Origin: Pigmentiphaga sp. NML080357
GTDB lineage: Bacteria > Pseudomonadota > Gammaproteobacteria > Burkholderiales > Burkholderiaceae_B
Assembly (NCBI RefSeq): GCF_002188465.1
Contig: NZ_NINW01000037.1
Span: 248,001 to 312,000, forward strand
Direction of reading: 5' to 3'
Length of the DNA: 64,000 nucleotides
Shown here: piece by piece, positions 1 to 64,000 of the stretch
How the letters are laid out: each line of letters begins with the position of its first letter
Numbering within the stretch: position 1 is the first letter of the stretch
Notes under the pieces: model-generated
Told to the model about the DNA's origin: nothing
Database searches by the model: none
The model's input: only the letters and a program-made list of their open reading frames with translations
Position numbers and translations under genes: made by a program

Positions 1-2
1 TC

Positions 3-782
3 GTCGAGAACAAACCGGGCGCCGGATCGACCATCGGGTCGGATTTCGTCGCCAAGGCGGCGCCCGACGGCTACACGCTCGAGATCGTCTCCACCAATCA
101 TGTGACCAGCCACCGGCTGTACAAGAACCTGGACTACGATCCCATCAAGAGCTTCACGCCCATCGCCAAGCTGGCCGACAGCCCCTACGTGCTGTTTGCC
201 AATGGGAAGGTGCCGGCGCAATCGGTGCAGGAGCTCATCGCACTCTCGAAATCGAGCGCCAAGCCCATCCGCTACGCGTCGTCCGGCAACGGCAGCACGC
301 AGCACCTCATGGGGGCGCTGTTCATCGCCAAGTCGGGCGCCAAGCTCGAACACGTGCCTTACCGCGGCAGCGGCGGCGCCATGAAAGATCTTGCCGCGGG
401 TTTCGTGGAAACGAGCTTTGCCGCCGTCTCGAACGGCCTGCCTCACGTCAAGAGCGGCAAGATCAAGGCGCTGGGCGTGACCAGCACGCGCCGCAATGCC
501 CAGATGCCCGGCGTGCCGAGCCTGGCGGAAGCAGGGGTCGCGGGCTATGACGCGGTGGTCTGGCTGGCCTTGCTCGGTCCCGCCGGGATGCCGCAGGACA
601 TCGTCGCACGCCTGAACGAGGCGGTACGCACCGGGCTGTCCAAGCCGGAAGCGCGGGACGCTCTGGCGGCCGCGGGTGTGGACGTGGCCCTGTCCACGCC
701 GGGCGAGCTGGCCCAATACATGGCCCAGGAGAATGCCATGTGGGGCGAAGTCATCCGCGGCATCGACATCCGGATCGATTGA
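3..782 (+). CDS. Bug-family tripartite tricarboxylate transporter receptor, 5' end cut off
   Basis: Periplasmic solute-binding protein of the Bug/TctC type, which captures small organic acids for tripartite uptake systems or acts as a sensor. The reading frame is open from base 3, and the family signature VVENKPGAGSTIGSDFVAKA lies upstream of the first in-frame ATG at 102, so the true start and signal peptide lie left of the window. Later family blocks are HVPYRGSGGAMKDL and GVTSTRRNAQMPGVPSLAE. About 260 residues are visible of a usual 320. No membrane TctA/TctB genes are nearby, which is normal for the many orphan Bug proteins of Bordetella-like genomes. The ligand cannot be read from the sequence. 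It converges on the minus-strand operon at 816-3520. Confidence 0.9.
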   Translation, partial: VENKPGAGSTIGSDFVAKAAPDGYTLEIVSTNHVTSHRLYKNLDYDPIKSFTPIAKLADSPYVLFANGKVPAQSVQELIALSKSSAKPIRYASSGNGSTQHLMGALFIAKSGAKLEHVPYRGSGGAMKDLAAGFVETSFAAVSNGLPHVKSGKIKALGVTSTRRNAQMPGVPSLAEAGVAGYDAVVWLALLGPAGMPQDIVARLNEAVRTGLSKPEARDALAAAGVDVALSTPGELAQYMAQENAMWGEVIRGIDIRID

Positions 783-815
783 CCTCCGCTCTGCGATCGC
801 GGCGGGCCAGGGACA

Positions 816-1509
816 TCAATGCCCCGCCGTCGCGTGGCGGTCCATGAAGCGCAACCAGTTGCCGCCGATGAGTCCGCGCACCGTTTCCTCGCTGAACCCC
901 GCATGCAGCAGCGCCGCGGTAATGCGCGGCCATTCCGTCCAGGCCTGGAAACCGGCCGGGGATGCCCCGATGCGGGGCAGCTCCTGCGGCTTGAAACCGG
1001 CGCGGATGAAAGCCTGCCTCCAGCCGCTCGAGGCGGCTGTCGCACCAGCCGGCGTCCTGCGTTCCGAGCAGCACTCCCAATACGCCGCCGGCCGCCGCAT
1101 GGGCAAGTTCGGCCGAGCTGCGGCATATCTTCAGCATCCCGCTCACGCGCTCGGCATGCGCATACCATGCAAGGTCCCGCACGATGGCGTCCCAGCCGCA
1201 TGGGTCGACTTCGATGCCGCCCAGCGTCGCCTGGATGGTTTTCACGCCCGACCGGCGCCAGGTATCGGCCAGCAGGCGCCGGGTCTCGGGGATCTCGTCG
1301 ACTTCGGCCAGGCGATCGTTCATCATTGCCCGCAGCGTCGCACCCAGCGATGCGCCGCGCGCCAGCTCGCGCCGCATGATTGCCTCGTGGCGCATGCTCA
1401 TCACGATGGGTCCGCCGATGGGCACGAAGTCGAAAGTGAAACCGCTCTCGTGAAGCGAGCGCGCGCGGTCGAGTTGCTCGTCGGAAGGCAAGCGATGGAA
1501 GGGATTCAT
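816..1509 (-). pseudogene. Membrane dipeptidase (peptidase M19) remnant with internal deletion and frameshift
   Basis: The first part, from the ATG at 1509, reads like the N-terminal third of an M19 renal-type dipeptidase and ends near the conserved GVLLGTQDAG block. The last part is in a different frame (stop at 816) and reads like the family C-terminus, with FKPQELPRIGASPAGFQAW, WPRITAALLHAGFSEETV and GGNWLRF. The central segment that would carry the metal-binding and active-site residues is missing, and the two ends are joined out of frame near 1020-1060. Total length is about 230 codons against roughly 330-350 for the family. The start overlaps the upstream Bug gene as ATGA, so it was once translationally coupled. 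The product is almost certainly inactive. Confidence 0.7.
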
Positions 1510-2477
1510 TCGGCCACGACTCCTGCCTGCTTGATGGCCAGGTTGACCAGCCGGTATTCCTGCTCGAAAGCGGCCCGGAATGCCTGCGGCGAGGACGCGA
1601 GCACTTCCCCTCCGCCTTCGGCGACGAATTTCGCCACGGCGGGTTCCTGCATCGCCGCGGCCACGGTTTCGTGCATGCGGCCGATGACGGCGCCGGGCGT
1701 GCCGCGTGGCGCGGACAGGCCGAACCAGATCGAGATCTGGAAAATCGGATCGGCAAAGCCCTGTTCGGCGAACGTGGGCAAGTCCGGCAGCAGCGGCGAG
1801 CGCCGCGGCCCGGAGATCGCCAGCAATTTCGCCTGCCCCTTCTGCGCGAACTGGATCGCGAGATTGGCCGGCGCGAAGGCCAGCGCGATCTGCCTGCCGA
1901 GGAAGTCCTGTATTGCCGGCGCGCCCCCTTTGTAAGGCACGTGCAGCAGCGGCGCGCCGCTGCGGCTGGCCAGCGTTTCGCCCAGGATATGGGTGTAGCT
2001 GCCCGGCCCCCACGATCCGTAGCTCAGCGGCGCGGACTTCGCCCGGGCGGCGGCCAGCACGTCGTTCAAAGAGGCGCCGCCCAGGTCCGGGTTCGCCATC
2101 AATACGGCGCCGGTCTGGCTGACTTGGGTGACCAGTGCGAAATCGCGCATCGAGTCGTACGGCAGGTCCTTGATCAGCGAAACGACGTTGATCAGGGAGT
2201 CGGCCTGGGAGAAAAGGAAGGTGTAGCCATCGGGGGCGGCCTTGGCCACCACCCCGGCGCCTATGGAGCCTCCCCCGCCCGGCCGGTTTTCGACGACGAC
2301 AGGCTGGCCCAGCTTCTTGCCCACTTCCTGCGCCACCTGGCGCGCGATCGCGTCGAGCGGGCCGCCGGCCGCGGTGGGAACGATCCAGCGTATCGGGCGG
2401 TCGGGCCATTGCTGCGCGCTGGCGGGACCGCAGGTCCAGGCCGCGCACAGCGCCAGCAGCCATGCAAACCGTTTCAT
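1506..2477 (-). CDS. Bug-family solute receptor
   Basis: Periplasmic Bug/TctC receptor of 323 residues, normal for the family. The ATG at 2477 is chosen because it starts a clean signal peptide ([22 protein letters not shown]) and overlaps the upstream dsdA-like stop as ATGA. Upstream in-frame codons lack such a leader. Conserved blocks are [41 protein letters not shown] and [11 protein letters not shown]. It sits between a D-serine dehydratase fragment and a dipeptidase fragment with ATGA junctions on both sides, so the original operon probably imported a small amino acid or dipeptide-related compound; that ligand is an inference from context only. This is the one gene of the operon that looks intact. 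Confidence 0.88.
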
Positions 2478-3520
2478 GCCGACTCCTCGACAGGATGGGA
2501 AGAAAAGTCCGCGCCGGGCGCCTGCGCGAGCGCCCGTCCGCGGGCCAGCATGCGCTGGTACTCGCCGGCCGGAACAAAGGCGCCGCCCGTGGTCCACAGG
2601 AGATGGGTGGCCTGATCGAGCACGGGCCGCAGCCCCCGGTCCCGCACGTATCGGCGGCCCGCGTCGGTGCCCAGCAGCATGCGCGGGCCGCTGAAACCGG
2701 CCGCGGCGGAAGGTTCGATGGCCATGCCTTCGGCTTCATGCAGCCGGTAGAGATAGCGGAACAGGTCGTCGTCGCGCACGGTGAAAACACCCGAAACGAG
2801 GCCGCGCACCATCGCCTGCACGAACTCGGAAGCGCGGCCCACCGCCAGGCCGTCGGCCTCGGTGAGGTTGTCCAGGCCCATGTCGTAGACCGACAGCGCC
2901 TGAGGCTCGAAGGCCAGCCTCACCAGCATGGCGGGCGATGCGCACGGCTCGGCGAAAAAACAATGGACGGCATCGCCGAACAAGTGCTTCAACCCGAAGG
3001 CGATACCGCCCGGCGCGCCGCCCACGCCGCAGGGCAGGTAGACGAATAGCGGATGGCGCGCATCGACCGTGATGCCCGCGCCCGCCAGTTGCTCGCGCAG
3101 CCGAAGCGCCGCCACCGTATAGCCCAGGAACAGCGCCTCCGAACGTTCGTCGTCCACGAAGAAATGGCGAGGGGCGGCCTGCGCCTGCCTGCGCCCGGCG
3201 TCCACCGTCTGGGCGAAATCGCCGTCATGTTCGACCACCGTCACGCCGCGGTCGCGCAACCGCAGCTTCTTCCACTCCTTGGCGACCCGGGCCATATGCA
3301 CCACGCTCTGGAACCCCAGGGCAGCCGCCATGACGCCGATGGTCAGGCCCAGGTTGCCGGTGCTGCCCACCGATATGGTGTAGCGCTCGAAATGCCGCCT
3401 GGCTTCAGGTTGCAGCGGCGCCAGGGGAGTGGCCCATTCGATGCCTTCCCGGCGCATGACCTCCTCGGCCATGGTCAGCACCTCGAAGATGCCGCCGCGC
3501 GCCTTGATCGAGCCGGCCAC
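2474..3520 (-). pseudogene. dsdA: D-serine ammonia-lyase (DsdA-like), N-terminally truncated
   Basis: Homologous along its whole visible length to PLP-dependent D-serine dehydratase, which turns D-serine into pyruvate and ammonia. The PLP lysine motif GSIKARGG is at residues 3-10 from the GTG at 3520, followed by [13 protein letters not shown] (phosphate-binding loop), [26 protein letters not shown] and [15 protein letters not shown]. coli DsdA is about 440 residues with this lysine near residue 118, so about 110 residues are missing. In-frame homology continues a few codons upstream ([14 protein letters not shown]), then a TGA stop appears near 3594 with no good start codon between. The N-terminal part of the small domain is therefore lost. 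Called a fragment; a short active protein cannot be fully excluded. Confidence 0.72.
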
Positions 3521-3650
3521 CGGCAGGGCATGATCCTGCTTGAGACACGAAGACTTTCCGATAGGATGGACCGGCTGGCATAGTCGCGTGTACAGCCGCC
3601 CCTTTCAATCGAGTTTTTTTGCGAGCGTGCAATAGCTGCGCTGATAGACC

Positions 3651-4613
3651 ATGACGCGTCCACCGATATCCGGCCCCATGCTGCATGCCATGCGGGCGTT
3701 CGAAGCCGCCGCGCGGCATCTGAGCTTCACCCGGGCGGCCGACGAATTGCACGTCACGCCGGGTGCGGTAAGCCAGCAGGTCAAGCTGCTGGAAGACCGG
3801 CTGGGAGCAAAACTGTTCCAGCGCATGCCGCGCGAACTGGTATTGACCGCGGACGGGCGGAAGCTTGCCGAAGCGGCAGCCAGCGCCTTCGAATGCCTGG
3901 GCGACGCGATTCTCCAATTGCAGGACAGCGGCGCGCAAACCCGCTTGTGCATCAGCTGCTCGCCGTCCTTCGCCATGATGTGGCTGCTTCCCCGGTTGAG
4001 CGGATTCAACCGCCTGCACCCCGAGATCGAATTGCGGCTGAAGGCCGAATTCCACCGGCTGGAGCCGGCCAGGATGCGCAGCGAGGCGACCGACCTCGCC
4101 ATTCGCTATGAACCGGCGCCGGCAGCGGGCCTGGATGCGGCCATGCTGATGCCCGAGTATCTGTTGCCCGTGGCCGGTTCGCCATTCGCGCAAAGACGCC
4201 CGCTCCCCTTGTCCATCGAGGCGTTGACCTCCCTGCCGCTGTTGCATGACGCCTCGCCATGGGACGGGGCGCCGCCGTTCTCCGAATGGCTGGACTGGCT
4301 GGGCAAGGCAACGGGGAGCGGCAGCGAGCGCAGCGGATTGTCGGGCCACCAATTCAACCTGTCCCAACTCGCCATCAGGGCCGCGCTGGAAGGACAGGGC
4401 GTGGCCATGGGCCGCAGCGCGCTGGTTCTGGACGAACTGCGCGCCGGCCGCCTGCACGACGTATCGCGCATCGCCGTGCGCGCCGACGCGGCCTATTTCC
4501 TGGCGTCCTTGCCCGAAGCCCGCGACAACGCCGCCTGCGGCGCGTTCAGGGCCTGGCTTGCCGCGGAGTGCGCGGACTTCGACGCCTCCAGGCGCGCGTT
4601 CCTGGGACTGTGA
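3651..4613 (+). CDS. LysR-type regulator, GcvA/DsdC-like
   Basis: LysR-family transcription factor of 320 residues. The N-terminal winged helix-turn-helix covers about residues 10-67 (FEAAARHLSFTRAADELHVTPGAVSQQVKLLE); the C-terminal substrate-binding domain begins near residue 95. The GAVSQQVKLLED form of the recognition helix is typical of the GcvA subgroup, which includes the D-serine regulator DsdC. It is divergent from the dsdA-like gene, the classical arrangement for a LysR activator and its target, so it probably controlled the operon at 816-3520. The 130-bp gap between them holds the lost 5' end of the dsdA-like gene, so the original promoter may also be damaged. Confidence 0.88.
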   Translation: MTRPPISGPMLHAMRAFEAAARHLSFTRAADELHVTPGAVSQQVKLLEDRLGAKLFQRMPRELVLTADGRKLAEAAASAFECLGDAILQLQDSGAQTRLCISCSPSFAMMWLLPRLSGFNRLHPEIELRLKAEFHRLEPARMRSEATDLAIRYEPAPAAGLDAAMLMPEYLLPVAGSPFAQRRPLPLSIEALTSLPLLHDASPWDGAPPFSEWLDWLGKATGSGSERSGLSGHQFNLSQLAIRAALEGQGVAMGRSALVLDELRAGRLHDVSRIAVRADAAYFLASLPEARDNAACGAFRAWLAAECADFDASRRAFLGL

Positions 4614-4671
4614 AGCGGCGCGTGCCGCATTCCCTGACCGAGCGCGTGGCGGAACGCTCGTCTGCCAGGCG

Positions 4672-5934
4672 TCACCCCAGCAGCGGCCTGCCGGCCAAGG
4701 CCTGCATCCAGGCCATGGCGATCAAGGCGGCATAGGCCAGCGCAACCGTCCATACCGCTCCCAGGCCCAGCACGCCCGGCCTGGCCACGACACCGCCGCC
4801 CGCCATGGCCAGTGTCCGGCCCGGCACGGCCGCCGTCGCCATCGCGATCAGCATCCCCACCGCTGGCAGTACCTGCTGGGCGTGCACGCCCAGGAAATGG
4901 GCCACCCGCAGGTCCCCGCCCGTCAGTGACCATCCGAACAACGGCAGCACCGCGCCGCCGGCCGCCGCGCCGACGGTCGGTCCGCCGTTCATGCTGATCG
5001 CAATGCCGGCTCCCGCGCCGCCCGCGAAGGTCAGCACCAGCCCCAGCACCGCCCCCAGCCGGTAGGCAGGCGCCATGTGCTTGGCGTAACGCCCGATCAT
5101 CCAGGCCAGCGGCAGCGAGCAAGCCGTGATCGCCAATGCGCCCACGCCCATCAACGTGTACATGAAGGCGTGGAACGCCGTCGAGTAATTGAAGTGCGAC
5201 GGCTGCCCCAATGCCCCCTGGAACGTGATGTAGGCAATCTCCGCCGCGCCCGCAACGATGATGACGCCGGCAATGCCCTTGGCCAACGGCGAGCGGCGAC
5301 GGCCGGACGGCAATTCGCCCAGCAGCCATGCCGCGGTCCAGGCATATAGGCCAACGGACGCCATGAACTTCATCGGCTTGACCCAGACGCCCACGCCGCC
5401 GAGCGTGCGCGAGTCCAGCATCTCGGCCACCAGCGCGACGGCGAATGCGGCGAAAAGCGCCAGCCCGAACCGCGCAAGCGGACGATGCCGCCGCTCGAGT
5501 TCGCGCACCAGCGTCCGGACAGGCCGCACGGCATAGAGCGCGGCATAGGCCAGCAGACCGGCCGGGCCGAACAGGAAAGTCAGCGCGTGGCACGGAATCA
5601 TCACCACTGGAGAAATCCCGTCGCGATCGGCCTGCCGCGCCAGCCACGTGCCGACGAAAAGATCGAAGGCCAGGTAGTGGTACCACCCCGCCGTCAGCAT
5701 GCCGGGATGGCGCAGCAGTGTCCCCACCTCGTCCAGCGAACCGTAGCCCCCTCCGGCGTCTGCCCGGTAGACTGCCACCAGCAGCACGTAGGCCAGCGCC
5801 AACACGGCCGGAATGACGAATCCGGTGGCGATGCGGATGGCCGGCTTGGCATTCCCCAGCCACGGCGCCGCCGCCAACGCTATCCAGGCAGGCATGACGA
5901 TCATGCCCCCTGCCTCGAAAAGAAGATCAAACAT
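4672..5934 (-). CDS. Multi-pass membrane protein with N-terminal ABA4-like domain
   Basis: A 420-residue integral membrane protein with about ten to eleven hydrophobic segments. Residues 1-135 match the ABA4-like (DUF4281) family by the blocks GMLTAGWYHYLAFDLFVGTWLARQ and CHALTFLFGPAGLLAYAAL. ABA4 is needed for neoxanthin synthesis in plants; bacterial homologues have no settled role. The C-terminal two thirds (from about residue 150, with VGVWVKPMKFMASVGLYAW and LGVHAQQVLPAVG) is a second membrane domain I do not recognise. The ATG at 5934 has a strong GGGAGG ribosome site. It is divergent from a TetR gene and probably its target, given the inverted repeat in the shared promoter region. Confidence 0.75.
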   Translation of the reverse strand: MFDLLFEAGGMIVMPAWIALAAAPWLGNAKPAIRIATGFVIPAVLALAYVLLVAVYRADAGGGYGSLDEVGTLLRHPGMLTAGWYHYLAFDLFVGTWLARQADRDGISPVVMIPCHALTFLFGPAGLLAYAALYAVRPVRTLVRELERRHRPLARFGLALFAAFAVALVAEMLDSRTLGGVGVWVKPMKFMASVGLYAWTAAWLLGELPSGRRRSPLAKGIAGVIIVAGAAEIAYITFQGALGQPSHFNYSTAFHAFMYTLMGVGALAITACSLPLAWMIGRYAKHMAPAYRLGAVLGLVLTFAGGAGAGIAISMNGGPTVGAAAGGAVLPLFGWSLTGGDLRVAHFLGVHAQQVLPAVGMLIAMATAAVPGRTLAMAGGGVVARPGVLGLGAVWTVALAYAALIAMAWMQALAGRPLLG

Positions 5935-5976
5935 GGCACCCGCCTCCCATATGCTTGCCGCTACCCGTCAATCTAA

Positions 5977-6015
5977 ACACCGTTCAGATAACATAGCAAA
6001 GCATTTAAACGGTGT
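5977..6015. promoter_or_regulatory. Inverted repeat, candidate TetR operator pair
   Basis: ACACCGTT at 5977-5984 and its exact complement AACGGTGT at 6008-6015 lie 23 bp apart in the AT-rich gap between the divergent ABA4-like and TetR genes. The position fits autoregulation and control of the membrane protein gene. The centre-to-centre distance is about three helical turns, so two half-operators or one looped site are both possible. Not tested against any known operator. Confidence 0.5.
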
Positions 6016-6041
6016 AAAGTTCAATCTTGGCCATTGCGTGA

Positions 6042-6707
6042 ATGCGAGAGCTCCGTCACATGACCCCCGGCAAGAAAAGTGCCGCACCGGCGCCCTATCA
6101 TCACGGCGCCCTGCGCCAGGCCCTCATCGAGGCCACGGAAACCCTCCTGGCCGAGCGCGGGCTGGAGGCCTTCACGCTGCGCGAAGCGGCGCGCCAGGTC
6201 GGCGTCTCGCCCGCGGCCGCGCTGCACCACTTCGGCTCGGCCGCGGGCCTGCTGACCGAGGTCGCCATTCTGGGCTTCGACGAACTCACTCGGTTCCTGC
6301 GCGAAGGCGGCGCGGCCGGCAAGACCCCAACCTCCCGGCTGCACGGCAAAGGCCTGGGTTACGTCCGTTTCGCCCTGACCTACCCCGCTCGCTTCCTGTT
6401 GATGTTTCGCAAGGACAAGCTGACGGCCGAGCCGCGGCTGGAAGAGGCGGGCCGGGCGGCGTATCGAGAACTGGAGGAAGGCGTGCGCGAATACGCGGGC
6501 CGCCGCGATGGACCCCTTAGCGCGTCAGACCAGGCCCTGTTGATGGGAGCATGGTCCACCGTGCACGGGTTCGCCCATCTGGCGCTGGAGGGTAAACTCG
6601 GCGACGTGCGAGCCGAGCCCGAGACCTTCATGGCGCGGACCTTGCCCGAGATATTGCAGCAGCTGTTTCCGGACCGACCGTCCAAGACGCGTCCACGAGC
6701 GTCCTGA
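6042..6707 (+). CDS. TetR/AcrR-family regulator
   Basis: DNA-binding repressor of 221 residues. The helix-turn-helix is at about residues 23-68 (ALIEATETLLAERGLEAFTLREAARQ followed by VGVSPAAALHHFGSAAGLL). The C-terminal half resembles the ligand domain of TetR proteins that have a conserved RFLLMFR segment. The ATG at 6042 has no obvious ribosome site; the ATG at 6060, preceded by GAGAG, is an alternative that would shorten the protein by six residues. Divergent from the ABA4-like membrane protein at 4672-5934, with an inverted repeat between them, so likely a local repressor. The effector is unknown. Confidence 0.88.
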   Translation: MRELRHMTPGKKSAAPAPYHHGALRQALIEATETLLAERGLEAFTLREAARQVGVSPAAALHHFGSAAGLLTEVAILGFDELTRFLREGGAAGKTPTSRLHGKGLGYVRFALTYPARFLLMFRKDKLTAEPRLEEAGRAAYRELEEGVREYAGRRDGPLSASDQALLMGAWSTVHGFAHLALEGKLGDVRAEPETFMARTLPEILQQLFPDRPSKTRPRAS

Positions 6708-6800
6708 GCGAAAAAAGCACCGGGCCGGCGCGGCAGGATACTCGATGCTCATGCGCGGGTACGACCGCCCCCCCCCGGAGGTACGCACACGCCTCGCGGT

Positions 6801-7772
6801 TCAAGCAGCGTCGATGCGCACCTTGCCCGACTTCACCAGTTCGGACACGGCCTTGACCTCGGCAAACAGGCTCTTCTCCAGGTCGGCGGGCGCCCCGCCG
6901 ACCGGAATGAAGCCCTGCTCCACCAGCTTGCCGCGCACGTCGGCGTCGGTCAGCGCCTGATTGATGGCGCGGTTGAGCATGCCGATTGCAGCAGCAGGGG
7001 TGCCGGCCGGGACATAGGTGCCGAATGCGATCTCGGCCACGAAATCGGGAATGCCGGCTTGCGCCACGGTCGGCACGTCAGGCAGGCGATCCAGCCTCTC
7101 GGCGCTCGTCACCGCCAGCGCTCGCAGCCGTCCGGACTTGACGTGCTGCTCGGCGGCCGCCACCGTGGCGAACACCAGTTGGATCTGGCCGCCCAGCAAG
7201 TCGGTCATCATCGGTCCGGTGCCGCGATACGGCACGTGGAGAATGTCGATCCCCACCTGCGAGCGAAAGCGCTCCGTCGCCAGGTGCTGGGGCGTGGCAT
7301 TGCCGGGCGATCCGAAAGTCAGCGTGCCGGGCTTGCTCTTGGCCTGCTGCACGAATTCGGCCAGCGTCTTCGCCGGCACGCCGGGATTGACCGCGATGAG
7401 ATAGGGCGAGCGCGCGATCGCGCACACGGCCGCCAGCTCGGCGCCGATCTGCGACAGCGGACGGCTGTAGTAGCGCACCGACGGCACCAGCCCCGAGAAC
7501 AGCAACGTGTTGCCGTCGCGATTGGCGTTGGCCACGTATTCGGCCCCCACGATGCCGCTGGCGCCGGGCTTGTTCTCGACCACGACCGGCCGTCCCAGCA
7601 GTTTTTCCAGCCGATAGCCGATGGCCCGGCCGAGCACGTCCGTCCCGCCGCCGGGCGGAAAGGGCACCACCACGTGCAGGGGCGCATTGCTGCCCGCCTG
7701 CGCATACCCCTTGCCGAGGTAGGCCGACGATGCCAGCGCGGCCAGCGTACCAAGCATTTGTCTGCGTTGCAT
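6801..7772 (-). CDS. Bug-family solute receptor
   Basis: Periplasmic Bug/TctC receptor, 323 residues. It begins MQRRQMLGTLAALASSAYLG, a signal with paired arginines that might use the Tat route. Family blocks are HVVVPFPPGGGTDVLGR, VVVENKPGASGIVGAEYV, LHVPYRGTGPMMTDLLGG and LPDVPTVAQAG. The ATG has an AAGGAGA ribosome site. It is the last gene of a three-gene operon after an amino-acid-synthesis-family protein and an alpha/beta hydrolase. A receptor coupled to two catabolic-type enzymes and a divergent LysR gene suggests an uptake and hydrolysis route for one organic acid or amide; the compound is unknown. Confidence 0.9.
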   Translation of the reverse strand: MQRRQMLGTLAALASSAYLGKGYAQAGSNAPLHVVVPFPPGGGTDVLGRAIGYRLEKLLGRPVVVENKPGASGIVGAEYVANANRDGNTLLFSGLVPSVRYYSRPLSQIGAELAAVCAIARSPYLIAVNPGVPAKTLAEFVQQAKSKPGTLTFGSPGNATPQHLATERFRSQVGIDILHVPYRGTGPMMTDLLGGQIQLVFATVAAAEQHVKSGRLRALAVTSAERLDRLPDVPTVAQAGIPDFVAEIAFGTYVPAGTPAAAIGMLNRAINQALTDADVRGKLVEQGFIPVGGAPADLEKSLFAEVKAVSELVKSGKVRIDAA

Positions 7773-7809
7773 GTCTTGTCTCCTTGTTCGGTATTGTTGC
7801 CGGAGGCCG

Positions 7810-8601
7810 TCAGGCCACCCTGCGTTCGGCCCCCGGCCCCAGAAAGCCCCTGAGCGCCGCGGCCACGACCGCCGCGCCCTCGACGGGCAGCATGTGCTTT
7901 TGCCGCGGCACGACCCTCAGCTCGGCCCGGGCAATGGCGTGCGCCAGTTCCTCGGCCATGCGTGGCGTGGAGCCCGTGTCCTCGGCGCCGGTGAGCACCA
8001 GCGTCGGGCAGCGAATCTGCGGCGCGGCCTCGGGCAATACGTCGTCGGCGCCGGCGAAGATGCGGTAGGCCGCCAGGAAGTCGTCGCGCCGGTTGGCCAG
8101 CAGCCGCTGCCGGATCGACTCCACGCGGCCGGGCGCCGCTTCGATGAAAGCCGGCGAGAACCAGCGTTCGATGGATGCCTGGGCGCTGGCCAGCCCCTCG
8201 CCTCGCTCGGCCTGCGCGAGCCGCGCCTGCACGGCACGGCGCTCGGCCTCGGTGCGCCGGGAGACGGTGCTCATCAGCACCAGCCGTCCCAATCCGTCGG
8301 GATGGCGGGCCGCGAAGCGCCCCGCCACCAGCCCGCCCATGGAATAGCCCACCACGCTCGGCCGGACGAGGCCCTGGTCGCGCAGTACGGCATCGAGCTG
8401 CGACACGAACCGATCCAGGTCCACGCCTCCGGGCGGCAGCGGCGTGCCGCCGTGGCCGAGCATGTCGTAGCGGATCAGCTCGAAGTCGCCGCCAAGCTCC
8501 TGCACGAGTTCGTCCCACATGCCGAGGTCCAGCCCGACGCCATGGACCAGCACGATGGGCTCGCCCGCGCCGCTGCGGACCACGCGGGTCCGCGTCGTCA
8601 T
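7810..8601 (-). CDS. Alpha/beta hydrolase
   Basis: Alpha/beta-fold hydrolase of 263 residues, similar in layout to 3-oxoadipate enol-lactonases and simple carboxylesterases. Visible features are the oxyanion HG motif in VLVHGVG (residues 18-24), the nucleophile elbow GYSMGG with Ser87, an acid in the LTGAEDTG turn, and a C-terminal histidine in RQKHMLP. The start overlaps the upstream gene's stop as ATGA, so the two are translationally coupled. It probably hydrolyses an ester, lactone or amide made or carried by its operon partners. The exact substrate cannot be inferred. Confidence 0.85.
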   Translation of the reverse strand: MTTRTRVVRSGAGEPIVLVHGVGLDLGMWDELVQELGGDFELIRYDMLGHGGTPLPPGGVDLDRFVSQLDAVLRDQGLVRPSVVGYSMGGLVAGRFAARHPDGLGRLVLMSTVSRRTEAERRAVQARLAQAERGEGLASAQASIERWFSPAFIEAAPGRVESIRQRLLANRRDDFLAAYRIFAGADDVLPEAAPQIRCPTLVLTGAEDTGSTPRMAEELAHAIARAELRVVPRQKHMLPVEGAAVVAAALRGFLGPGAERRVA

Positions 8602-9200
8602 GCCGCCTCCTTCCCGCCGGGCTGCAGGCCCATCTCCTGCATGTCCAGGTAACGGTTGCCGATGCGGTGGTGCGGCCGGCCACCCACGCTCGCGCCCAGC
8701 GCGACCACGACCTCGTCCGCCGCCGGCGCATCGGCTATGGTGGCCTGGATCGTCAGGTAGTGCGAGCGCATCCCTTCGTCATTCTTGTGCATCATCGGCA
8801 CGACGATGGGGCAGCCCATCGCCCCGCGCGAATTGGTGAAACTCAGATAGCTGGTGCCGCCCACGGCGTCGCGGTACTTGTTTCCGAACCGCAGCGTATG
8901 GATGAGCGCGGAGGCATGCTCGACCTCGCCATCGGCGCCGACCACCGCGGCCTTGCCATAGGCCTCGACCCGCTCGCCGGAGCCGGCGTGCCTGAGGATC
9001 TCGGCCACCAGCAGGTCGCCCAGCGGCGGCGCGATGCGCAGGATCTCCGGCCTCAGGTCCTCGGTGAACGGCAGGCCGGCCCACGGATTCTTCAAGACCG
9101 CGGCGCTCAGCACCATCAGCAGGGGCCGCTCGGCCTTCCTGCCTCCCTCTATGCGCGTTTCCTCGACGTACGAAACGACCTTGCGCACTTCCAGCGTCAT
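8598..9200 (-). CDS. Amino acid synthesis family protein (DUF1185/AA_synth type)
   Basis: A 200-residue protein matching the family annotated as amino acid synthesis (PF06684 as I recall it). The pattern includes RKVVSYVEET, KNPWAG, YGKAAVVGADGEVEHASALIHT and GCPIVVPMMHKNDEGMRSHY. The fold resembles small amidase or cyclase-type enzymes, but no reaction has been firmly assigned to the family. In betaproteobacteria these genes often occur beside Bug receptors, as here. It is first in the operon, with the hydrolase following by ATGA overlap, and is divergent from the LysR gene at 9302. Confidence 0.78.
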   Translation of the reverse strand: MTLEVRKVVSYVEETRIEGGRKAERPLLMVLSAAVLKNPWAGLPFTEDLRPEILRIAPPLGDLLVAEILRHAGSGERVEAYGKAAVVGADGEVEHASALIHTLRFGNKYRDAVGGTSYLSFTNSRGAMGCPIVVPMMHKNDEGMRSHYLTIQATIADAPAADEVVVALGASVGGRPHHRIGNRYLDMQEMGLQPGGKEAA

Positions 9201-9301
9201 GCGACCTCCTTCTTGTCTGGGACTATGGTCGTTCCGGCGCTGAATTTTGCCAAGCTAAATTAGTGGAAATAAAATTCGGAAAACCTGAATCTTCGTCGAA
9301 C

Positions 9302-10231
9302 ATGGAAGCCTTCAAGATCCAGCACCTGCGCCAGTTCGTCACCGCCGTGGACAGCGGCAGCTTCCTGGCGGCGGCACAGGCCACGTTCCGCTCGCAGGCG
9401 GCGGTATCGGCGGCCATGAACGATCTGGAGCGGCAGGTGGGCGGTCCGCTGTTCGAACCGGGCAAGCGCGCCCGCCCCACCCCGCTGGGCTGGAGCCTGC
9501 TGCCGCTGTTCCGCGAACTGCTGGCCGTGCACGACCGTGTCCGGCTCGAAGCCAACGAACTGGCCCAGGCGCGGCATGGCTCGGTGTCGCTGGCGGTCAT
9601 GCCCTCTCTGGCGGACGAATGGCTGCCCGACATCCTGGACCGCTACACCCGTCGATTTCCCCAGGTGCGCCTGCGCGCGGTGGACATGCCCTCGCAGGCG
9701 GTACGGCAGTTGGTCCTGAGCGGTGAAGTAGACATAGGTATCGCCGGCCTGCTGGCCGACGAGCCGCGGCTGGACTTCCAGCCCATCGCGCGCGATGAGT
9801 TCGGCATCATTTGCCCCGCCTCGCACAGGCTGGCCGGACGGCGGCAACCCGTGGACTGGAATGCGCTCGAGGGCGAACGTCTCATCGCCAACGCCACCTT
9901 CGAGGCCCTGCGCCACCCCGACATCCCGCCCTGGGTGGCCAATCCCGGCATGACGGTCACTAACCGGACCTCGCTCATCGCCAGCGTCCGCTCGGGCCTG
10001 GGCATCACCATCCTCCCCACCCTCGCGCGGCCAGCACGCAAGCACAAGCTGGCTTTCGTCCGGCTGCACCGTCCGGTCATCGCCCGGACGGTGGGCCTGG
10101 TCACGCGCCCCGGCCAGAGCCTCTCCCCGGCGGCCCGGCACATGCACGACCTGCTGGTCGACCTGATGCGCGAACTGGCCAGGGACAAAGGCGGCGAGCT
10201 CATCCCGGAAGCCGGGACGGCGGGCCTATGA
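9302..10231 (+). CDS. LysR-type regulator
   Basis: LysR-family transcription factor of about 309 residues. The start at 9302 is preferred over the ATG at 9263 because the conserved N-terminus begins MEAFKIQHLRQFVTAVDSGS; the longer form adds 13 unconserved residues. The helix-turn-helix covers residues 5-62 and the effector domain follows. Divergent from the AA_synth/hydrolase/Bug operon (9200 to 6801), so it most likely activates that operon in response to the substrate. Its stop at 10231 abuts the stop of gfa on the other strand with no intervening base. Confidence 0.88.
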   Translation: MEAFKIQHLRQFVTAVDSGSFLAAAQATFRSQAAVSAAMNDLERQVGGPLFEPGKRARPTPLGWSLLPLFRELLAVHDRVRLEANELAQARHGSVSLAVMPSLADEWLPDILDRYTRRFPQVRLRAVDMPSQAVRQLVLSGEVDIGIAGLLADEPRLDFQPIARDEFGIICPASHRLAGRRQPVDWNALEGERLIANATFEALRHPDIPPWVANPGMTVTNRTSLIASVRSGLGITILPTLARPARKHKLAFVRLHRPVIARTVGLVTRPGQSLSPAARHMHDLLVDLMRELARDKGGELIPEAGTAGL

Positions 10232-10810
10232 TCACGCGTCGCGGTACGTGCCCTTCTGCTTGGCCGCATGCGTGGCCAGGGCATCCATCAGCGGCGGCGA
10301 CAGGCAGTCATAGGGCGCCAGCCCCAGCTCGCGCAGGCGCGCCCGCACCCCGTCCATCCGCGAAGGCGGCGTGCCGCTCTCGATGATGGAAGAGACAAAG
10401 GCCGCGAAACCCGGCGCGGCCCAGCCGCTTTGCGGCGAAAGCTCCGTATGAACGAAATCCAGGCCGTAGAAGGGATGGTTCTTGTTCTCGATGCGGCCGA
10501 ACATGTGGGCGCCGCATTCCCGGCACGCGTGGCGCTGGATGACGGCGCTTTCATCGACGATCTTCAGCTTCTCGCCATGGGCGACGACGCTGACCTTGTC
10601 GCGCGGAGCGACTGCGACCAGGGAGAAGACCGCCCCGGCGGGCTTCCAGCACTTGGTGCAGCCGCAAGCATGGTTATGCAAGGTCTGGGTGTCGACCTTG
10701 ACCTCCACCTTGTCCGTTGCGCAAAGACATTGCAAGGTCCCGCCGCTGAACCCTGCCTGTTCGGGCCGTATGCCGTTGTCGACGGCCGGGTGAATGCTGA
10801 CTGCGCTCAT
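10232..10810 (-). CDS. gfa: S-(hydroxymethyl)glutathione synthase (GFA)
   Basis: Zinc protein that speeds the condensation of formaldehyde with glutathione, feeding the next gene's dehydrogenase. About 192 residues from the ATG at 10810, which has a GAGGAGA ribosome site; an upstream in-frame start adds only non-family sequence. Zinc-binding cysteines typical of GFA are visible in [24 protein letters not shown] and [13 protein letters not shown], and [11 protein letters not shown] is a GFA-specific block. Third gene of frmR-frmA-gfa, 69 nt after frmA, so its expression should follow formaldehyde through FrmR. Confidence 0.92.
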
Positions 10811-10879
10811 GCTTGTCTCCTCGTTCTGGTATGGGCCGGCGCGGCGGGGCGCCGCGCCGTCATGCATGGCCGCAAGCGG

Positions 10880-12025
<1,146 letters not shown>

Positions 12026-12036
12026 TTAGGCGGGAA

Positions 12037-12312
12037 TCATCGGAGATAGGAGCGGACGAGGGAGACCACGTCATCGATGGGCTTGTGCGGCGTGCCATTG
12101 GCCTCGGCCAGATGCGTGAACTCCTCGCGCAGATGGCTCTCCAGTACGCCAGCCATGAGACCGTTGATCGCGCCGCGCACGGCCGCGATCTGCTGGAGAA
12201 CAGGCCCGCATTCGGCCCCCTCCTCCAGCGCCCGCTCCAGGGCATCGAGCTGCCCGCGCACGCGCCGGACACGGGCCAGGACGCGCTTTTTCTCTTCAAC
12301 GGTGTGCGGCAT
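12037..12312 (-). CDS. frmR: FrmR-family formaldehyde-sensing repressor
   Basis: A 91-residue CsoR/RcnR-type all-helical repressor, very close to E. coli Frm[21 protein letters not shown], then [20 protein letters not shown]. Pro2 and Cys35, the residues that formaldehyde cross-links in FrmR, are both present, as is the HLRE histidine region. In the absence of formaldehyde it should block its own operon. First gene of frmR-frmA-gfa. The operator-like repeat at 12322-12342 lies 10 nt in front of its ATG, as expected for autoregulation. Confidence 0.92.
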
Positions 12313-12321
12313 GGGGTTTCG

Positions 12322-12342
12322 GCATACTGGGTAGGAGTATGC
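12322..12342 (-). promoter_or_regulatory. Candidate FrmR operator
   Basis: A 7-bp perfect inverted repeat, GCATACT-N7-AGTATGC, whose spacer is a G-rich run (GGGTAGG). CsoR/FrmR proteins are known to bind ATA(C/G)-G-tract-TAT sites, so sequence and position just ahead of frmR both fit. A second half-like GATACTCCC follows at 12347-12355. Confidence 0.75.
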
Positions 12343-12404
12343 AATGATACTCCCGCCACGGAGGAATTGGGACAGGGGTTGACCCGCAGCAACCCCGCCC
12401 GCCC

Positions 12405-12438
12405 CCAAAAGAAAAAGCCCCCACGCAACCGTGAGGGC
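12405..12438 (-). terminator. Rho-independent terminator of the ilv operon
   Basis: Read on the minus strand, a GC-rich stem (GCCCTCACG / CGTGGGGGC, loop GTTG) at 12438-12417 is followed by TTTTTCTTTT at 12416-12407. It lies about 85 bp past the ilvC stop, beyond repeat copy A, and would end ilvC transcription before frmR. Confidence 0.7.
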
Positions 12439-12444
12439 CAAAAA

Positions 12445-12523
12445 CCCAGGATGCGGTGGATCCGGCTCCGCCGGTCCACCCGCATCGCCCCCTGGGGGGC
12501 GCGCGTCAGCGCGTATGGGGGGG
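12445..12523 (+). repeat. Two-hairpin intergenic repeat, copy A
   Basis: One copy of the roughly 78-bp element described in the findings. Outer arms are of the GATGCGG / CCGCATC type around the core GGATCCGG-CTC-CGCCGGTCC, followed by a CCCCCTGGGGGG module and a GCGC-rich hairpin. It ends one base before the ilvC stop codon, on ilvC's downstream side. Confidence 0.85.
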
Positions 12524-12524
12524 C

Positions 12525-13562
<1,038 letters not shown>

Positions 13563-13633
13563 TCAGAATCAGTTCAAATTCAGTCAAAACACTTACCACC
13601 CCACCTCAGCCTCCCGGGGGTGAATCCGGGGGG

Positions 13634-13710
13634 CCCAGGGCACCGCGGATCCGGCTTTGCCGGTCCGCCAGTGCCGCCCCCTGGGGGGCGCGCGTCAGCG
13701 CGTAGGGGGG
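13634..13710 (+). repeat. Two-hairpin intergenic repeat, copy B
   Basis: Full copy with GGCACCGCGG / CCGCCAGTGCC arms and a CTTTG centre, located between ilvH and ilvC inside the presumed ilvIHC operon. It reads in the same orientation as copy A on the other side of ilvC, so ilvC is flanked by two direct copies. Confidence 0.85.
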
Positions 13711-13728
13711 ACTACCAATCAGGGGGGG

Positions 13729-14220
13729 CTAAATCTTCAGTACCCGTTCGCCACGCCCCACGCCGCAGCTGCCGGTACGTACGGTTTCCAGGATGCTGGC
13801 GCGGTCCAGCGCCTCGATGAACGCGTCCAGCTTGCTCTTGTCGCCGGTGAGCTCCACGGTATAGGTCTTGTCGGTCACGTCGACGATATGGCCGCGGAAG
13901 ATATCGACCATCCGCTTCATTTCCTCGCGCTCCTTGCCCACGGCGCGAACCTTGATCAGCATCAGTTCGCGCTCGATGTGCGGCGCCTCGGTCAGGTCGA
14001 CCACCTTGACCACCTCGACCAGGCGGTTGAGGTGCTTGGTGATCTGCTCGATGACGTCATCGGAGCCCGACGTGACGACCGTCATGCGCGACAGCGTGGC
14101 GTCCTCGGTCGGCGCGACGGTCAGGGTTTCGATGTTGTAGCCGCGGGCCGAGAAAAGGCCGACCACGCGGGAAAGTGCACCTGCTTCGTTCTCAAGAAGC
14201 ACGGATATGGCGTGTCTCAT
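13729..14220 (-). CDS. ilvH: Acetolactate synthase III small (regulatory) subunit
   Basis: Regulatory subunit of the acetohydroxyacid synthase, conferring valine feedback inhibition. It has 163 residues, standard for IlvH/IlvN. The N-terminal ACT domain reads RHAISVLLENEAGALSRVVGLFSARGYNIETLTVAPTE in overlapping blocks, with the conserved VGLFSARGYNIE; the C-terminal domain carries YTVELTGDKSKLDAFIEALD. Starts 9 nt after the ilvI stop, so the two subunits are co-transcribed. Confidence 0.97.
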   Translation of the reverse strand: MRHAISVLLENEAGALSRVVGLFSARGYNIETLTVAPTEDATLSRMTVVTSGSDDVIEQITKHLNRLVEVVKVVDLTEAPHIERELMLIKVRAVGKEREEMKRMVDIFRGHIVDVTDKTYTVELTGDKSKLDAFIEALDRASILETVRTGSCGVGRGERVLKI

Positions 14221-14229
14221 GTGTGCTCC

Positions 14230-15966
14230 TCAGAGGTCTTCCGAACCGAGCAGCATCTCGGTCAGGCCCTTGCCGGCCTTCACCATCGGCCACACGTTCT
14301 CGGTGCGGTCGGTGATGATGTCCAGGAACACCAGGCGCTTCTTGTGCGTGGTGAAGGCTTCGCGCAACGCGCCCTCGACGTCGCGCGGGCTTTCGATGCG
14401 CATGCCGACGTGGCCGTAGGCCTCGACCAGCTTGACGAAGTCCGGCAGCGAATCCATGTAGGACTCGGCATAGCGCGAGCCGTAGTCGATCTGCTGCCAC
14501 TGCCGCACCATGCCCAGGTACCGGTTGTTCAGGCACAGGATCTTGGGGCTGAGGTGGTACTGGTGGCAGGTCGAGAGCTCCTGGATGTTCATCTGGATCG
14601 AGCCTTCGCCGGTGATGACGGCGATGTCGGCATCCGGATGCACCATCTGCACGCCCATGGCATAGGGCAGGCCCACGCCCATCGTGCCCAGGCCGCCGGA
14701 GTTGATCCAGCGGCGCGGCTTGTTGAAGCGGTAGTACTGCGCGGCCCACATCTGGTGCTGGCCCACGTCGGAGGTGACGAATGCCTCGCCGCGAGTGATC
14801 TCGCACAGCTTCTCGATCACGAACTGGGGCTTGATGACTTCGTTCGAAGCCTTGTACTTCAGGCACTCGCGTTCGCGCCAGGCCCCGATCTGCTTCCACC
14901 AGGAAGCGATCTGCTCGGGATCGCGGCGGGTTTCCTTGAGCGCGGCCTCGACATGGGCCACGAAATCCTGCAGCACGTCCTTGACGTCGCCGACGATGGG
15001 CACGTCGACCTTCACGCGCTTGGAGATCGACGAGGGGTCGATGTCGATATGGACGATCTTGCGGGCGTTCTGCGCGAAGTGCTTGGGATTGCCGATGACG
15101 CGGTCGTCGAAGCGGGCGCCGATGGCCACCAGCACGTCGCAGTGCTGCATGGCCATGTTGGCTTCATAGGTGCCGTGCATGCCGGGCATGCCGACGAAGC
15201 GGCGATCGTCCGCCGGGAACGCGCCCAGGCCCATCAGGGTGTTGGTGCAGGGCACGTCCAGCATCTGCACGAGCTTGGTGAGCTCGGACGCGGCATCGGC
15301 CAGGATCACGCCGCCGCCGGTGTAGATCATGGGGCGCTCGGCCTGCAGCAGCAGTTGCACCGCCTTCTTGATCTGCCCCTGGTGGCCCTTCACGACCGGC
15401 GAGTAGGAGCGCATCTTGATCTCGCCCGCCGGAGCCGTGTATTTGCACCGGGCGATCGTGATGTCCTTGGGAATGTCGACCAGCACGGGGCCGGGGCGGC
15501 CGGTGCGGGCGATGTAGAAGGCCTTGCGGATGGTCTCCGCCAGGTCCTTGACGTCCTTGACCAGGAAGTTGTGCTTGACGCACGGCCGCGTGATGCCGAC
15601 GGTATCGGCTTCCTGGAAGGCATCCTGGCCGATGGCGGTGGTGGGCACCTGCCCGGTCAGCACCACCAGCGGGATGGAATCCATGTACGCGGTGGCGATG
15701 CCGGTGACCGCGTTGGTCACGCCGGGGCCGCTGGTGACCAGCGCGACGCCGACGCGGTTCGATGCGCGCGAATAGGCATCGGCGGCGTGCACGGCGGCCT
15801 GCTCGTGACGCACCAGGATGTGCTTGAATCTGTCTTGCTTGAAGATCTCGTCGTAGATGTACAAGACCGAGCCGCCCGGATAGCCGAACACATGTTCGAC
15901 CCCTTCATCGGCAAGGCTGCGCACGACGATCTCGGCGCCTGTGAGTTCCATTGGATTGTCGTCCAT
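14230..15966 (-). CDS. ilvI: Acetolactate synthase III large (catalytic) subunit
   Basis: Thiamin-diphosphate enzyme that joins two pyruvates to acetolactate, or pyruvate and 2-oxobutyrate to acetohydroxybutyrate. It has 578 residues. FGYPGGSVLYIYDEIF and RHEQAAVHAADAYSRAS carry the catalytic glutamate region, and PTTAIGQDAFQEADTVG follows. The cofactor motif here is GEGSIQMNIQELS...NN, with Glu replacing the usual Asp of GDG; this is the normal betaproteobacterial form, not a defect. Start alternatives are ATG 15966 and ATG 15951 (MELTGAEIVVRSL); neither has a strong ribosome site. First gene of ilvIHC. Confidence 0.97.
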   Translation of the reverse strand: MDDNPMELTGAEIVVRSLADEGVEHVFGYPGGSVLYIYDEIFKQDRFKHILVRHEQAAVHAADAYSRASNRVGVALVTSGPGVTNAVTGIATAYMDSIPLVVLTGQVPTTAIGQDAFQEADTVGITRPCVKHNFLVKDVKDLAETIRKAFYIARTGRPGPVLVDIPKDITIARCKYTAPAGEIKMRSYSPVVKGHQGQIKKAVQLLLQAERPMIYTGGGVILADAASELTKLVQMLDVPCTNTLMGLGAFPADDRRFVGMPGMHGTYEANMAMQHCDVLVAIGARFDDRVIGNPKHFAQNARKIVHIDIDPSSISKRVKVDVPIVGDVKDVLQDFVAHVEAALKETRRDPEQIASWWKQIGAWRERECLKYKASNEVIKPQFVIEKLCEITRGEAFVTSDVGQHQMWAAQYYRFNKPRRWINSGGLGTMGVGLPYAMGVQMVHPDADIAVITGEGSIQMNIQELSTCHQYHLSPKILCLNNRYLGMVRQWQQIDYGSRYAESYMDSLPDFVKLVEAYGHVGMRIESPRDVEGALREAFTTHKKRLVFLDIITDRTENVWPMVKAGKGLTEMLLGSEDL

Positions 15967-16413
15967 TCAAGTTCGCGCTGACGCCCCGGGCGGTACTGCC
16001 TCCTGGCAGGGAAACCAAACCTGCGCGGGCACCGGCAACATGCGGCGACGCTTCACGGTTCACGGAACCGCTCCACTCGCCCACCCTGCCGACCTCGCGC
16101 ACGTTCACCGGAACGAGCACTGAAGGTTGAAACGGAAGGCCAAGACCGGACCGCCTGCGCCCCTTCGGGCATAGGCCGCCGCAACGCTTTTGGCGCGGAC
16201 CTGGGCTTGATTTACTGCAAAGCATGGCGCCGAAGGTATCGGACGCCAGACGAAGCGCTCTGCCGTCGACTTTGGTATCGCTTTCGGCGAGCCCGCTAGG
16301 CTATCAGGAATGTTGCGGTGCGGTCAAGATTTGCCGCCCGCCCCCGGGACTTTCCCGCGGTCGGCCAGGCGCGCGGGGCGCGCCCCCTTGCGCTCGGGTT
16401 ATCGTAGCGCCCC
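15967..16413. other. Gene-free stretch between ilvI and the RDD gene
   Basis: About 450 bp between divergent genes. I looked on the minus strand for a leader peptide rich in Ile, Val or Leu codons, as in attenuated ilv operons, and found none. A possible sigma-70 promoter for ilvI on the minus strand is TTGACC (16327-16322), 18 bp, TAGCCT, weak at the -10. Otherwise I see nothing definite. Confidence 0.4.
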
Positions 16414-16851
16414 ATGAACGAAACGCCTTCCGCCCCTCCCGCTCTCCTTGCCACGCCCGGCCGCTGGCGCCGATTCGCCTGCATGATGTATGAAGCCATC
16501 CTGCTGTTCGGCGTGGTGTTCGTGGCCGATTACCTGTTCGACACGCTCACCCAGAGCAAGCATGCGCTGATGCTGCGGCACGAGCGGCAGGCCTGGCTGT
16601 TCTTCGTCATCGGCGTGTATTTCGTCCTGTGCTGGCGGCTGGGCGGCCAGACCCTGCCGATGAAGACCTGGCATATCCGGCTGACCGACGCGGACGGCGG
16701 CCGTCCGCCGCTGTGGAAGGCGATCCTGCGCTACGTGCTGGCCTGGCCGTTCACCCTGACCGGCCTGGGTTTCGTCTGGACCTTCTTCGACCGCGACCGG
16801 CAATTTCCCCAGGACCGGCTGCTCGGCACGCGGCTGGTTTCCACCCGCTAG
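16414..16851 (+). CDS. RDD-family membrane protein
   Basis: A 145-residue membrane protein of the RDD family, named for conserved Arg-Asp-Asp residues. Three hydrophobic segments are visible, at about residues 26-44, 62-78 and 105-122. The family block GGQTLPMKTWHIRLTDADGG lies between the second and third. Some RDD proteins are implicated in ion exchange or envelope stress, but this short type has no assigned role. Monocistronic by appearance, between the ilv operon and the siderophore receptor. Confidence 0.85.
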   Translation: MNETPSAPPALLATPGRWRRFACMMYEAILLFGVVFVADYLFDTLTQSKHALMLRHERQAWLFFVIGVYFVLCWRLGGQTLPMKTWHIRLTDADGGRPPLWKAILRYVLAWPFTLTGLGFVWTFFDRDRQFPQDRLLGTRLVSTR

Positions 16852-17085
16852 CGGCCAGCAATCGACGGCGCCAGGCCCGGCGACCGCAAATCCGCGCCCG
16901 CGCCGAGGACGTAGCGCCATCGTGCGCTGCGTTGTGCTGCCGATGGCTCTCCGTTCGTCGGTTTTACCCGCCGACGGCCCGCGATCCCGCCGGGCCTCGA
17001 GTGTTGCTTTTCTCCCGAATTCTCTCCTTCGCGCCTCCTGGTTCAGCCGTTTGTAAGGTGCTCGACACTATTGTCCCCGCTGCGG

Positions 17086-17104
17086 ATGAATGCGAATCAT
17101 TCTT
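17086..17104 (+). promoter_or_regulatory. Candidate Fur box
   Basis: A 12-of-19 match to the classical Fur box, including the uninterrupted AATCATT half and the AATG block of the other half. It is 90 bp ahead of the GTG start of the TonB-dependent receptor at 17194 and fits iron repression of a siderophore receptor. Confidence 0.6.
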
Positions 17105-17193
17105 CGTTCCAATTCTGTCCATCTACCGAGGGCGGGGACTCCACACCCGCCCCGCATCCGGGCGCAACGCGCCCACCTTCGGGGGATTTCACG

Positions 17194-19458
17194 GTGACAC
17201 CTACGAACCCGTTCCGGTTCAATACCCTGGCGGCCGCCATCGGCGCCCTGACTTTCGTGCCGGCGGTCCAGGCGCAGGCGCAGAACACGAACCCGGCAGA
17301 CGCGCCGCGCTCCAGCGGTCAGCTCGCGCCGATCACGGTGCGCGGACAAGCCGATACGCCTTACAAAGCCGACCAATCGGCCTCGCAGAAATTCACTGCC
17401 CCGCTGGTGGACACGCCCAGGAGCGTGACGGTCATTCCGCAGGAAGTCATCGAGAACTCCGCCTCCACTACGCTGACCGAAGCGCTGCGCCTGACGCCGG
17501 GTATTTCCTTCGGAGCGGGGGAAGGCGGCAATCCGCTGGGCGACCGGCCATTCATCCGCGGCTACGATGCGCAGTCGAGCACCTACGTCGACGGCATGCG
17601 CGACATCGGCGCCACGACGCGCGAAGTCTTCAATCTTGAACAGATCGAGGTCACCAAGGGCCCGGACGGCGCCTATGGCGGACGCGGCGGCGCGGGCGGC
17701 AGCATCAACCTGATCACCAAGACGCCCAAGGCTGAGAACTTCACCAATGCCACCCTGGGCCTCGGCACCGACAGCTACAAGCGCGCCACGGTGGACGGCA
17801 ACTGGCTGCTGGGCGAGAACATGGCCTTCCGCCTGAACGCCATGGCTCACGATGCCGACGTGCCCGGCCGCGACTCGGTGGACGTATCGCGCTGGGGCAT
17901 CGCGCCCTCTTTCACCTGGGGCCTGAACACACCTACCCGTGTCACGCTGAGCTATTCTCACCTGCAGACCGACGACACGCCCGACTCCGGCATTCCGTTC
18001 ATGTACGGCAACAAGGTCCCCGCCGGCGTGACAGCGATCCGGCCGGTCACCGTGGACATGAACAACTTCTACGGCCTGACCAGCGATTTCTTCAAGACCC
18101 GTTCGGACGTGGCCACCGCACGCGTCGAACACGACATCAGCAGCAACCTCACGGTACGCAACACGCTGCGCTATACGGCCGTGGATCAGCGTTACGTCTG
18201 GACCAACCCGGACGACAGTCAAGGCAATGTGAACGATGGTCGTGTCTGGCGCAGCGCGAAGTCCCGCACCAGTGGCGTGCACACGATCGCCAACCAGACG
18301 GAACTGTTCGGCAAGGCGAACCTCGGCGGCTACGAACACAGCTTCAACACCGGCATCGAGATGTCCCGCGAAAAATCCGATACCGGCTCCTACACCGTGG
18401 CACGTACCCTGCCGGGCGGCACCGGCGCCACGACTTGCGCAGCGGGCACGGGAGCAGCTTCCGGCTACAACTGCACGGACCTCTACAACCCCAACCCGAA
18501 CGATCCGTGGAGCGGTTCCACGGTCGAAGGCGAACGCAACAACCACTTCAAGTCCACCACCTTCTCGGTCTACGGCTTCGATACCATCAAGCTGAGCGAG
18601 AAATGGCTGACCAACCTCGGGCTGCGCGTCGACAACTACAAGACAGGATTGGTGAGCCCGACCGCCGACGTTGGCCGAAGCGACACGCTGTTCAACTACC
18701 AGCTCGGCCTGATCTACAAGCCGGCGCATAACGGCAGCGTATATGTGTCGTACGGCACATCCTCGACGCCGGCCAATTCCAGCCTGGGGCAAGGCGCTGA
18801 ATCGCAGAGCCTGACTCCGGGACGCAACGGCGTGGGAATCAACGCCAAGGACATGGCCCCCGAGAAGAACCGTTCGCTGGAACTGGGCACCAAATGGAAT
18901 GTACTGGACAATCGCCTCGCACTGTCCGGCGCCATATTCCGCATCGACACCACCAACGCGCGCGTGACGCAGCCCGACGGCACCTATGCCATGTCCGGCA
19001 ACCGCCGCATCAACGGCTTCGAATTCGGCGCCTCGGGCAACATCACCAAGGCTTGGCAAGTGTTCGGAGGCTACACCTTCCTGGATAGTGAAGTCCGCGA
19101 CCTGGGCAGGGACACTGCCGCCGCGCGGGGACAGGCGTTCCCCAACACTCCCCGGCATACCGCCACGTTGTGGACCACCTACGCGGTGAACAGCGATTTC
19201 TCCATCGGCGGCGGCGTCTTCATCGCCAGCAAGCAGTATGGTTCGAACAGTAGCGCGACTAGCGGCGTGCGCCGCTACATTCCCGGCTACACCCGCTTCG
19301 ACGCGATGGCGGCCTATCGCATCAACCGCAACGTGAGCCTGCAGCTGAACCTGTTCAATCTCACGGACAAGCGCTACTTCACCTCGACCTACTCGACGCA
19401 CTACGCGTCGGTGGGCGCCGGCCGGGCGGCGGTCCTGAGCGTCAACTTGAAGTATTAG
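17194..19458 (+). CDS. TonB-dependent siderophore receptor (catecholate type)
   Basis: Outer-membrane gated channel that imports a ferric siderophore using TonB energy. From the GTG at 17194 it is about 754 residues: signal peptide (TPTNPFRFNTLAAAIGALTF...VQAQA), then a plug domain with DTPRSVTVIPQEVI, SFGAGEGGNPLGDRPFIRGY and FNLEQIEVTKGPDGAYGGRG, then a beta barrel ending in ALSVNLKY-type aromatic residues (VLSVNLKY). The GTG is chosen because a GGGGGA ribosome site precedes it, the leader starts there, and the longer reading from 17071 would run through the Fur box. It resembles Fiu/BfrA-like catecholate receptors. No siderophore synthesis genes are nearby, so it probably takes up a foreign siderophore. 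Confidence 0.9.
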   Translation: MTPTNPFRFNTLAAAIGALTFVPAVQAQAQNTNPADAPRSSGQLAPITVRGQADTPYKADQSASQKFTAPLVDTPRSVTVIPQEVIENSASTTLTEALRLTPGISFGAGEGGNPLGDRPFIRGYDAQSSTYVDGMRDIGATTREVFNLEQIEVTKGPDGAYGGRGGAGGSINLITKTPKAENFTNATLGLGTDSYKRATVDGNWLLGENMAFRLNAMAHDADVPGRDSVDVSRWGIAPSFTWGLNTPTRVTLSYSHLQTDDTPDSGIPFMYGNKVPAGVTAIRPVTVDMNNFYGLTSDFFKTRSDVATARVEHDISSNLTVRNTLRYTAVDQRYVWTNPDDSQGNVNDGRVWRSAKSRTSGVHTIANQTELFGKANLGGYEHSFNTGIEMSREKSDTGSYTVARTLPGGTGATTCAAGTGAASGYNCTDLYNPNPNDPWSGSTVEGERNNHFKSTTFSVYGFDTIKLSEKWLTNLGLRVDNYKTGLVSPTADVGRSDTLFNYQLGLIYKPAHNGSVYVSYGTSSTPANSSLGQGAESQSLTPGRNGVGINAKDMAPEKNRSLELGTKWNVLDNRLALSGAIFRIDTTNARVTQPDGTYAMSGNRRINGFEFGASGNITKAWQVFGGYTFLDSEVRDLGRDTAAARGQAFPNTPRHTATLWTTYAVNSDFSIGGGVFIASKQYGSNSSATSGVRRYIPGYTRFDAMAAYRINRNVSLQLNLFNLTDKRYFTSTYSTHYASVGAGRAAVLSVNLKY

Positions 19459-19460
19459 AA

Positions 19461-19539
19461 GCCCCCCTACGCGCTGACGCCCGCCCCCCCAGGGGGCGGC
19501 ACTGGCGGACCGGCGGAGCCGGATCCGCTGTGCCCTGGG
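19461..19539 (-). repeat. Two-hairpin intergenic repeat, copy C
   Basis: Full copy, reverse orientation, with GGCAC / GTGCC-type outer arms (GGCACTGGCGGACC on this strand). It starts three bases after the stop of the siderophore receptor gene, where it could act as a terminator or mRNA 3' cap. Confidence 0.85.
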
Positions 19540-19650
19540 TCTAGTACGGGTTTCGTGGGACGTGGCGTGGGGCTGTCGCTGGCCACCGGTGCTCCCGTCC
19601 CCACGTTCTGGTGCACAATCGCAGGCAGTCATCCCAACACACGGCGCCCG

Positions 19651-20424
19651 ATGGAGCCCATTCCCCCCCGGCAACTGAACGCCGCCACCGCAGAAGACAT
19701 CGCCGAAATCCTCCGCGGCCCCCGTGAGCGCGCCGCGGCCTGGATACGCACCGCCGCCGAAGGCGGCGTCACCGAAGCCCAAGCCGTCTTCGGACAAATG
19801 CTGCTCGACGGCCACGGCATGCCGGCAGACCGCGAACAAGCCGTGTACTGGTTCAAGCGCGCCGCCGACGCCAACCATGCGATGGCGATGAACATGCTGG
19901 GCCAATGCCATCGCCACGGCTGGGGCGTGCCCGCCAACCTCGTCCTGGCCGCCTACTGGTACCGGCTCGCGGCGCAACAGGGACTGGACTGGGGCATGTA
20001 CAACTACGCCACGGCGCTGGCCCTTGGCGAAGGCGTGCCGGCCGATCGCGCCCAGGCCCTGGAATGGTTCGAACGCGCAGCCGCCCTCGGCCATGCGAAA
20101 TCCATCAACATCCTCGGCGGCTTCCATGAAGACGGCTGGGTCGTGCCCGTGGACAAAGACCTGGCCTTCGACCACTACCGCCGCGCCGCGCAAGGCGGAG
20201 ACTTCCGCGGCCAGTTCAACTACGCGCGGCTCCTGATCGAACGCGGCGACATCGAATCCGCGCTGCCATGGCTGGCACGCCTGCCCGAGACGGCCACCCC
20301 CGCCTTCCTCGCCAAGGCAGGCGCCTTCTTCGCGCAGGCCTCCGACCCGCGCGTGCGCGCCCAGGCCGCGGAACTGCAGCGATGCGCCGCCGGACGAGGC
20401 GCGCCGGGAGGCGCACCCGCATGA
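19651..20424 (+). CDS. Sel1-repeat (tetratricopeptide-like) protein
   Basis: A 257-residue protein built from Sel1-like repeats, about four to five in number. These are two-helix units with the pattern A..G...A...LG..Y..G.GVP.D...A..W...AA; examples are EAQAVFGQMLLDGHGMPADR, AMAMNMLGQCHRHGWGVPAN and GMYNYATALALGEGVPADR. Such proteins act as adaptors. No signal peptide is visible, so it is likely cytoplasmic. The ATG at 19651 starts the family sequence (MEPIPPRQLNAA). Its stop overlaps the next gene's start as ATGA, linking it to the lipase-like protein. Confidence 0.85.
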   Translation: MEPIPPRQLNAATAEDIAEILRGPRERAAAWIRTAAEGGVTEAQAVFGQMLLDGHGMPADREQAVYWFKRAADANHAMAMNMLGQCHRHGWGVPANLVLAAYWYRLAAQQGLDWGMYNYATALALGEGVPADRAQALEWFERAAALGHAKSINILGGFHEDGWVVPVDKDLAFDHYRRAAQGGDFRGQFNYARLLIERGDIESALPWLARLPETATPAFLAKAGAFFAQASDPRVRAQAAELQRCAAGRGAPGGAPA

Positions 20425-21347
20425 TGGCGCGGGGCATGCGCGGCTTCACGCTTGCAGTGGCGATCCTGGTCGGGCTGACCGCGTGGGCGCTGTCGGCGTG
20501 GCTGCCATGGCCCGCGGCGCTCGCCGCCAGCCTCGCCATCGCGGCGCTGGTCCACGCCGCCATCGTCGCAGCCGGCTTCGGATTGGCCAAGGCGTGCATC
20601 GATCGCTCCGGCGAACCCGCCCCGCCCGGGTGGCTCGCGGCCATGCCGGCCGAGATCCTCTTGTCGATGCGCAACATGTACGTGGACATCCCGTGGCGCC
20701 ACCGCTGGCCTGCCCGCCTGCCTGCGCACCCGCGGGGCGCGGTGCTGCTGGTGCATGGCTACGGATGCAACCGCGGCATCTGGCGCAACCTGGATACGTG
20801 GCTGGCGGCGCGCGGATGGGCCGTGGCCGCGCTCGACCTGGAACCGCCCCGGGCGGGTATCGACGATTTCGGCAGGCTGGTCGCCGCCGAGGCCGCGGCG
20901 CTGGCGGCACGCACGGGATGCCCACGGATTACCGTCATCGCCCACAGCATGGGCGGCCTTGCGGCGCGGGCCGCGCTGCGTCATGCGCCCGACGCGCCCA
21001 TCGGCCACGTCGTCACCATCGGCACGCCGCACCGCGGCACCTGGCATGCGCGCTTCGGGCGCGGCGTGTGCGCCACCCAGATGGTGCCCGACAACCCCTG
21101 GCTCGCGGCGCTGTGCGCCGCCGAACGGCCGGACGTGGCCGATCGCTGCACCTGCATCGCGTCGCATCACGACAACATCGTCTGCCCGGTCGGCCGGGCG
21201 CTGCTGCCGGGCGCCGCCGCCACGCTGGTGGTGAGCCGCGTGGCCCACATGGCGCTGGTGCACGATCCCGCGGTACGCGCCTTCCTCGAAGAGCGCCTCG
21301 AGCAACTGCACCCGCACCCCTCGTCGGCGAAAAGCGACGCGGCCTGA
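20421..21347 (+). CDS. Membrane-anchored alpha/beta hydrolase (lipase-like)
   Basis: A 308-residue alpha/beta hydrolase preceded by two hydrophobic segments (about residues 9-30 and 33-55), so probably anchored to the inner membrane with the enzyme domain outside or facing the cytoplasm. VLLVHGYGCNRGIW gives the HG oxyanion motif and VIAHSMGGLAARAAL the nucleophile elbow. IGTPHRGTWHARF is typical of PGAP1/triacylglycerol-lipase relatives, and VSRVAHMALVHDP supplies the C-terminal histidine. Translationally coupled to the Sel1 protein by ATGA. It probably acts on an acyl ester; the substrate is unknown. Confidence 0.82.
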   Translation: MMARGMRGFTLAVAILVGLTAWALSAWLPWPAALAASLAIAALVHAAIVAAGFGLAKACIDRSGEPAPPGWLAAMPAEILLSMRNMYVDIPWRHRWPARLPAHPRGAVLLVHGYGCNRGIWRNLDTWLAARGWAVAALDLEPPRAGIDDFGRLVAAEAAALAARTGCPRITVIAHSMGGLAARAALRHAPDAPIGHVVTIGTPHRGTWHARFGRGVCATQMVPDNPWLAALCAAERPDVADRCTCIASHHDNIVCPVGRALLPGAAATLVVSRVAHMALVHDPAVRAFLEERLEQLHPHPSSAKSDAA

Positions 21348-21425
21348 CGACGGCCCGGGCGCCGTCACAAACACGTCATCGCGCCATGTTTCCATTCATG
21401 TTATGGAAACGTCCTCCCTGCCAGC

Positions 21426-22313
21426 GTGACGACCTCGCCCCCTACCCAATGGCGCACCATCTGGATCTCGGATCTGCATCTGGGAACCGCTGGCTGCAAC
21501 GCCAGGCATTTGCTGGACTTCCTCAAGCACAACGAAGCCGAGACCCTGTATCTGGTCGGCGACATCATCGACGGCTGGCAGCTGCGCAAGAACTGGAGCT
21601 GGCCGCAGGCTCACAACGACGTCGTGCAGAAGGTGCTGCGCAAGGCGCGCAAGGGTACCCGCGTCGTCTTCATACCGGGCAACCATGACGAGTTCGCGCG
21701 GCAGTTCATCGGCTACGCCTTCGGCGACATCCAGGTCCAGGAGGACGCCGTGCACGTGACCGCCGACGGCAAGCGGCTGTGGGTCACGCACGGCGACCAG
21801 TTCGACGGCGTCATCCAGCACAGCAAGTGGCTCGCCCACCTGGGAGACACGCTCTATACCTTCGCGCTCTGGCTCAATCTGCACTTCAACCGCGTGCGTC
21901 GCCGCATGGGGCTGCACTATTGGTCGCTCTCGCAGTACCTGAAGCACAAGGTCAAGAACGCGGTCTCCTTCATCACCAATTTCGAGGAAGTCCTCGTCAA
22001 CGAGGCCAGGCGGCAGGGATACGACGGCGTCGTGTGCGGACACATCCACAAGCCGGAGATCCGGCAAGTGGACGGCGTGCTCTACTGCAACGACGGCGAT
22101 TGGGTGGAAAGCCTGTCGGCCCTGGTGGAGGACGAGCACGGTCAGCTGCACCTGATCTACTGGACGCACCTGACCGACGCGGGCGAACCGGTGCCGGCCA
22201 AGACCAAGCGCCGGCGGCCGCTGGAATTGCCAGCCCTGCCGTCGGCGCTGGCGCCGCGGCCGGCGCCCCAGCCGGCCCGCGAAAGCCCGCGGCCCGAAAC
22301 CGCGGACGTCTAG
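21426..22313 (+). CDS. Metallophosphoesterase, UDP-2,3-diacylglucosamine diphosphatase-like
   Basis: Calcineurin-type phosphoesterase of 295 residues with all the metal-site motifs: SDLHLG, GDIIDGW, GNHDE, THGDQFD and GHIHKPE. The layout, with an inserted helical stretch (LHYWSLSQYLKHKVKNAVSF) between THGD and GHIH, is that of large LpxH-related UDP-diacylglucosamine pyrophosphatase homologues. The Pro/Arg-rich C-terminal tail (from about residue 255) looks disordered. The chosen start is GTG at 21426; a strong ribosome site is not evident. A role in lipid A or another phospholipid headgroup is inferred from family only. Confidence 0.8.
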   Translation: MTTSPPTQWRTIWISDLHLGTAGCNARHLLDFLKHNEAETLYLVGDIIDGWQLRKNWSWPQAHNDVVQKVLRKARKGTRVVFIPGNHDEFARQFIGYAFGDIQVQEDAVHVTADGKRLWVTHGDQFDGVIQHSKWLAHLGDTLYTFALWLNLHFNRVRRRMGLHYWSLSQYLKHKVKNAVSFITNFEEVLVNEARRQGYDGVVCGHIHKPEIRQVDGVLYCNDGDWVESLSALVEDEHGQLHLIYWTHLTDAGEPVPAKTKRRRPLELPALPSALAPRPAPQPARESPRPETADV

Positions 22314-22371
22314 GGCCTGTTCCTCCTAAAGGAGCCTCGCACAGACCGGAAACCGGCCGGAAGAAGCCCGA

Positions 22372-22590
22372 TCAGCGGCGGCGTCCCAGCACGATGACGG
22401 CCGCGCCTACCACGATGGCGGCAACGCCGGCCCATACCGGAATGGCCACGGTTTTCCTGGTATCGGCCGTGGCCTCGACCGGGCCGACCTTGAGCAGCGT
22501 TTCTTCCGACGTGTACGAGAAAGTGCGGTAACCCAGGGCCACCACGCCCAGCACGATGAGCAACAGCCCGACCACCACGGATGCTTTCAT
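22372..22590 (-). CDS. Small two-segment membrane protein (DUF3185-like)
   Basis: A 72-residue protein with two transmembrane helices (about residues 4-20 and 50-67) separated by a polar hairpin containing YTSEETLLKVGPVEATAD. The KVGPVEATAD block recurs in short uncharacterised envelope proteins that I associate with DUF3185. Function unknown. It stands alone, convergent with the phosphoesterase gene and divergent from the feo operon, and its ATG has a GGGGGAAG-type upstream purine run. Confidence 0.65.
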   Translation of the reverse strand: MKASVVVGLLLIVLGVVALGYRTFSYTSEETLLKVGPVEATADTRKTVAIPVWAGVAAIVVGAAVIVLGRRR

Positions 22591-22765
22591 GTCTTCCCCC
22601 TTGGATGATGTAACGGCATCAAGATAACCGATGCTCTGCCGCGCCGCCGCGCCAAATTCCGCGGGCGTAGCATTTCCTTACGCCCTGGCGCGTGCCGCTG
22701 CGGGGCCGGACGCGCAATTCCCCTTCGCTCCCTCGCCATTTGCCCCTGAACGGTGCAAAACTTTT

Positions 22766-22784
22766 ATAATTGGTAATCGTTTTC
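22766..22784 (+). promoter_or_regulatory. Candidate Fur box of the feo operon
   Basis: A 12-of-19 match to the Fur consensus, centred on GGTAATC and followed by GTTTTC, in an AT-rich island 25 bp ahead of the feoA ATG. Fur control of feo is well established in other proteobacteria. Confidence 0.6.
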
Positions 22785-22808
22785 ATTTTCTTCTGCCGAC
22801 CGAGCACC

Positions 22809-23057
22809 ATGGCTATCCGCCTCTCCGAGCTACCTTTTGGCCATGAAGCCGCCGTCAACGCCGTCGAAGACGCCCTCCCGACCGATCCCATCGCCGTCCG
22901 CCTGCGCGACCTCGGGTTCGTCGCGGGCGAACGCGTACGTATCGTCGCGCGCGGCCCGATCGGCGCCGATCCCCTGCTGATCCAGATAGGTTTTACCCGT
23001 TTCGCCCTGCGCCGCTCCGAGGCCGCGCGGGTCGTGGTGGAACCGCTCGCTTCCTGA
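22809..23057 (+). CDS. feoA: Ferrous iron transport accessory protein FeoA
   Basis: An 82-residue SH3-like protein that supports FeoB. The pattern PIAVRLRDLGFVAGERVRIVARGPIGADPLLIQIGFTRFALRR is the FeoA core, shown here as adjoining blocks of it: LRDLGFVAGERVRIV and GPIGADPLLIQIG. The ATG at 22809 begins MAIRLSELPFG, the usual N-terminus; upstream in-frame codons would run through the Fur box region. Only 4 nt separate it from feoB. Confidence 0.93.
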   Translation: MAIRLSELPFGHEAAVNAVEDALPTDPIAVRLRDLGFVAGERVRIVARGPIGADPLLIQIGFTRFALRRSEAARVVVEPLAS

Positions 23058-23061
23058 TCCC

Positions 23062-24909
23062 ATGTCCGCCACTACCTTGTCGAATCTGCGCGTTGCCCTG
23101 GTGGGCAACCCCAACTGCGGGAAGACCGCACTGTTCAACCTGCTGACGGGCAGCCGCCAGAAGGTCGCCAACTATGCGGGCGTCACCGTCGAACGCAAGG
23201 AAGGCCGGTTCGTCACGCAGTCGGGCCTGCAGGTCAGCGTGCTCGACCTGCCGGGGGCGTACAGCCTGCACGCCACCAGCCCCGACGAAGCCATCACCCG
23301 CGACGTCTGCATGGGCACCCTGGCGGGCGAACAGAAGCCGGACCTGCTGGTGGCGGTGGTGGACGCCACCAACCTGCGCCTGCATCTGCACTTCGTGCTC
23401 GAACTCCAGCGCCTGGGGCTGCCCATGGTGATGGCGCTGAACATGGTCGACGCGGCGGCCCGCCGCGGCATCCACATCGACCGCGACAAGCTCCAGAACG
23501 CGCTGGGCATCCCCATCGTCGAGACGGTCGCCATCCGGCGCGACGGCGCTGCGCAGCTCCTTTCCCGCCTCGACGGCGGCGTGCCGGCCGTGGCGCCCGG
23601 GCCGGCGCCCGATGCCGACCTGCACCAGGAAGTCAACCGGCTGCTGCGCGAGGCCGTATCGATGCCGCGCCGCACCGCGGCGGTCGACGATGCCATCGAC
23701 CGCTGGGTGCTGCACCCAGTGCTGGGCCTGGTGACGCTGGCCGCGGTCATGTTCCTGATGTTCCAGGCGGTGTTCTCGTGGGCCGAGCCGCTGATGGAAC
23801 TGATCGAGTCGTCCGTCGGCGCCCTGGGCGCATGGGTAGGCGAGGCGCTGCCCGAAGGCATGCTCAACAGCCTGCTGGTCGACGGCATCATCGCCGGCGC
23901 CGGCAGCGTCCTGGTGTTCCTGCCGCAGATCCTGTTCCTGTTCTTCTTCATCCTCCTGCTGGAGGAGTCGGGCTATCTGCCGCGCGCCGCCTTCCTGCTC
24001 GACAAGATGATGGTGGGCGCCGGCCTGACCGGGCGCTCCTTCATTCCGCTCCTGTCGAGCTTCGCCTGCGCGATTCCCGGCATCATGGCCACCCGCACCA
24101 TCCAGGATCCGCGCGACCGGCTGGCGACCATCCTGGTGGCGCCGCTGATGACCTGCTCGGCACGCCTGCCCGTCTATACGCTGCTCATCGGCGCCTTCGT
24201 CCCCAGCCGGACGGTGCTCGGCGTCTTCAATCTGCAGGGCGTCACGCTGTTCGTGCTGTACGTGGCGGGCATCGTCAGCGCGCTCGCCGTGGCCTGGGTC
24301 ATGAAGCTGCTGCGTCGGGACACCACCGAACACTCGCTGCTGCTGGAGCTGCCCTCCTACCGCATTCCCCACCTGCGCGACGTGGCCACCGGGCTGGTCG
24401 AACGGGCCCGCATCTTCCTGGCGCGCGTGGGCGGCATCATCATGGCGCTGACGGTGCTGATCTGGTTCCTGTCCAGCTTTCCGTCGCCGCCCGAGGGCGC
24501 CACCGGCCCCGCCATCGAATACAGCTTCGCGGGCCGCATCGGCGAGGCCCTGCAGACCGTCTTCGCGCCCATCGGCTTCAACTGGCAGATCTCCATCGCG
24601 CTGATTCCTGGCCTGGCGGCGCGCGAGGTCGCCGTGGGCGCGCTGGCGACGGTGTACGCCCTGTCGGCAGCGGACGACGAGGCCGCCTCGACCATGCTCA
24701 CGCCGCTGATCGCGGCCCAATGGCCGCTGGCCACTGCGTTCTCGCTGCTTGCCTGGTTCATTTTCGCGCCCCAGTGCCTGTCCACGCTGGCGGTGATCCG
24801 GCGCGAAACCAATTCCTGGAAGGTAGTGGCGCTGGCCGCGGGCTACCTGTTCGGGCTCGCCTACATCGCATCGTTCATCACCTACCAGGTGACGAGGATG
24901 CTGACCTGA
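23062..24909 (+). CDS. feoB: Ferrous iron transporter FeoB
   Basis: Inner-membrane Fe(II) transporter with a cytoplasmic GTPase domain, 615 residues. G-protein motifs are GNPNCGKT (residues 15-22), the switch I threonine in NYAGVTVERKEG, DLPGAYSL and NMVD. The membrane part begins near residue 220, with two Gate motifs carrying conserved cysteines: SFACAIPGIMATRTI and FAPQCLSTLAVIRRET. It is shorter than the roughly 770-residue E. coli protein, as in many betaproteobacteria. Operon feoA-feoB-Cys-rich protein, with a Fur box upstream. Confidence 0.96.
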   Translation: MSATTLSNLRVALVGNPNCGKTALFNLLTGSRQKVANYAGVTVERKEGRFVTQSGLQVSVLDLPGAYSLHATSPDEAITRDVCMGTLAGEQKPDLLVAVVDATNLRLHLHFVLELQRLGLPMVMALNMVDAAARRGIHIDRDKLQNALGIPIVETVAIRRDGAAQLLSRLDGGVPAVAPGPAPDADLHQEVNRLLREAVSMPRRTAAVDDAIDRWVLHPVLGLVTLAAVMFLMFQAVFSWAEPLMELIESSVGALGAWVGEALPEGMLNSLLVDGIIAGAGSVLVFLPQILFLFFFILLLEESGYLPRAAFLLDKMMVGAGLTGRSFIPLLSSFACAIPGIMATRTIQDPRDRLATILVAPLMTCSARLPVYTLLIGAFVPSRTVLGVFNLQGVTLFVLYVAGIVSALAVAWVMKLLRRDTTEHSLLLELPSYRIPHLRDVATGLVERARIFLARVGGIIMALTVLIWFLSSFPSPPEGATGPAIEYSFAGRIGEALQTVFAPIGFNWQISIALIPGLAAREVAVGALATVYALSAADDEAASTMLTPLIAAQWPLATAFSLLAWFIFAPQCLSTLAVIRRETNSWKVVALAAGYLFGLAYIASFITYQVTRMLT

Positions 24910-24926
24910 TTTCCCGGGAGGCTTTC

Positions 24927-25205
24927 ATGAGCGCCTATTCCCTGTTCGAAGTCGCCCTGGTGGCGGTGATCGTCGCCGCGTGCGCGATCAAGGCCTTCGG
25001 CCGGTTCGCGCCCAAGACGCGCATGCGCCTGCAGTCCTGGCTGGCGCGCCGCCTGGATCGTCCGGGCCAGGCGGCCTGGCTGCGGGCGTTCGGCAGGAAG
25101 CTGGGCTCGGCCACGCCTGACGCCGGATGCGGCAGCGGCTGCGATACGTGCGGGACCTGCGGTCCCGGCGAAACCAAGCCCGTGCAGCTCCACGTGCGCA
25201 AGTAG
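24927..25205 (+). CDS. FeoB-associated Cys-rich small membrane protein
   Basis: A 92-residue protein with one N-terminal membrane helix (about residues 6-24), a basic middle (RLQSWLARRLDRPGQAAWLR) and a cysteine cluster GCGSGCDTCGTCG near residues 68-80. The ATG at 24927 has a GGGAG ribosome site, 17 nt after feoB. The position and CxxxCxxC arrangement match small feo-operon proteins (FeoC-like or DUF6587-type) thought to tune FeoB or bind an Fe-S cluster. It is not the winged-helix FeoC of enterobacteria. The assignment rests on operon position plus the Cys motif. Confidence 0.75.
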   Translation: MSAYSLFEVALVAVIVAACAIKAFGRFAPKTRMRLQSWLARRLDRPGQAAWLRAFGRKLGSATPDAGCGSGCDTCGTCGPGETKPVQLHVRK

Positions 25206-25262
25206 CCACCCGCGCGCGATCTCGCGAGGACCGAAGACCCGCCGCCCCTGGAAGCCCGGATC

Positions 25263-25706
25263 CTAAGTTCGAGGCCGCAAGTCGAAAAGACTGGTGGCCG
25301 TCAACTCCAGGACCTCCCTGCCGTCCTGGTTCAGCAAATGCCATCGCCAGCGCAGCACGCCCAGCTCGGGCCGGCTGCGCGAGGTCCTGACTTCCAGCAC
25401 CTCCGCCCGCAAGCGCAGCTCGTCTCCGGCGTACACGGGGTTGGGCCAGCGCACCTGCTCCACGCCGGGCGACGCGAACGACTCGGAATCGTGCAGCGCG
25501 GCCCGCACGGCCAATTCCATCGCGATGCCGCAGGTCTGCCATCCGCTGCCGATCAGCGCTCCGAAGCGTCCGCCGCCGGCGGCTTCCCTGTCCACATGAA
25601 ACCATTGCGGGTCGTAGCTGCGCGCGAAGGCCAGCATCTCCGCTTCCTCGATCCGCCGGGGGCCGGCTTCGATGATCATGCCGGGCAGGAAATCGGCAAA
25701 CCTCAT
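25263..25706 (-). CDS. MaoC-family hydratase
   Basis: Hot-dog-fold protein of 147 residues like (R)-specific enoyl-CoA hydratases. Typical blocks are ADFLPGMIIEAGPRRIEEAEML, FARSYDPQWFHVDREAAGGG (hydratase motif with Asp and His) and LIGSGWQTCGIAMELAV. The ATG at 25706 has an AAGGAGA ribosome site. Last gene of the minus-strand operon boxC-boxB-boxA-ech-ech-maoC, so it probably serves the CoA-thioester steps after ring opening of benzoyl-CoA, or a branched-acid side route. Its exact substrate is unknown. Confidence 0.8.
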   Translation of the reverse strand: MRFADFLPGMIIEAGPRRIEEAEMLAFARSYDPQWFHVDREAAGGGRFGALIGSGWQTCGIAMELAVRAALHDSESFASPGVEQVRWPNPVYAGDELRLRAEVLEVRTSRSRPELGVLRWRWHLLNQDGREVLELTATSLFDLRPRT

Positions 25707-25749
25707 TGCATCGTTCTCCTTGTCGTTGGCGCCATGCGCCTGCCGTCCG

Positions 25750-26550
25750 TCACGCGCCGAAACGGGGCGCGCGCTTCTCGCTCAATGCCGCCAGCCCTTC
25801 GCGCGCATCCGCGCCCGCGAACCCCATGATCTCCATGGCAAGCGAATGCTCGAACGCCGGCCAGGCGGCGCGCAGCCAGTGATTGAGGCTGCGCTTGGTC
25901 CAGGCCAGGGCGGTGGGGCTGCCCGCCGCGAGTTGCGCGGCGATGCCGCGCGCCGTGGACAGCAGCTCGGCATCGTCCACGCACAGGCTGACCAGCCCTA
26001 TGCGTTCGGCGGCTTCGCCATCGAGCGGCGCGCAGGTCAGCAAATGGTACTTGGCCTTGGCCATGCCGCAAAGCAGCGGCCAGATGACGGCGGCGTGGTC
26101 CCCGGCCGCCACGCCCAGCTTGGTATGGCCGTCGATCAGCTTCGCGCCGCGTGCCGCGATGGAGACGTCGGCCAGCAGAGCGAGCGCCGCTCCGGCGCCC
26201 ACGGCCGCGCCGTTGATGGCCGAGACGATGGGGAGATCGCAGTCGATCATGCCCTGGACGATGTCGCGCGCTTCCTGCATGACGCGCAGCCGCTCGCTTT
26301 CGCGTTCCAGCATGCCCTGCACGACGTCCATGTGGCCGCCGGCGCAGAAGCCTTTGCCTTCGCTGCGCACGAGGACGCAACGCACGCCGGGTTCACGGCC
26401 GAGGCGGGACCAGATGCGCGCCAGTTCGGCATGGCCCTGGGCGGCCAGGACGGGCATGCCGCCGGGCTTGCCCAGCACCAGTTCGGCGACACCATCGTCG
26501 CCGATGTCGATGTGGAAGTCGGGCGTGTCTACGCTCAATTGGCGAGGCAT
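25750..26550 (-). CDS. Enoyl-CoA hydratase/isomerase family protein
   Basis: Crotonase-fold protein of 266 residues from the ATG at 26550 ([17 protein letters not shown]). The oxyanion-hole blocks are [12 protein letters not shown] and [25 protein letters not shown]. At the catalytic glutamate positions of classical hydratases it reads [17 protein letters not shown], so it may be an isomerase or a specialised hydratase rather than a standard one. It lies 125 nt after the second hydratase and 43 nt before maoC. In this operon it likely acts on dehydroadipyl-CoA intermediates; that is inference. Confidence 0.82.
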
Positions 26551-26675
26551 GGGAAGTCTCCTTCGATGGTGGCCGTTCCTGATTGGGAGGAGGCGCGCGC
26601 CATCCCGTCCTGGATGGCGATGCGCCGCGGGGCAAGGCGAGCGCCGGCATGGCGGGAGCTGAGCTGACGCCCCGC

Positions 26676-27461
26676 CTACGACCGGTTCCAGGCCGCGGGG
26701 CGCTTCTCGAGAAATGCGGCGAAGCCTTCGCGCGCTTCGCCGGTGCCGCGCACGCGGCTGATGGTGCGGGCGGTGAGCTCGCGGACGTCGGAAGTGACGG
26801 GGCCGACTTCCAATTGCCGGAACAGGGTCTTGATCTCGGCCAGGGCCTGGGGACCGTTGGCCAGCAGGTCGGCCACGATGGCGTCGACGGCGGCATCCAG
26901 CTCCGCCGCTTCCACCACATGCTGTACCAGGCCCATCTGCAGGGCCGCCTGGGCGTCGATGCGCGAGGCGGTCAATGCCAGTCGCAAAGCGTGGCGCTTG
27001 CCGACCGCGTTGACGAGATAGGGGCTGATGACAGCGGGAAGAATCCCGAAGCGGGCCTCGCTGGCGGCAAAGCGCGCGTCGCCGCTGGCCACTGCCATGT
27101 CGCAGGCGCAGGCCAGTCCCACGCCGCCCCCCAGCGCCACGCCGTGCACGCGCGCAATGGTCGGCCTGGGACAGGAGGCGATGGCGTCGAGCATCGCCGC
27201 GAAGCGGCGCGCATCCTCCAGGTTCCATTCTTCGCTCGCCTGGCTGGCGCGCTGCATCCACTGCAGATCCGCGCCCGCGCTGAAGGCCTTGCCGCGTCCG
27301 GACAGGACGATGACCCGGGCCGCCGGGTCCGCCCCGAGCTCGGTGAAGGCTTGCGCCAGCTCGCCGATCATCCGCTCATCGAAAGCGTTGAAGACCTCGG
27401 GCCGTGCCATCTCCACCCGCACCACGCCCGCTTCGTTTTTCGTTATCTGCAGGGTTTCCAT
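26676..27461 (-). CDS. Enoyl-CoA hydratase (methylglutaconyl-CoA hydratase-like)
   Basis: Crotonase-fold enzyme of 261 residues from the ATG at 27461. Oxyanion-hole blocks are GKAFSAGADLQWM and RVHGVALGGGVGLACACDMAVAS; the hydratase glutamates are in ASEARFGILPAVISPYL. The ADLQWM form is typical of the 3-methylglutaconyl-CoA hydratase group. It starts 11 nt after the boxA stop, so it is in the box operon and probably hydrates the unsaturated C6 acyl-CoA made by BoxC and BoxD, whatever its nearest named relative. Confidence 0.85.
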   Translation of the reverse strand: METLQITKNEAGVVRVEMARPEVFNAFDERMIGELAQAFTELGADPAARVIVLSGRGKAFSAGADLQWMQRASQASEEWNLEDARRFAAMLDAIASCPRPTIARVHGVALGGGVGLACACDMAVASGDARFAASEARFGILPAVISPYLVNAVGKRHALRLALTASRIDAQAALQMGLVQHVVEAAELDAAVDAIVADLLANGPQALAEIKTLFRQLEVGPVTSDVRELTARTISRVRGTGEAREGFAAFLEKRPAAWNRS

Positions 27462-27472
27462 GTTGCGATGCT

Positions 27473-28759
27473 TCAGTAGGTTTCCAGATGCAGGCGTCCT
27501 TCGCGCTTGAGCACGGCGGCGATCGCCTCCCAGTTCAGGCCGGCCTGCAGCGCCACGTCGCGCAGTGCGAGGACGACGCCCTCCTCCATGCTCTTGAGGC
27601 CGCACACGTAGAAATGGGCGTTGGCGTCCTGCAGCAGTTCGACCAGGTCGGCCGCGCGTTCGCGCATCAGGTCCTGAACGTAGCGCTTGGGCGCGCCGGG
27701 CGCCCGCGAGAACGCGAGATTGATATCGATGAAATCCTTGGGCAGGCTCATCAGCGGGCCGAAATACGGCAGTTCTTCCTTCGTGCGCGCGCCGAAGAAG
27801 AGCATCAGCTTGCCGCCTTCGAAACGGCCCTTGCCGCGCAGCCTGCGGCGCCATTCGGTCATCGCCCGCATCGGCGCGCTGCCGGTGCCGGTACAGATCA
27901 TGACGATGTGCGATCGCGGATGATTGGGCATCAGGAAAGATGCGCCGAACGGCCCGATGACCTGGACCTTGTCGCCCACCTTGAGGTCGCACACGTAGTT
28001 GGAGCAAAGCCCCTGCACCGGGTTGCCCTGGTGGTCGGCGGTCACCCGCTTGACCGTCAGCGACACGTTGTTGTAGCCGGGCCGCTCGCCGTTGCGCGGA
28101 CTGGCGATGGAGTACTGGCGCGCGTGGTGCGCGCGCCCCTGGGCGTCGGCGCCGGGCGGCACGATGCCTATGGACTGGCCCTCCAGCACCGGGAACGGCA
28201 TGGAGCCGAAATCGAGCACGATGTGATGCGTCTCGTTCTGGGTACCTGGCTCGTTGACCCGCACGTTGCCGACCACCGTGGCGGTGATCGGATTGCGGGG
28301 TCCGTAGAGGTTCGTATAGGCATGGGCGGCGGACCACGGCGGCGTGGTGGCGCCGTAGGCCGCGGAGTTGAACGGCGCCTCGCCGGCGGAGGCGTCATCC
28401 GGCGCACCGGCGGCCGGCTCGGCTTCGGCCGTGGCCGGCAGCTCGTCGATCGCTTCGGCGCCGGCCGCCGCGAGCTGCTCGGGAGTCAGCTCGTCGGGCA
28501 GCGTGTCCCAGGTGAACTGCTCTTCGATGCCGTAGGCCGCAGCCTTGGGCACGGACCGCCAGTTGTCGATCGCGCCGGTGGGGCACGGCGGCACACAGGC
28601 CATGCACCCGTTGCACACGTCGGCCCGCACGACGTAGTTGCTGTCGTCGTGCGTGATGGCGCCGACCGGGCACGTCGCTTCGCAGGTGTTGCAGCGTATG
28701 CAGATTTCCGGGTCGATCAGGTGCTGCTTGATGACGACCGTTTGAACTGGCGTATCCAT
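27473..28759 (-). CDS. boxA: Benzoyl-CoA 2,3-epoxidase reductase subunit BoxA
   Basis: NADPH-dependent reductase that feeds electrons to the BoxB epoxidase. It has 428 residues in two parts. An N-terminal 2[4Fe-4S] ferredoxin domain carries [16 protein letters not shown] and [18 protein letters not shown]-terminal ferredoxin-NADP reductase-like domain carries [13 protein letters not shown] for [15 protein letters not shown] for NADP, and the terminal HLETY. The Ala/Pro/Glu-rich linker at about residues 90-130 is typical. The start [21 protein letters not shown] is the conserved one, 14 nt after boxB. Confidence 0.96.
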
Positions 28760-28773
28760 GATGAAGCCGCTGC

Positions 28774-30201
28774 TCAGTTGAACCGGATGTACTCGAAGTC
28801 CACCGGCTGGCGATTGATGCCCATGACGGGCGGCGCGATCCAGTTGGCGAACTTGCCGGGTTCGACCACGCGGCCCATGAGCGAAGCGACGAAGGCGCGG
28901 TCCTCGGCCGTAGGCAGCCAGTCGTCTTTCTTCGCGTCCCATTCCGCCTGCGACACGACCTGCCCCTCGGGCGAGACGCGCACGCCGGACAGCGAACCGA
29001 TCTGGCGATTGAAGGCCTTGTGCGGGACGGTCAGGCGCACGGGAATGCCCGCCTTCTCGATCACCTTGTTCCAGCGGCCCACGCCCGCCATCGAGTCCTT
29101 GATGTAGTCGTCGCGCAGGACCTCGTTCAGGCCGTTGAGCATGGGCACGTCTTTTTCGACCAGCTTGCCGTCGCGCACCTCCAGCACCTTGTAGTTCTCG
29201 TTGCGCAGCCGATGATCGTCCGTGCGCTTGCCTTCCTCGTAGCGCCCCTTCAGGCCGGAGCTGTAGAAGGCCGCCGCGTTGGACGATTCGTCGGCGCCGA
29301 AGAGGTCGATCGTCACGCTGTAGTGGAAGTTCAGGTAGCGCTGGATGGTGCCGAAGTCGATCACCCCGGCGGCGCGGATGCGCGCGGGATCATCGGTCTT
29401 GAGCTGGTTCATGACCTCGCAGGTACGCTGGATCACGCGCGAGACGCCCGATTCGCCGACGAACATGTGGTGGGCTTCCTCGGTCAGCATGAACTTGGTG
29501 GTGCGGGCGAGCGGATCGAACCCCGACTCGGCCAGCGCGCTCAGCTGGAACTTGCCGTCGCGATCGGTGAAATAGGTGAACATGAAAAAGGACAGCCAGT
29601 CCGGCGTCCTCTCGTTGAAGGCGCCCAGGATGCGAGGATTGTCCTCGTCGCCGGAGCGGCGGTCGAGCAGCGCCTCGGCCTCTTCGCGTCCGTCCCGGCC
29701 GAAGTAGCGGTGCAGCAGGTAGACCATGGCCCACAGGTGGCGCCCTTCCTCGACGTTGACCTGGAACAGGTTGCGCAGGTCGTACATCGACGGCGCGGTC
29801 AAGCCCAGGTGACGCTGCTGCTCGACCGACGCGGGCTCCGTATCGCCCTGGGTGACGATGATGCGGCGCAGGTTCGCGCGATGCTCGCCCGGCACCTCCT
29901 GCCAGGCGGGCTCGCCCATGTGGTCGCCGAAGTGGATCTTGCGGTCTTTTTCGGCCGGATTCAGGAAGATGCCCCAGCGGTAGTCCGGCATCTTCACGTG
30001 GCCGAACTGGGCCCAACCCTGGGGATCGACGCTGATGGCCGTGCGCAGGTAGACGTCGTAGTTGGTGCTGCCTTCCGGCCCCACGTCGCCCCACCAGCTC
30101 AGGAAGTTCGGCTGCCACTGCTCCAGTGCGCGCTGCAGGGTGCGGTCTTCCGACAGGTTGACGTTGTTGGGGATCTTCTCGCTGTAGTTGATGCTCGACA
30201 T
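28774..30201 (-). CDS. boxB: Benzoyl-CoA 2,3-epoxidase oxygenase subunit BoxB
   Basis: Di-iron oxygenase that epoxidises the aromatic ring of benzoyl-CoA, 475 residues. The start [16 protein letters not shown] is the family N-terminus. Iron-ligand segments are visible as [13 protein letters not shown] (ExxH) and [14 protein letters not shown] (ExxH), plus [20 protein letters not shown]. It lies between boxC (30 nt upstream) and boxA (14 nt downstream), the order seen in other box clusters. Regulation is expected from BoxR through the boxC promoter. Confidence 0.97.
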
Positions 30202-30231
30202 GTCTCGACTCCGTGGTGCGGACTGCGATGG

Positions 30232-31911
30232 TTAGACTCGGTTCAGATCGAAGGCGGCTTTCTCGCCTTTGCCGTACACCTTCAAAGCGCCCTTTTCTCC
30301 CACCGCGTTCGGACGGTTGAAGATCCAGTTCTGCCATGCGCTCAGGCGGCCGAAAACCCGGGTCTCCATGGTTTCCTTGCCGGCGAAGCGCAGGTTGGCC
30401 TCCAGTCCGGTCAGCGCGTCGGGCGACATGGCGGCGCGTTCCTCGATCGCCAGGCGGATTTCGTCGTTCCAGTCGATATCGTCGGGCGCCGCGGTGACCA
30501 GGCCCAGGCCGTAGGCCGCGTCGGCGTCGAGCGCCTTGCCGACCTGCGCGCGCGCGGCCTCCAGCGGCTCGGTCTCTTCATAGAACCGGCGCGCCAGGCG
30601 CGATTGCCCGTTGACCATCGGATAAGAGCCGAAGTTGAGTTCGGACAGCGTCAGCCGGGGCGCGCGCTCGGGCTCGTCCGGCAGGGCTAGCATATAAGTG
30701 CGGTCGGCGGCGAAAGCCAGTTCGGCCAGCGTGCCGGCAAAGCACGAACCGGGCTCGACGAGCGCGAACAAGGTCCGCGAGGACACGTCCAGCCGCGCCA
30801 GCGTTCGACGCAGGAGGCCCGTGACTTCACGCACGAACCAGTGCCCGGCGTGGCGCCGCAATGCGGCGTCGCAGGCCAGCACGCGGCCGGCATCGCCCTC
30901 GGTCTTGAAGATCCAGGTGCCGATGTCCAGTTCGTTGGTCCGCATGTGCAGGATCGCATCGTCCAATTCGCGGGCCATCGCCATCGGCCACCATGCGGCG
31001 CCGGCGGCGACGATACCGTCCAGGTCTTCCGGCTGCGCGGCATCGGGCGCCTTGACGGTGAAGACGGCGCTGCGGTTGGCGCGATCGATCCGGATTTCCA
31101 CGTGGCGGTAGCGCACCGCGTCGGCCTCTTCCGTCCGCTCGATCCGCACGAGCGCAATGCCCTTGCCGTCGGCCGGGCGATCGCTGCCCTCGGCCAGGCG
31201 CCGCGCGCGCTCCTGGACCACTTGGGCGAACTGCGAGGGCTTGGGCGCGCAATCGACCAGGCGCCATTCCACCGCGCGCTGGCCGCGCACGCCTTCGCTG
31301 GTGGTGCAGAAGATGTCGGCGAGATCGTGGCGCACGTGGCGCTTGTCGGTTACCCGGGTCAGGCCGCCGGTGCCAGGCAGCACGCCCAGCAGCGGCACCT
31401 CGGGCAGCGAGACCGAGGAGGACTTGTCATCGATCAGCACGAGGTCGTCGCACGCCAGCGCCAGCTCATAGCCGCCACCGGCGCAGGCGCCGTTGATGGC
31501 GGCGAGGAATTTCAGGCCGGAATGGCGGCTGGAATCCTCGATGCCGTTGCGGGTTTCGTTGGTGAACTTGCAGAAGTTCACCTTCCACGCGTGGGAGGAC
31601 AACCCCAGCATGAAGATATTCGCGCCGGAACAGAAGATGCGCTCTTTCATGCTGGTGACGACCACCGTGCGCACTTCGGGATGCTCGAAGCGGATGCGGT
31701 TCAGCGCATCGTGCAGCTCGATGTCGACGCCCAGGTCATAGGAATTGAGCTTGAGCTTGTACCCGGGCCGCAAACCGCCGTCCTCGGCGATGTCCATGCC
31801 AAGAGTGGCGACCGGGCCATCGAAACTCAGCTTCCAGTGCCGGTACTGGGAGGGATCGGTGCGGTAATCCACCTTGCCCGGGGCCTGATCGGCCAAAACG
31901 GCAGCGTTCAT
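30232..31911 (-). CDS. boxC: 2,3-epoxybenzoyl-CoA dihydrolase BoxC
   Basis: Crotonase-superfamily enzyme that opens the epoxidised ring hydrolytically to 3,4-dehydroadipyl-CoA semialdehyde and formate. About 559 residues from the ATG at 31911, which has an AGGAGAT ribosome site; the longer reading starts in the operator region and adds 14 unconserved residues. Blocks are SMKERIFCSGANIFML, AAINGACAGGGYELALACDDL and SLPEVPLLGVLPGTGGLTRV, with the C-terminal WQNWIFNRPNAVGEKG. First gene of the minus-strand box operon. Confidence 0.96.
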   Translation of the reverse strand: MNAAVLADQAPGKVDYRTDPSQYRHWKLSFDGPVATLGMDIAEDGGLRPGYKLKLNSYDLGVDIELHDALNRIRFEHPEVRTVVVTSMKERIFCSGANIFMLGLSSHAWKVNFCKFTNETRNGIEDSSRHSGLKFLAAINGACAGGGYELALACDDLVLIDDKSSSVSLPEVPLLGVLPGTGGLTRVTDKRHVRHDLADIFCTTSEGVRGQRAVEWRLVDCAPKPSQFAQVVQERARRLAEGSDRPADGKGIALVRIERTEEADAVRYRHVEIRIDRANRSAVFTVKAPDAAQPEDLDGIVAAGAAWWPMAMARELDDAILHMRTNELDIGTWIFKTEGDAGRVLACDAALRRHAGHWFVREVTGLLRRTLARLDVSSRTLFALVEPGSCFAGTLAELAFAADRTYMLALPDEPERAPRLTLSELNFGSYPMVNGQSRLARRFYEETEPLEAARAQVGKALDADAAYGLGLVTAAPDDIDWNDEIRLAIEERAAMSPDALTGLEANLRFAGKETMETRVFGRLSAWQNWIFNRPNAVGEKGALKVYGKGEKAAFDLNRV

Positions 31912-31930
31912 GACATCTCCTCGACGCGTT

Positions 31931-31946
31931 ATGCAAATTAATGCAT
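31931..31946 (-). promoter_or_regulatory. TGCA-N6-TGCA palindrome near the boxC start
   Basis: ATGCAAATTAATGCAT contains TGCA-N6-TGCA inside a longer palindrome. From memory, this is the operator form described for BzdR, the anaerobic paralogue of BoxR in Azoarcus. It lies about 20-35 bp upstream of the boxC ATG and downstream of the -10 element, so a bound repressor would block transcription. Confidence 0.5.
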
Positions 31947-31960
31947 TACCCAACTGTTTT

Positions 31961-31993
31961 ATGAACGATAGTTCATGAAAACAGGTGCGTCAA
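31961..31993 (-). promoter_or_regulatory. boxC: boxC promoter with overlapping candidate BoxR operator
   Basis: On the minus strand: TTGACG (31993-31988), 17 bp, TATCGT (31970-31965). An inverted repeat ATGAAC-N4-GTTCAT at 31961-31976 covers the -10. Nearly the same 19-bp motif recurs at 33364-33382 in the boxR/boxD promoter region (17 of 19 identical), which marks it as a shared operator. Confidence 0.65.
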
Positions 31994-32140
31994 TAGCCAT
32001 CCACTCAGGATCAACCCTGAGCGGCCCGCTCCCTTCTTAGCACGCGCCATCTCAAAACAAAACGGGACAAGCCCCCGCCGGAAGCCAGCACGAAAAAACG
32101 GCGCCCCAAGAACGCCGCCCCACAACAGCCTAGCTCTACC

Positions 32141-32180
32141 CCCCAGGGCACAGCGGATCCGGCTCCGCCGGTCCGCCAGC
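32141..32180 (+). repeat. Two-hairpin intergenic repeat, copy D (first module only)
   Basis: Only the first half of the element, CCCAGGGCACAGCGGATCC through GGTCCGCCAG, is present; the GC-hairpin module is missing. It sits 64 bp from full copy E in the same orientation, in the gap between boxC and boxR. Confidence 0.75.
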
Positions 32181-32243
32181 AGAGGTCCCCCAGACCCGGA
32201 TTCGGCAAGAGCCCGACGCTCCACGCCGAGAAACTCTCCCAGA

Positions 32244-32322
32244 CCCAGGGCACAGCGGATCCGGCTCCGCCGGTCCGCCAGTGCCGCCCCCTGGGGGGCG
32301 CGCGTCAGCGCGTAGGGGGGGG
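32244..32322 (+). repeat. Two-hairpin intergenic repeat, copy E
   Basis: Full copy with GGCACAGCGG / CCGCCAGTGCC arms and a CTCCG centre. It ends 5 bp before the boxR stop. Together with partial copy D it fills much of the 416-bp boxC-boxR gap (31912-32327); the remainder is AT-poor sequence with short inverted runs and no ORF I trust. Confidence 0.85.
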
Positions 32323-32327
32323 CTCCA

Positions 32328-33257
32328 TCACATACTCCAATCCATCAACCCCGCCGCATTGCGTACCAGGGTGCGCAGGCCCGCGAAGGCCTCGTCCAGA
32401 GAATGGCCACTGGTGTTGTAGCGGGCGTCGGCCTTGGCGTAGAACGCGGCGCGGCCGGACAGAATGCGCTTGAGGTCCTCCATCGCCTCGCGGCTGCCCG
32501 ACATCGGACGGAAATCGCCCTGGGCCACGACGCGGCGCATGTGGTCCTCGGGATCGGCCTGCAGCCAGATCGTGTAGCAATGGGTGAGCAGCAGGTTGAA
32601 GGTCGAAACGTCTGACACGAGCCCGCCCGGCGTGGCGATCACGACCTCGGGATGGATCTGCACGGTCTCTTCGAGCGCGCGCCGCTCGTAGCGCCGGTAG
32701 GCGTTGGCCCCGTAGAGGGAATGGATTTCGACGATGCTGCAGCCGGCCACCTTTTCGATTTCCCGGCTGAGCTCGATGAAGGTATAGCCCAGGTCCTCGG
32801 CCAGCATCCGGCCCAGGGTGGACTTGCCGGCGCCGCGCAACCCCACCAGCGCGATGCGCGACAGGCGCGAACTGCTGTCACGGCGCGAGCCGAACATCTC
32901 GGTCAGCGCATTGCGGGCACGGTGCAGGTCGGCTTCGGACCTTCCCTCCAGCAATTCGCGTATCAGCAGCCATTCGGGGCTCGTGGTGGTGACGTCGCCC
33001 AGGATTTCCGCCAGCGAACACTGCAGGGCCTGGGCCACCTGCTGCAGGATGAGGATGGATGCGTTGCCCGTACCCAGCTCGAGGTTGGCGAGATGGCGCT
33101 CGGAAATGCCTGCCGCCGAGGCCGTGGCCTTGCGCGTCAGGCCGCGCCGCGCCCGCAGCGTACGGATGCGTTCGCCCAGGGTGACCAGGAAAGGCTCTTT
33201 GGCCGGCGCGTCGTTGGCGGCGACGCGGCCTGCTTCGGAAACCGCCTCTTCGTTCAT
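32328..33257 (-). CDS. boxR: Benzoyl-CoA-responsive repressor BoxR
   Basis: Transcriptional regulator of 309 residues joining an N-terminal XRE helix-turn-helix (about residues 28-88; LTRKATASAAGISERHLANLE) to a C-terminal shikimate-kinase-like domain (from about residue 130; VGLRGAGKSTLGRML is the P-loop). This fusion is diagnostic of the BoxR/BzdR family, where the kinase-like domain senses benzoyl-CoA and relieves repression. It is divergent from the DUF4863-boxD operon and downstream of the boxC promoter region, and candidate operators occur in front of both operons. Confidence 0.96.
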   Translation of the reverse strand: MNEEAVSEAGRVAANDAPAKEPFLVTLGERIRTLRARRGLTRKATASAAGISERHLANLELGTGNASILILQQVAQALQCSLAEILGDVTTTSPEWLLIRELLEGRSEADLHRARNALTEMFGSRRDSSSRLSRIALVGLRGAGKSTLGRMLAEDLGYTFIELSREIEKVAGCSIVEIHSLYGANAYRRYERRALEETVQIHPEVVIATPGGLVSDVSTFNLLLTHCYTIWLQADPEDHMRRVVAQGDFRPMSGSREAMEDLKRILSGRAAFYAKADARYNTSGHSLDEAFAGLRTLVRNAAGLMDWSM

Positions 33258-33319
33258 CGAAACTCACTCGCAAGATGATGCGCGCCCCTGGGATTTACCC
33301 GCAGGATGCAGTTTTCTTT

Positions 33320-33382
33320 TTGACATGACCCGACCATGCCGCGTATTGTCTCGACACGCAGACATGCACGATACTTCATGAA
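33320..33382 (+). promoter_or_regulatory. Promoter of the DUF4863-boxD operon with candidate BoxR operator
   Basis: TTGACA (33320-33325), 18 bp, TATTGT (33344-33349). The motif ATGCACGATACTTCATGAA at 33364-33382 then starts about where transcription would begin. It is 17 of 19 identical to the motif over the boxC -10 element. A repressor there would block initiation. Confidence 0.6.
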
Positions 33383-33429
33383 CCGTGATCACACAACATG
33401 AAATCCAGTATGCCTGAGGAGACGAATTC

Positions 33430-33894
33430 ATGCGCGATTCATTTGAATCCCTGGTCCGGACGATAACGCAGTCCATTGCCGGCCGCCCCGTGGACGGCAC
33501 GCTCGAAGACTACCTCAACCGGCACCACGGTCCCGGCTCGGACTGGTTCCGGGACATGACCCGCGCCTGTGAGACCGGCGTGCGCGAGGGCTGGCTCTGC
33601 AACCGCGAAGCAGGCGGGGTGCGCTATGGACGCATCGTCAAGCCCGGCCCCGAATCCGCCGGCTTTTCGGTCGACGTGGTCGACATGGCCGATTTGGCCG
33701 GCCCGCATCACGTGCACCCGAACGGCGAGATCGACATGGTCATGCCCCAGACCCCGGATGCCCGCTTCGATGGCACCCCGGCGGGCTGGAAGGTCTATCC
33801 GCCCGGCAGCGCCCACCGTCCCACCGTGGCGGGGGGACGTGCACTGGTCCTTTATCTGCTGCCCGAGGGCGCCATCGAGTTCACCCGATCATGA
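33430..33894 (+). CDS. DUF4863-family protein of the box cluster
   Basis: A 154-residue cupin-like protein of the DUF4863 family, found almost always in aerobic benzoyl-CoA clusters. Visible blocks are GPGSDWFRDMTRACETGVREG, cut here to its core DWFRDMTRACETG, and DMADLAGPHHVHPNGEIDMVMP with a His-x-His and Glu that could bind metal. Its role is not established; a helper for an unstable intermediate is possible. First gene after the boxR-side promoter; overlaps boxD as ATGA. Confidence 0.83.
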   Translation: MRDSFESLVRTITQSIAGRPVDGTLEDYLNRHHGPGSDWFRDMTRACETGVREGWLCNREAGGVRYGRIVKPGPESAGFSVDVVDMADLAGPHHVHPNGEIDMVMPQTPDARFDGTPAGWKVYPPGSAHRPTVAGGRALVLYLLPEGAIEFTRS

Positions 33895-35450
33895 GCGAAT
33901 TGCTACCTAACTATGTCGCCGGCCGTTGGCAGGCAGGCACCGGGCCGGGCACGCCGCTGCTCGACCCGGTATTGGGTACCGAGCTGGCGCGCGTCTCCAG
34001 CGCCGGCCTGGACCTGGAGGCCGCTTATGCCCACGCTCGCGAGCAAGGCGGCGCCGCCCTGCGCGCGCTGACCTACGCCCAGCGAGCCGGCCTGCTGGCC
34101 GCGGTGGCCGACGTGCTCAAGGCCAACCGCGACCGCTACTTCGACATCGCGCTGGCCAACTCCGGCACCACCCGGCGCGATTCCGCCGTCGACATAGACG
34201 GCGCCCTGTTCACCCTGGGCCAGTACGCCCGGTGGGGCGCGGCGCTGGGCGATGCCCGCTGGATGGTCGATGGCGAGGCCGTCCCGCTGGCCAAGGACGG
34301 TTCATTCCGCAGCCGGCACGTGCTGGTGCCCACCCGCGGCCTCGCCCTTTTCATCAACGCCTTCAATTTCCCGGCCTGGGGCTTGTGGGAAAAAGCCGCG
34401 CCGGCGCTGCTCTCGGGCGTGCCGGTCATCGCCAAGCCGGCCACCGCCACGGCGTGGCTGGCGCAAGCCATGGTGGCCGACGTGATCGCCGCCGGCGTCC
34501 TCCCGTCCGGCGCCCTGTCCATCGTCTGCGGCAGCGCCCAGGGCCTGCTCTCGCCGCTGCAGCCCTTCGATGTGGTGTCGTTCACGGGCTCGGCCGATAC
34601 TGCCGCCACGATCCGTTCGCACGACGCCGTCGTCCGGCGCTCGGTGCGCGTGAATATCGAGGCCGACAGCCTCAACAGCGCCCTGCTGCTCCCCGATGCG
34701 CAGCCCGGCTCGCCCGCGTTCGACCTGCTGGTCGACGAGGTCGTGCGCGAGATGACGGTCAAGTCGGGCCAGAAGTGCACGGCCATCCGGCGCGTCTTCG
34801 TGCCGGCCGCCAGCTACGCCGCGGCCGGCCAGGCCATTGCCGCGCGGCTTGCCCAGGTCACGGTCGGCAACCCGCGCAACGAGGCGGTGCGGATGGGCGC
34901 CCTCGCCAGCCGCCAACAATGGGAAAGCGTGCGCGCCGGCATCGCCGAACTGCGCCGCCATGCCGAGGTGCTCCACGACGGCGCGGCGACGCCCTTGGTG
35001 GATGCCGACCCGGCGGTGGCCGCCTGCGTCGGGCCCACCTTGCTCGGCGCGGCGGACGGCACTGCAAGCGCCGTCCACGATGTCGAAGTGTTCGGGCCGG
35101 TGGCCACGCTGCTGCCCTACGGTGACCTGCCGGACGCGATGCGCCAGGTACGGCTGGGGCAGGGTTCGCTGGTGGCATCGCTCTACACCGGCGATGCCGG
35201 GCTCGCCGCGCGGACCGCCCTGGACCTGGCCGATAGCCACGGCCGCCTGCACGTGGTCACCCCCGAGGTGGGCGCCACGCACAGCGGCCACGGCAATGTC
35301 ATGCCCATGTCGCTGCACGGGGGTCCAGGCAGGGCCGGCGGCGGCGAAGAGCTGGGGGGCCTGCGGGCGCTCCAGTTCTACCACCGCCGCGCCGCGATCC
35401 AGGGCGCCGGCGCCGTGCTGGACGGGCTGAACCCGAGCGGCGGCGCCTAG
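33891..35450 (+). CDS. boxD: 3,4-dehydroadipyl-CoA semialdehyde dehydrogenase BoxD
   Basis: NADP-dependent aldehyde dehydrogenase that oxidises the BoxC product to 3,4-dehydroadipyl-CoA, 519 residues. ALDH signatures are NAFNFPAWGLWEKAAPALL, VSFTGSADTAATIRSH and the catalytic cysteine in KSGQKCTAIRRVFVP; C-terminal VMPMSLHGGPGRAGGGEELGG resembles PaaZ-type ring-cleavage ALDHs. Coupled to the DUF4863 gene by ATGA. A 75-nt gap follows before the benzoate-CoA ligase gene. Confidence 0.95.
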   Translation: MSELLPNYVAGRWQAGTGPGTPLLDPVLGTELARVSSAGLDLEAAYAHAREQGGAALRALTYAQRAGLLAAVADVLKANRDRYFDIALANSGTTRRDSAVDIDGALFTLGQYARWGAALGDARWMVDGEAVPLAKDGSFRSRHVLVPTRGLALFINAFNFPAWGLWEKAAPALLSGVPVIAKPATATAWLAQAMVADVIAAGVLPSGALSIVCGSAQGLLSPLQPFDVVSFTGSADTAATIRSHDAVVRRSVRVNIEADSLNSALLLPDAQPGSPAFDLLVDEVVREMTVKSGQKCTAIRRVFVPAASYAAAGQAIAARLAQVTVGNPRNEAVRMGALASRQQWESVRAGIAELRRHAEVLHDGAATPLVDADPAVAACVGPTLLGAADGTASAVHDVEVFGPVATLLPYGDLPDAMRQVRLGQGSLVASLYTGDAGLAARTALDLADSHGRLHVVTPEVGATHSGHGNVMPMSLHGGPGRAGGGEELGGLRALQFYHRRAAIQGAGAVLDGLNPSGGA

Positions 35451-35525
35451 CGCCGCGAGGCAAGATCTGGAGCGCATCCGGCGCAAGGTCCGCCAAGAGG
35501 CCGCCGGGAGCCAAGCACTGATTGG

Positions 35526-37139
35526 ATGAACGAGGAGACGACCATGCCTGCCGATTGTGCCGCCCCGCCGGCGGATTTCAATTTCGCCGGCCACCTGCTG
35601 GCGATCAATGCGGACCGCGCCGCCAAGACCGCCTACATCGACGACCGCGGCCGATTGACCTACGGCGAACTCGACGAGAAGGTCCGCCGCGCCGCCGCCG
35701 CCCTGCTGGGCCTGGGCATCCGGCCCGAGGATCGCGTGCTGCTGTTGATGAACGACTGCACCGACTGGCCCGTCACCTTCCTGGGGGCGCTCTATGCGGG
35801 CGTCGTGCCGGTGGCGGTCAATACGCTGCTCACGCCTGCCGACTACGCCTACATGCTCGAACACAGCCGCGCTCGCGCGGTACTGGTTTCGCGCGCCCTC
35901 CTGGCCAAGGTCTCGGCCGCGCTCGGCACGTGCCGGCACTGCGTGCAGCACATCATCGTGTCGCGCGACGGCGCCGACGCCGACCTGGGCGGCACCCTGG
36001 ACTTCGACGAGTGGCTGGCAGGGCGCGAGCCCTTGGCGGCCCCGGCGGCGACGCTCGCGGACGAGCCCGCTTTCTGGCTGTACTCGTCGGGCTCCACCGG
36101 CAAGCCCAAGGGCACCGTGCACACCCACGCCAATCCCTATTGGACCGCCGAGCTCTACGCCAAGCCGGTCCTGGGCATGTGCGAAAGCGACACGGTATTC
36201 TCGGCAGCCAAGCTCTTCTTCGCCTATGGGTTGGGCAATGCGCTGACCTTCCCGCTCAGCGTCGGCGCCTCGGTCGTGCTGATGGCCGAGCGTCCCACGC
36301 CGGAAGCCTGTTTCGCGCGGCTGACCCGGTTGCGCCCGACCATCTTCTGCGGCGCCCCCACCGGCTATGCCGGCATGCTCGCCAGCCCCGCGCTGCCGGC
36401 GCGGGCCGATGTCGCGCTGCGCTTGTGCTCCTCGGCCGGCGAAGCGCTGCCGCAGGAGATCGGCGAACGCTTCACGGCGCACTTCGGCTGCGAGATCATC
36501 GACGGCATCGGCTCCACCGAGATGCTGCACATCTTCATTTCCAACCGCGCCGGCGACGTGCGCTACGGCACCACCGGCAAGCCGGTCGAGGGCTATGAAG
36601 TGGAGCTGCGCGGCGAGGACGGCAAGCCGGTCGGCGTGGGCGAAATCGGCGACCTCTACATCCGCGGCCCGAGCTCGGCGCTGATGTACTGGAACAATCG
36701 CGACAAGAGCCGCGAGACCTTCCAGGGCGCCTGGACCAAGAGCGGCGACAAATACAGCCGCGATGCCGACGGCTACTACACCTATGCCGGCCGCAGCGAC
36801 GACATGCTCAAGGTGAGCGGCCAGTACGTCTCGCCCTTCGAGGTCGAGGCCACGCTGGTGCAGCACCCCGCCGTGCTCGAAGCCGCCGTGATAGGCGTGG
36901 CCGACACCGACGGCCTGACCAAGACCAAGGCCTACGTGGTGGTCAAGCCCGGGCAGCAGGCGGACGATGCGCTGGCGGCCGAGCTGAAGGCGTTCGTGAA
37001 GTCGCGCCTGGCGCCCCACAAGTATCCGCGCCAGATCGAATTCGTCGGCGACCTGCCCAAGACCGCGACCGGCAAGATTCAGCGATTCAGGCTGCGCGAG
37101 CAGGAAACCGCCCAGGCTGCACAGGGGGTACATGCATGA
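35526..37139 (+). CDS. bclA: Benzoate-CoA ligase
   Basis: ATP-dependent ligase that activates benzoate to benzoyl-CoA, the entry step of the pathway, 537 residues. Acyl-adenylate motifs are YSSGSTGKPKGTVHTH, the aryl-CoA ligase block FFAYGLGNALTFPLSVGA, GIGSTEMLHIFISN, DDMLKVSGQYVSPFEVE and the C-terminal catalytic lysine in PKTATGKIQR. The family block marks it as a benzoate/2-aminobenzoate type rather than acetate or fatty acid type. Its stop overlaps the hydrolase start as ATGA. Confidence 0.95.
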   Translation: MNEETTMPADCAAPPADFNFAGHLLAINADRAAKTAYIDDRGRLTYGELDEKVRRAAAALLGLGIRPEDRVLLLMNDCTDWPVTFLGALYAGVVPVAVNTLLTPADYAYMLEHSRARAVLVSRALLAKVSAALGTCRHCVQHIIVSRDGADADLGGTLDFDEWLAGREPLAAPAATLADEPAFWLYSSGSTGKPKGTVHTHANPYWTAELYAKPVLGMCESDTVFSAAKLFFAYGLGNALTFPLSVGASVVLMAERPTPEACFARLTRLRPTIFCGAPTGYAGMLASPALPARADVALRLCSSAGEALPQEIGERFTAHFGCEIIDGIGSTEMLHIFISNRAGDVRYGTTGKPVEGYEVELRGEDGKPVGVGEIGDLYIRGPSSALMYWNNRDKSRETFQGAWTKSGDKYSRDADGYYTYAGRSDDMLKVSGQYVSPFEVEATLVQHPAVLEAAVIGVADTDGLTKTKAYVVVKPGQQADDALAAELKAFVKSRLAPHKYPRQIEFVGDLPKTATGKIQRFRLREQETAQAAQGVHA

Positions 37140-38059
37140 GCACGTCCGCACGGCCGCCCGAAAGGCGCGCCCCCTCCCTTGGGGAGGATGTCCGCGAGAC
37201 CCTCGGCGCCGGTCTGGCCCGGTCCGCCTCCTACGCGGCCTCCGGCCTGGCCGATGCACATCCCACCCGCTTTGCCGACGTATCGTGGGACGGCAAGCGC
37301 CACGACATCGAATATGTCTTCATCGCCCCCCAGCGCACGCAGCAGCCGCTGCTGGTGTTCCTGCACGAAGGGCTGGGCTCGGTGGCGATGTGGAAGGACT
37401 TCCCCTATGCGCTGTGCGAGGCGGCCGGGTGCCGCGGGCTGGTCCTGTCGCGCTGGGGCTATGGCCAATCGAGCCCGCGCCCGGGCCACGAGAAATGGCC
37501 GACCGATTTCATGCACCGGCAGGCGCGCCACTTCCTGCCCGCCTTCTTCGAGGCGATCGGCCACGATACGCGGACCGACCGTCCCTGGTTCTATGGCCAC
37601 AGCGACGGCGGCTCGATCGCCCTCATGCATGCGGCGGCCTTCCCGGATCGCGTCGGCGGGCTGATCGCCGCCGCGCCCCATCTGTTCGTGGAATCGGTCA
37701 CCCTGGCCAGTATCGAGCAGGCCCGCGACGGCTACGTCACCACCGACCTGCGCAGCAAGCTCGCCCGCTACCATGCCGACCCCGACTCGGCTTTCTGGGG
37801 CTGGAACGACGTCTGGCTCAACCCCGAGTTCAAACGCTGGAATATCAAGGCGCTGTTGCCCGACATCCGCTGTCCCGTGCTTGCCGTGCAGGGCTACGAC
37901 GACGAGTACGGCACCATGGCCCAGATAGACGGCATCGCCGAGGAGGTCCCGCACGCCGAATTGCTGAAGCTGGAGGATTGCGGCCATTCGCCGCACCGCG
38001 ACCAGCCGGCGCGCCTGATCGAAGCATGCGTGGCGTTCATGCGGCGCCACCACACGTAG
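37136..38059 (+). CDS. Alpha/beta hydrolase of the box cluster
   Basis: A 307-residue alpha/beta hydrolase with LVFLHEGLGSVAMWKDFP (oxyanion HE-type turn), nucleophile elbow FYGHSDGGSIALMHA and C-terminal EDCGHSPHRDQP with the histidine. The conserved RWGYGQSSPRPGHEKWP is seen in hydrolases linked to aerobic benzoate genes. It may hydrolyse a stalled CoA ester or lactone by-product, but no reaction is assigned. Coupled to bclA by ATGA; the importer genes follow after 124 nt. Confidence 0.85.
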   Translation: MSTSARPPERRAPSLGEDVRETLGAGLARSASYAASGLADAHPTRFADVSWDGKRHDIEYVFIAPQRTQQPLLVFLHEGLGSVAMWKDFPYALCEAAGCRGLVLSRWGYGQSSPRPGHEKWPTDFMHRQARHFLPAFFEAIGHDTRTDRPWFYGHSDGGSIALMHAAAFPDRVGGLIAAAPHLFVESVTLASIEQARDGYVTTDLRSKLARYHADPDSAFWGWNDVWLNPEFKRWNIKALLPDIRCPVLAVQGYDDEYGTMAQIDGIAEEVPHAELLKLEDCGHSPHRDQPARLIEACVAFMRRHHT

Positions 38060-38183
38060 CACCCCTGTCCGGCACGCCGCCGGACGTCTGCAGCGGTGCG
38101 CAGTCGCAGGGCGCATCGACTTTTTCCACCAAGAACAGGGCGGCCCGAACCATGCCGTACATCCGCCCACCAGGAGACTCGCG

Positions 38184-39365
38184 ATGAACGCTTCAAAACG
38201 CAAATTCACCGTCCTCGCCGCCGCCATGTTCGCCGCGTCGTGCCTCGCGTCGACGGCCTCCGCACAGGGCTCCGGCAAGGTCAAGGTCGGCCTGATGCTG
38301 CCCTACACCGGCACCTACTCCGCGTTGGGCACCGCGATCGAGAACGGCTTCCGGCTGTACGTGCAGGAGCAGGGAGGCAAGCTGGCCGGGCGTGAAATCG
38401 AATACTTCAAGGTGGACGACGAGTCCGATCCGGCCAAGGCATCGGACAACGCCAACAAACTCGTCAAGCGCGACCAGGTCGACGTGCTGGTCGGCACCGT
38501 GCACTCGGGCGTGGCCATGGCCATGGCCAAGGTCGCCAAGGACAACAAGACGCTCCTGATCATTCCCAACGCCGGCGCCGACGACGTCACGGGCCCGCTG
38601 TGCGCGCCCAACATCTTCCGCTCCTCGTTCAGCAACTGGCAGCCCGCCTACGCCATGGGACTGGTGGCCGCAACCCAGCTCAAGCACAAGACGGCCGTCA
38701 CGCTGAGCTGGAAATACGCCGCCGGCGACGAATCGACCAACGGCTTCAAGGAAGGCTTCGAATCGAAGGGCGGCAAGGTCATCAAGCACCTGAACCTGCC
38801 TTTCCCCAACGTCGAGTTCCAGGCGCTCCTGACTGAGATCGCCGCGCTCAAGCCCGACGCGGTCTACGTCTTCTTCGCCGGCGGCGGCGCGGTCAAGTTC
38901 GTCAAGGACTATGCCGCGGCGGGCCTGAAGGACAAGATCCCGCTGTATGGCGCCGGCTTCCTGACCGACGGCACGCTGGAAGCGCAAGGCGCGGCCGCCG
39001 AGGGCCTGCTGACCACGCTGCACTATGCCGACGGCCTGACGCTGCCCAAGGACAAGGCGTTCCGTACGGACTATGCCAAGGCCTACAAGCTGCAGCCCGA
39101 CGTCTATGCCGTGCAAGGCTACGACGCCGCGCAATTGCTGGACGCCGGCCTGAAGGCGGCGGGCGGCGACATCAGCAAGCGCGACGCCGTCGTCAAGGGC
39201 ATGGAACAGGCCAAGATCGACAGCCCGCGGGGCCCGTTCACGATGTCCAAGGCCCACAACCCGGTCCAGGACATCTACCTGCGCAAGGTCGAGAACAAGA
39301 CCAACCAGGTGGTGAACGTGGCGGTGAAGGCGCTGGCGGACCCGGCTCGGGGCTGCAAAATGTAA
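38184..39365 (+). CDS. Branched-chain-type ABC transporter substrate-binding protein (likely benzoate)
   Basis: Periplasmic binding protein of the Leu/Ile/Val fold, 393 residues, with signal peptide MNASKRKFTVLAAAMFAASC...ASA. Family blocks are VKVGLMLPYTGTYSALGTAIENG near residue 33 (given here as its parts VKVGLMLPYTGTY and ALGTAIENG), HSGVAMAMAKVAKD, and LYGAGFLTDGTLE. The genomic place between bclA and ABC permeases suggests benzoate or a related aromatic acid as ligand. Good ribosome site (AGGAG) before ATG 38184. Repeat copy F follows directly after its stop. Confidence 0.9.
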   Translation: MNASKRKFTVLAAAMFAASCLASTASAQGSGKVKVGLMLPYTGTYSALGTAIENGFRLYVQEQGGKLAGREIEYFKVDDESDPAKASDNANKLVKRDQVDVLVGTVHSGVAMAMAKVAKDNKTLLIIPNAGADDVTGPLCAPNIFRSSFSNWQPAYAMGLVAATQLKHKTAVTLSWKYAAGDESTNGFKEGFESKGGKVIKHLNLPFPNVEFQALLTEIAALKPDAVYVFFAGGGAVKFVKDYAAAGLKDKIPLYGAGFLTDGTLEAQGAAAEGLLTTLHYADGLTLPKDKAFRTDYAKAYKLQPDVYAVQGYDAAQLLDAGLKAAGGDISKRDAVVKGMEQAKIDSPRGPFTMSKAHNPVQDIYLRKVENKTNQVVNVAVKALADPARGCKM

Positions 39366-39366
39366 T

Positions 39367-39443
39367 CCCCCCTACGCGCTTACGCGCGCCCCCCAGGGGG
39401 CGGCACTGGCGGACCGGCGGAGCCGGATCCGCTGTGCCCTGGG
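39367..39443 (-). repeat. Two-hairpin intergenic repeat, copy F
   Basis: Full copy in reverse orientation with GGCAC / GTGCC arms, starting one or two bases after the stop of the binding-protein gene and 140 bp before the first permease. It may trim or protect the mRNA between the highly expressed receptor gene and the permease genes. Confidence 0.85.
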
Positions 39444-39581
39444 GGACTGCCGGGCTGGCGGGGATTCCCCATTGCTGCACGCCTTGGATGGGGTTTCCCT
39501 CACGTTGCGCGGGGGCGTGGGGAAGAGTGGAATGGAGCAACGACGCGTCGGCCGGCGGCGCCGGTCTGACGGGAGCGCGGG

Positions 39582-40451
39582 ATGGATTTGACGACTTTTT
39601 TGATTCAGTGCCTGAACAGCGTGCAGTACGGGCTGCTGCTGTTCCTGATCGCCAGCGGGTTGACGCTGATCTTCGGGATCATGGGCGTCATCAACCTGGC
39701 GCACGGCAGCTTCTACATGATAGGCGCCTACATGGCGTTTACCCTGTCGTCGATGACAGGCAATTTCGTGCTGGCGCTGCTCCTGGGAGTGGTATTGGCG
39801 GTGGCGTTCGGCTATGTGCTGGAGTGGTGTTTTTTCAGTTTCCTGTACGAACGCGAACACCTGCAGCAGGTGCTGATGACCTACGGCCTGATCCTGGTGT
39901 TCGAGGAAATGCGCAGCATCATGGTGGGCGACGACGTGCACGGGGTGCCGGTGCCAGGCTGGCTCTCGGGAGGCATCGCCATCGGCAACGACATGACCTA
40001 TCCCGTCTATCGGCTGTTTATTTCGGGCGTGTGCGTGCTGCTGGCCGTGGCGATGTACGTGGCGCTCAAGAAGACCCGGCTCGGCATGATGGTGCGCGCC
40101 GGGGCGACCAATCGCGAGATGGTGCAGTCTCTGGGCATCAACATCTCGCTGCTGTATCGCATTGTCTTCGCGGTGGGCGTGGCCATCGCGGTGCTGGCGG
40201 GCATGATCGCCGCGCCGGTCTCGTCGGTGTATCCGGGCATGGGAGGATCGGTGCTTATCATCTGTTTCGTCGTCGTGGTCATCGGCGGCATCGGTTCGAT
40301 CAAGGGCGCCCTGGTGGCCTCGCTGCTGATCGGATTCGTCGATACCTTCGGCAAGGTGTTCTGGCAGCAGGCCGCCGGCGCGCTGATCTATGTCCTGATG
40401 GCGGCCATCTTGCTTTGGAAGCCGGAAGGCCTGTTCAAGCAAGGTACCTGA
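39582..40451 (+). CDS. Branched-chain-type ABC transporter permease (LivH-like)
   Basis: Inner-membrane permease of 289 residues with about eight hydrophobic segments. LivH signatures are GLLLFLIASGLTLIFGIMGV, NLAHGSFYMIGAYMAF and the cytoplasmic EAA-like loop MVRAGATNREMVQSLGIN followed by GGIGSIKGALVASLLIGFVDTFG. Start at ATG 39582 after a GGGAG site. With the LivM-like permease it forms the channel for the binding protein at 38184. Repeat copies lie on both sides of the gene. Confidence 0.92.
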   Translation: MDLTTFLIQCLNSVQYGLLLFLIASGLTLIFGIMGVINLAHGSFYMIGAYMAFTLSSMTGNFVLALLLGVVLAVAFGYVLEWCFFSFLYEREHLQQVLMTYGLILVFEEMRSIMVGDDVHGVPVPGWLSGGIAIGNDMTYPVYRLFISGVCVLLAVAMYVALKKTRLGMMVRAGATNREMVQSLGINISLLYRIVFAVGVAIAVLAGMIAAPVSSVYPGMGGSVLIICFVVVVIGGIGSIKGALVASLLIGFVDTFGKVFWQQAAGALIYVLMAAILLWKPEGLFKQGT

Positions 40452-40454
40452 TGT

Positions 40455-40530
40455 CCCCCCTACGCGCTTCGCGCGCCCCCCAGGGGGCGATGCGGGTGGA
40501 CCGGCGGAGCCGGATCCACCGCATCCTGGG
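40455..40530 (-). repeat. Two-hairpin intergenic repeat, copy G
   Basis: Reverse-orientation copy with GATGCGG / CCGCATC-type outer arms, as in copies A and I. Its GC-hairpin has a TTCG loop (CGCGC-TTCG-CGCG), an exceptionally stable tetraloop. It starts three bases past the LivH-like stop. Confidence 0.85.
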
Positions 40531-40610
40531 TCTAGGGCGGGTTTTTTGGATTGTGGCGCTGGTGCTTCGCTGGCAGCCACGGTGTAGCAATTTAAGAAAG
40601 TCTCACTAGA

Positions 40611-40748
40611 CCCAGGGCGCCGCGGATCCGGCTTTGCCGGTCCGCCAGCGCCGCCCCCTTGAGGAGGGCGCGCCAAGCGTGGAGGGGGTGGGCCCTCCCT
40701 CCAGCGCCGCCCCCTTGAGGGGGACGCGCGAAGCGCGGAGGGGGTGGG
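40611..40748 (+). repeat. Two-hairpin intergenic repeat, copy H plus duplicated second module
   Basis: A divergent copy whose outer arms are GGCGCCGCGG / CCGCCAGCGCC, a third arm type that still pairs. The CCCCCT-GGGGGG module is altered to CCCCCTTGAGG, and the second module is repeated at 40701-40748 with the loop CGAA (CGCG-CGAA-GCGCG). Confidence 0.8.
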
Positions 40749-40772
40749 CTTCGCACAACATTGGAATACGGA

Positions 40773-41819
40773 ATGAAAGCTTCTTCCCTTATTGCCTGGA
40801 TTGTGGCGCTGGCGGTACTGGCCTTGCTGCCGGTGCTGCCTGAGCCGATCGGCACGCCGTTCCACGTCGAGCTCGGCACCAAGGTGCTGATCATGGCGAT
40901 CTTCGCCGTCAGCCTGCAATTGCTGGTGGGCTACACCGGCCTGGTCAGCCTGGGTCATGCCGCCTACTTCGGCGCGGCCGCCTATGCCGTCGCCATGCTG
41001 ACGCCGCGCTACGAAGCGGGCAACGGCTGGCTGCTGCTCCTGGCGGCGATAGGCTGCGCGGCGCTGCTGGCGCTGTTGATCGGCTTCCTGGTCATGCGCA
41101 CGCGCGGCATCTACTTCATCATGGTCACGCTGGCCTTCGGGCAGCTGGTGTACTTCGTATTCCACGACGTGGAGGCTTTCGGCGGCAGCGACGGCACCTA
41201 CATCTACAACAAGCCGGCGTTCGCGGTGGCCGGCCGCGGTCTGGTCGACCTCGACCAATCCTCGCAGTTCTACTGGTTCACGCTGGCGGGGCTGGTGCTG
41301 ACATTGGCCGTCCTGGGGCTGGTGCTCCGCTCTCGGCTGGGGCACGCGCTCGTGGGCATCAAGCACAATGAGCCGCGCATGCGGGCCGCGGGCTACAACA
41401 CTTTCGCCTATAAACTGGCGAGCTTCGTCATCGGAGGCGCGCTGGCCGGGCTCGCCGGCTTCCTCTATGCCACCCAGCACGGCTACGTCAACCCTGAGCT
41501 CGTGTCCTGGCACCAGTCGGGCAACGCGCTCCTGATGATCATCCTGGGCGGGCTCGGCAGCCTGGCGGGCGCGGTCGTGGGCGCCTTTGCGTTCGTGTTG
41601 CTGGCCGAATGGTTCCAGGATCTGACCAAGCACTGGCAGTTGCTGATGGGCGGATTCATCATCCTGGCCGTCGCCTGGATGCCGCAGGGCCTGGCCGGCG
41701 GTTTCGCACGCCTGCGCATGCCGCATCGCGGCCGCCCGCGGCCGCTGGCGACGCCCGCTACGGCCGCCCCGGCCGATACCTCTCCCAACCCTTCCCCGGC
41801 CACGGAACAGACGACATGA
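40773..41819 (+). CDS. Branched-chain-type ABC transporter permease (LivM-like)
   Basis: Second permease, about 348 residues. The ATG at 40773 (MKASSLIAWIVALAVLALL) is chosen; a TTG at 40761 in frame adds four residues. LivM blocks are AIFAVSLQLLVGYTGLVSLGHA, here seen as LLVGYTGLVSLGHAAYFGAA, then GIYFIMVTLAFGQ and the loop VGIKHNEPRMRAAGYN, with GGLGSLAGAVVGAFAFVLL. The Pro/Ala-rich C-terminal tail after residue 310 is extra. Its stop overlaps the LivG-like start as ATGA. Confidence 0.92.
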   Translation: MKASSLIAWIVALAVLALLPVLPEPIGTPFHVELGTKVLIMAIFAVSLQLLVGYTGLVSLGHAAYFGAAAYAVAMLTPRYEAGNGWLLLLAAIGCAALLALLIGFLVMRTRGIYFIMVTLAFGQLVYFVFHDVEAFGGSDGTYIYNKPAFAVAGRGLVDLDQSSQFYWFTLAGLVLTLAVLGLVLRSRLGHALVGIKHNEPRMRAAGYNTFAYKLASFVIGGALAGLAGFLYATQHGYVNPELVSWHQSGNALLMIILGGLGSLAGAVVGAFAFVLLAEWFQDLTKHWQLLMGGFIILAVAWMPQGLAGGFARLRMPHRGRPRPLATPATAAPADTSPNPSPATEQTT

Positions 41820-42562
41820 CGGCAGTGCTCCAAGCCCAGGGCCTGAGCCGCCACTTCGGCGCGCTCAAGGCCATCGACAACGTATCGCTGTCGCTCGCCC
41901 CCGACCGCATCCATGCCGTGATCGGCACCAACGGCGCGGGCAAGTCGACCCTCATCCACCTGCTGTCCGGCGAGCTGCCGCCCACGGCCGGCCAAGTCCG
42001 CCTGCACGGCCGCGACATCACCGCCTGGTCGCAGCCCCGCCGCGCCCAGGCCGGCATAGGACGCAGCTACCAGCGCAACACGATCTTCCTGCCGCTGACG
42101 GTGCGCGAGAACTGCCGGCTGGCCGCGCAGGCGCGGACACAGCGCCCCTGGCAATTCTGGCAGTCGGCGCAGGACTGCCGCGCCAGTTGCGAACGCGCCG
42201 ACGAGGTGATGGAGCGGGCCGGGCTGACCGCGGTGGCGGGCAAGACCGCCGCCAGCCTGTCGCACGGCCAGAAGCGGCAGCTGGAGGTGGCGATGTGCCT
42301 GGCCACCTCGCCCACGGTACTGCTGCTGGACGAACCGCTGGCCGGCATGGGAGCGGAGGAATCCGAACGCATGCTGGAATTGCTGCGGCGGCTGCGGCAA
42401 GGCCACGCCATCCTGCTGGTCGAGCACGACATGGACGCGGTGTTCGCGGTGGCGGACGACATCACCGTGATGGTCAACGGCAGCCCTATCGCCAGCGGAC
42501 TGCCGGCGGAGGTGCGCAGCAACCCGGACGTCCAGGAAGCCTACCTGGGCTCGGCCCACTGA
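41816..42562 (+). CDS. Branched-chain-type ABC transporter ATPase (LivG-like)
   Basis: ABC ATPase of 248 residues from the ATG at 41816, which overlaps the LivM-like stop. Walker A is GTNGAGKST, the signature is LSHGQKRQLEVAM (a normal LivG variant of LSGGQ), Walker B is VLLLDEPLAGMG and the switch histidine is in LVEHDMDAV. A longer reading from 41609 would overlap the permease and is not used. Powers the likely benzoate importer with the LivF-like protein. Confidence 0.93.
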   Translation: MTAVLQAQGLSRHFGALKAIDNVSLSLAPDRIHAVIGTNGAGKSTLIHLLSGELPPTAGQVRLHGRDITAWSQPRRAQAGIGRSYQRNTIFLPLTVRENCRLAAQARTQRPWQFWQSAQDCRASCERADEVMERAGLTAVAGKTAASLSHGQKRQLEVAMCLATSPTVLLLDEPLAGMGAEESERMLELLRRLRQGHAILLVEHDMDAVFAVADDITVMVNGSPIASGLPAEVRSNPDVQEAYLGSAH

Positions 42563-42590
42563 CCCCTTCGCCCGGAGAAAAGGAATACAG

Positions 42591-43301
42591 ATGGAAGCGC
42601 TCATCGACGCCAGCCAGGTCCATGCCTGGTATGGCAGCAGCCACATCCTGCACGGTGTGGATTTCCGCCTGGGCCGCGGGGAGACCGTCGGCCTCCTGGG
42701 CCGCAACGGCATGGGGAAATCCACGCTGATCCGCACCCTGCTCGGCCACGTCAAGCAACGCGACGGACGCATCTCGATAGGCGGCCGCGACCTGTCGCGC
42801 GGCAAGCCCTACGAGGCGGCCAAGGCCGGCGTCGCCTACGTGCCCGAGGGCCGGGGCATCTTCCCCAACCTGACCGTGAAGGAAAACCTCGTCATGGCGG
42901 CGCGCCGCGGCGTCGACGGCCAGGCGGACTGGACGCTGGACCGGGTTCTCGCCACTTTCCCCAGGCTGACCGAGCGCCTGGGCAACCTGGGCTGGCAGCT
43001 CTCGGGCGGCGAACAGCAGATGCTGTCCATCGGCCGCGCGCTGATGACCAACCCGAGCGCCATCATCCTGGACGAGGCAACCGAAGGGCTGGCCCCGCTG
43101 ATCGTGGCCGAGATCTGGCGGGTGATCGGCGACATCCGGCGCAGCGGCCTCGCGACCCTGGTGGTAGACCGCAACTACCGGATGGTCATGGCCAACTCCG
43201 ACCGGCTGGTGGTGATGGAGAAAGGCCGCATGGTGCTGGAGGGCCGGGCCGAGCACCTGCGGCACGAGCCGGAAGCGCTCAGCCGCTACCTGGGGGTGTA
43301 G
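42591..43301 (+). CDS. Branched-chain-type ABC transporter ATPase (LivF-like)
   Basis: ABC ATPase of 236 residues: Walker A GRNGMGKST, Q-loop region VAYVPEGRGIFPNLTVKENL, signature LSGGEQQML, Walker B AIILDEATEGLAP. In the switch region it reads TLVVDRNYRMVM, where most LivF proteins have VEQN; Asp and Arg replace Glu and Gln, within what this subgroup shows. Last gene of the operon; converges on pncB with 9 bp between stops. Confidence 0.93.
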   Translation: MEALIDASQVHAWYGSSHILHGVDFRLGRGETVGLLGRNGMGKSTLIRTLLGHVKQRDGRISIGGRDLSRGKPYEAAKAGVAYVPEGRGIFPNLTVKENLVMAARRGVDGQADWTLDRVLATFPRLTERLGNLGWQLSGGEQQMLSIGRALMTNPSAIILDEATEGLAPLIVAEIWRVIGDIRRSGLATLVVDRNYRMVMANSDRLVVMEKGRMVLEGRAEHLRHEPEALSRYLGV

Positions 43302-43310
43302 GCCCCCCGC

Positions 43311-44507
43311 TCAGTCGTCCCCGCCGTCCGTCTGTTCCGGCGGGATCTCGAACACCTGCCGCAGATACGCCAGGTACGCCTTGTCTTCGCACATGGTCTT
43401 CTCGGGCGTGTCGGACACCTTGGCCACCGGCTGGCCGTTGCACTTGACCATCTTCATGACCACCTGCAGCGGCTGGTAGCTCAGGTCGTTGGTCAGGTTC
43501 GTGCCGATGCCGAAGGCCGTGGTGCAGCGGCCCGCGAAATGCTTGGCCAGCTTGATGGCCAGCGGGAAGGTCAGGCCGTCGGAGAACACCAGCGTCTTGG
43601 CGCGCGGATCGACCCGGTTCTGCTTGTAGTGTTCGATCAGGCGCTCGCCCCAGCTGAAGGGATCGCCCGAATCGTGGCGTGCGCCGTCGAACAGCTTGCA
43701 GAAGTACATGTCGAAGTCGCGCAGGAAGGCGCTCATGCCGTACACGTCGGACAGCGCGATGCCCAGGTCGCCGCGGTATTCGCGCGCCCAGACCTCGAAA
43801 CCGTAGATCTGCGAATCGCGCAGGCGCGGGCCCAGCCCCTGGCAGGCTTGCAGGTATTCGTGCGCCATGGTGCCCAGCGGCGTGAGGCCGTGCTTCATGG
43901 CGAAGTACACGTTGCTGGTGCCGGCGAAATTCTCCCGCATCTGGTCCTTGAGCGTGATGACCACTTCCTCGTGCCAGGCCTTGGAGAAACGCCGGCGGGT
44001 GCCGTAGTCGGCGATGTGGAAATCGCGCAGCGCCGGGTCGCCGCGCACCATCTCCACCTTGCTCATCAGGCGCTGCCGCCCTTCGGCATAGGCTGGCACC
44101 AGGTGGTTGTTGCGGAAATAGACCTCGTTGATGATGGCGAGCACCGGGATCTCGAACAGGATCGTGTGCAGCCAGGGCCCCTGGACGATGATGTCGAGTT
44201 CCCCCGGCGATGCCGACTTGGCGACCGAGATGCAGCGCTTGGGCAGGTGGAACAGCCCGAGGAAGTCGACGAAGTCGCTCTTGATGAAGCGCAGGCTCCC
44301 GAGGTAGGCCAGCTCTTCCTCGGTGAAGCGCAGTTCGCACAGGGCTTCGATTTCTTCGCGGATCTCGTCCACATAGGGATGCAAGTCGATTCCCGGCGTG
44401 CGGCACTTGTACTTGTATTCGACCTGCGCGGCGGGAAAGTGATGCAGGACGACCTGCATCATGGTGAACTTGTAGAGGTCGGTATCCAGCAAAGACGTGA
44501 TGATCAT
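43311..44507 (-). CDS. pncB: Nicotinate phosphoribosyltransferase
   Basis: NAD salvage enzyme that joins nicotinate and PRPP to nicotinate mononucleotide with ATP, 398 residues. The start [25 protein letters not shown] is the family N-terminus, seen as [15 protein letters not shown]. Other blocks are [56 protein letters not shown] (in parts) and [11 protein letters not shown]. The ATG at 44507 overlaps the panB stop as ATGA, giving a two-gene cofactor operon for NAD and CoA supply next to the CoA-heavy box pathway. Confidence 0.96.
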
Positions 44508-45361
44508 GACTGCGGGCCGCTCTGGTTGCCATAGGGAGTGCCGATGTTGCCGCCCGCCATGCCGTAGACGTGTTCGGCGCCGGGAAACGCGCCGGTCTCG
44601 ACTTCCTGGACGTAGCGGCGGAAAGCCTGCAGCACGGCGTCTCCGCCCGCCGGCGCCCCGACCATGTAGTTCTTGACGAACTTGGCGGGCGTGGCGGTCA
44701 GGCCCAGCATATCGTGCATGACCAGCACCTGCCCGGAACAGGCCACCGAGGCGCCGATGCCTATGGTGATGAGCCCCACCGCCTCGCATGCCTGGCGCGC
44801 CACGGGATCGGGCACGGCCTCGATCACCATCATCGCGGCGCCGGCCGCCTCGACCGCCTTGGCGTCGGCCACGATGCGCCGGGCTTCGGCGTCCTCCTTG
44901 CCCTGCACGCGATAGCCGCCCAGCGCGTGCACGTGGGAAGGCAGCAGGCCGATGTGGCCGCACACCGGGATGCCGCTGCGCACCAGCAGCTCGATGGTGG
45001 GCGCGAGCTCGGCGCCGCCTTCGATCTTGACCATCTGCGCGCCCGCCTGCATCAGCGTCACCGCGTTGCGCAGCGCCTGCTGCGGGCTTTCCTGATAGGT
45101 GCCGAAGGGCATGTCGGCGAGCAGGAACGGCCGCCGGGTGCCCCGGGCCACGCACGAGACGTGGTAGGCGATATCCTGCAATTGCACCGGCAGCGTGGAG
45201 TCCCTCCCTTGCACGAGCATGCCCAGCGTGTCGCCGACCAGGATGCAATCGACCTCTGCGTCCTCCATGACCTTGGCGAAACCGGCGTCGTAACACGTCA
45301 GCATGGAAATCTTGCGGCCCGCGGCAAGCTTCTTGCGCAGGGCGTTCAGGGTGGATCGCAT
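44504..45361 (-). CDS. panB: 3-methyl-2-oxobutanoate hydroxymethyltransferase
   Basis: First committed enzyme of pantothenate synthesis, transferring a one-carbon unit from methylene-tetrahydrofolate to ketoisovalerate. About 285 residues from the ATG at 45361 ([22 protein letters not shown] in parts). TIM-barrel blocks are [38 protein letters not shown] and [13 protein letters not shown], with the catalytic [13 protein letters not shown]. Followed by pncB with ATGA overlap rather than by panC, so the pantothenate genes are split in this genome. Confidence 0.96.
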
Positions 45362-45577
45362 CGTACGGTCTCCAGTGATGCCTGTTGTGCGTAACCAGGG
45401 AAAATAGCACAAGAGGGGATTTACCCGCGGCCAAGGCCACCCTGCCGGAATGGATAAGCCCGGGCGGCGCCGGCCCCCGCCCATGGCTCCCTTAGGGGTA
45501 TGCCGGCCGGATTTCGCCAGTCCGGTAAAATGATGGGCTGACCTGAACTTTTATTCCAGCCCGTTCTGGAGCCGCAT

Positions 45578-45901
45578 ATGACTCACGTCGTCACCGAGAA
45601 CTGCATCAAGTGCAAATACACCGATTGCGTTGACGTCTGCCCGGTGGACTGCTTTCGCGAAGGCCCCAACTTCCTGGTGATCGACCCGGACGAGTGCATC
45701 GACTGCGCCGTCTGTATCCCTGAATGCCCGGCCAACGCCATCCTGGCCGAGGAAGACGTACCAGCCGAGCAGGTGCACTTCATCCAGCTCAACGCCGAAC
45801 TTTCGCAAAACTGGCCCAGCATCACGCGTACCAAGCCCCCCCTGCCCGACGCCGACGAGTGGAAGGACAAGGAAGGCAAGCTGGAACTCCTAGAGAGGTA
45901 G
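45578..45901 (+). CDS. fdxA: 7Fe-8S ferredoxin FdxA
   Basis: A 107-residue ferredoxin of the FdxA type, holding a [3Fe-4S] and a [4Fe-4S] cluster. Cysteines are in [20 protein letters not shown] and [18 protein letters not shown], the C-terminal extension has the family block [17 protein letters not shown]. It is followed, across the inverted repeat pair I/J, by the ferredoxin-NADP reductase gene, its likely electron partner. Confidence 0.95.
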
Positions 45902-45902
45902 A

Positions 45903-45981
45903 CCCCCCCCTACGCGCTGACGCGCGCCCCCCAGGGGGCGATGCGGGTGGACCGGCAGAGCCGGATCCACCGCATCCTGGG
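45903..45981 (-). repeat. Two-hairpin intergenic repeat, copy I
   Basis: Reverse-orientation copy with GATGCGG-type arms, starting right after the fdxA stop. It forms an inverted pair with copy J. Confidence 0.85.
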
Positions 45982-46074
45982 GTACTACCAGGCTGACAAC
46001 GTACGGCGTCTTTTCGCCACATCGGTAGAAAGCCGAGGAAAAAACGCCGCCCTTGATCAGCCTGGTAGTACCCC
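45979..46074. repeat. 18-bp inverted repeat joining copies I and J
   Basis: GGGGTACTACCAGGCTGA at 45979-45996 is the exact complement of 46057-46074. Between them CGGCGT..TTTTC and GGAAAAAACGCCG also pair partly. With copies I and J outside, almost the entire 245-bp fdxA-fpr gap could fold into one long hairpin. Confidence 0.85.
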
Positions 46075-46148
46075 AGGGCACAGCGGATCCGGCTTTGCCG
46101 GTCCGCCAGTGCCGCCCCCTGGGGGGCGCGCGTCAGCGCGTAGGGGGG
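46071..46148 (+). repeat. Two-hairpin intergenic repeat, copy J
   Basis: Forward copy with GGCACAGCGG / CCGCCAGTGCC arms and a CTTTG centre, ending 10 bp before the fpr ATG. The GGGGGGAG at its end may double as the fpr ribosome site. Confidence 0.85.
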
Positions 46149-46158
46149 AGCCACATTC

Positions 46159-46968
46159 ATGACCGCTGAAAAATACACCGTCGAAACAGTTACCTGGGTC
46201 AAGACCTGGGTGCCGCACAAGCTGTTCTCGTTCCGTACGACGCGCTCGCCGGGCTTTCGTTTCGTGCCGGGGCAGTTCGCGCGGCTGGGGATCGAGCGGC
46301 CGGATCCCGCGGCCGAGGATGGCTCCGGGCGGCGCATCGTGTGGCGGGCGTATTCGATCGTGTCGGCACCGTACGATGACTTCCTGGAGTTCTTTTCCAT
46401 CGTCGTGCCGGAAGGCGAGTTCACCAGCGCGCTGGAGCATTTGCGCGAGGGCGACAAGATCTACGTGGACAAGACCAATTTCGGCTTTCTGACCACGGCC
46501 GCATTCCCGGCGGGCAAGGACTTGTGGATGCTGGCCTCGGGCACGGGACTGGCCCCGTTCGTCTCCGTCCTGCAGGACCTGGAGGTCTGGGAAACGTATG
46601 ACCATCTCATCGTCGTCCACAGCGTACGCACCGCCGAAGAGCTGGTCTACCGGGACACCATCGAGGGACTGCGCGACCACGAGGTATTCGGCGAATTCTG
46701 CCGCGAGCAGCCGGGCAAGCTGATCTACCTGCCCTCGATCACCCGTGAAAAGGTGGAAGGCGCGATGAACGGCCGCATCACGACGCTGATCGCCAGCGGC
46801 GAACTGGAGCGACGGGCGGGGGTCACGCTGGACCCCGCGCGGTCGCGCGTCATGCTGTGCGGAAACCCCGAGATGGTATCCGACCTGCGCAAGCTGCTGG
46901 CCGAACGCGGTTTCGGCACGTCGCGCCGCGGCAAGCCAGGCAATCTGGCGGTCGAAAATTACTGGTAA
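46159..46968 (+). CDS. fpr: Ferredoxin-NADP reductase
   Basis: FAD enzyme of 269 residues exchanging electrons between NADPH and ferredoxin or flavodoxin. FAD motif WRAYSIVSAPYDDFLEFFSI, seen as RAYSIVSAP, NADP-binding ASGTGLAPFVSVLQ, and CGNPEMVSDLRKLL plus the C-terminal GNLAVENYW typical of bacterial Fpr. Likely partner is FdxA, the preceding gene. Often induced by oxidative stress in other bacteria; no such site was seen here because the upstream region is occupied by the repeat pair. Confidence 0.95.
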   Translation: MTAEKYTVETVTWVKTWVPHKLFSFRTTRSPGFRFVPGQFARLGIERPDPAAEDGSGRRIVWRAYSIVSAPYDDFLEFFSIVVPEGEFTSALEHLREGDKIYVDKTNFGFLTTAAFPAGKDLWMLASGTGLAPFVSVLQDLEVWETYDHLIVVHSVRTAEELVYRDTIEGLRDHEVFGEFCREQPGKLIYLPSITREKVEGAMNGRITTLIASGELERRAGVTLDPARSRVMLCGNPEMVSDLRKLLAERGFGTSRRGKPGNLAVENYW

Positions 46969-47079
46969 ACGGATACTAGTTTCCTGCCCTCTCCACGGTG
47001 TTGCCGAAAGGAGATTGTGCATTGCAATATAATCGGTCCAGCGGCAATAATCGATTGCCCCCTGTGGTCTGGAGCAGAG

Positions 47080-48330
47080 ATGCTGTATCAATTGCATGAA
47101 TGGCAGCGCGCGCTGCTGACGCCGTTCGCTCACTTTGCCGACGCGACGGCCCAGCTTTTCTCGAACCCCTACAGCCCGCTCGCCTATACGCCGATGTCCC
47201 GGCGCCTGGCGGCCGGATACGAGCTGCTGTACCGGCTCGGCAAGGACTACGAGAAACCCGCCTGGGGGCTGGCTTCCACCACCATGGACGGCGTCCAGGC
47301 CGTCGTGACCGAACAGATCGCCGCGGCCCGGCCCTTCTGTAATCTCGTGCATTTCGTGCGCACTCCCGTGGAGGCGCGCAAGCACGCCAGGCGCAAGCCG
47401 GACCCCACGGTGCTGCTGGTGGCGCCGCTGTCGGGCCACCACGCGACGCTGCTGCGCGACACGGTCCGGGCACTGCTGCCCGAACACGACGTGTACGTCA
47501 CGGACTGGATCGACGCGCGCATGGTGCCGGACTCGGCGGGGCCGTTCCACCTGGCCGATTACGTGGACTACATCCGGGATTTCATCCGCCAGCTGGGGCC
47601 CGAGGTCCACGTCATATCGGTGTGCCAGCCTACGGTACCGGTGCTGGCGGCGGTGTCGCTGATGGCTTCGGAACACGATCCCAAGCTGCCGCGCAGCATG
47701 ATCATGATGGGCGGCCCCATCGATCCGCGCAAATCGCCCACCCAGGTGAACAACCTGGCCACCACCAAGCCATATTCCTGGTTCGAGAACAACCTCATCC
47801 ATCGCGTGCCGCCCCGCTTCCCTGGCGCCGGCCGCAAGGTATACCCGGGCTTTCTGCAGCATGCGGGCTTCGTCAGCATGAATCCCGACCGGCACCTGAA
47901 GTCCCATTACGACTTCTACCTCGACCTGGTGCGGGGCGACGACGAGGACGCCGAGGCGCATCGCCGCTTCTACGACGAATACAACGCGGTGCTCGACATG
48001 CCCGCCGAGTACTACCTCGACACCATACGCATCGTGTTCCAGGAATTCCAGCTGCCGCGTGGCCTCTGGAAGGTGCACGGCAAGCTCGTCAAGCCGGCGG
48101 ACATCGAGTCCGTGGCGCTTTTCACCATCGAAGGCGAACTCGACGACATCTCGGGATCCGGCCAGACGCAGGCCGCGCAGGACCTGTGCAGCGGCATTCC
48201 CGCCGCCCGCAAGCGCCATTTCACCGCTCCGCGCTGCGGCCATTACGGCATTTTCTCGGGCCGGCGCTGGCGCGAGGTCATCTGCCCCCAGATCGCCCAG
48301 TTCATCCGCCAGCACAGCGACCCGGCCTGA
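47080..48330 (+). CDS. phaZ: Intracellular polyhydroxyalkanoate depolymerase
   Basis: Cytoplasmic enzyme that mobilises stored PHB granules, about 416 residues from the ATG at 47080 (MLYQLHEWQRALLTPFAHFA in parts; GGAG ribosome site). The family replaces the lipase-box serine by cysteine: here SVCQPTVPVLAAV. Other blocks are RKPDPTVLLVAPLSGHHATLLRDT, in parts, DVYVTDWIDARMVP, MGGPIDPRKSPTQVNNLA and CGHYGIFSGRRWR with the histidine. Earlier in-frame starts add unconserved residues. The rsxB-like gene follows after 12 nt. Confidence 0.93.
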   Translation: MLYQLHEWQRALLTPFAHFADATAQLFSNPYSPLAYTPMSRRLAAGYELLYRLGKDYEKPAWGLASTTMDGVQAVVTEQIAAARPFCNLVHFVRTPVEARKHARRKPDPTVLLVAPLSGHHATLLRDTVRALLPEHDVYVTDWIDARMVPDSAGPFHLADYVDYIRDFIRQLGPEVHVISVCQPTVPVLAAVSLMASEHDPKLPRSMIMMGGPIDPRKSPTQVNNLATTKPYSWFENNLIHRVPPRFPGAGRKVYPGFLQHAGFVSMNPDRHLKSHYDFYLDLVRGDDEDAEAHRRFYDEYNAVLDMPAEYYLDTIRIVFQEFQLPRGLWKVHGKLVKPADIESVALFTIEGELDDISGSGQTQAAQDLCSGIPAARKRHFTAPRCGHYGIFSGRRWREVICPQIAQFIRQHSDPA

Positions 48331-48342
48331 CGAGGACGCGGC

Positions 48343-48996
48343 GTGGACCTGGTCGATCTGATCGATGCGCAACTGCCGCAGACGCAATGCACCAAATGCG
48401 GCTACGACGGCTGCCGGCCGTATGCCCAGGCCGTCGCGCAGGACGAAGCGCCCATCAACCGGTGTCCGCCGGGCGGCGATGAAGGCATCGCCAAACTGGC
48501 CGCATTGCTCGGCCGGCCGCGGCTGCCGCTGGACGAAACGCGCGGCCGCCACCAGCCGCTGCAAGTAGCGTGCATCGACGAACAGCACTGCATAGGCTGC
48601 ACCTTGTGCATCCGCGCCTGTCCCGTGGACGCCATCGTCGGCGCCAACAAGGTCATGCATACCGTCCTGGCGGACCTCTGCACGGGCTGCGACCTGTGCG
48701 TGGCGCCCTGCCCCGTGGATTGCATAGCCATGGAACCTGTCGAGCCTGGACGAAGCTGGACCGCGCGAGACGCCGACGCAGCCAGGCTGCGTTATCGTCG
48801 GCGGCAGGAACGCCTCGCGCGCGAAAGCCGGGAGGACCAGGAGCGGCTGCGCGCCCGGTCCGAATTGCGCCGGCGCGAACCGGCCGCAGCCGATACGGCA
48901 ACGCCGCCCCGCAACGCCGCCGACGAAGCTGCCGAGCGCAAGCGTGCCATACTGGAGGCCGCCCTCGCCCGGGCTCGCTCCCGGCGCGCGCATTGA
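48343..48996 (+). CDS. rsxB: RsxB/RnfB-type iron-sulfur protein without membrane anchor
   Basis: A 217-residue Fe-S protein. Residues 12-50 hold the RnfB [4Fe-4S] domain ([24 protein letters not shown]). Two ferredoxin clusters follow ([18 protein letters not shown] and [18 protein letters not shown]), then a highly charged Arg/Glu coiled-coil tail from residue 140. The N-terminal hydrophobic anchor of RnfB proteins is absent, and no other rnf genes are present. The GTG at 48343 is the start. Such soluble RsxB forms next to nth are common in betaproteobacteria; the electron partner is unknown. Confidence 0.88.
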
Positions 48997-49030
48997 CTCT
49001 CACCACAACAACGGCACGAGCCGTGTCCGC

Positions 49031-49669
49031 ATGAATTCCGCCAAACGCCACACCATTTTCGAGCGCCTGCACGCCGCCAACCCTTCCCCCAGGACCGAGC
49101 TGGAATACGGATCGACCTTCCAACTGCTGATCGCCGTCATCCTGTCCGCCCAGGCCACCGACAAATCGGTCAATCTCGCCACGCGCCGCTTCTTCCCCGA
49201 GTACGGCACGCCCGACAAGCTGCTGGCTCTCGGCGAAGAAGGGCTGATCGAGTATGTGCGGACCATCAACCTGTACAAGACGAAAGCCAAGAACGTCATC
49301 GCGACCTGTCGCATCCTGCTCGAGCAATACGGCGGCGAGGTGCCGGCCAGCCGCGAAGCGCTGGAAGCGCTGCCGGGCGTCGGCCGCAAGACCGCCAACG
49401 TCGTCCTCAACACGGCTTTCCGACAGGTCGCGATGGCGGTCGACACGCATATTTTCCGCGTGGCCAATCGCACCCGCATCGCCCCGGGCAAGACGGTGCG
49501 CGAGGTCGAGGACCGCCTGCTCAAGGTGGTGCCCAAGGAATTCCTGCTGGACGCGCATCACTGGCTGATCCTGCATGGACGCTACATCTGCGTCGCGCGC
49601 AAGCCCAAGTGCCCGCAATGCGGCATCGCCGACCTGTGCGAGTACAAGGACAAGACGCCCCCCGAGTGA
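49031..49669 (+). CDS. nth: Endonuclease III
   Basis: DNA base-excision repair glycosylase/AP lyase for oxidised pyrimidines, 212 residues from the ATG at 49031 (MNSAKRHTIFERLHAA). The helix-hairpin-helix LPGVGRKTANVVLNTAF contains the catalytic lysine, the catalytic aspartate is in AVDTHIFRVANR, and the C-terminal [4Fe-4S] cysteines follow the C-x6-C-x2-C-x5-C pattern in CVARKPKCPQCGIADLC. Gene order rsxB-nth is conserved in many proteobacteria. Confidence 0.97.
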   Translation: MNSAKRHTIFERLHAANPSPRTELEYGSTFQLLIAVILSAQATDKSVNLATRRFFPEYGTPDKLLALGEEGLIEYVRTINLYKTKAKNVIATCRILLEQYGGEVPASREALEALPGVGRKTANVVLNTAFRQVAMAVDTHIFRVANRTRIAPGKTVREVEDRLLKVVPKEFLLDAHHWLILHGRYICVARKPKCPQCGIADLCEYKDKTPPE

Positions 49670-49689
49670 AGCCGCCCCGGCGCCAGCTC

Positions 49690-49705
49690 GGGCATGCGGC
49701 TTGCG
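49690..49705 (+). promoter_or_regulatory. Candidate sigma-54 promoter before the acidic small protein gene
   Basis: GGGCATGCGGCTTGCG: GG and GC are 10 bp apart, and GGCA-G and TTGC agree with the -24/-12 consensus TGGCACG-N4-TTGCA. It would start transcription near 49716, 60 bp before the ATG. The region is GC-rich, so a chance match is possible. Confidence 0.45.
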
Positions 49706-49776
49706 GCCTCCGGCTTGAACGGGTCGTCACCGGGCGTGACAATCCCCTTACCGAGCTACTCGCAAAGGAGCATGCA

Positions 49777-50064
49777 ATGGCCAACAGTACCGTGCTGGGC
49801 ACCACCGAGAGCCAGCCCGACGACAGCAGCAAACATGGCAAGCTCGGGCCCAGCGACACGTCGGATTCGGGAAGCGACCTCGCGGGCCTGCCGGACGACG
49901 AGGCCGGCACCGACTCGGGCGGCACCGGCGAACGCGTATCCGTGGATCCCGAGGAAGAAGAACGGACCGGCAGCGATGTGCTGCCGGACGAGGTGGTCGA
50001 CGAAGAACGCCTGGCGCGTTCCCATCCCGGCGACGACGAGGACGACGCCACTCGCCACCGCTAG
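49777..50064 (+). CDS. Small highly acidic, probably disordered protein
   Basis: A 95-residue protein of very low complexity: rich in Asp, Glu, Ser and Gly, with few hydrophobic residues and stretches such as PDDEAGTDSGGTGERV and PEEEERTGSDVLPDEVVDEE. No domain is recognised. It is probably intrinsically disordered. The ATG at 49777 has AAGGAG upstream. Similar small acidic proteins accompany general-stress genes in related genomes; here it opens the sigma-54 region and has its own -24/-12-like site. Confidence 0.7.
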   Translation: MANSTVLGTTESQPDDSSKHGKLGPSDTSDSGSDLAGLPDDEAGTDSGGTGERVSVDPEEEERTGSDVLPDEVVDEERLARSHPGDDEDDATRHR

Positions 50065-50078
50065 GTCCTGCGGAAAGA

Positions 50079-50098
50079 GGCGGCGGCGGTCCGCCGCC
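50079..50098. terminator. Hairpin between convergent genes
   Basis: A perfect 8-bp stem, GGCGGCGG paired with CCGCCGCC, with a four-base loop CGGT, placed between the convergent stops at 50064 and 50110. It lacks a clean U-tract on either strand but probably ends transcription from both sides. Confidence 0.5.
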
Positions 50099-50109
50099 TT
50101 CGTGCGGCG

Positions 50110-50739
50110 CTAAGGCTGCACGGTTTGCCGAGAATTGGGCCTGGGGTGGCTGTCCAGGCCGTCCGACGGACGGGCCTGGACTTTGTCGCTGAGCACCGGC
50201 GCCGCGACCGGATCGAAATCCACCCAGTCCCCGTCGCGCCATCTGCCCTGAGCCTTTTCCACGTCCTTGCCGCCGCAATCGCGCAGCACCTGCGCGGCGG
50301 CGGCCTCGGAGGCCACGGTGACGTGCACGGCGGTCAGTACCCCCGCGCGCCGCATGCCGGTGCTATGCCCGGCACGGTAGGCGCGGGCCGCGCTGCGGGT
50401 GGCGACCAGCGCCCCGCCGAGGGAACCGATGTATGCCCCCACGCCCACGGCGATGACCAGGGCCAGGACCGATCCTGCCGCGTACAGCCACACGACGCTG
50501 CCGATGACGGCCCCGATCAGGCCGAGCAGCGCGGCGCCGGCCACGGCCCCGTGCTTGGTCTTGCGCGACCCGGGATCGGCGGCCTGGTCCCCGCCCAGCG
50601 GATAGCGATCATGCTGGCCTGCGGGATTGACGAAGAATATCGAGACGTCCTCAGGGGCGAAGCCGGCCGCGAACAGCTGGCGACCGGCGTTCTCGGCCTC
50701 GGGAAAGGAATCGAAACGGGCGGCGACGATGAGCGACAC
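50110..50739 (-). CDS. Glycine-rich membrane stress protein (general stress 17M-like)
   Basis: About 209 residues from the GTG at 50739, which has an AAGGAGA ribosome site and begins the conserved SLIVAARFDSFPEAENAGRQL segment, here split as SLIVAARFDSF and EAENAGRQLFAAGF. The N-terminal half is a ferredoxin-fold domain as in heat-induced YflT/17M proteins. The centre (about residues 75-130) is a glycine-rich double membrane hairpin (GAVAGAALLGLIGAVIGS, GVGAYIGSLGGALV). A sigma-54-type promoter lies 35-50 bp upstream. Function unknown; the envelope stress link is by family resemblance. Confidence 0.7.
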   Translation of the reverse strand: MSLIVAARFDSFPEAENAGRQLFAAGFAPEDVSIFFVNPAGQHDRYPLGGDQAADPGSRKTKHGAVAGAALLGLIGAVIGSVVWLYAAGSVLALVIAVGVGAYIGSLGGALVATRSAARAYRAGHSTGMRRAGVLTAVHVTVASEAAAAQVLRDCGGKDVEKAQGRWRDGDWVDFDPVAAPVLSDKVQARPSDGLDSHPRPNSRQTVQP

Positions 50740-50773
50740 GGCAGTCTCCTTGGTTGAGGAACGCGGAAACTGC

Positions 50774-50789
50774 AGCATGTAGCGTGCCG
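50774..50789 (-). promoter_or_regulatory. Candidate sigma-54 promoter of the glycine-rich stress gene
   Basis: On the minus strand CGGCACGCTACATGCT: GGCACG is a full -24 element, N4, then ATGCT for the -12 (consensus TTGCA/T), with the required 10-bp GG-GC spacing. Predicted start is near 50763, 24 bp before the GTG. Confidence 0.6.
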
Positions 50790-50793
50790 GGGG

Positions 50794-50970
50794 TCACTCC
50801 TCTTCCGGCGGCGTCGGCGGCGGAGGCGGCAGGTCGGGATCGATGGGATCGGGCTCCTGCGCCGGCGGCACGGGCGGATCGCCCACCGGCTGTCGGGGAG
50901 GATCGCCCACGGGAGGCGGATCCTTGACCGGCGGATCGGGCGGAACGGTGTGCAAGAGCAGGTCAGGCAT
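50794..50970 (-). CDS. Short proline-rich protein
   Basis: A 58-residue protein starting MPDLLLHTVPPDPPVKDPP, with three PVGDPP/PV-DPP-like repeats, ending in a polyproline run and EEE. The ATG at 50970 has GGAG eight bases upstream. About 40 percent of residues are proline, so it is extended or disordered. No family is known to me. It lies 25 nt after the sigma-54 response regulator on the same strand and is probably co-transcribed with it. Confidence 0.55.
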   Translation of the reverse strand: MPDLLLHTVPPDPPVKDPPPVGDPPRQPVGDPPVPPAQEPDPIDPDLPPPPPTPPEEE

Positions 50971-50995
50971 AGGGCCTCCGTTGGCAGGGGCGGTC

Positions 50996-52381
50996 TCAGG
51001 AAACCGGCACGTCTTGCACGTCGGCCTCGCGGGCGTCGGTCGCTGCGTAGTCCTCCAACCGGTTGTAGAGCGTCTTCAGACTGATGCCCAGCACCTCGGC
51101 GGCGTGCTTCTTGACGCCGCCGCAATGCTGCAGGGTGGCGAAAATCAGTCGCTTGTCGGCTTCAGCAAGCGACATGCCCACGGGAATGGTGACGATGGGC
51201 TCGCTTTCCGCCTTGCTGGCCGGAGCGAGCTGTATGGGCGCAGCCACCGTATCGATGAGCCCGCCGTCGGTCATGATGAAGGCGCGGTGCACATAGTTCT
51301 TCAGTTCGCGCACGTTACCCGGCCACGCATGCGATGCCATGTCGGCCAGCATCGCCGGGGAGAAGGCCTTGGAGGTCTTGTGGGTTTCATTCAGCTGGTC
51401 GAGGAAGCTCTGCGCCAGCAGCTCGACGTCCTTGGCGCGCTCGCGCAGTGGAGGCAGGTGGATGGGGAAGACGTTCAGCCGATGGTAGAGGTCCTCCCGC
51501 AGCTTGCCTTCAGCCACCGCCTCCTGCGGATTGCGGTTGGTGGCGGCGATGATGCGGACGTCGCATTCGATTTCCTGGTTGGTCCCCACCCGCATGAAAA
51601 CGCCCGTTTCGAGCACGCGCAGCAGCTTGACCTGCAGTTCGATCGGCATCTCGGTGATTTCGTCGAGAAACAGCGTCCCGCCGTGCGACCGCTCGAAGTA
51701 GCCCTTGTGCTGCCGTTCCGCGCCGGTGAAGCTGCCGCGTTCGTGGCCGAACATCTCGCTTTCGATCAGGTTGGGCGAGATCGCGCCGCAGTTGACCGCC
51801 AGGAAGGGCCGCTTGCGGCGCAGGCTGAGGTCGTGCAGCGTCTGGGCGGCGAGCTCCTTGCCGGTGCCGCTCTCGCCGATCAGCAGGACGGTCGCCTCGG
51901 TCGGCGCCACCTTGCCGATCTGGTCGTAGAGATCCTGCATGACCGCGGAGCTGCCCAGCATGCGGCCGAAGCGGCCGAACCGCCGCAGTTCCCCCCGTAG
52001 CGAACCGATCTCGGCCTTGAGATCGCCGGCCCGCGGGATGCGGTCCAGGATGGCCTTGAGCCGCTGCATGTTGATCGGCTTGATGAGATAGTCCGCCGCG
52101 CCCAGCCGGAGCGCGTCGACCGCGCTCTCGACGCTGGCGTGGCCGGTGATGAGGATGACTTCGACCGGGATCGAAGGGTCCAGCTCTTTGAACAGGTCCA
52201 TGCCGCTGCCGTCCGGCAGCTTGAGGTCGGTCAGGACGACGTCGGGACTCTGGCGCACGATCTGGATGCGGGCCTCCCTGAGGTCGCCCGCCACGGCCGT
52301 GGTGAACCCCTCGGCACCGACGATCTCCGCCAGGGCGGCCCGGGTGTTCGGTTCGTCATCCACGATCAGGACATGCGGCAT
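50996..52381 (-). CDS. Sigma-54-dependent response regulator (NtrC type)
   Basis: Enhancer-binding activator of about 461 residues. The receiver domain (residues 1-115) has the phosphoacceptor Asp in VLTDLKLPDGSG and the switch Lys in YLIKPI. The AAA+ domain has Walker A GESGTGKE, a GSFTGA loop (usual GAFTGA) that contacts sigma-54, and Walker B GGTLFLDEITEMP. The Fis-type DNA-binding helix is HAAEVLGISLKTLYNRLE. The ATG at 52381 follows GGAG and starts MPHVLIVDDE. No histidine kinase is adjacent, so it is an orphan regulator. Close in sequence to the receiver-less activator at 53367. Confidence 0.93.
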   Translation of the reverse strand: MPHVLIVDDEPNTRAALAEIVGAEGFTTAVAGDLREARIQIVRQSPDVVLTDLKLPDGSGMDLFKELDPSIPVEVILITGHASVESAVDALRLGAADYLIKPINMQRLKAILDRIPRAGDLKAEIGSLRGELRRFGRFGRMLGSSAVMQDLYDQIGKVAPTEATVLLIGESGTGKELAAQTLHDLSLRRKRPFLAVNCGAISPNLIESEMFGHERGSFTGAERQHKGYFERSHGGTLFLDEITEMPIELQVKLLRVLETGVFMRVGTNQEIECDVRIIAATNRNPQEAVAEGKLREDLYHRLNVFPIHLPPLRERAKDVELLAQSFLDQLNETHKTSKAFSPAMLADMASHAWPGNVRELKNYVHRAFIMTDGGLIDTVAAPIQLAPASKAESEPIVTIPVGMSLAEADKRLIFATLQHCGGVKKHAAEVLGISLKTLYNRLEDYAATDAREADVQDVPVS

Positions 52382-52542
52382 GCGTTGTGGCTCCTCGATA
52401 ATGCAGGCCATGCCGTACGTCCGTGGCCACGCCCTGTAGGCGCGGCCAAGGCGTCCGCCATGGCCTGAGATCCATGACTACTTGTCGGCGGCGCTGCCGG
52501 CGCCGTTATTTTGCCCCGAAGCGGGACCGGTGCGCAGGCCTG

Positions 52543-52863
52543 TCAGCGCCGCATGGCGAGCAGGCCGATCACCACCCCCACCGCGGCGGCAATGCCCACG
52601 GCCCGCCAGGGATTGTCGCGGACATAGGCATCGGTATGGGCGGACGCCTGGCGGTAGGAATCGACGGCACTGCGCTGCGCCTCGTGATACAGCTCGCGCG
52701 CACGCTCCAATTCGTCGTGCAGCCGCCGGCGGGCCGCCTCCAGCTCCTGGCTGGTGTAGCCCGCCGTGGTCTTGAGCAGTGCCTCGGCGTCCTCCACCAC
52801 GCCGCGGACATGGTCGACGGCCCTGTCCTTCCCGCGCAGCCAATCACCCGAATACGAACCCAT
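52543..52863 (-). CDS. ElaB/YqjD-family (DUF883) ribosome-associated membrane protein
   Basis: A 106-residue protein with a long amphipathic helix rich in Glu and Arg (LLKTTAGYTSQELEAARRRL through YHEAQRSAVDSY) and a C-terminal membrane segment preceded by the signature VRDNPWRAVGIAAAVGVVIG. E. coli YqjD and ElaB anchor ribosomes at the membrane in stationary phase, and similar action is plausible here. It follows the DUF1328 gene by 27 nt, making a two-gene operon. Confidence 0.88.
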   Translation of the reverse strand: MGSYSGDWLRGKDRAVDHVRGVVEDAEALLKTTAGYTSQELEAARRRLHDELERARELYHEAQRSAVDSYRQASAHTDAYVRDNPWRAVGIAAAVGVVIGLLAMRR

Positions 52864-52890
52864 CTCCGCTCCCGTATCGACGGCCGGGCG

Positions 52891-53052
52891 CTATCTTCGG
52901 AATGCGCCCAGCAACAGCGTCACCACAAAGACGATGACGAAAATATAAAACAGGATTTTCGCGATTTCCGCCGCGCCGGAGGCAATCCCCCCGAAACCGA
53001 ACAACGCGGCAATCAATGCAATTACGAAGAAAATGGCGGCCCATCGCAACAT
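52891..53052 (-). CDS. DUF1328 (YtjA-type) small membrane protein
   Basis: A 53-residue protein, [19 protein letters not shown], then [17 protein letters not shown], a second helix and the end LLGAFRR. This is the YtjA/DUF1328 pattern. Two transmembrane helices separated by the [12 protein letters not shown] turn. The ATG at 53052 has AAGGAG upstream. Members are often induced by envelope or osmotic stress; the function is unknown. It lies directly in front of the YqjD-like gene. Confidence 0.88.
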
Positions 53053-53366
53053 TGCTTACTCCTTGTATAGAGTGACAGAACGGCAGGCGACGGCGACTCC
53101 CCGGCGTCCGATGCGTGGGCCGGGCGCAGTTTTCATACCGTGCACCGAAAACCGCGCAGCCGTTCGCAGCGCGTGCTGGTCTAAGTGCAAGCAATAGGTA
53201 AGAATTACATGAAAACTTGTAAATTCCCCTTGGACGGATGGGCGTTGCGACAGCCCGTTACCATGCTTCCGGCCGCCGGGCGCCGCCAGGCCCCCAGGTC
53301 TGCTTAGAATGACAGTTCCCGCCCGACGGGGCACTCCCGCCCTCGGCACGCCACCCCTGGAGATCA
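53053..53366. other. Divergent promoter region
   Basis: A 314-bp gap between the DUF1328 gene and the receiver-less activator gene. It contains one AT-rich island (53185-53230) that could hold promoters for either side. I checked both strands for -24/-12 elements and found only GG/GC spacing matches without further consensus, so I do not call one. Confidence 0.4.
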
Positions 53367-54443
53367 ATGCGGAAGGAACAGGCAATGCGCCCTGACGAAG
53401 CCCTGGCGCCGACTCTCGATACCGACACACCGTTCGCTTCCGACGGCGGCGCAGGCCACTCGGCCGAGCCGCCCCGGGTGGAACCGCCACGCGACCACTA
53501 CGGCCTGCTGTATGGCGCCTCCGCTCCCATGCGCGACCTGTATCAGCAGATCGCAAAGGTCGCACCCACAGCGCTGACCGTGCTCATCATCGGCGAAAGC
53601 GGCACCGGCAAGGAACTGGTCGCCCGCACCTTGCACGAGAAAAGTCCGCGCAGCGGCGGCCCGTTCATACCGGTCAACTGCGGCGCCATCCCGGCCACCC
53701 TCATCGAGGGCGAGCTGTTCGGCCACGAGAAAGGCAGCTTCACCGGTGCGGTACAGCAACATGCCGGGTACTTCGAGCGCGCGGCGGGCGGGACGATCTT
53801 CCTGGACGAGATCACGGAGATGGCGCCCGACATGCAGATCAAGCTGCTGCGCGTGCTCGAAACCGCCAGCTTCCATCGCGTCGGCGGCACAGAGCAGATC
53901 TCCACCGACGTCCGGGTGATCGCCGCCACCAACCGTGATCCCCAGGTGGCCGTGCAGGAAGGGCGATTCCGCGAAGACCTGCTCTACCGCCTGGCGGTAT
54001 TTCCGCTGCGCGTGCCGCCGCTGCGCGAACGCACCTCGGACATCGAGCTGCTGGCGCGCCGCTTCCTCGAACAGCTCAACGCCGCCGAGAAAAGCCGCAA
54101 GCGCTTTGCCAAGGGCACGCTGGACGACCTGCGGCAGCATCACTGGCCGGGCAACGTGCGAGAACTGAAGAACGCCGTCCATCGGGCCTTCATCCTCGCC
54201 GACGAGGAAGTCGAGGTGCAGAACCCCGAACCCGCGCCGCGCAACCGGCGCGTGGTGCGCCGCGAAGGCAGCCTCGAGCTGGCCGTGGGCATCCCGCTGC
54301 CGGACGCCCAGCGCGAGCTCATCCTCGCCACGCTCGCCCATTTCGGCGGCGACAAGCGGCAGACCGCCAGCACGCTGGGCATCAGCCTCAAGACGCTCTA
54401 CAACCGGCTCGATACCTACAAGCACGGCAACGGCGAAACCTGA
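53367..54443 (+). CDS. Sigma-54-dependent activator lacking a receiver domain
   Basis: Enhancer-binding protein of 358 residues with only the AAA+ domain (Walker A GESGTGKE at about residue 75, a GSFTGA loop, FLDEITEMAPDMQIKLLRVLE as Walker B region) and a C-terminal Fis helix (RQTASTLGISLKTLYNRLD). The N-terminal 45 residues are short and unstructured. There is no phosphorylation or ligand domain, so its activity must be set by its amount or by a partner, as with PspF-type activators. Its AAA+ and Fis parts closely resemble the response regulator at 50996, suggesting duplication. The ATG at 53367 follows GGAG. Confidence 0.92.
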   Translation: MRKEQAMRPDEALAPTLDTDTPFASDGGAGHSAEPPRVEPPRDHYGLLYGASAPMRDLYQQIAKVAPTALTVLIIGESGTGKELVARTLHEKSPRSGGPFIPVNCGAIPATLIEGELFGHEKGSFTGAVQQHAGYFERAAGGTIFLDEITEMAPDMQIKLLRVLETASFHRVGGTEQISTDVRVIAATNRDPQVAVQEGRFREDLLYRLAVFPLRVPPLRERTSDIELLARRFLEQLNAAEKSRKRFAKGTLDDLRQHHWPGNVRELKNAVHRAFILADEEVEVQNPEPAPRNRRVVRREGSLELAVGIPLPDAQRELILATLAHFGGDKRQTASTLGISLKTLYNRLDTYKHGNGET

Positions 54444-54458
54444 CCGGCCGCCGCGCCG

Positions 54459-55847
54459 CTACAGCCAGCGCTCCAGCAGGCGGGACAGGAACTCCTTGAA
54501 GCGCGTGGAGATCGGCCGCCGTTTCCACTGCTCGTAGTCGACCGGCTCGGAGGCGCGGCGGTCGGCATCGAACAGCGCTTCCATCTGGGTTCCGAATTCT
54601 GCTCCGAGGATCACCGCGTTGATCTCGTGATTCAAGGTGAAGCTGCGCCAATCGAGGTTGCTGGATCCCGCCGTGGACCAGACACCGTCCACGACGGCGG
54701 TCTTGGCGTGCAGCAGCGCATCCTTGCGCTCGTAGATTTTCACGCCGGCCTTGAGCAGCTCTTCGTAATGCGAACGGCCGGCATGCAGCACGATCGAGAA
54801 GTCGCTGAAACCCGGCAACAGCAGCACCACGTCCACGCCGCGCCGGGCTGCTTCGCACAAGGCGGCGATGAAGGCGGGGTCCGGCACGAAATAAGCCATG
54901 GTGATATGGATGGACCGCTGCGAACTGTTGATCGCGGAGAGCAGTGTCAGGTAGATCGCGTGGTTATCGTCCGCACCCGGTTTGTTGACGAGGATGCGCA
55001 CGACGTGCGGGCCGCGGCGCGGCTGCTGGGGCAGGAAGTCGATGTCGCCCAGCGCGGGGCCGCCCTGGCTGCGCCACCCCTCGAGAAAGACGCGCTCCAC
55101 GTCGGGCACGGCAGGCCCGCGTATGCTGATGTGCGTGTCGCGCCAAGGCGCGTTCTTCTTGTCGGCGGCCGCGCTGCGGGAGGAACCGCCGACCGGCCGC
55201 GAAGCGTAGACGTCGCTCAGATTGATGCCTCCGACGAAGGCGACCTCGCCGTCGACCACCAGTATCTTCCGGTGGCTACGCTCGTTGATGGACCAGGTGC
55301 CGCGACTCTTGAGCGGATTGACCGGATTGAAGAAGACCACCTGGATGCCGGCCTGCCGCATGCGCTCGAACAGGTCCGGCGGGACGGACAGCGTGCCGAT
55401 GTCGTCGACCATGACGGCAACCGCCACCCCTTGGGTCCGCTTGGAGATCAGCAACTCCGCGATCCGGTTGCCGATCTCGTCGTCTTCGAAGATGTAGCTC
55501 TCCAGGTGGATGAACCGCCTGGCGGCGCCGATGGCGGCTTCCATGGCCCGGTAGGTGCTGGGGCCGTCGGCGAAAAGCTGCACCTGGTTGCCCGCCACGA
55601 GCGGCGCATCGGCCACCGCCTCTTCCACCTGGAGATGGCGTGCAAGAAAGTCCCCGGCATTGCCGGCGGCATCCAGGCGCTCGATGATGCGCCGGCTCTC
55701 GCGATACGTCAGCCACCCGGCATCGGTGGAAATGCGCACATTCTGTCTCGGGGGGACGCCCCCGTCTACGTCCGGCAACGGGCTTGCGCACTGGCACAGC
55801 AGGACGGCGCACAGCGCGTACAGGATGACGCGAAAGAATTTTCTCAT
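54459..55847 (-). CDS. Phospholipase D-family protein (cardiolipin synthase-like), probable lipoprotein
   Basis: A 462-residue protein with two HKD catalytic motifs: SHRKILVVDGEVAFVGGIN (about residues 190-208) and LLHAKTAVVDGVWSTAGSSN (about 375-394). It begins MRKFFRVILYALCAVLLCQCAS, a secretion signal that ends in a cysteine and could be a lipobox, so it probably sits in the periplasm, unlike the classical membrane-embedded cardiolipin synthase. It may transfer or hydrolyse phospholipid headgroups. Divergent from the rpoN gene, with which it shares a 214-bp promoter region. Confidence 0.85.
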   Translation of the reverse strand: MRKFFRVILYALCAVLLCQCASPLPDVDGGVPPRQNVRISTDAGWLTYRESRRIIERLDAAGNAGDFLARHLQVEEAVADAPLVAGNQVQLFADGPSTYRAMEAAIGAARRFIHLESYIFEDDEIGNRIAELLISKRTQGVAVAVMVDDIGTLSVPPDLFERMRQAGIQVVFFNPVNPLKSRGTWSINERSHRKILVVDGEVAFVGGINLSDVYASRPVGGSSRSAAADKKNAPWRDTHISIRGPAVPDVERVFLEGWRSQGGPALGDIDFLPQQPRRGPHVVRILVNKPGADDNHAIYLTLLSAINSSQRSIHITMAYFVPDPAFIAALCEAARRGVDVVLLLPGFSDFSIVLHAGRSHYEELLKAGVKIYERKDALLHAKTAVVDGVWSTAGSSNLDWRSFTLNHEINAVILGAEFGTQMEALFDADRRASEPVDYEQWKRRPISTRFKEFLSRLLERWL

Positions 55848-55905
55848 TCTGTTACGACACCCAAGGTTCTGTCGATGATGGACTCTGGCCTGGCGAAGTC
55901 CGCAC

Positions 55906-55920
55906 CGGTAAAACTTACCG
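55906..55920. promoter_or_regulatory. Palindrome in the PLD-rpoN promoter region
   Basis: CGGTAA-N3-TTACCG, a perfect 6-bp inverted repeat. It is about 65-75 bp upstream of the rpoN -24 element, a distance typical of enhancer sites for sigma-54 activators, and near the predicted PLD gene start site. Confidence 0.4.
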
Positions 55921-55933
55921 AACCGGCAAGAGC

Positions 55934-55949
55934 TGCACGCTATTTTCCA
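55934..55949 (-). promoter_or_regulatory. Weak -24/-12-like element before the PLD gene
   Basis: On the minus strand TGGAAAATAGCGTGCA has GG and GC 10 bp apart and T/A at the ends, but lacks CACG and TT. The predicted start is near 55923. Listed because it is divergent from the strong rpoN site; the match alone is not persuasive. Confidence 0.25.
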
Positions 55950-55982
55950 TGGTCTCGCCCCGGCTGCCTACGGTTTCCAGAT

Positions 55983-55998
55983 TGGCACGAAGCTTGCA
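55983..55998 (+). promoter_or_regulatory. Sigma-54 promoter of rpoN
   Basis: TGGCACGAAGCTTGCA matches the -24/-12 consensus TGGCACG-N4-TTGCA at every defined base with exact spacing. It lies 64 bp upstream of the rpoN start codon, so the gene for sigma-54 appears to be transcribed by sigma-54 itself. Confidence 0.85.
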
Positions 55999-56061
55999 AG
56001 GTTAAGGATCGCGACACCTCAATGGCCAGGCCCCCGCCTGGCCCAAGCATGGGAGACGGCA

Positions 56062-57504
56062 TTGGTACAAGCCACGTACGACATGCGAGTACGTCAGCAA
56101 TTGTCCTTGACGCCAAGACTCCAGCAGTCGGTCAAGCTATTGCAGATGTCCGCACTCGAATTCACGCAAGAGCTGCAGCAAGCCATCGCAAACAACCCTT
56201 TCCTGGAAGAGGATGACCAGGACCCCGCCGTCAAAGCCGAGGAATCGGTGCTGCCGGTCGATCGAAATGCCGGCGAGGCGGTGCAGGCGGAAGGATCGGA
56301 AACCCGAGATCCCGAACCGCCGCCTTTCGATCCGGAACCGTACGCCGGATCCTATCCCACCAGCCGCGTCCGCGACGATGACGGCGACGACCGCCCGGAC
56401 ATCGGGCAATGGACCCACAGTTCCGTAGGCCTGCACGACTACCTCCACCAGCAACTATGCGGCTATCGGCTTGGCGAGCGCGATCGCCTGCTGGCCGAGA
56501 TCATCATCGAGGCGCTGGACGAAGACGGCTATCTGCGCCAGGACCTCGATGAACTGGCCACCACGCTGGCGGTGACTCCCCCTCCCACCAAGGACGAATG
56601 GATGGTTGCGCTGACGCTGGTCCAGCACCTGGATGCGCCGGGACTGGCGGCCCGCAGCCTTGGCGAATGCCTGCGGCTGCAATTGGAAGCGTACGACGCG
56701 GACACGCCGGGCCGGGCCCTGGCCATCGCCATCTCGGACCAGTACCTCGACCTCATGGCGCGGCGCGAGACCGCGGAACTGCGCCGCAAGCTGGGATGCA
56801 ACGAGGAAGAGCTCGCGGTGGCCTGCCGCCTGATACGCAGCCTGACTCCCCGGCCCGGCCTGGCGTTCGCCGAACCCGAGAGCGACCACATCGTGCCGGA
56901 CGTGATCGTCCGCAAGGTCAAGAACAAATGGGTGATCACCACCAATCCCGCGGTCATGCCCAAGGCCCGCCTGCACCAGGCCTACGCCAACTTGTTCCGC
57001 AAGGCGCGCTGCGACGACCGCCCGCCGCTGGCCCAGGAGCTGCAAGAGGCACGCTGGCTGATAAGGAACGTGGAGCAGCGCTTTGCCACCATCCAGCGCG
57101 TGGCCGAGGCCATCGTGGCCCACCAGCGCACATTCTTCGACTACGGCGAGATCGCGCTCAAGCCGCTGGTGCTGCGCAAGGTGGCCGAGGAACTCGACCT
57201 GCACGAGTCGACCGTCTCGCGCGCCACCAACAACAAGTACATGGCCACGCCGCGAGGCGTATTCGAGTTCAAGCATTTCTTCTCGCGCGAGCTCGCGACC
57301 GACACGGGAGGCCGCTGTTCGGCCGCGGCGGTACGGGCGCTGATCCGCGACATGATCGCCGCCGAGAACCGCCGCGACCCGCTTTCCGACGTGGCCTTGA
57401 CCCGCATGCTGGCCGAGCAGGGCGTGGTCGTGGCGCGGCGCACGGTCACCAAGTACCGGGACCTGATGAAAGTGCCGCCGGCGGAATTGCGCAAACATCC
57501 CTGA
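56062..57504 (+). CDS. rpoN: RNA polymerase sigma-54 factor, probable second copy
   Basis: Sigma factor of 480 residues. Region I has the Gln/Leu-rich MRVRQQLSLTPRLQQSVKLL, region II is acidic (about residues 50-115), and region III has the core-binding part. The C-terminus has FKHFFSRELATDTGG and the RpoN box ARRTVTKYRD (consensus ARRTVAKYRE), which reads the -24 element. The start is TTG at 56062 with a GGGAGA ribosome site; ATG 56083 is an alternative. The usual rpoN neighbours (lptB, hpf, ptsN) are absent, so this is likely a paralogue. A perfect sigma-54 promoter precedes it. Confidence 0.93.
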   Translation: MVQATYDMRVRQQLSLTPRLQQSVKLLQMSALEFTQELQQAIANNPFLEEDDQDPAVKAEESVLPVDRNAGEAVQAEGSETRDPEPPPFDPEPYAGSYPTSRVRDDDGDDRPDIGQWTHSSVGLHDYLHQQLCGYRLGERDRLLAEIIIEALDEDGYLRQDLDELATTLAVTPPPTKDEWMVALTLVQHLDAPGLAARSLGECLRLQLEAYDADTPGRALAIAISDQYLDLMARRETAELRRKLGCNEEELAVACRLIRSLTPRPGLAFAEPESDHIVPDVIVRKVKNKWVITTNPAVMPKARLHQAYANLFRKARCDDRPPLAQELQEARWLIRNVEQRFATIQRVAEAIVAHQRTFFDYGEIALKPLVLRKVAEELDLHESTVSRATNNKYMATPRGVFEFKHFFSRELATDTGGRCSAAAVRALIRDMIAAENRRDPLSDVALTRMLAEQGVVVARRTVTKYRDLMKVPPAELRKHP

Positions 57505-57554
57505 GCCATTAAAACGGTGACATCGGGGCACGTGGCCTCTTGCGGATTCCGCCG

Positions 57555-59501
57555 ATGCGAATCACAAAACTGCTCGCGGCCGTTGCCGGCCTCATCGTCC
57601 TTCTGGTCGTTGCCGCCCTCTTGACCGACTGGCGTTTCCTGCGCGGGCCGGTCGAGAGGCTGGCCACCGAAAGACTGGGCCGGCCGGTCGCCCTGGACGA
57701 CTTCCGGATGCGGCTACGGCCCGTCACCCGCATCCGGCTCCACGGGCTGCAGGTCGCCAATCTTCCGCAGGCCCAACCGGCGCAGATGATCGAGGCCGAG
57801 ACGGTCGAGGTCCATATCCGGCTGCTGCCGCTGCTCAAGCGGGCCATCGTGCTCGACCTGCTGTCGGTGGATGGCGGACAGGCCCATCTCGCTCGGGACG
57901 CCTCGGGCGCCAACAACTGGACGCTGCCGCAAAAGGAGGACTCGGGCCCTCCCCCAGATGTCGCGCTGCGCGCTCTCTCCTTCAACCGCCTGGTGGTGGA
58001 CTACGACGACCGAGCGCTAGGCGTGACCGCGCACCTGCGGGCCGACAGCGAGGCGCCCCCGGCTTCCGGACCGGCTTACGGCATGAAGCTGGACTTCAAC
58101 GGCAAATACCACGGCGGCGCGTTCGGCGGCGTGGCGCGTACCGGCGGCATCATGACCCTGCGCGACTCGGGCACGCCGTTTCCGTTCTTCATCGACGCCA
58201 AGGGGGGGCCGACCCGCATCCGCGCCGAGGGCCAGGTAGGCGACCTCTTCGGCGATGCGCAAGTGGACGTGGCGCTGGACATCGCCGGGCCGACGCTCTC
58301 CACGCTCTATCCGTACATCAACCTGCCGCTCCCCACCACCCCTCCCTATCGCATCAAGGGCCGCCTCAAGCGAGCGGGAACGACTTTCGACCTCACCGGC
58401 ATGCAAGGCAGCATCGGCACCACCGACATCGCGGGCGACGCCCACTACGAGATGCGCCCGGACAAGCCGCTGCTGCGCGCCAAGCTCAAGAGCCGCGTGC
58501 TCGACATGAAGGACCTCGGTCCCCTGATCGGCGTGCGCGACGAGGCGCCGGCCCGCGAGGCCGCGAAGGCGCCCGCCGCGGCCGACCGGCGCGTCCTTCC
58601 CGATGCCGAGTTCCGGCTCGAGCGCCTCAACGCGATCGATGCCGACGTCGCCCTGGACGCGGGCGACGTGCGCGTGCGCGGCCCCTGGGCGTTCGACGAT
58701 TTTTCTGCCCACCTCATCCTCAAGGATGGCGTGCTCAAGCTGGCTCCGCTGAATTTCGGCTATGCCGGCGGCGATCTGCGCTCGGACATCACGCTGGACG
58801 CACGCCAGTCCGTGATCCGCACCGACGCCCGCATCGCCGTGCGTCGGGCGCGGCTGAACCGGCTCTTCCCCGACGTCGAGCTGATGAAGAAAAGCGAAGG
58901 AACGCTGGGCGCCGACGTCAAGCTCAAGACCACCGGCAATTCCGTAAGGGCGATGCTGGCGCACGCCGACGGGACCTTGGGGCTGGCGGTGACCGGTGGA
59001 GAAATATCGAACCTGCTGGTCGAGGCCATCGGCCTGGACGCGGGCCAGGCGCTCGGCTTCCTCATCGGCGGCGACAAGACGACCCGGTTGCGTTGCGCGG
59101 TCTCCACCTTCGCGGTGAAGGACGGCGTGGCGACCGCGCAAGGCCTCGTCATCGATACCGACGATACCCGGATCGACGGCAGCGGCACGATCGACTTCGG
59201 CAGCGAGCGCCTGAACCTGCGCTTCGAGCCCCAGCCCAAGGACAAAAGCATACTGGCGGCGCGCTCGCCCATCGACATCGGCGGTACGCTGGCCGATCCG
59301 GATTTCAAGATCGACAAGGCGGCCCTCTTCACGCGGGCCGGCGCATCCATCGCGCTGGGCTTCATCAACCCGCTGGCGGCGCTGATCCCGCTGATCGAGA
59401 CCGGCCCGGGTACCGACGCCGACTGCCAGGGCCTGCTGTCGAATCTGCGCGATGCGAGCCGCAACGCCGGCGCGCCGGCCAAGGGCGGCAAGTCGCGGTA
59501 G
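57555..59501 (+). CDS. AsmA-family protein
   Basis: A 648-residue envelope protein of the AsmA type: an N-terminal membrane helix (RITKLLAAVAGLIVLLVVAA), then a long periplasmic beta-rich body. Visible blocks are ERLGRPVALDDFRMRL, IEAETVEVHIRLLPLLK and the C-terminal DTRIDGSGTIDFGSERLNLRFEP, in parts. AsmA proteins are bridge-like lipid transporters between the membranes. The ATG at 57555 is preferred to a TTG at 57540. It lies 50 nt after rpoN on the same strand and may be transcribed with it. Confidence 0.9.
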   Translation: MRITKLLAAVAGLIVLLVVAALLTDWRFLRGPVERLATERLGRPVALDDFRMRLRPVTRIRLHGLQVANLPQAQPAQMIEAETVEVHIRLLPLLKRAIVLDLLSVDGGQAHLARDASGANNWTLPQKEDSGPPPDVALRALSFNRLVVDYDDRALGVTAHLRADSEAPPASGPAYGMKLDFNGKYHGGAFGGVARTGGIMTLRDSGTPFPFFIDAKGGPTRIRAEGQVGDLFGDAQVDVALDIAGPTLSTLYPYINLPLPTTPPYRIKGRLKRAGTTFDLTGMQGSIGTTDIAGDAHYEMRPDKPLLRAKLKSRVLDMKDLGPLIGVRDEAPAREAAKAPAAADRRVLPDAEFRLERLNAIDADVALDAGDVRVRGPWAFDDFSAHLILKDGVLKLAPLNFGYAGGDLRSDITLDARQSVIRTDARIAVRRARLNRLFPDVELMKKSEGTLGADVKLKTTGNSVRAMLAHADGTLGLAVTGGEISNLLVEAIGLDAGQALGFLIGGDKTTRLRCAVSTFAVKDGVATAQGLVIDTDDTRIDGSGTIDFGSERLNLRFEPQPKDKSILAARSPIDIGGTLADPDFKIDKAALFTRAGASIALGFINPLAALIPLIETGPGTDADCQGLLSNLRDASRNAGAPAKGGKSR

Positions 59502-59516
59502 CGCGCGCCCGGACGC

Positions 59517-59747
59517 TCAGCGCTCGTCGGGCGGCACGGTCTTCTGCCGCTTGCCGCCGCTGGCCCGCAGGTCGGTATCCTCCTGTCCCGATTGCACGTC
59601 TTCGTAGGCCTGCTCGATCACCTCGCGAGGAGGGCTCTCCTGGCTGTCGTGCGACTCGTCGTGCTCGTGAGGAAGCCGTGGCTCGGTCCTCCCGATCTCG
59701 TCCTGCGCCCGGGTTTGCTCGGGCTTGCGTTTGGTTGAATCGGCCAT
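59517..59747 (-). CDS. Small charged protein downstream of egtB
   Basis: A 76-residue hydrophilic protein (MADSTKRKPEQTRAQDEIGR; EHDESHDSQESPPREVIEQAYEDV), without hydrophobic segments or a known domain; probably disordered. It follows the egtB stop by 10 nt with an AAGGAGA ribosome site, so it is third in the egtD-egtB operon. Whether it takes part in ergothioneine metabolism or is a separate stress protein cannot be told from sequence. Confidence 0.65.
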   Translation of the reverse strand: MADSTKRKPEQTRAQDEIGRTEPRLPHEHDESHDSQESPPREVIEQAYEDVQSGQEDTDLRASGGKRQKTVPPDER

Positions 59748-59757
59748 GCGGTTCTCC

Positions 59758-61026
59758 TTAGCGCGCCAACCTCAGCCCGGCGTACTGCCAGCGCGAGGCC
59801 GGCGCGAAAAAGTTGCGGTAGGTGGCGCGCAGGTGGCTGCGCGGCGTGGCGCACGAGCCGCCCCGAAGCACCATCTGGTTGATCATGAACTTGCCGTTGT
59901 ATTCGCCCACCGCGCCGGCGGCGGGGCGGAATCCCGGGTAGGGTAGATAGGCGCTCTGCGTCCACTCCCAGACGCCGCCCAAGAACGCGGCCTTGCCCGC
60001 GCGCAGCCGCTGCGGATGGAGGAAACCTGCCTCGGCGAAATCGCCATCCCGTCCGCCCTCTTCCTCCAGGGCCAGCAGCGCCGCCCGTTCCCATTCCTGT
60101 TCGGTCGGCAAGCGGGCGCCGGCCCAGCGGGCATACGCGTCCGCCTCGTAGTAGCTCAGATGACACACGGGCTCGGCCTCGTCGACCGGACGAAGACCGG
60201 AGGTGGTATAGCAATGCCAGCCGCCGTCCTGCCGCATCCAATACAAGGGCATCTCCCACCCATGGCGGCAACGGGCATCCCAGCCGTCGGACAGCCATAG
60301 CTCGGGCCGCCGATAACCTCCGTCGTCGACGAAGGCCAGATACTCGCCGTTGGAAACCGGCCTTTGCGCCAGTTCGAACGCTTCGATCCAGACGCGATGA
60401 CGCGGCGATTCGTTGTCGAACGCAAAGCCCGCGCCGTCGTGCCCGATTTCCGCCAGCCCGGCTTCATAGCGGCGGAACGCGGCCGGCCCGGGGGCGCCGC
60501 CCGGCACGCCGCCCGCCACCGGGCGCCAGGCGGGCAGCAGGGGGTTGTGCCAGAAGTGATGCTTGAGATCCGTGGCGATCAGTTCCTGGTGCTGCTGTTC
60601 GTGCTGCAGGCCCAGCTCGATCAGGTCGAGCGCCCCGGCCGGCGGGGCGGCTTCGTCCATCCATGTCAGCAGCCGCTCCAGCACCGATTGTTGGTAGGCC
60701 AGGACGCGCTCCAGCGATGGGCGGGACAGCAGCCCGCGCTGGCCGCGCGGGTGGCGCTCGCCCACCCCGACGTAGTAGGAGTTGAACAGCTCGCGAAAGG
60801 CCGGATCGAAGGGCCGGTACTCGCGCTGCCTCGGTTCGAGCACGAAGGTTTCGAAGAACCATGCGACATGCCCGATGTGCCACTTGACCGGACTCGCCTC
60901 GGGCATGGATTGCAGCATGCAGTCCTCGGCGGACAGTCCGGCCAGCAGCGCCAGCGTGGCCTCGCGTACGGAGGCCACGCGCCGCGCCAGCAGGTCCTGG
61001 GTGGATGCTCCGTCGCGTGCGTTCAT
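59758..61026 (-). CDS. egtB: Ergothioneine sulfoxide synthase EgtB
   Basis: Non-heme iron enzyme that joins hercynine to a thiol (gamma-glutamylcysteine or cysteine) with oxygen, 422 residues. The N-terminal DinB-like part has the iron-binding HX3HXE motif in LQHEQQHQEL. The C-terminal sulfatase-modifying-factor domain has LPTEQEWERAAL, GGVWEWTQSAYLPYPGF and LRGGSCATPRSHLRATYRNF (in parts), ending GLRLAR. Coupled to egtD by ATGA. With no egtA, egtC or egtE here, completion of the pathway relies on enzymes elsewhere. Confidence 0.93.
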   Translation of the reverse strand: MNARDGASTQDLLARRVASVREATLALLAGLSAEDCMLQSMPEASPVKWHIGHVAWFFETFVLEPRQREYRPFDPAFRELFNSYYVGVGERHPRGQRGLLSRPSLERVLAYQQSVLERLLTWMDEAAPPAGALDLIELGLQHEQQHQELIATDLKHHFWHNPLLPAWRPVAGGVPGGAPGPAAFRRYEAGLAEIGHDGAGFAFDNESPRHRVWIEAFELAQRPVSNGEYLAFVDDGGYRRPELWLSDGWDARCRHGWEMPLYWMRQDGGWHCYTTSGLRPVDEAEPVCHLSYYEADAYARWAGARLPTEQEWERAALLALEEEGGRDGDFAEAGFLHPQRLRAGKAAFLGGVWEWTQSAYLPYPGFRPAAGAVGEYNGKFMINQMVLRGGSCATPRSHLRATYRNFFAPASRWQYAGLRLAR

Positions 61027-62018
61027 CGCTGGGCCAGGAACACGCCGAACCACGAACGCGGGTCGGTCCACATGTTGCGCACCGAGAATCCGGCAGCGGC
61101 CAGCATGCCGTCGAACTGCTCGGGCGTGTACTTGTACGAATGCTCGGTCACGATGGCTTCGCCGGACTCGAACAGGCGGCCGGATGCGCCCCACTGCACC
61201 CATTGCCGCTTCTGCGCGCGCAGCCGCATCTCGATCCGGCCATGGACGTCGTCGAAAACGGCCTCGTGGGCGAATTCCGCCGGCTGGAAATCGCTGCCCA
61301 GCACGCGGTTGCAGACACGCAGCACATTGCGATTGAAAGCGGCTGTCACACCCAGGTCGTCCGCATAGGCGCGTTCCATCGTCCGGCGGTCCTTGCGCAG
61401 ATCCGCGCTGATCAGGAGGCTGCCCCGCGGGCCGGCCTCCCGGCATATCGCGGCCATGAATTCGATCGCCCGTTCCGGCGAGAAATTGCCGATCGACGAA
61501 CCCGGATAGAAAAACACCGGCGGGTTGGCCTGCGGGTCGTCGAGGCTGCCGTGAAGATCGAAGTCACCGGAGAAATCGGCCTCCACGGGGACGCACGAGA
61601 TCTGGGGGAACTGCCGGCCCAGCGCAGCCACTTCGCGGCGTATCCAGTCGGCGGCGATGTCCACGCCCAGATAGCGGTAGGCATCGACGTGCCCGAGCCA
61701 GGCGCGGGACTTCGCGCAGTCCCCGCATCCCAGGTCCACCCATTGGATGCGGGACGGCAGCGCGCGGGCGATGGTGGCCCGATGGGCTTCGAAGATCGCC
61801 CGTTCGGTGCGCGTGGGATAGTACTCCTCCAGTTCGCAGATGGCGTTGAACAGCACACAGCCCTGTGCGTCATAGAGAAACTTCGGATCGATGCAAGCCC
61901 GTTCGGCCTGCAGTCCGGCGGCCAGCTCCGCCGCCCGGTTGTCGATCGGGACGCCATCGTGGCGGCGCTCCCGCGCCGCGGCGCCCTCCATCGAAAAAGC
62001 GCTGTTCGTCCCGGCCAT
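61023..62018 (-). CDS. egtD: L-histidine N-alpha-methyltransferase EgtD
   Basis: SAM-dependent enzyme that trimethylates histidine to hercynine, about 331 residues from ATG 62018 (a TTG at 62051 is an alternative). Blocks are the N-terminal DPKFLYDAQGCVLFNAIC and EYYPTRTERAIFE, SAM-binding VDLGCGDCAKSRAWL, FFYPGSSIGNFSPERAIEF and RVCNRVLGSDFQPAEFAHEA (in parts). These are diagnostic for the EgtD family. First gene of egtD-egtB-small protein. A good sigma-54-type promoter lies 80-95 bp upstream. Confidence 0.93.
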   Translation of the reverse strand: MAGTNSAFSMEGAAARERRHDGVPIDNRAAELAAGLQAERACIDPKFLYDAQGCVLFNAICELEEYYPTRTERAIFEAHRATIARALPSRIQWVDLGCGDCAKSRAWLGHVDAYRYLGVDIAADWIRREVAALGRQFPQISCVPVEADFSGDFDLHGSLDDPQANPPVFFYPGSSIGNFSPERAIEFMAAICREAGPRGSLLISADLRKDRRTMERAYADDLGVTAAFNRNVLRVCNRVLGSDFQPAEFAHEAVFDDVHGRIEMRLRAQKRQWVQWGASGRLFESGEAIVTEHSYKYTPEQFDGMLAAAGFSVRNMWTDPRSWFGVFLAQR

Positions 62019-62095
62019 CCTCTGGGGAGGACCTCGGCGTATCGTCGTCAATATCGGCTCCTAGGACAGCGGAAACCATTCCGCCTCGAGCGCCC

Positions 62096-62111
62096 AGCAA
62101 GTCCGGTGCCC
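62096..62111 (-). promoter_or_regulatory. Candidate sigma-54 promoter of egtDB
   Basis: On the minus strand GGGCACCGGACTTGCT: GGCAC at -24, TTGCT at -12, exact 10-bp spacing between GG and GC. Only the first base and the G after CAC differ from TGGCACG-N4-TTGCA/T. The predicted start near 62085 leaves a 65-nt leader to the ATG at 62018. Confidence 0.65.
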
Positions 62112-62330
62112 GGTTTCTGACCACACGTATCTATACGCCTGCGGCAAGGCATCGACAAGAAAGGATGTAACGCTTGCCTACGGCCTTCGTGCGTCGGAGC
62201 GCGAGGCATTTGCACGGAAACCGAAACAAACTATGGCGGCGAGCCCCGTTTTTCCCGGCAAGCGCACCTCATAAGCTGGCGTCTGCCCTGGCGGACCATC
62301 CGGGTTCGCCGCGATTCTCAAGGAGTTCTC
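62112..62330. other. Intergenic region upstream of the oxidoreductase gene
   Basis: About 220 bp between the divergent egtD promoter and the gene at 62331. I see no ORF or strong plus-strand promoter; CTCAAGGAG just before 62331 is the ribosome site of that gene. Confidence 0.4.
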
Positions 62331-62942
62331 ATGAACATCGCCATCATCGGCGCCACCGGCAATGTAGGCAGCCGCCTCGTCGACGAAGCTCTCTCGCGAG
62401 GCCACCGGGTCACCGCCATCGCCCGCCATGCCTCGTCGCTTGCCGCCCGGCCCGGACTCGTCACGCGGAACATCGACCTCGCGGATGGCGCCGCGCTCGC
62501 CGCGGCGCTGCGGGGCCACGATGCGGTCCTCAGCGGCGTACGCTTCCAACCGGTACCGCTGGATGCCGTCGTCGCGCCGGTCAAGCAGGCCGGCGTAAGC
62601 CGCCTGCTGGTCGTCGGCGGGGCGGGCAGCCTGGAAGTCGCGCCCGGCGCGGCCCTCGTCGACACCCCCGATTTCCCGCCCGAGTACAAGGCCGAAGCGC
62701 AGGCCGGCCGCGCCTGGCTGGATGGACTGCGCCGGGAGAAGGACCTGGAATGGACGTTCCTGTCGCCGTCGGCGCTGTTCGTGCCCGGCGAACGCACGGG
62801 CAAGTTCCGCCTGGGTGGCGACGCGCTGCTTACGGCGGCCGACGGCCGCAGCTGGATATCGATGGAAGACTTCGCCATCGCCATGCTGGATGAAGTGGAG
62901 AATCCCTCGCACGTGCGGCAGCGCTTCACCGTGGGGTACTGA
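62331..62942 (+). CDS. NAD(P)-binding atypical short-chain oxidoreductase
   Basis: A 203-residue Rossmann protein starting MNIAIIGATGNVGSRLVDEA, with the nucleotide motif GATGNVG typical of NmrA-like and YwnB-like proteins. The block LLVVGGAGSLEVAPG and the substrate-side WTFLSPSALFVPGERTGKFR match the family annotated as NAD(P)H-binding. It lacks a classical YxxxK dyad, so it may sense redox cofactors or act as a quinone-type reductase. A ribosome site (AAGGAG) precedes the ATG. Confidence 0.87.
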   Translation: MNIAIIGATGNVGSRLVDEALSRGHRVTAIARHASSLAARPGLVTRNIDLADGAALAAALRGHDAVLSGVRFQPVPLDAVVAPVKQAGVSRLLVVGGAGSLEVAPGAALVDTPDFPPEYKAEAQAGRAWLDGLRREKDLEWTFLSPSALFVPGERTGKFRLGGDALLTAADGRSWISMEDFAIAMLDEVENPSHVRQRFTVGY

Positions 62943-63092
62943 ACCGGCGTCGCGACCGGGCAACGGCCGCCGGCGGGCGCCGGCGGGCGCCCGTGGGCGG
63001 CGTTACATGTAGCCACGACTGCAACAGACAGAACAAACCGCTGACGGGCGCGGCCCCATACAGTCGAACTACCGCAGTATCGGAGAATGTGT

Positions 63093-63410
63093 ATGAAACG
63101 GCTGGCAATGGCGGGACTGCTTGGCACGGCCCTGATCGCCATCAGCGCGACGGCCCACGCCCGGGTCAGCGTCTCTATCGGCATCGGCGTGCCGGGATTC
63201 GTGTACGGCCCGCCGCCCGTCTATATCGCCCCCGCGCCGGTGTATGTCGCTCCTCCCCCCGTCATGGTGGTGCCGGGGCCGATCGAATACGTTCCCTACG
63301 ACCCGTATTGGCGCGAGCGGCGCTGGCGGGAAGAGCGCTGGCGTGAATACCGGCGCTGGGACCACGACCGGCACTATCACGACAGGCATTACCACCGGCG
63401 CCGCGACTAA
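63093..63410 (+). CDS. Secreted His/Arg/Tyr-rich protein of unknown function
   Basis: A 105-residue exported protein: signal peptide MKRLAMAGLLGTALIAISATAHA, a Pro/Val/Tyr-rich repeat zone (GPPPVYIAPAPVYVAPPPV), then a tail dominated by Arg, Trp, His and Tyr (YWRERRWREERW, DHDRHYHDRHYHRRRD). This composition recurs in small periplasmic proteins of proteobacteria; metal or polyanion binding is plausible but unproven. The ATG at 63093 has CGGAG upstream. A strong terminator follows. Confidence 0.72.
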   Translation: MKRLAMAGLLGTALIAISATAHARVSVSIGIGVPGFVYGPPPVYIAPAPVYVAPPPVMVVPGPIEYVPYDPYWRERRWREERWREYRRWDHDRHYHDRHYHRRRD

Positions 63411-63415
63411 CGGCG

Positions 63416-63440
63416 AAACGGCCCCCTCGGGGGCCGTTTT
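63416..63440 (+). terminator. Rho-independent terminator
   Basis: Perfect stem AAACGGCCCC / GGGGCCGTTT with a short CTCG-type loop, ending in TTTTC, just 6 bp after the stop of the His/Arg-rich protein. The A-tract on the left makes it usable in both directions. Confidence 0.9.
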
Positions 63441-63472
63441 CTTTGCGCGGACGGCGCGTATATCGCCGCAAA

Positions 63473-63486
63473 TTGACGCAGATCAT
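63473..63486 (+). promoter_or_regulatory. FNR/Anr-like box before cydD
   Basis: TTGAC-GCAG-ATCAT matches the FNR consensus TTGAT-N4-ATCAA at 8 of 10 defined bases. It is 49 bp upstream of the cydD ATG, consistent with oxygen-controlled expression of cytochrome bd assembly genes. Confidence 0.5.
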
Positions 63487-63534
63487 TGTATCCATGCATG
63501 AGCACTGATAACTTAGTGTCGATCACACGTCACC

Positions 63535-64000
63535 ATGCCGGGAGTACGCCCCCTGTCCACGCCCGCCTCCCCGCCTCCCGCCGATCCGCTCCGGCCAAAG
63601 TCCGGCGATTGGCTGCAACTGGCCGGTTCGCTCCTGTGGCTGGCCCAGGCCGGCATATTGGCCGCCGCCGTGGAGCGCATGGCCGCGGCCCCTGGCGATG
63701 TGACGAGCGGCGTCCTGGCCACCGCGGGTTTCCTCGGCGTGGGCCTGTGCCGATCGGGCCTGGAAGCCTGGGGCACGCGCCTGAGCTTTCGAGCGGCCCG
63801 CGCTCGCATCGGGGCATACCGTGCCGGGGCGATCGCCGCCCTGGCCACCGGGTCGCCGCTCGACAAGCGGCGGCCCGCCGCCGGCCATGCCGCCAGCGTG
63901 GTGGCTGAACAGGCCGACGCCGCGCTGCCTTATCTGGCGCGCTATCCAGCCGTGCAGTTGAAGGTCGCCATCGTCCCCATCGCCATCCTGGCGGCCGTCG
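63535..64000 (+). CDS. cydD: Thiol reductant ABC exporter subunit CydD, 3' end cut off
   Basis: N-terminal 155 residues of an ABC exporter transmembrane domain, open to the window end. The first membrane segments are visible (WLQLAGSLLWLAQAGILAAAV, cut here to LLWLAQAGILAAAV; VLATAGFLGVGLCRSGLEAW). The loop SFRAARARIGAYRAGAIAAL and the block LPYLARYPAVQLKVAIVPIAI are characteristic of CydD, which with CydC exports glutathione/cysteine for cytochrome bd assembly. The ATG at 63535 is chosen; no strong ribosome site is seen. cydC and cydAB would be expected to the right. Confidence 0.8.
   Translation, partial: MPGVRPLSTPASPPPADPLRPKSGDWLQLAGSLLWLAQAGILAAAVERMAAAPGDVTSGVLATAGFLGVGLCRSGLEAWGTRLSFRAARARIGAYRAGAIAALATGSPLDKRRPAAGHAASVVAEQADAALPYLARYPAVQLKVAIVPIAILAAV

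Follow-up and report, generated by a model that had tools for sequence, protein, structure and literature searches.

The rpoN gene at positions 56,062–57,504 (+ strand) of the window, the whole 64-kb stretch of Pigmentiphaga sp. NML080357 DNA that we analysed, is a true rpoN paralogue, rpoN2, and it probably belongs to a dedicated sigma-54 module in which an RpoN1-to-RpoN2 cascade runs through local activators and an upstream dyad. The open reading frame is intact, starts at a TTG preceded by GGGAGA, and encodes a 480-residue sigma-54 factor assigned by NCBIfam to the NF009118/PRK12469 subfamily. Its AID (region I), core-binding (CBD) and DNA-binding (DBD) domains (Pfam PF00309, PF04963 and PF04552) each score above cut-off. 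NF009118 was the top NCBIfam model for RpoN2 (666.6 bits; cut-off 396) and NF004598 the top model for RpoN1 of the same genome, although RpoN1 also scores above the NF009118 cut-off, so that this cut-off alone does not separate the two proteins. The preliminary description had noted that lptB, hpf and ptsN were absent around the gene and had suggested that it is a second rpoN of the genome. Both statements were borne out by the genome search, which located the canonical rpoN (rpoN1; G000:C56:48114-49574) between lptA-lptB and hpf-ptsN, while rpoN2 sits outside the lptB-rpoN-hpf-ptsN cluster, as is characteristic of the RpoN2 subfamily. The window RpoN2 is 44% identical to the canonical RpoN1. 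The sole class-wide differences between RpoN1 and RpoN2, each residue being held in at least 85% of its class, are L28M and L33F in region I (E. coli numbering); the exceptions among those listed are L/L in one Burkholderia locus (L024) and L/F in two Ralstonia loci (L023 and L025).

In the intergenic region between the divergent cardiolipin-synthase gene (start at 55,847) and the TTG start of rpoN2 at 56,062, we found a sigma-54 -24/-12 element, TGGCACGAAGCTTGCA (55,983–55,998, + strand), in which AAGC separates TGGCACG from TTGCA and the GG and GC lie 10 bases apart, as in sigma-54 promoters. It is the only exact consensus match in the 64-kb window, the next best having two mismatches. On a -24/-12 matrix built from approximate position weights, with a mirrored matrix and shuffles as controls for bias, it scores 20.2, against 13.7 for the runner-up within the window. 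Genome-wide, the pattern TGGCACGN4TTGCW has five matches versus none for the reversed pattern, and the relaxed TGGCAYRN4TTGCW has 16 versus two, indicating that the consensus is informative in this genome. The perfect consensus claimed previously is thus exact, intergenic and upstream of an intact rpoN; its placement before the TTG start also stands, with the distance corrected from 64 bp to 63 intervening bases. As a consensus match is by itself no proof of function, the match might be decorative or due to chance, with a housekeeping promoter transcribing rpoN2. We regard this as extremely improbable: only about 1e-5 exact matches are expected in the 214-bp intergenic region at the window's composition, in agreement with the earlier judgement that a chance match at this place is very unlikely, the element is kept across families while the flanking bases drift, and no forward sigma-70-like promoter was found on the + strand of the intergenic region.

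The conservation of the element was assessed in 80 loci from named genomes and 29 from further relatives, those of Pigmentiphaga being closest, followed by Verticiella, Achromobacter, Bordetella, Pusillimonas, Ralstonia, Burkholderia, some Rhodocyclales and Nevskia. The element is conserved across Burkholderiales and precedes rpoN2 in nearly all relatives, mostly 30–110 bp from the start, and is weak or absent before a few rpoN2 genes, such as those of L034 and Nevskia. Upstream of the canonical rpoN1, it was absent in all 21 genomes checked, including that of NML080357; the top score among the 21 was 11.0 and came from a piece of lptB coding sequence. In a tree of 98 rpoN sequences, a single branch (SH-aLRT 99) separates the 53 rpoN2 rows that bear the element from the 40 canonical rpoN rows. 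The presence of the element before rpoN2 in relatives, its absence before rpoN1 and the split in the tree together indicate that the promoter is an old property of the rpoN2 paralogue. All 29 searched genomes with rpoN2 have also retained rpoN1, which is consistent with a dependence on RpoN1, though rpoN1 is common anyway.

A sigma-54 promoter requires an activator, and two local activators, which the preliminary description left out, are candidate activators of the rpoN2 promoter. One is an NtrC-type response regulator (50,996–52,411, - strand; Pfam and motif) and the other an orphan sigma-54 activator (EBF) that lacks a sensor domain and combines an AAA+ domain with a Fis-type HTH (53,367–54,443, + strand; Pfam, motif and synteny). 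The GSFTGA loop is found in only these two of the 11 strong activator matches in the genome, and their recognition helix, LGISLKTLYNRL, is identical. Both activators have the loop and the helix in nearly all lineages, and Pigmentiphaga, Verticiella, Achromobacter, Bordetella, Ralstonia, Burkholderia and Pusillimonas-type relatives share one arrangement of the genes: response-regulator activator, orphan activator, then rpoN2. The identity of the recognition helices suggests that both activators use one DNA site. A coupling of the region I residues to the GSFTGA loop was also considered and is suggestive only, since L024, L023 and L025 deviate in region I although their activators have GSFTGA.

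In the genus alignment, one other upstream block was invariant or nearly so: GGTAAAACTTACC (55,907–55,919, + strand), a perfect inverted repeat of GGTAA and TTACC around AAC that lies 63 bp upstream of the -24 box. Dyads of this kind are enriched before rpoN2. Among 53 non-redundant rpoN2 upstream regions, TTAC-N8-GTAA was exact in 11 and GTAA-N3-TTAC in eight (at most one in shuffles in either case), and the latter rose to 26 when one mismatch was allowed (shuffles at most four). With up to one mismatch, the dyad fell between positions -160 and -35 relative to the -24 box in 30 of 40 rpoN2 promoters, compared with a mean of 3.6 and a maximum of 9 in shuffles. GTAAN3TTAC occurs only five times in the 5.7-Mb genome, namely before rpoN2, at 53,198 between the DUF1328 and orphan-activator genes, close to a DUF1328 gene that has diverged, and twice elsewhere. 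When 11 genomes of the genus were searched for a composite of the dyad, 50–80 bases and a relaxed -24/-12 element, it was found once per genome, at the rpoN2 promoter, in 10 of the 11 congeners, with no control matches. None of the other consensus -24/-12 sites of the genome has the dyad, and no IHF site was found between the dyad and the -24 box of rpoN2. The only other place in the window with exact dyads is a double one, GTAAGAATTAC overlapping TTACATGAAAACTTGTAA (53,198–53,222, + strand), between the DUF1328 and orphan-activator genes, and this is kept at the equivalent place in Pigmentiphaga and two Rhodocyclales loci. From its position and conservation, GGTAAAACTTACC is the probable upstream activator (enhancer) site of the rpoN2 promoter, and we infer that the GTAA/TTAC dyad may be the DNA site shared by the two activators. 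As exact dyads are missing from the Achromobacter, Ralstonia, Verticiella and Burkholderia loci despite the same helix, this pairing stays provisional.

The dyad also bears on whether rpoN2 might instead be under plain nitrogen control, with NtrC and RpoN1 inducing it under nitrogen limitation and the local activators acting elsewhere. The NtrC site is TGCAC-N7-GTGCA, and the conserved upstream GTAA/TTAC dyad is unlike it; moreover, synteny of the local activators with rpoN2 extends over several families. In Ralstonia, NtrC has been listed together with RSp1667 and RSp1668, both of which have GSFTGA, as a possible activator of rpoN2 (PMC4676750, Table 3), making it a rival to the local proteins. 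On balance, nitrogen control appears distinctly unlikely.

Which sigma-54 acts at the promoter can be approached through the R. solanacearum counterpart, RSp1671, which has a -24/-12 element, TGGCACAGCCTTTGCA, 63 nt upstream (Ray et al. 2015, PMC4371752). In that organism, rpoN1 is expressed throughout. Growth in minimal medium induces rpoN2, which stays silent in complete medium and is not expressed at all once rpoN1 has been mutated (PMC4371752). RpoN1 therefore acts upstream there, and RpoN2 cannot sustain itself alone. By analogy, these results indicate that the window rpoN2 would likewise depend on RpoN1. The preliminary description had instead proposed a positively autoregulated, self-amplifying gene with switch-like or bistable output, which would make RpoN2 holoenzyme the chief user of the promoter. 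A full consensus would be usable by any sigma-54, R. solanacearum RpoN2 is functional and complements an E. coli rpoN mutant (PMC4676750), and rpoN genes of beta-Proteobacteria have been reported to be enriched under sigma-54 promoters (PMC12316311). However, the loss of expression in Ralstonia without RpoN1 (PMC4371752) argues against this proposal, as does the M. loti prxS-rpoN2 promoter, which is still active in an rpoN2 mutant (PMC3538637). We consider RpoN2 rather unlikely to be the main user of its promoter; some self-amplification is possible, and bistability is speculation.

Building on the paralogy, promoter, promoter conservation, dyads and synteny observed here, we infer how an RpoN1-to-RpoN2 cascade would run. 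A signal would activate one or both local activators; once bound to the GTAA/TTAC dyads, some 63 bp ahead of the -24 box, these would use ATP to convert the closed complex of sigma-54 RNA polymerase at 55,983–55,998 into an open one. The initiating sigma-54 would be the housekeeping RpoN1, making the circuit primarily one from RpoN1 to RpoN2, and RpoN2, sharing the common core consensus, may then boost its own transcription. RpoN2 in turn would probably serve envelope and general-stress genes, such as the adjoining DUF1328, DUF883 and cardiolipin-synthase genes.

These neighbours of rpoN2 belong to membrane or stress families. On the - strand lie genes for a small DUF1328 membrane protein of the YtjA type (52,891–53,052; Pfam PF07043, 57.7 bits), a DUF883 inner-membrane protein of the ElaB/YqjD type (52,543–52,863; PF05957/PF19029) and, divergent to rpoN2, a cardiolipin synthase of the phospholipase D family (54,459–55,847; PLDc_2, with TIGR04265 above cut-off). 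On the + strand, an AsmA-family gene (57,540–59,501; Pfam AsmA) begins 35 bases downstream of rpoN2 and, from its position, is possibly co-transcribed with it. No good -24/-12 site was found before the window DUF1328/DUF883 and orphan-activator genes, despite the dyad there. Across relatives, the flanks of rpoN2 loci contained 89 strong -24/-12 sites, about 40 of them rpoN2's own, versus five with the mirrored matrix; canonical rpoN loci, which gave about 0.7 times as much sequence, contained 14 versus none. A -24/-12 site was present at 17 of 38 CsbD, DUF1328, BON or DUF883 genes in rpoN2 flanks (mirrored matrix, none), and these 17 come mainly from Ralstonia, Rhodocyclales and unclassified Betaproteobacteria. 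Such promoters stand 25–90 bp from the starts of stress-family genes in rpoN2 flanks of several beta-proteobacterial lineages (loci L042, L043, L046, L049, L023, L026, L027 and L015). P. litoralis has two further promoters that combine a -24/-12 element with an exact dyad, one before a DUF883 gene and one divergent to rpoN2.

A family-wide stress regulon did not hold up: genome-wide, most CsbD and DUF1328 genes have no -24/-12 element, whether or not the relative that carries them has rpoN2, and this confines the stress association to rpoN2 neighbourhoods in deeper lineages. A broad RpoN2 stress regulon is accordingly put forward here as a hypothesis, with the sigma-54 promoters before neighbourhood stress genes in deeper relatives hinting at a stress role. 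We found no description of a link between rpoN2 and stress or CsbD in the literature searched. RpoN2 of B. pseudomallei, likewise a second sigma-54 of Burkholderiales, raises expression of the stress gene katE (PMC4745423); we assume it to be orthologous to the window gene, and found no rpoN2-promoter analysis in that paper.

The RpoN1-dependent rpoN2 of Burkholderiales is a known kind of system, and the window rpoN2 belongs to it; the present analysis adds the promoter's age, a candidate enhancer, an activator motif and a local association with stress genes. R. solanacearum resembles the window in having a second rpoN whose product is 44% identical to RpoN1 (the same value in both organisms), a -24/-12 element at the same 63-nt distance and two nearby GSFTGA activators, RSp1667 and RSp1668; NF009118 is also the top model for RpoN2 of another Ralstonia strain (L023). 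Unlike the window gene, R. solanacearum rpoN2 is carried on a megaplasmid. The exact GTAA/TTAC dyad was not found in the Ralstonia loci examined and is a Pigmentiphaga feature, as are the divergent cardiolipin-synthase gene and the AsmA gene adjoining rpoN2. The prxS-rpoN2 genes of Rhizobium etli and Mesorhizobium loti likewise comprise a second rpoN and a sigma-54 promoter, with NifA as the activator (PMC3538637), but they are alphaproteobacterial, rpoN2 is read through prxS and the activator is one of nitrogen fixation, and the comparison does not imply that the paralogue is the same.

R. solanacearum rpoN2 mutants had no virulence or metabolic phenotype (PMC4676750), and the makers of Ralstonia mutants called the role of RpoN2 enigmatic (PMC4371752). 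The comparative data make this role directly testable, as they point to its likely activators, to a candidate site for them to bind and to one class of genes as targets. We tentatively raise, as a somewhat doubtful reading, that Burkholderiales have a partly insulated second sigma-54 circuit, in which RpoN2 would lie within the regulon of its own activators, L28M and L33F, at two region I positions that are otherwise nearly fixed, would suit GSFTGA, and the targets would be envelope and general-stress genes. If so, sigma-54 would here do part of the work done elsewhere by RpoS or SigB, and a stress role would be unusual for this type of factor.

Several minor observations were made alongside. 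Two exact consensus sites elsewhere in the genome (G000:C6:109804 and G000:C18:26260) have sigma-54 activator genes less than 2 kb away, and one of these sites precedes a gene for a PrpB-like methylisocitrate lyase. In P. litoralis, further -24/-12 sites occur around rpoN2 at L012:4700, L012:6747, L012:10967 and L012:13984; the genes downstream of them encode a DUF883 protein, a fragment of the phospholipase family, a small hydrophilic protein and a membrane protein of 25 aa. In two genomes (at L129:1501-1511 and L012:14160), a very small membrane-protein gene (about 25 aa) with a -24/-12-like site has the dyad on its downstream side instead of upstream; an enhancer in such a position would be unusual. 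The rpoN2 leader contains a GC-rich hairpin (GGCCAGG..CCTGGCC; 56,021–56,042) 5' of the ribosome site, and congeners have comparable hairpins of different sequence; among 67 leaders, hairpin stability showed no excess over shuffles (mean z 0.07). Downstream of the module, egtB- and egtD-like ergothioneine genes occupy 59,758–62,051, several Achromobacter-type rpoN2 loci have egtD or egtB nearby, and the egtD of L019 has a -24/-12-like site.
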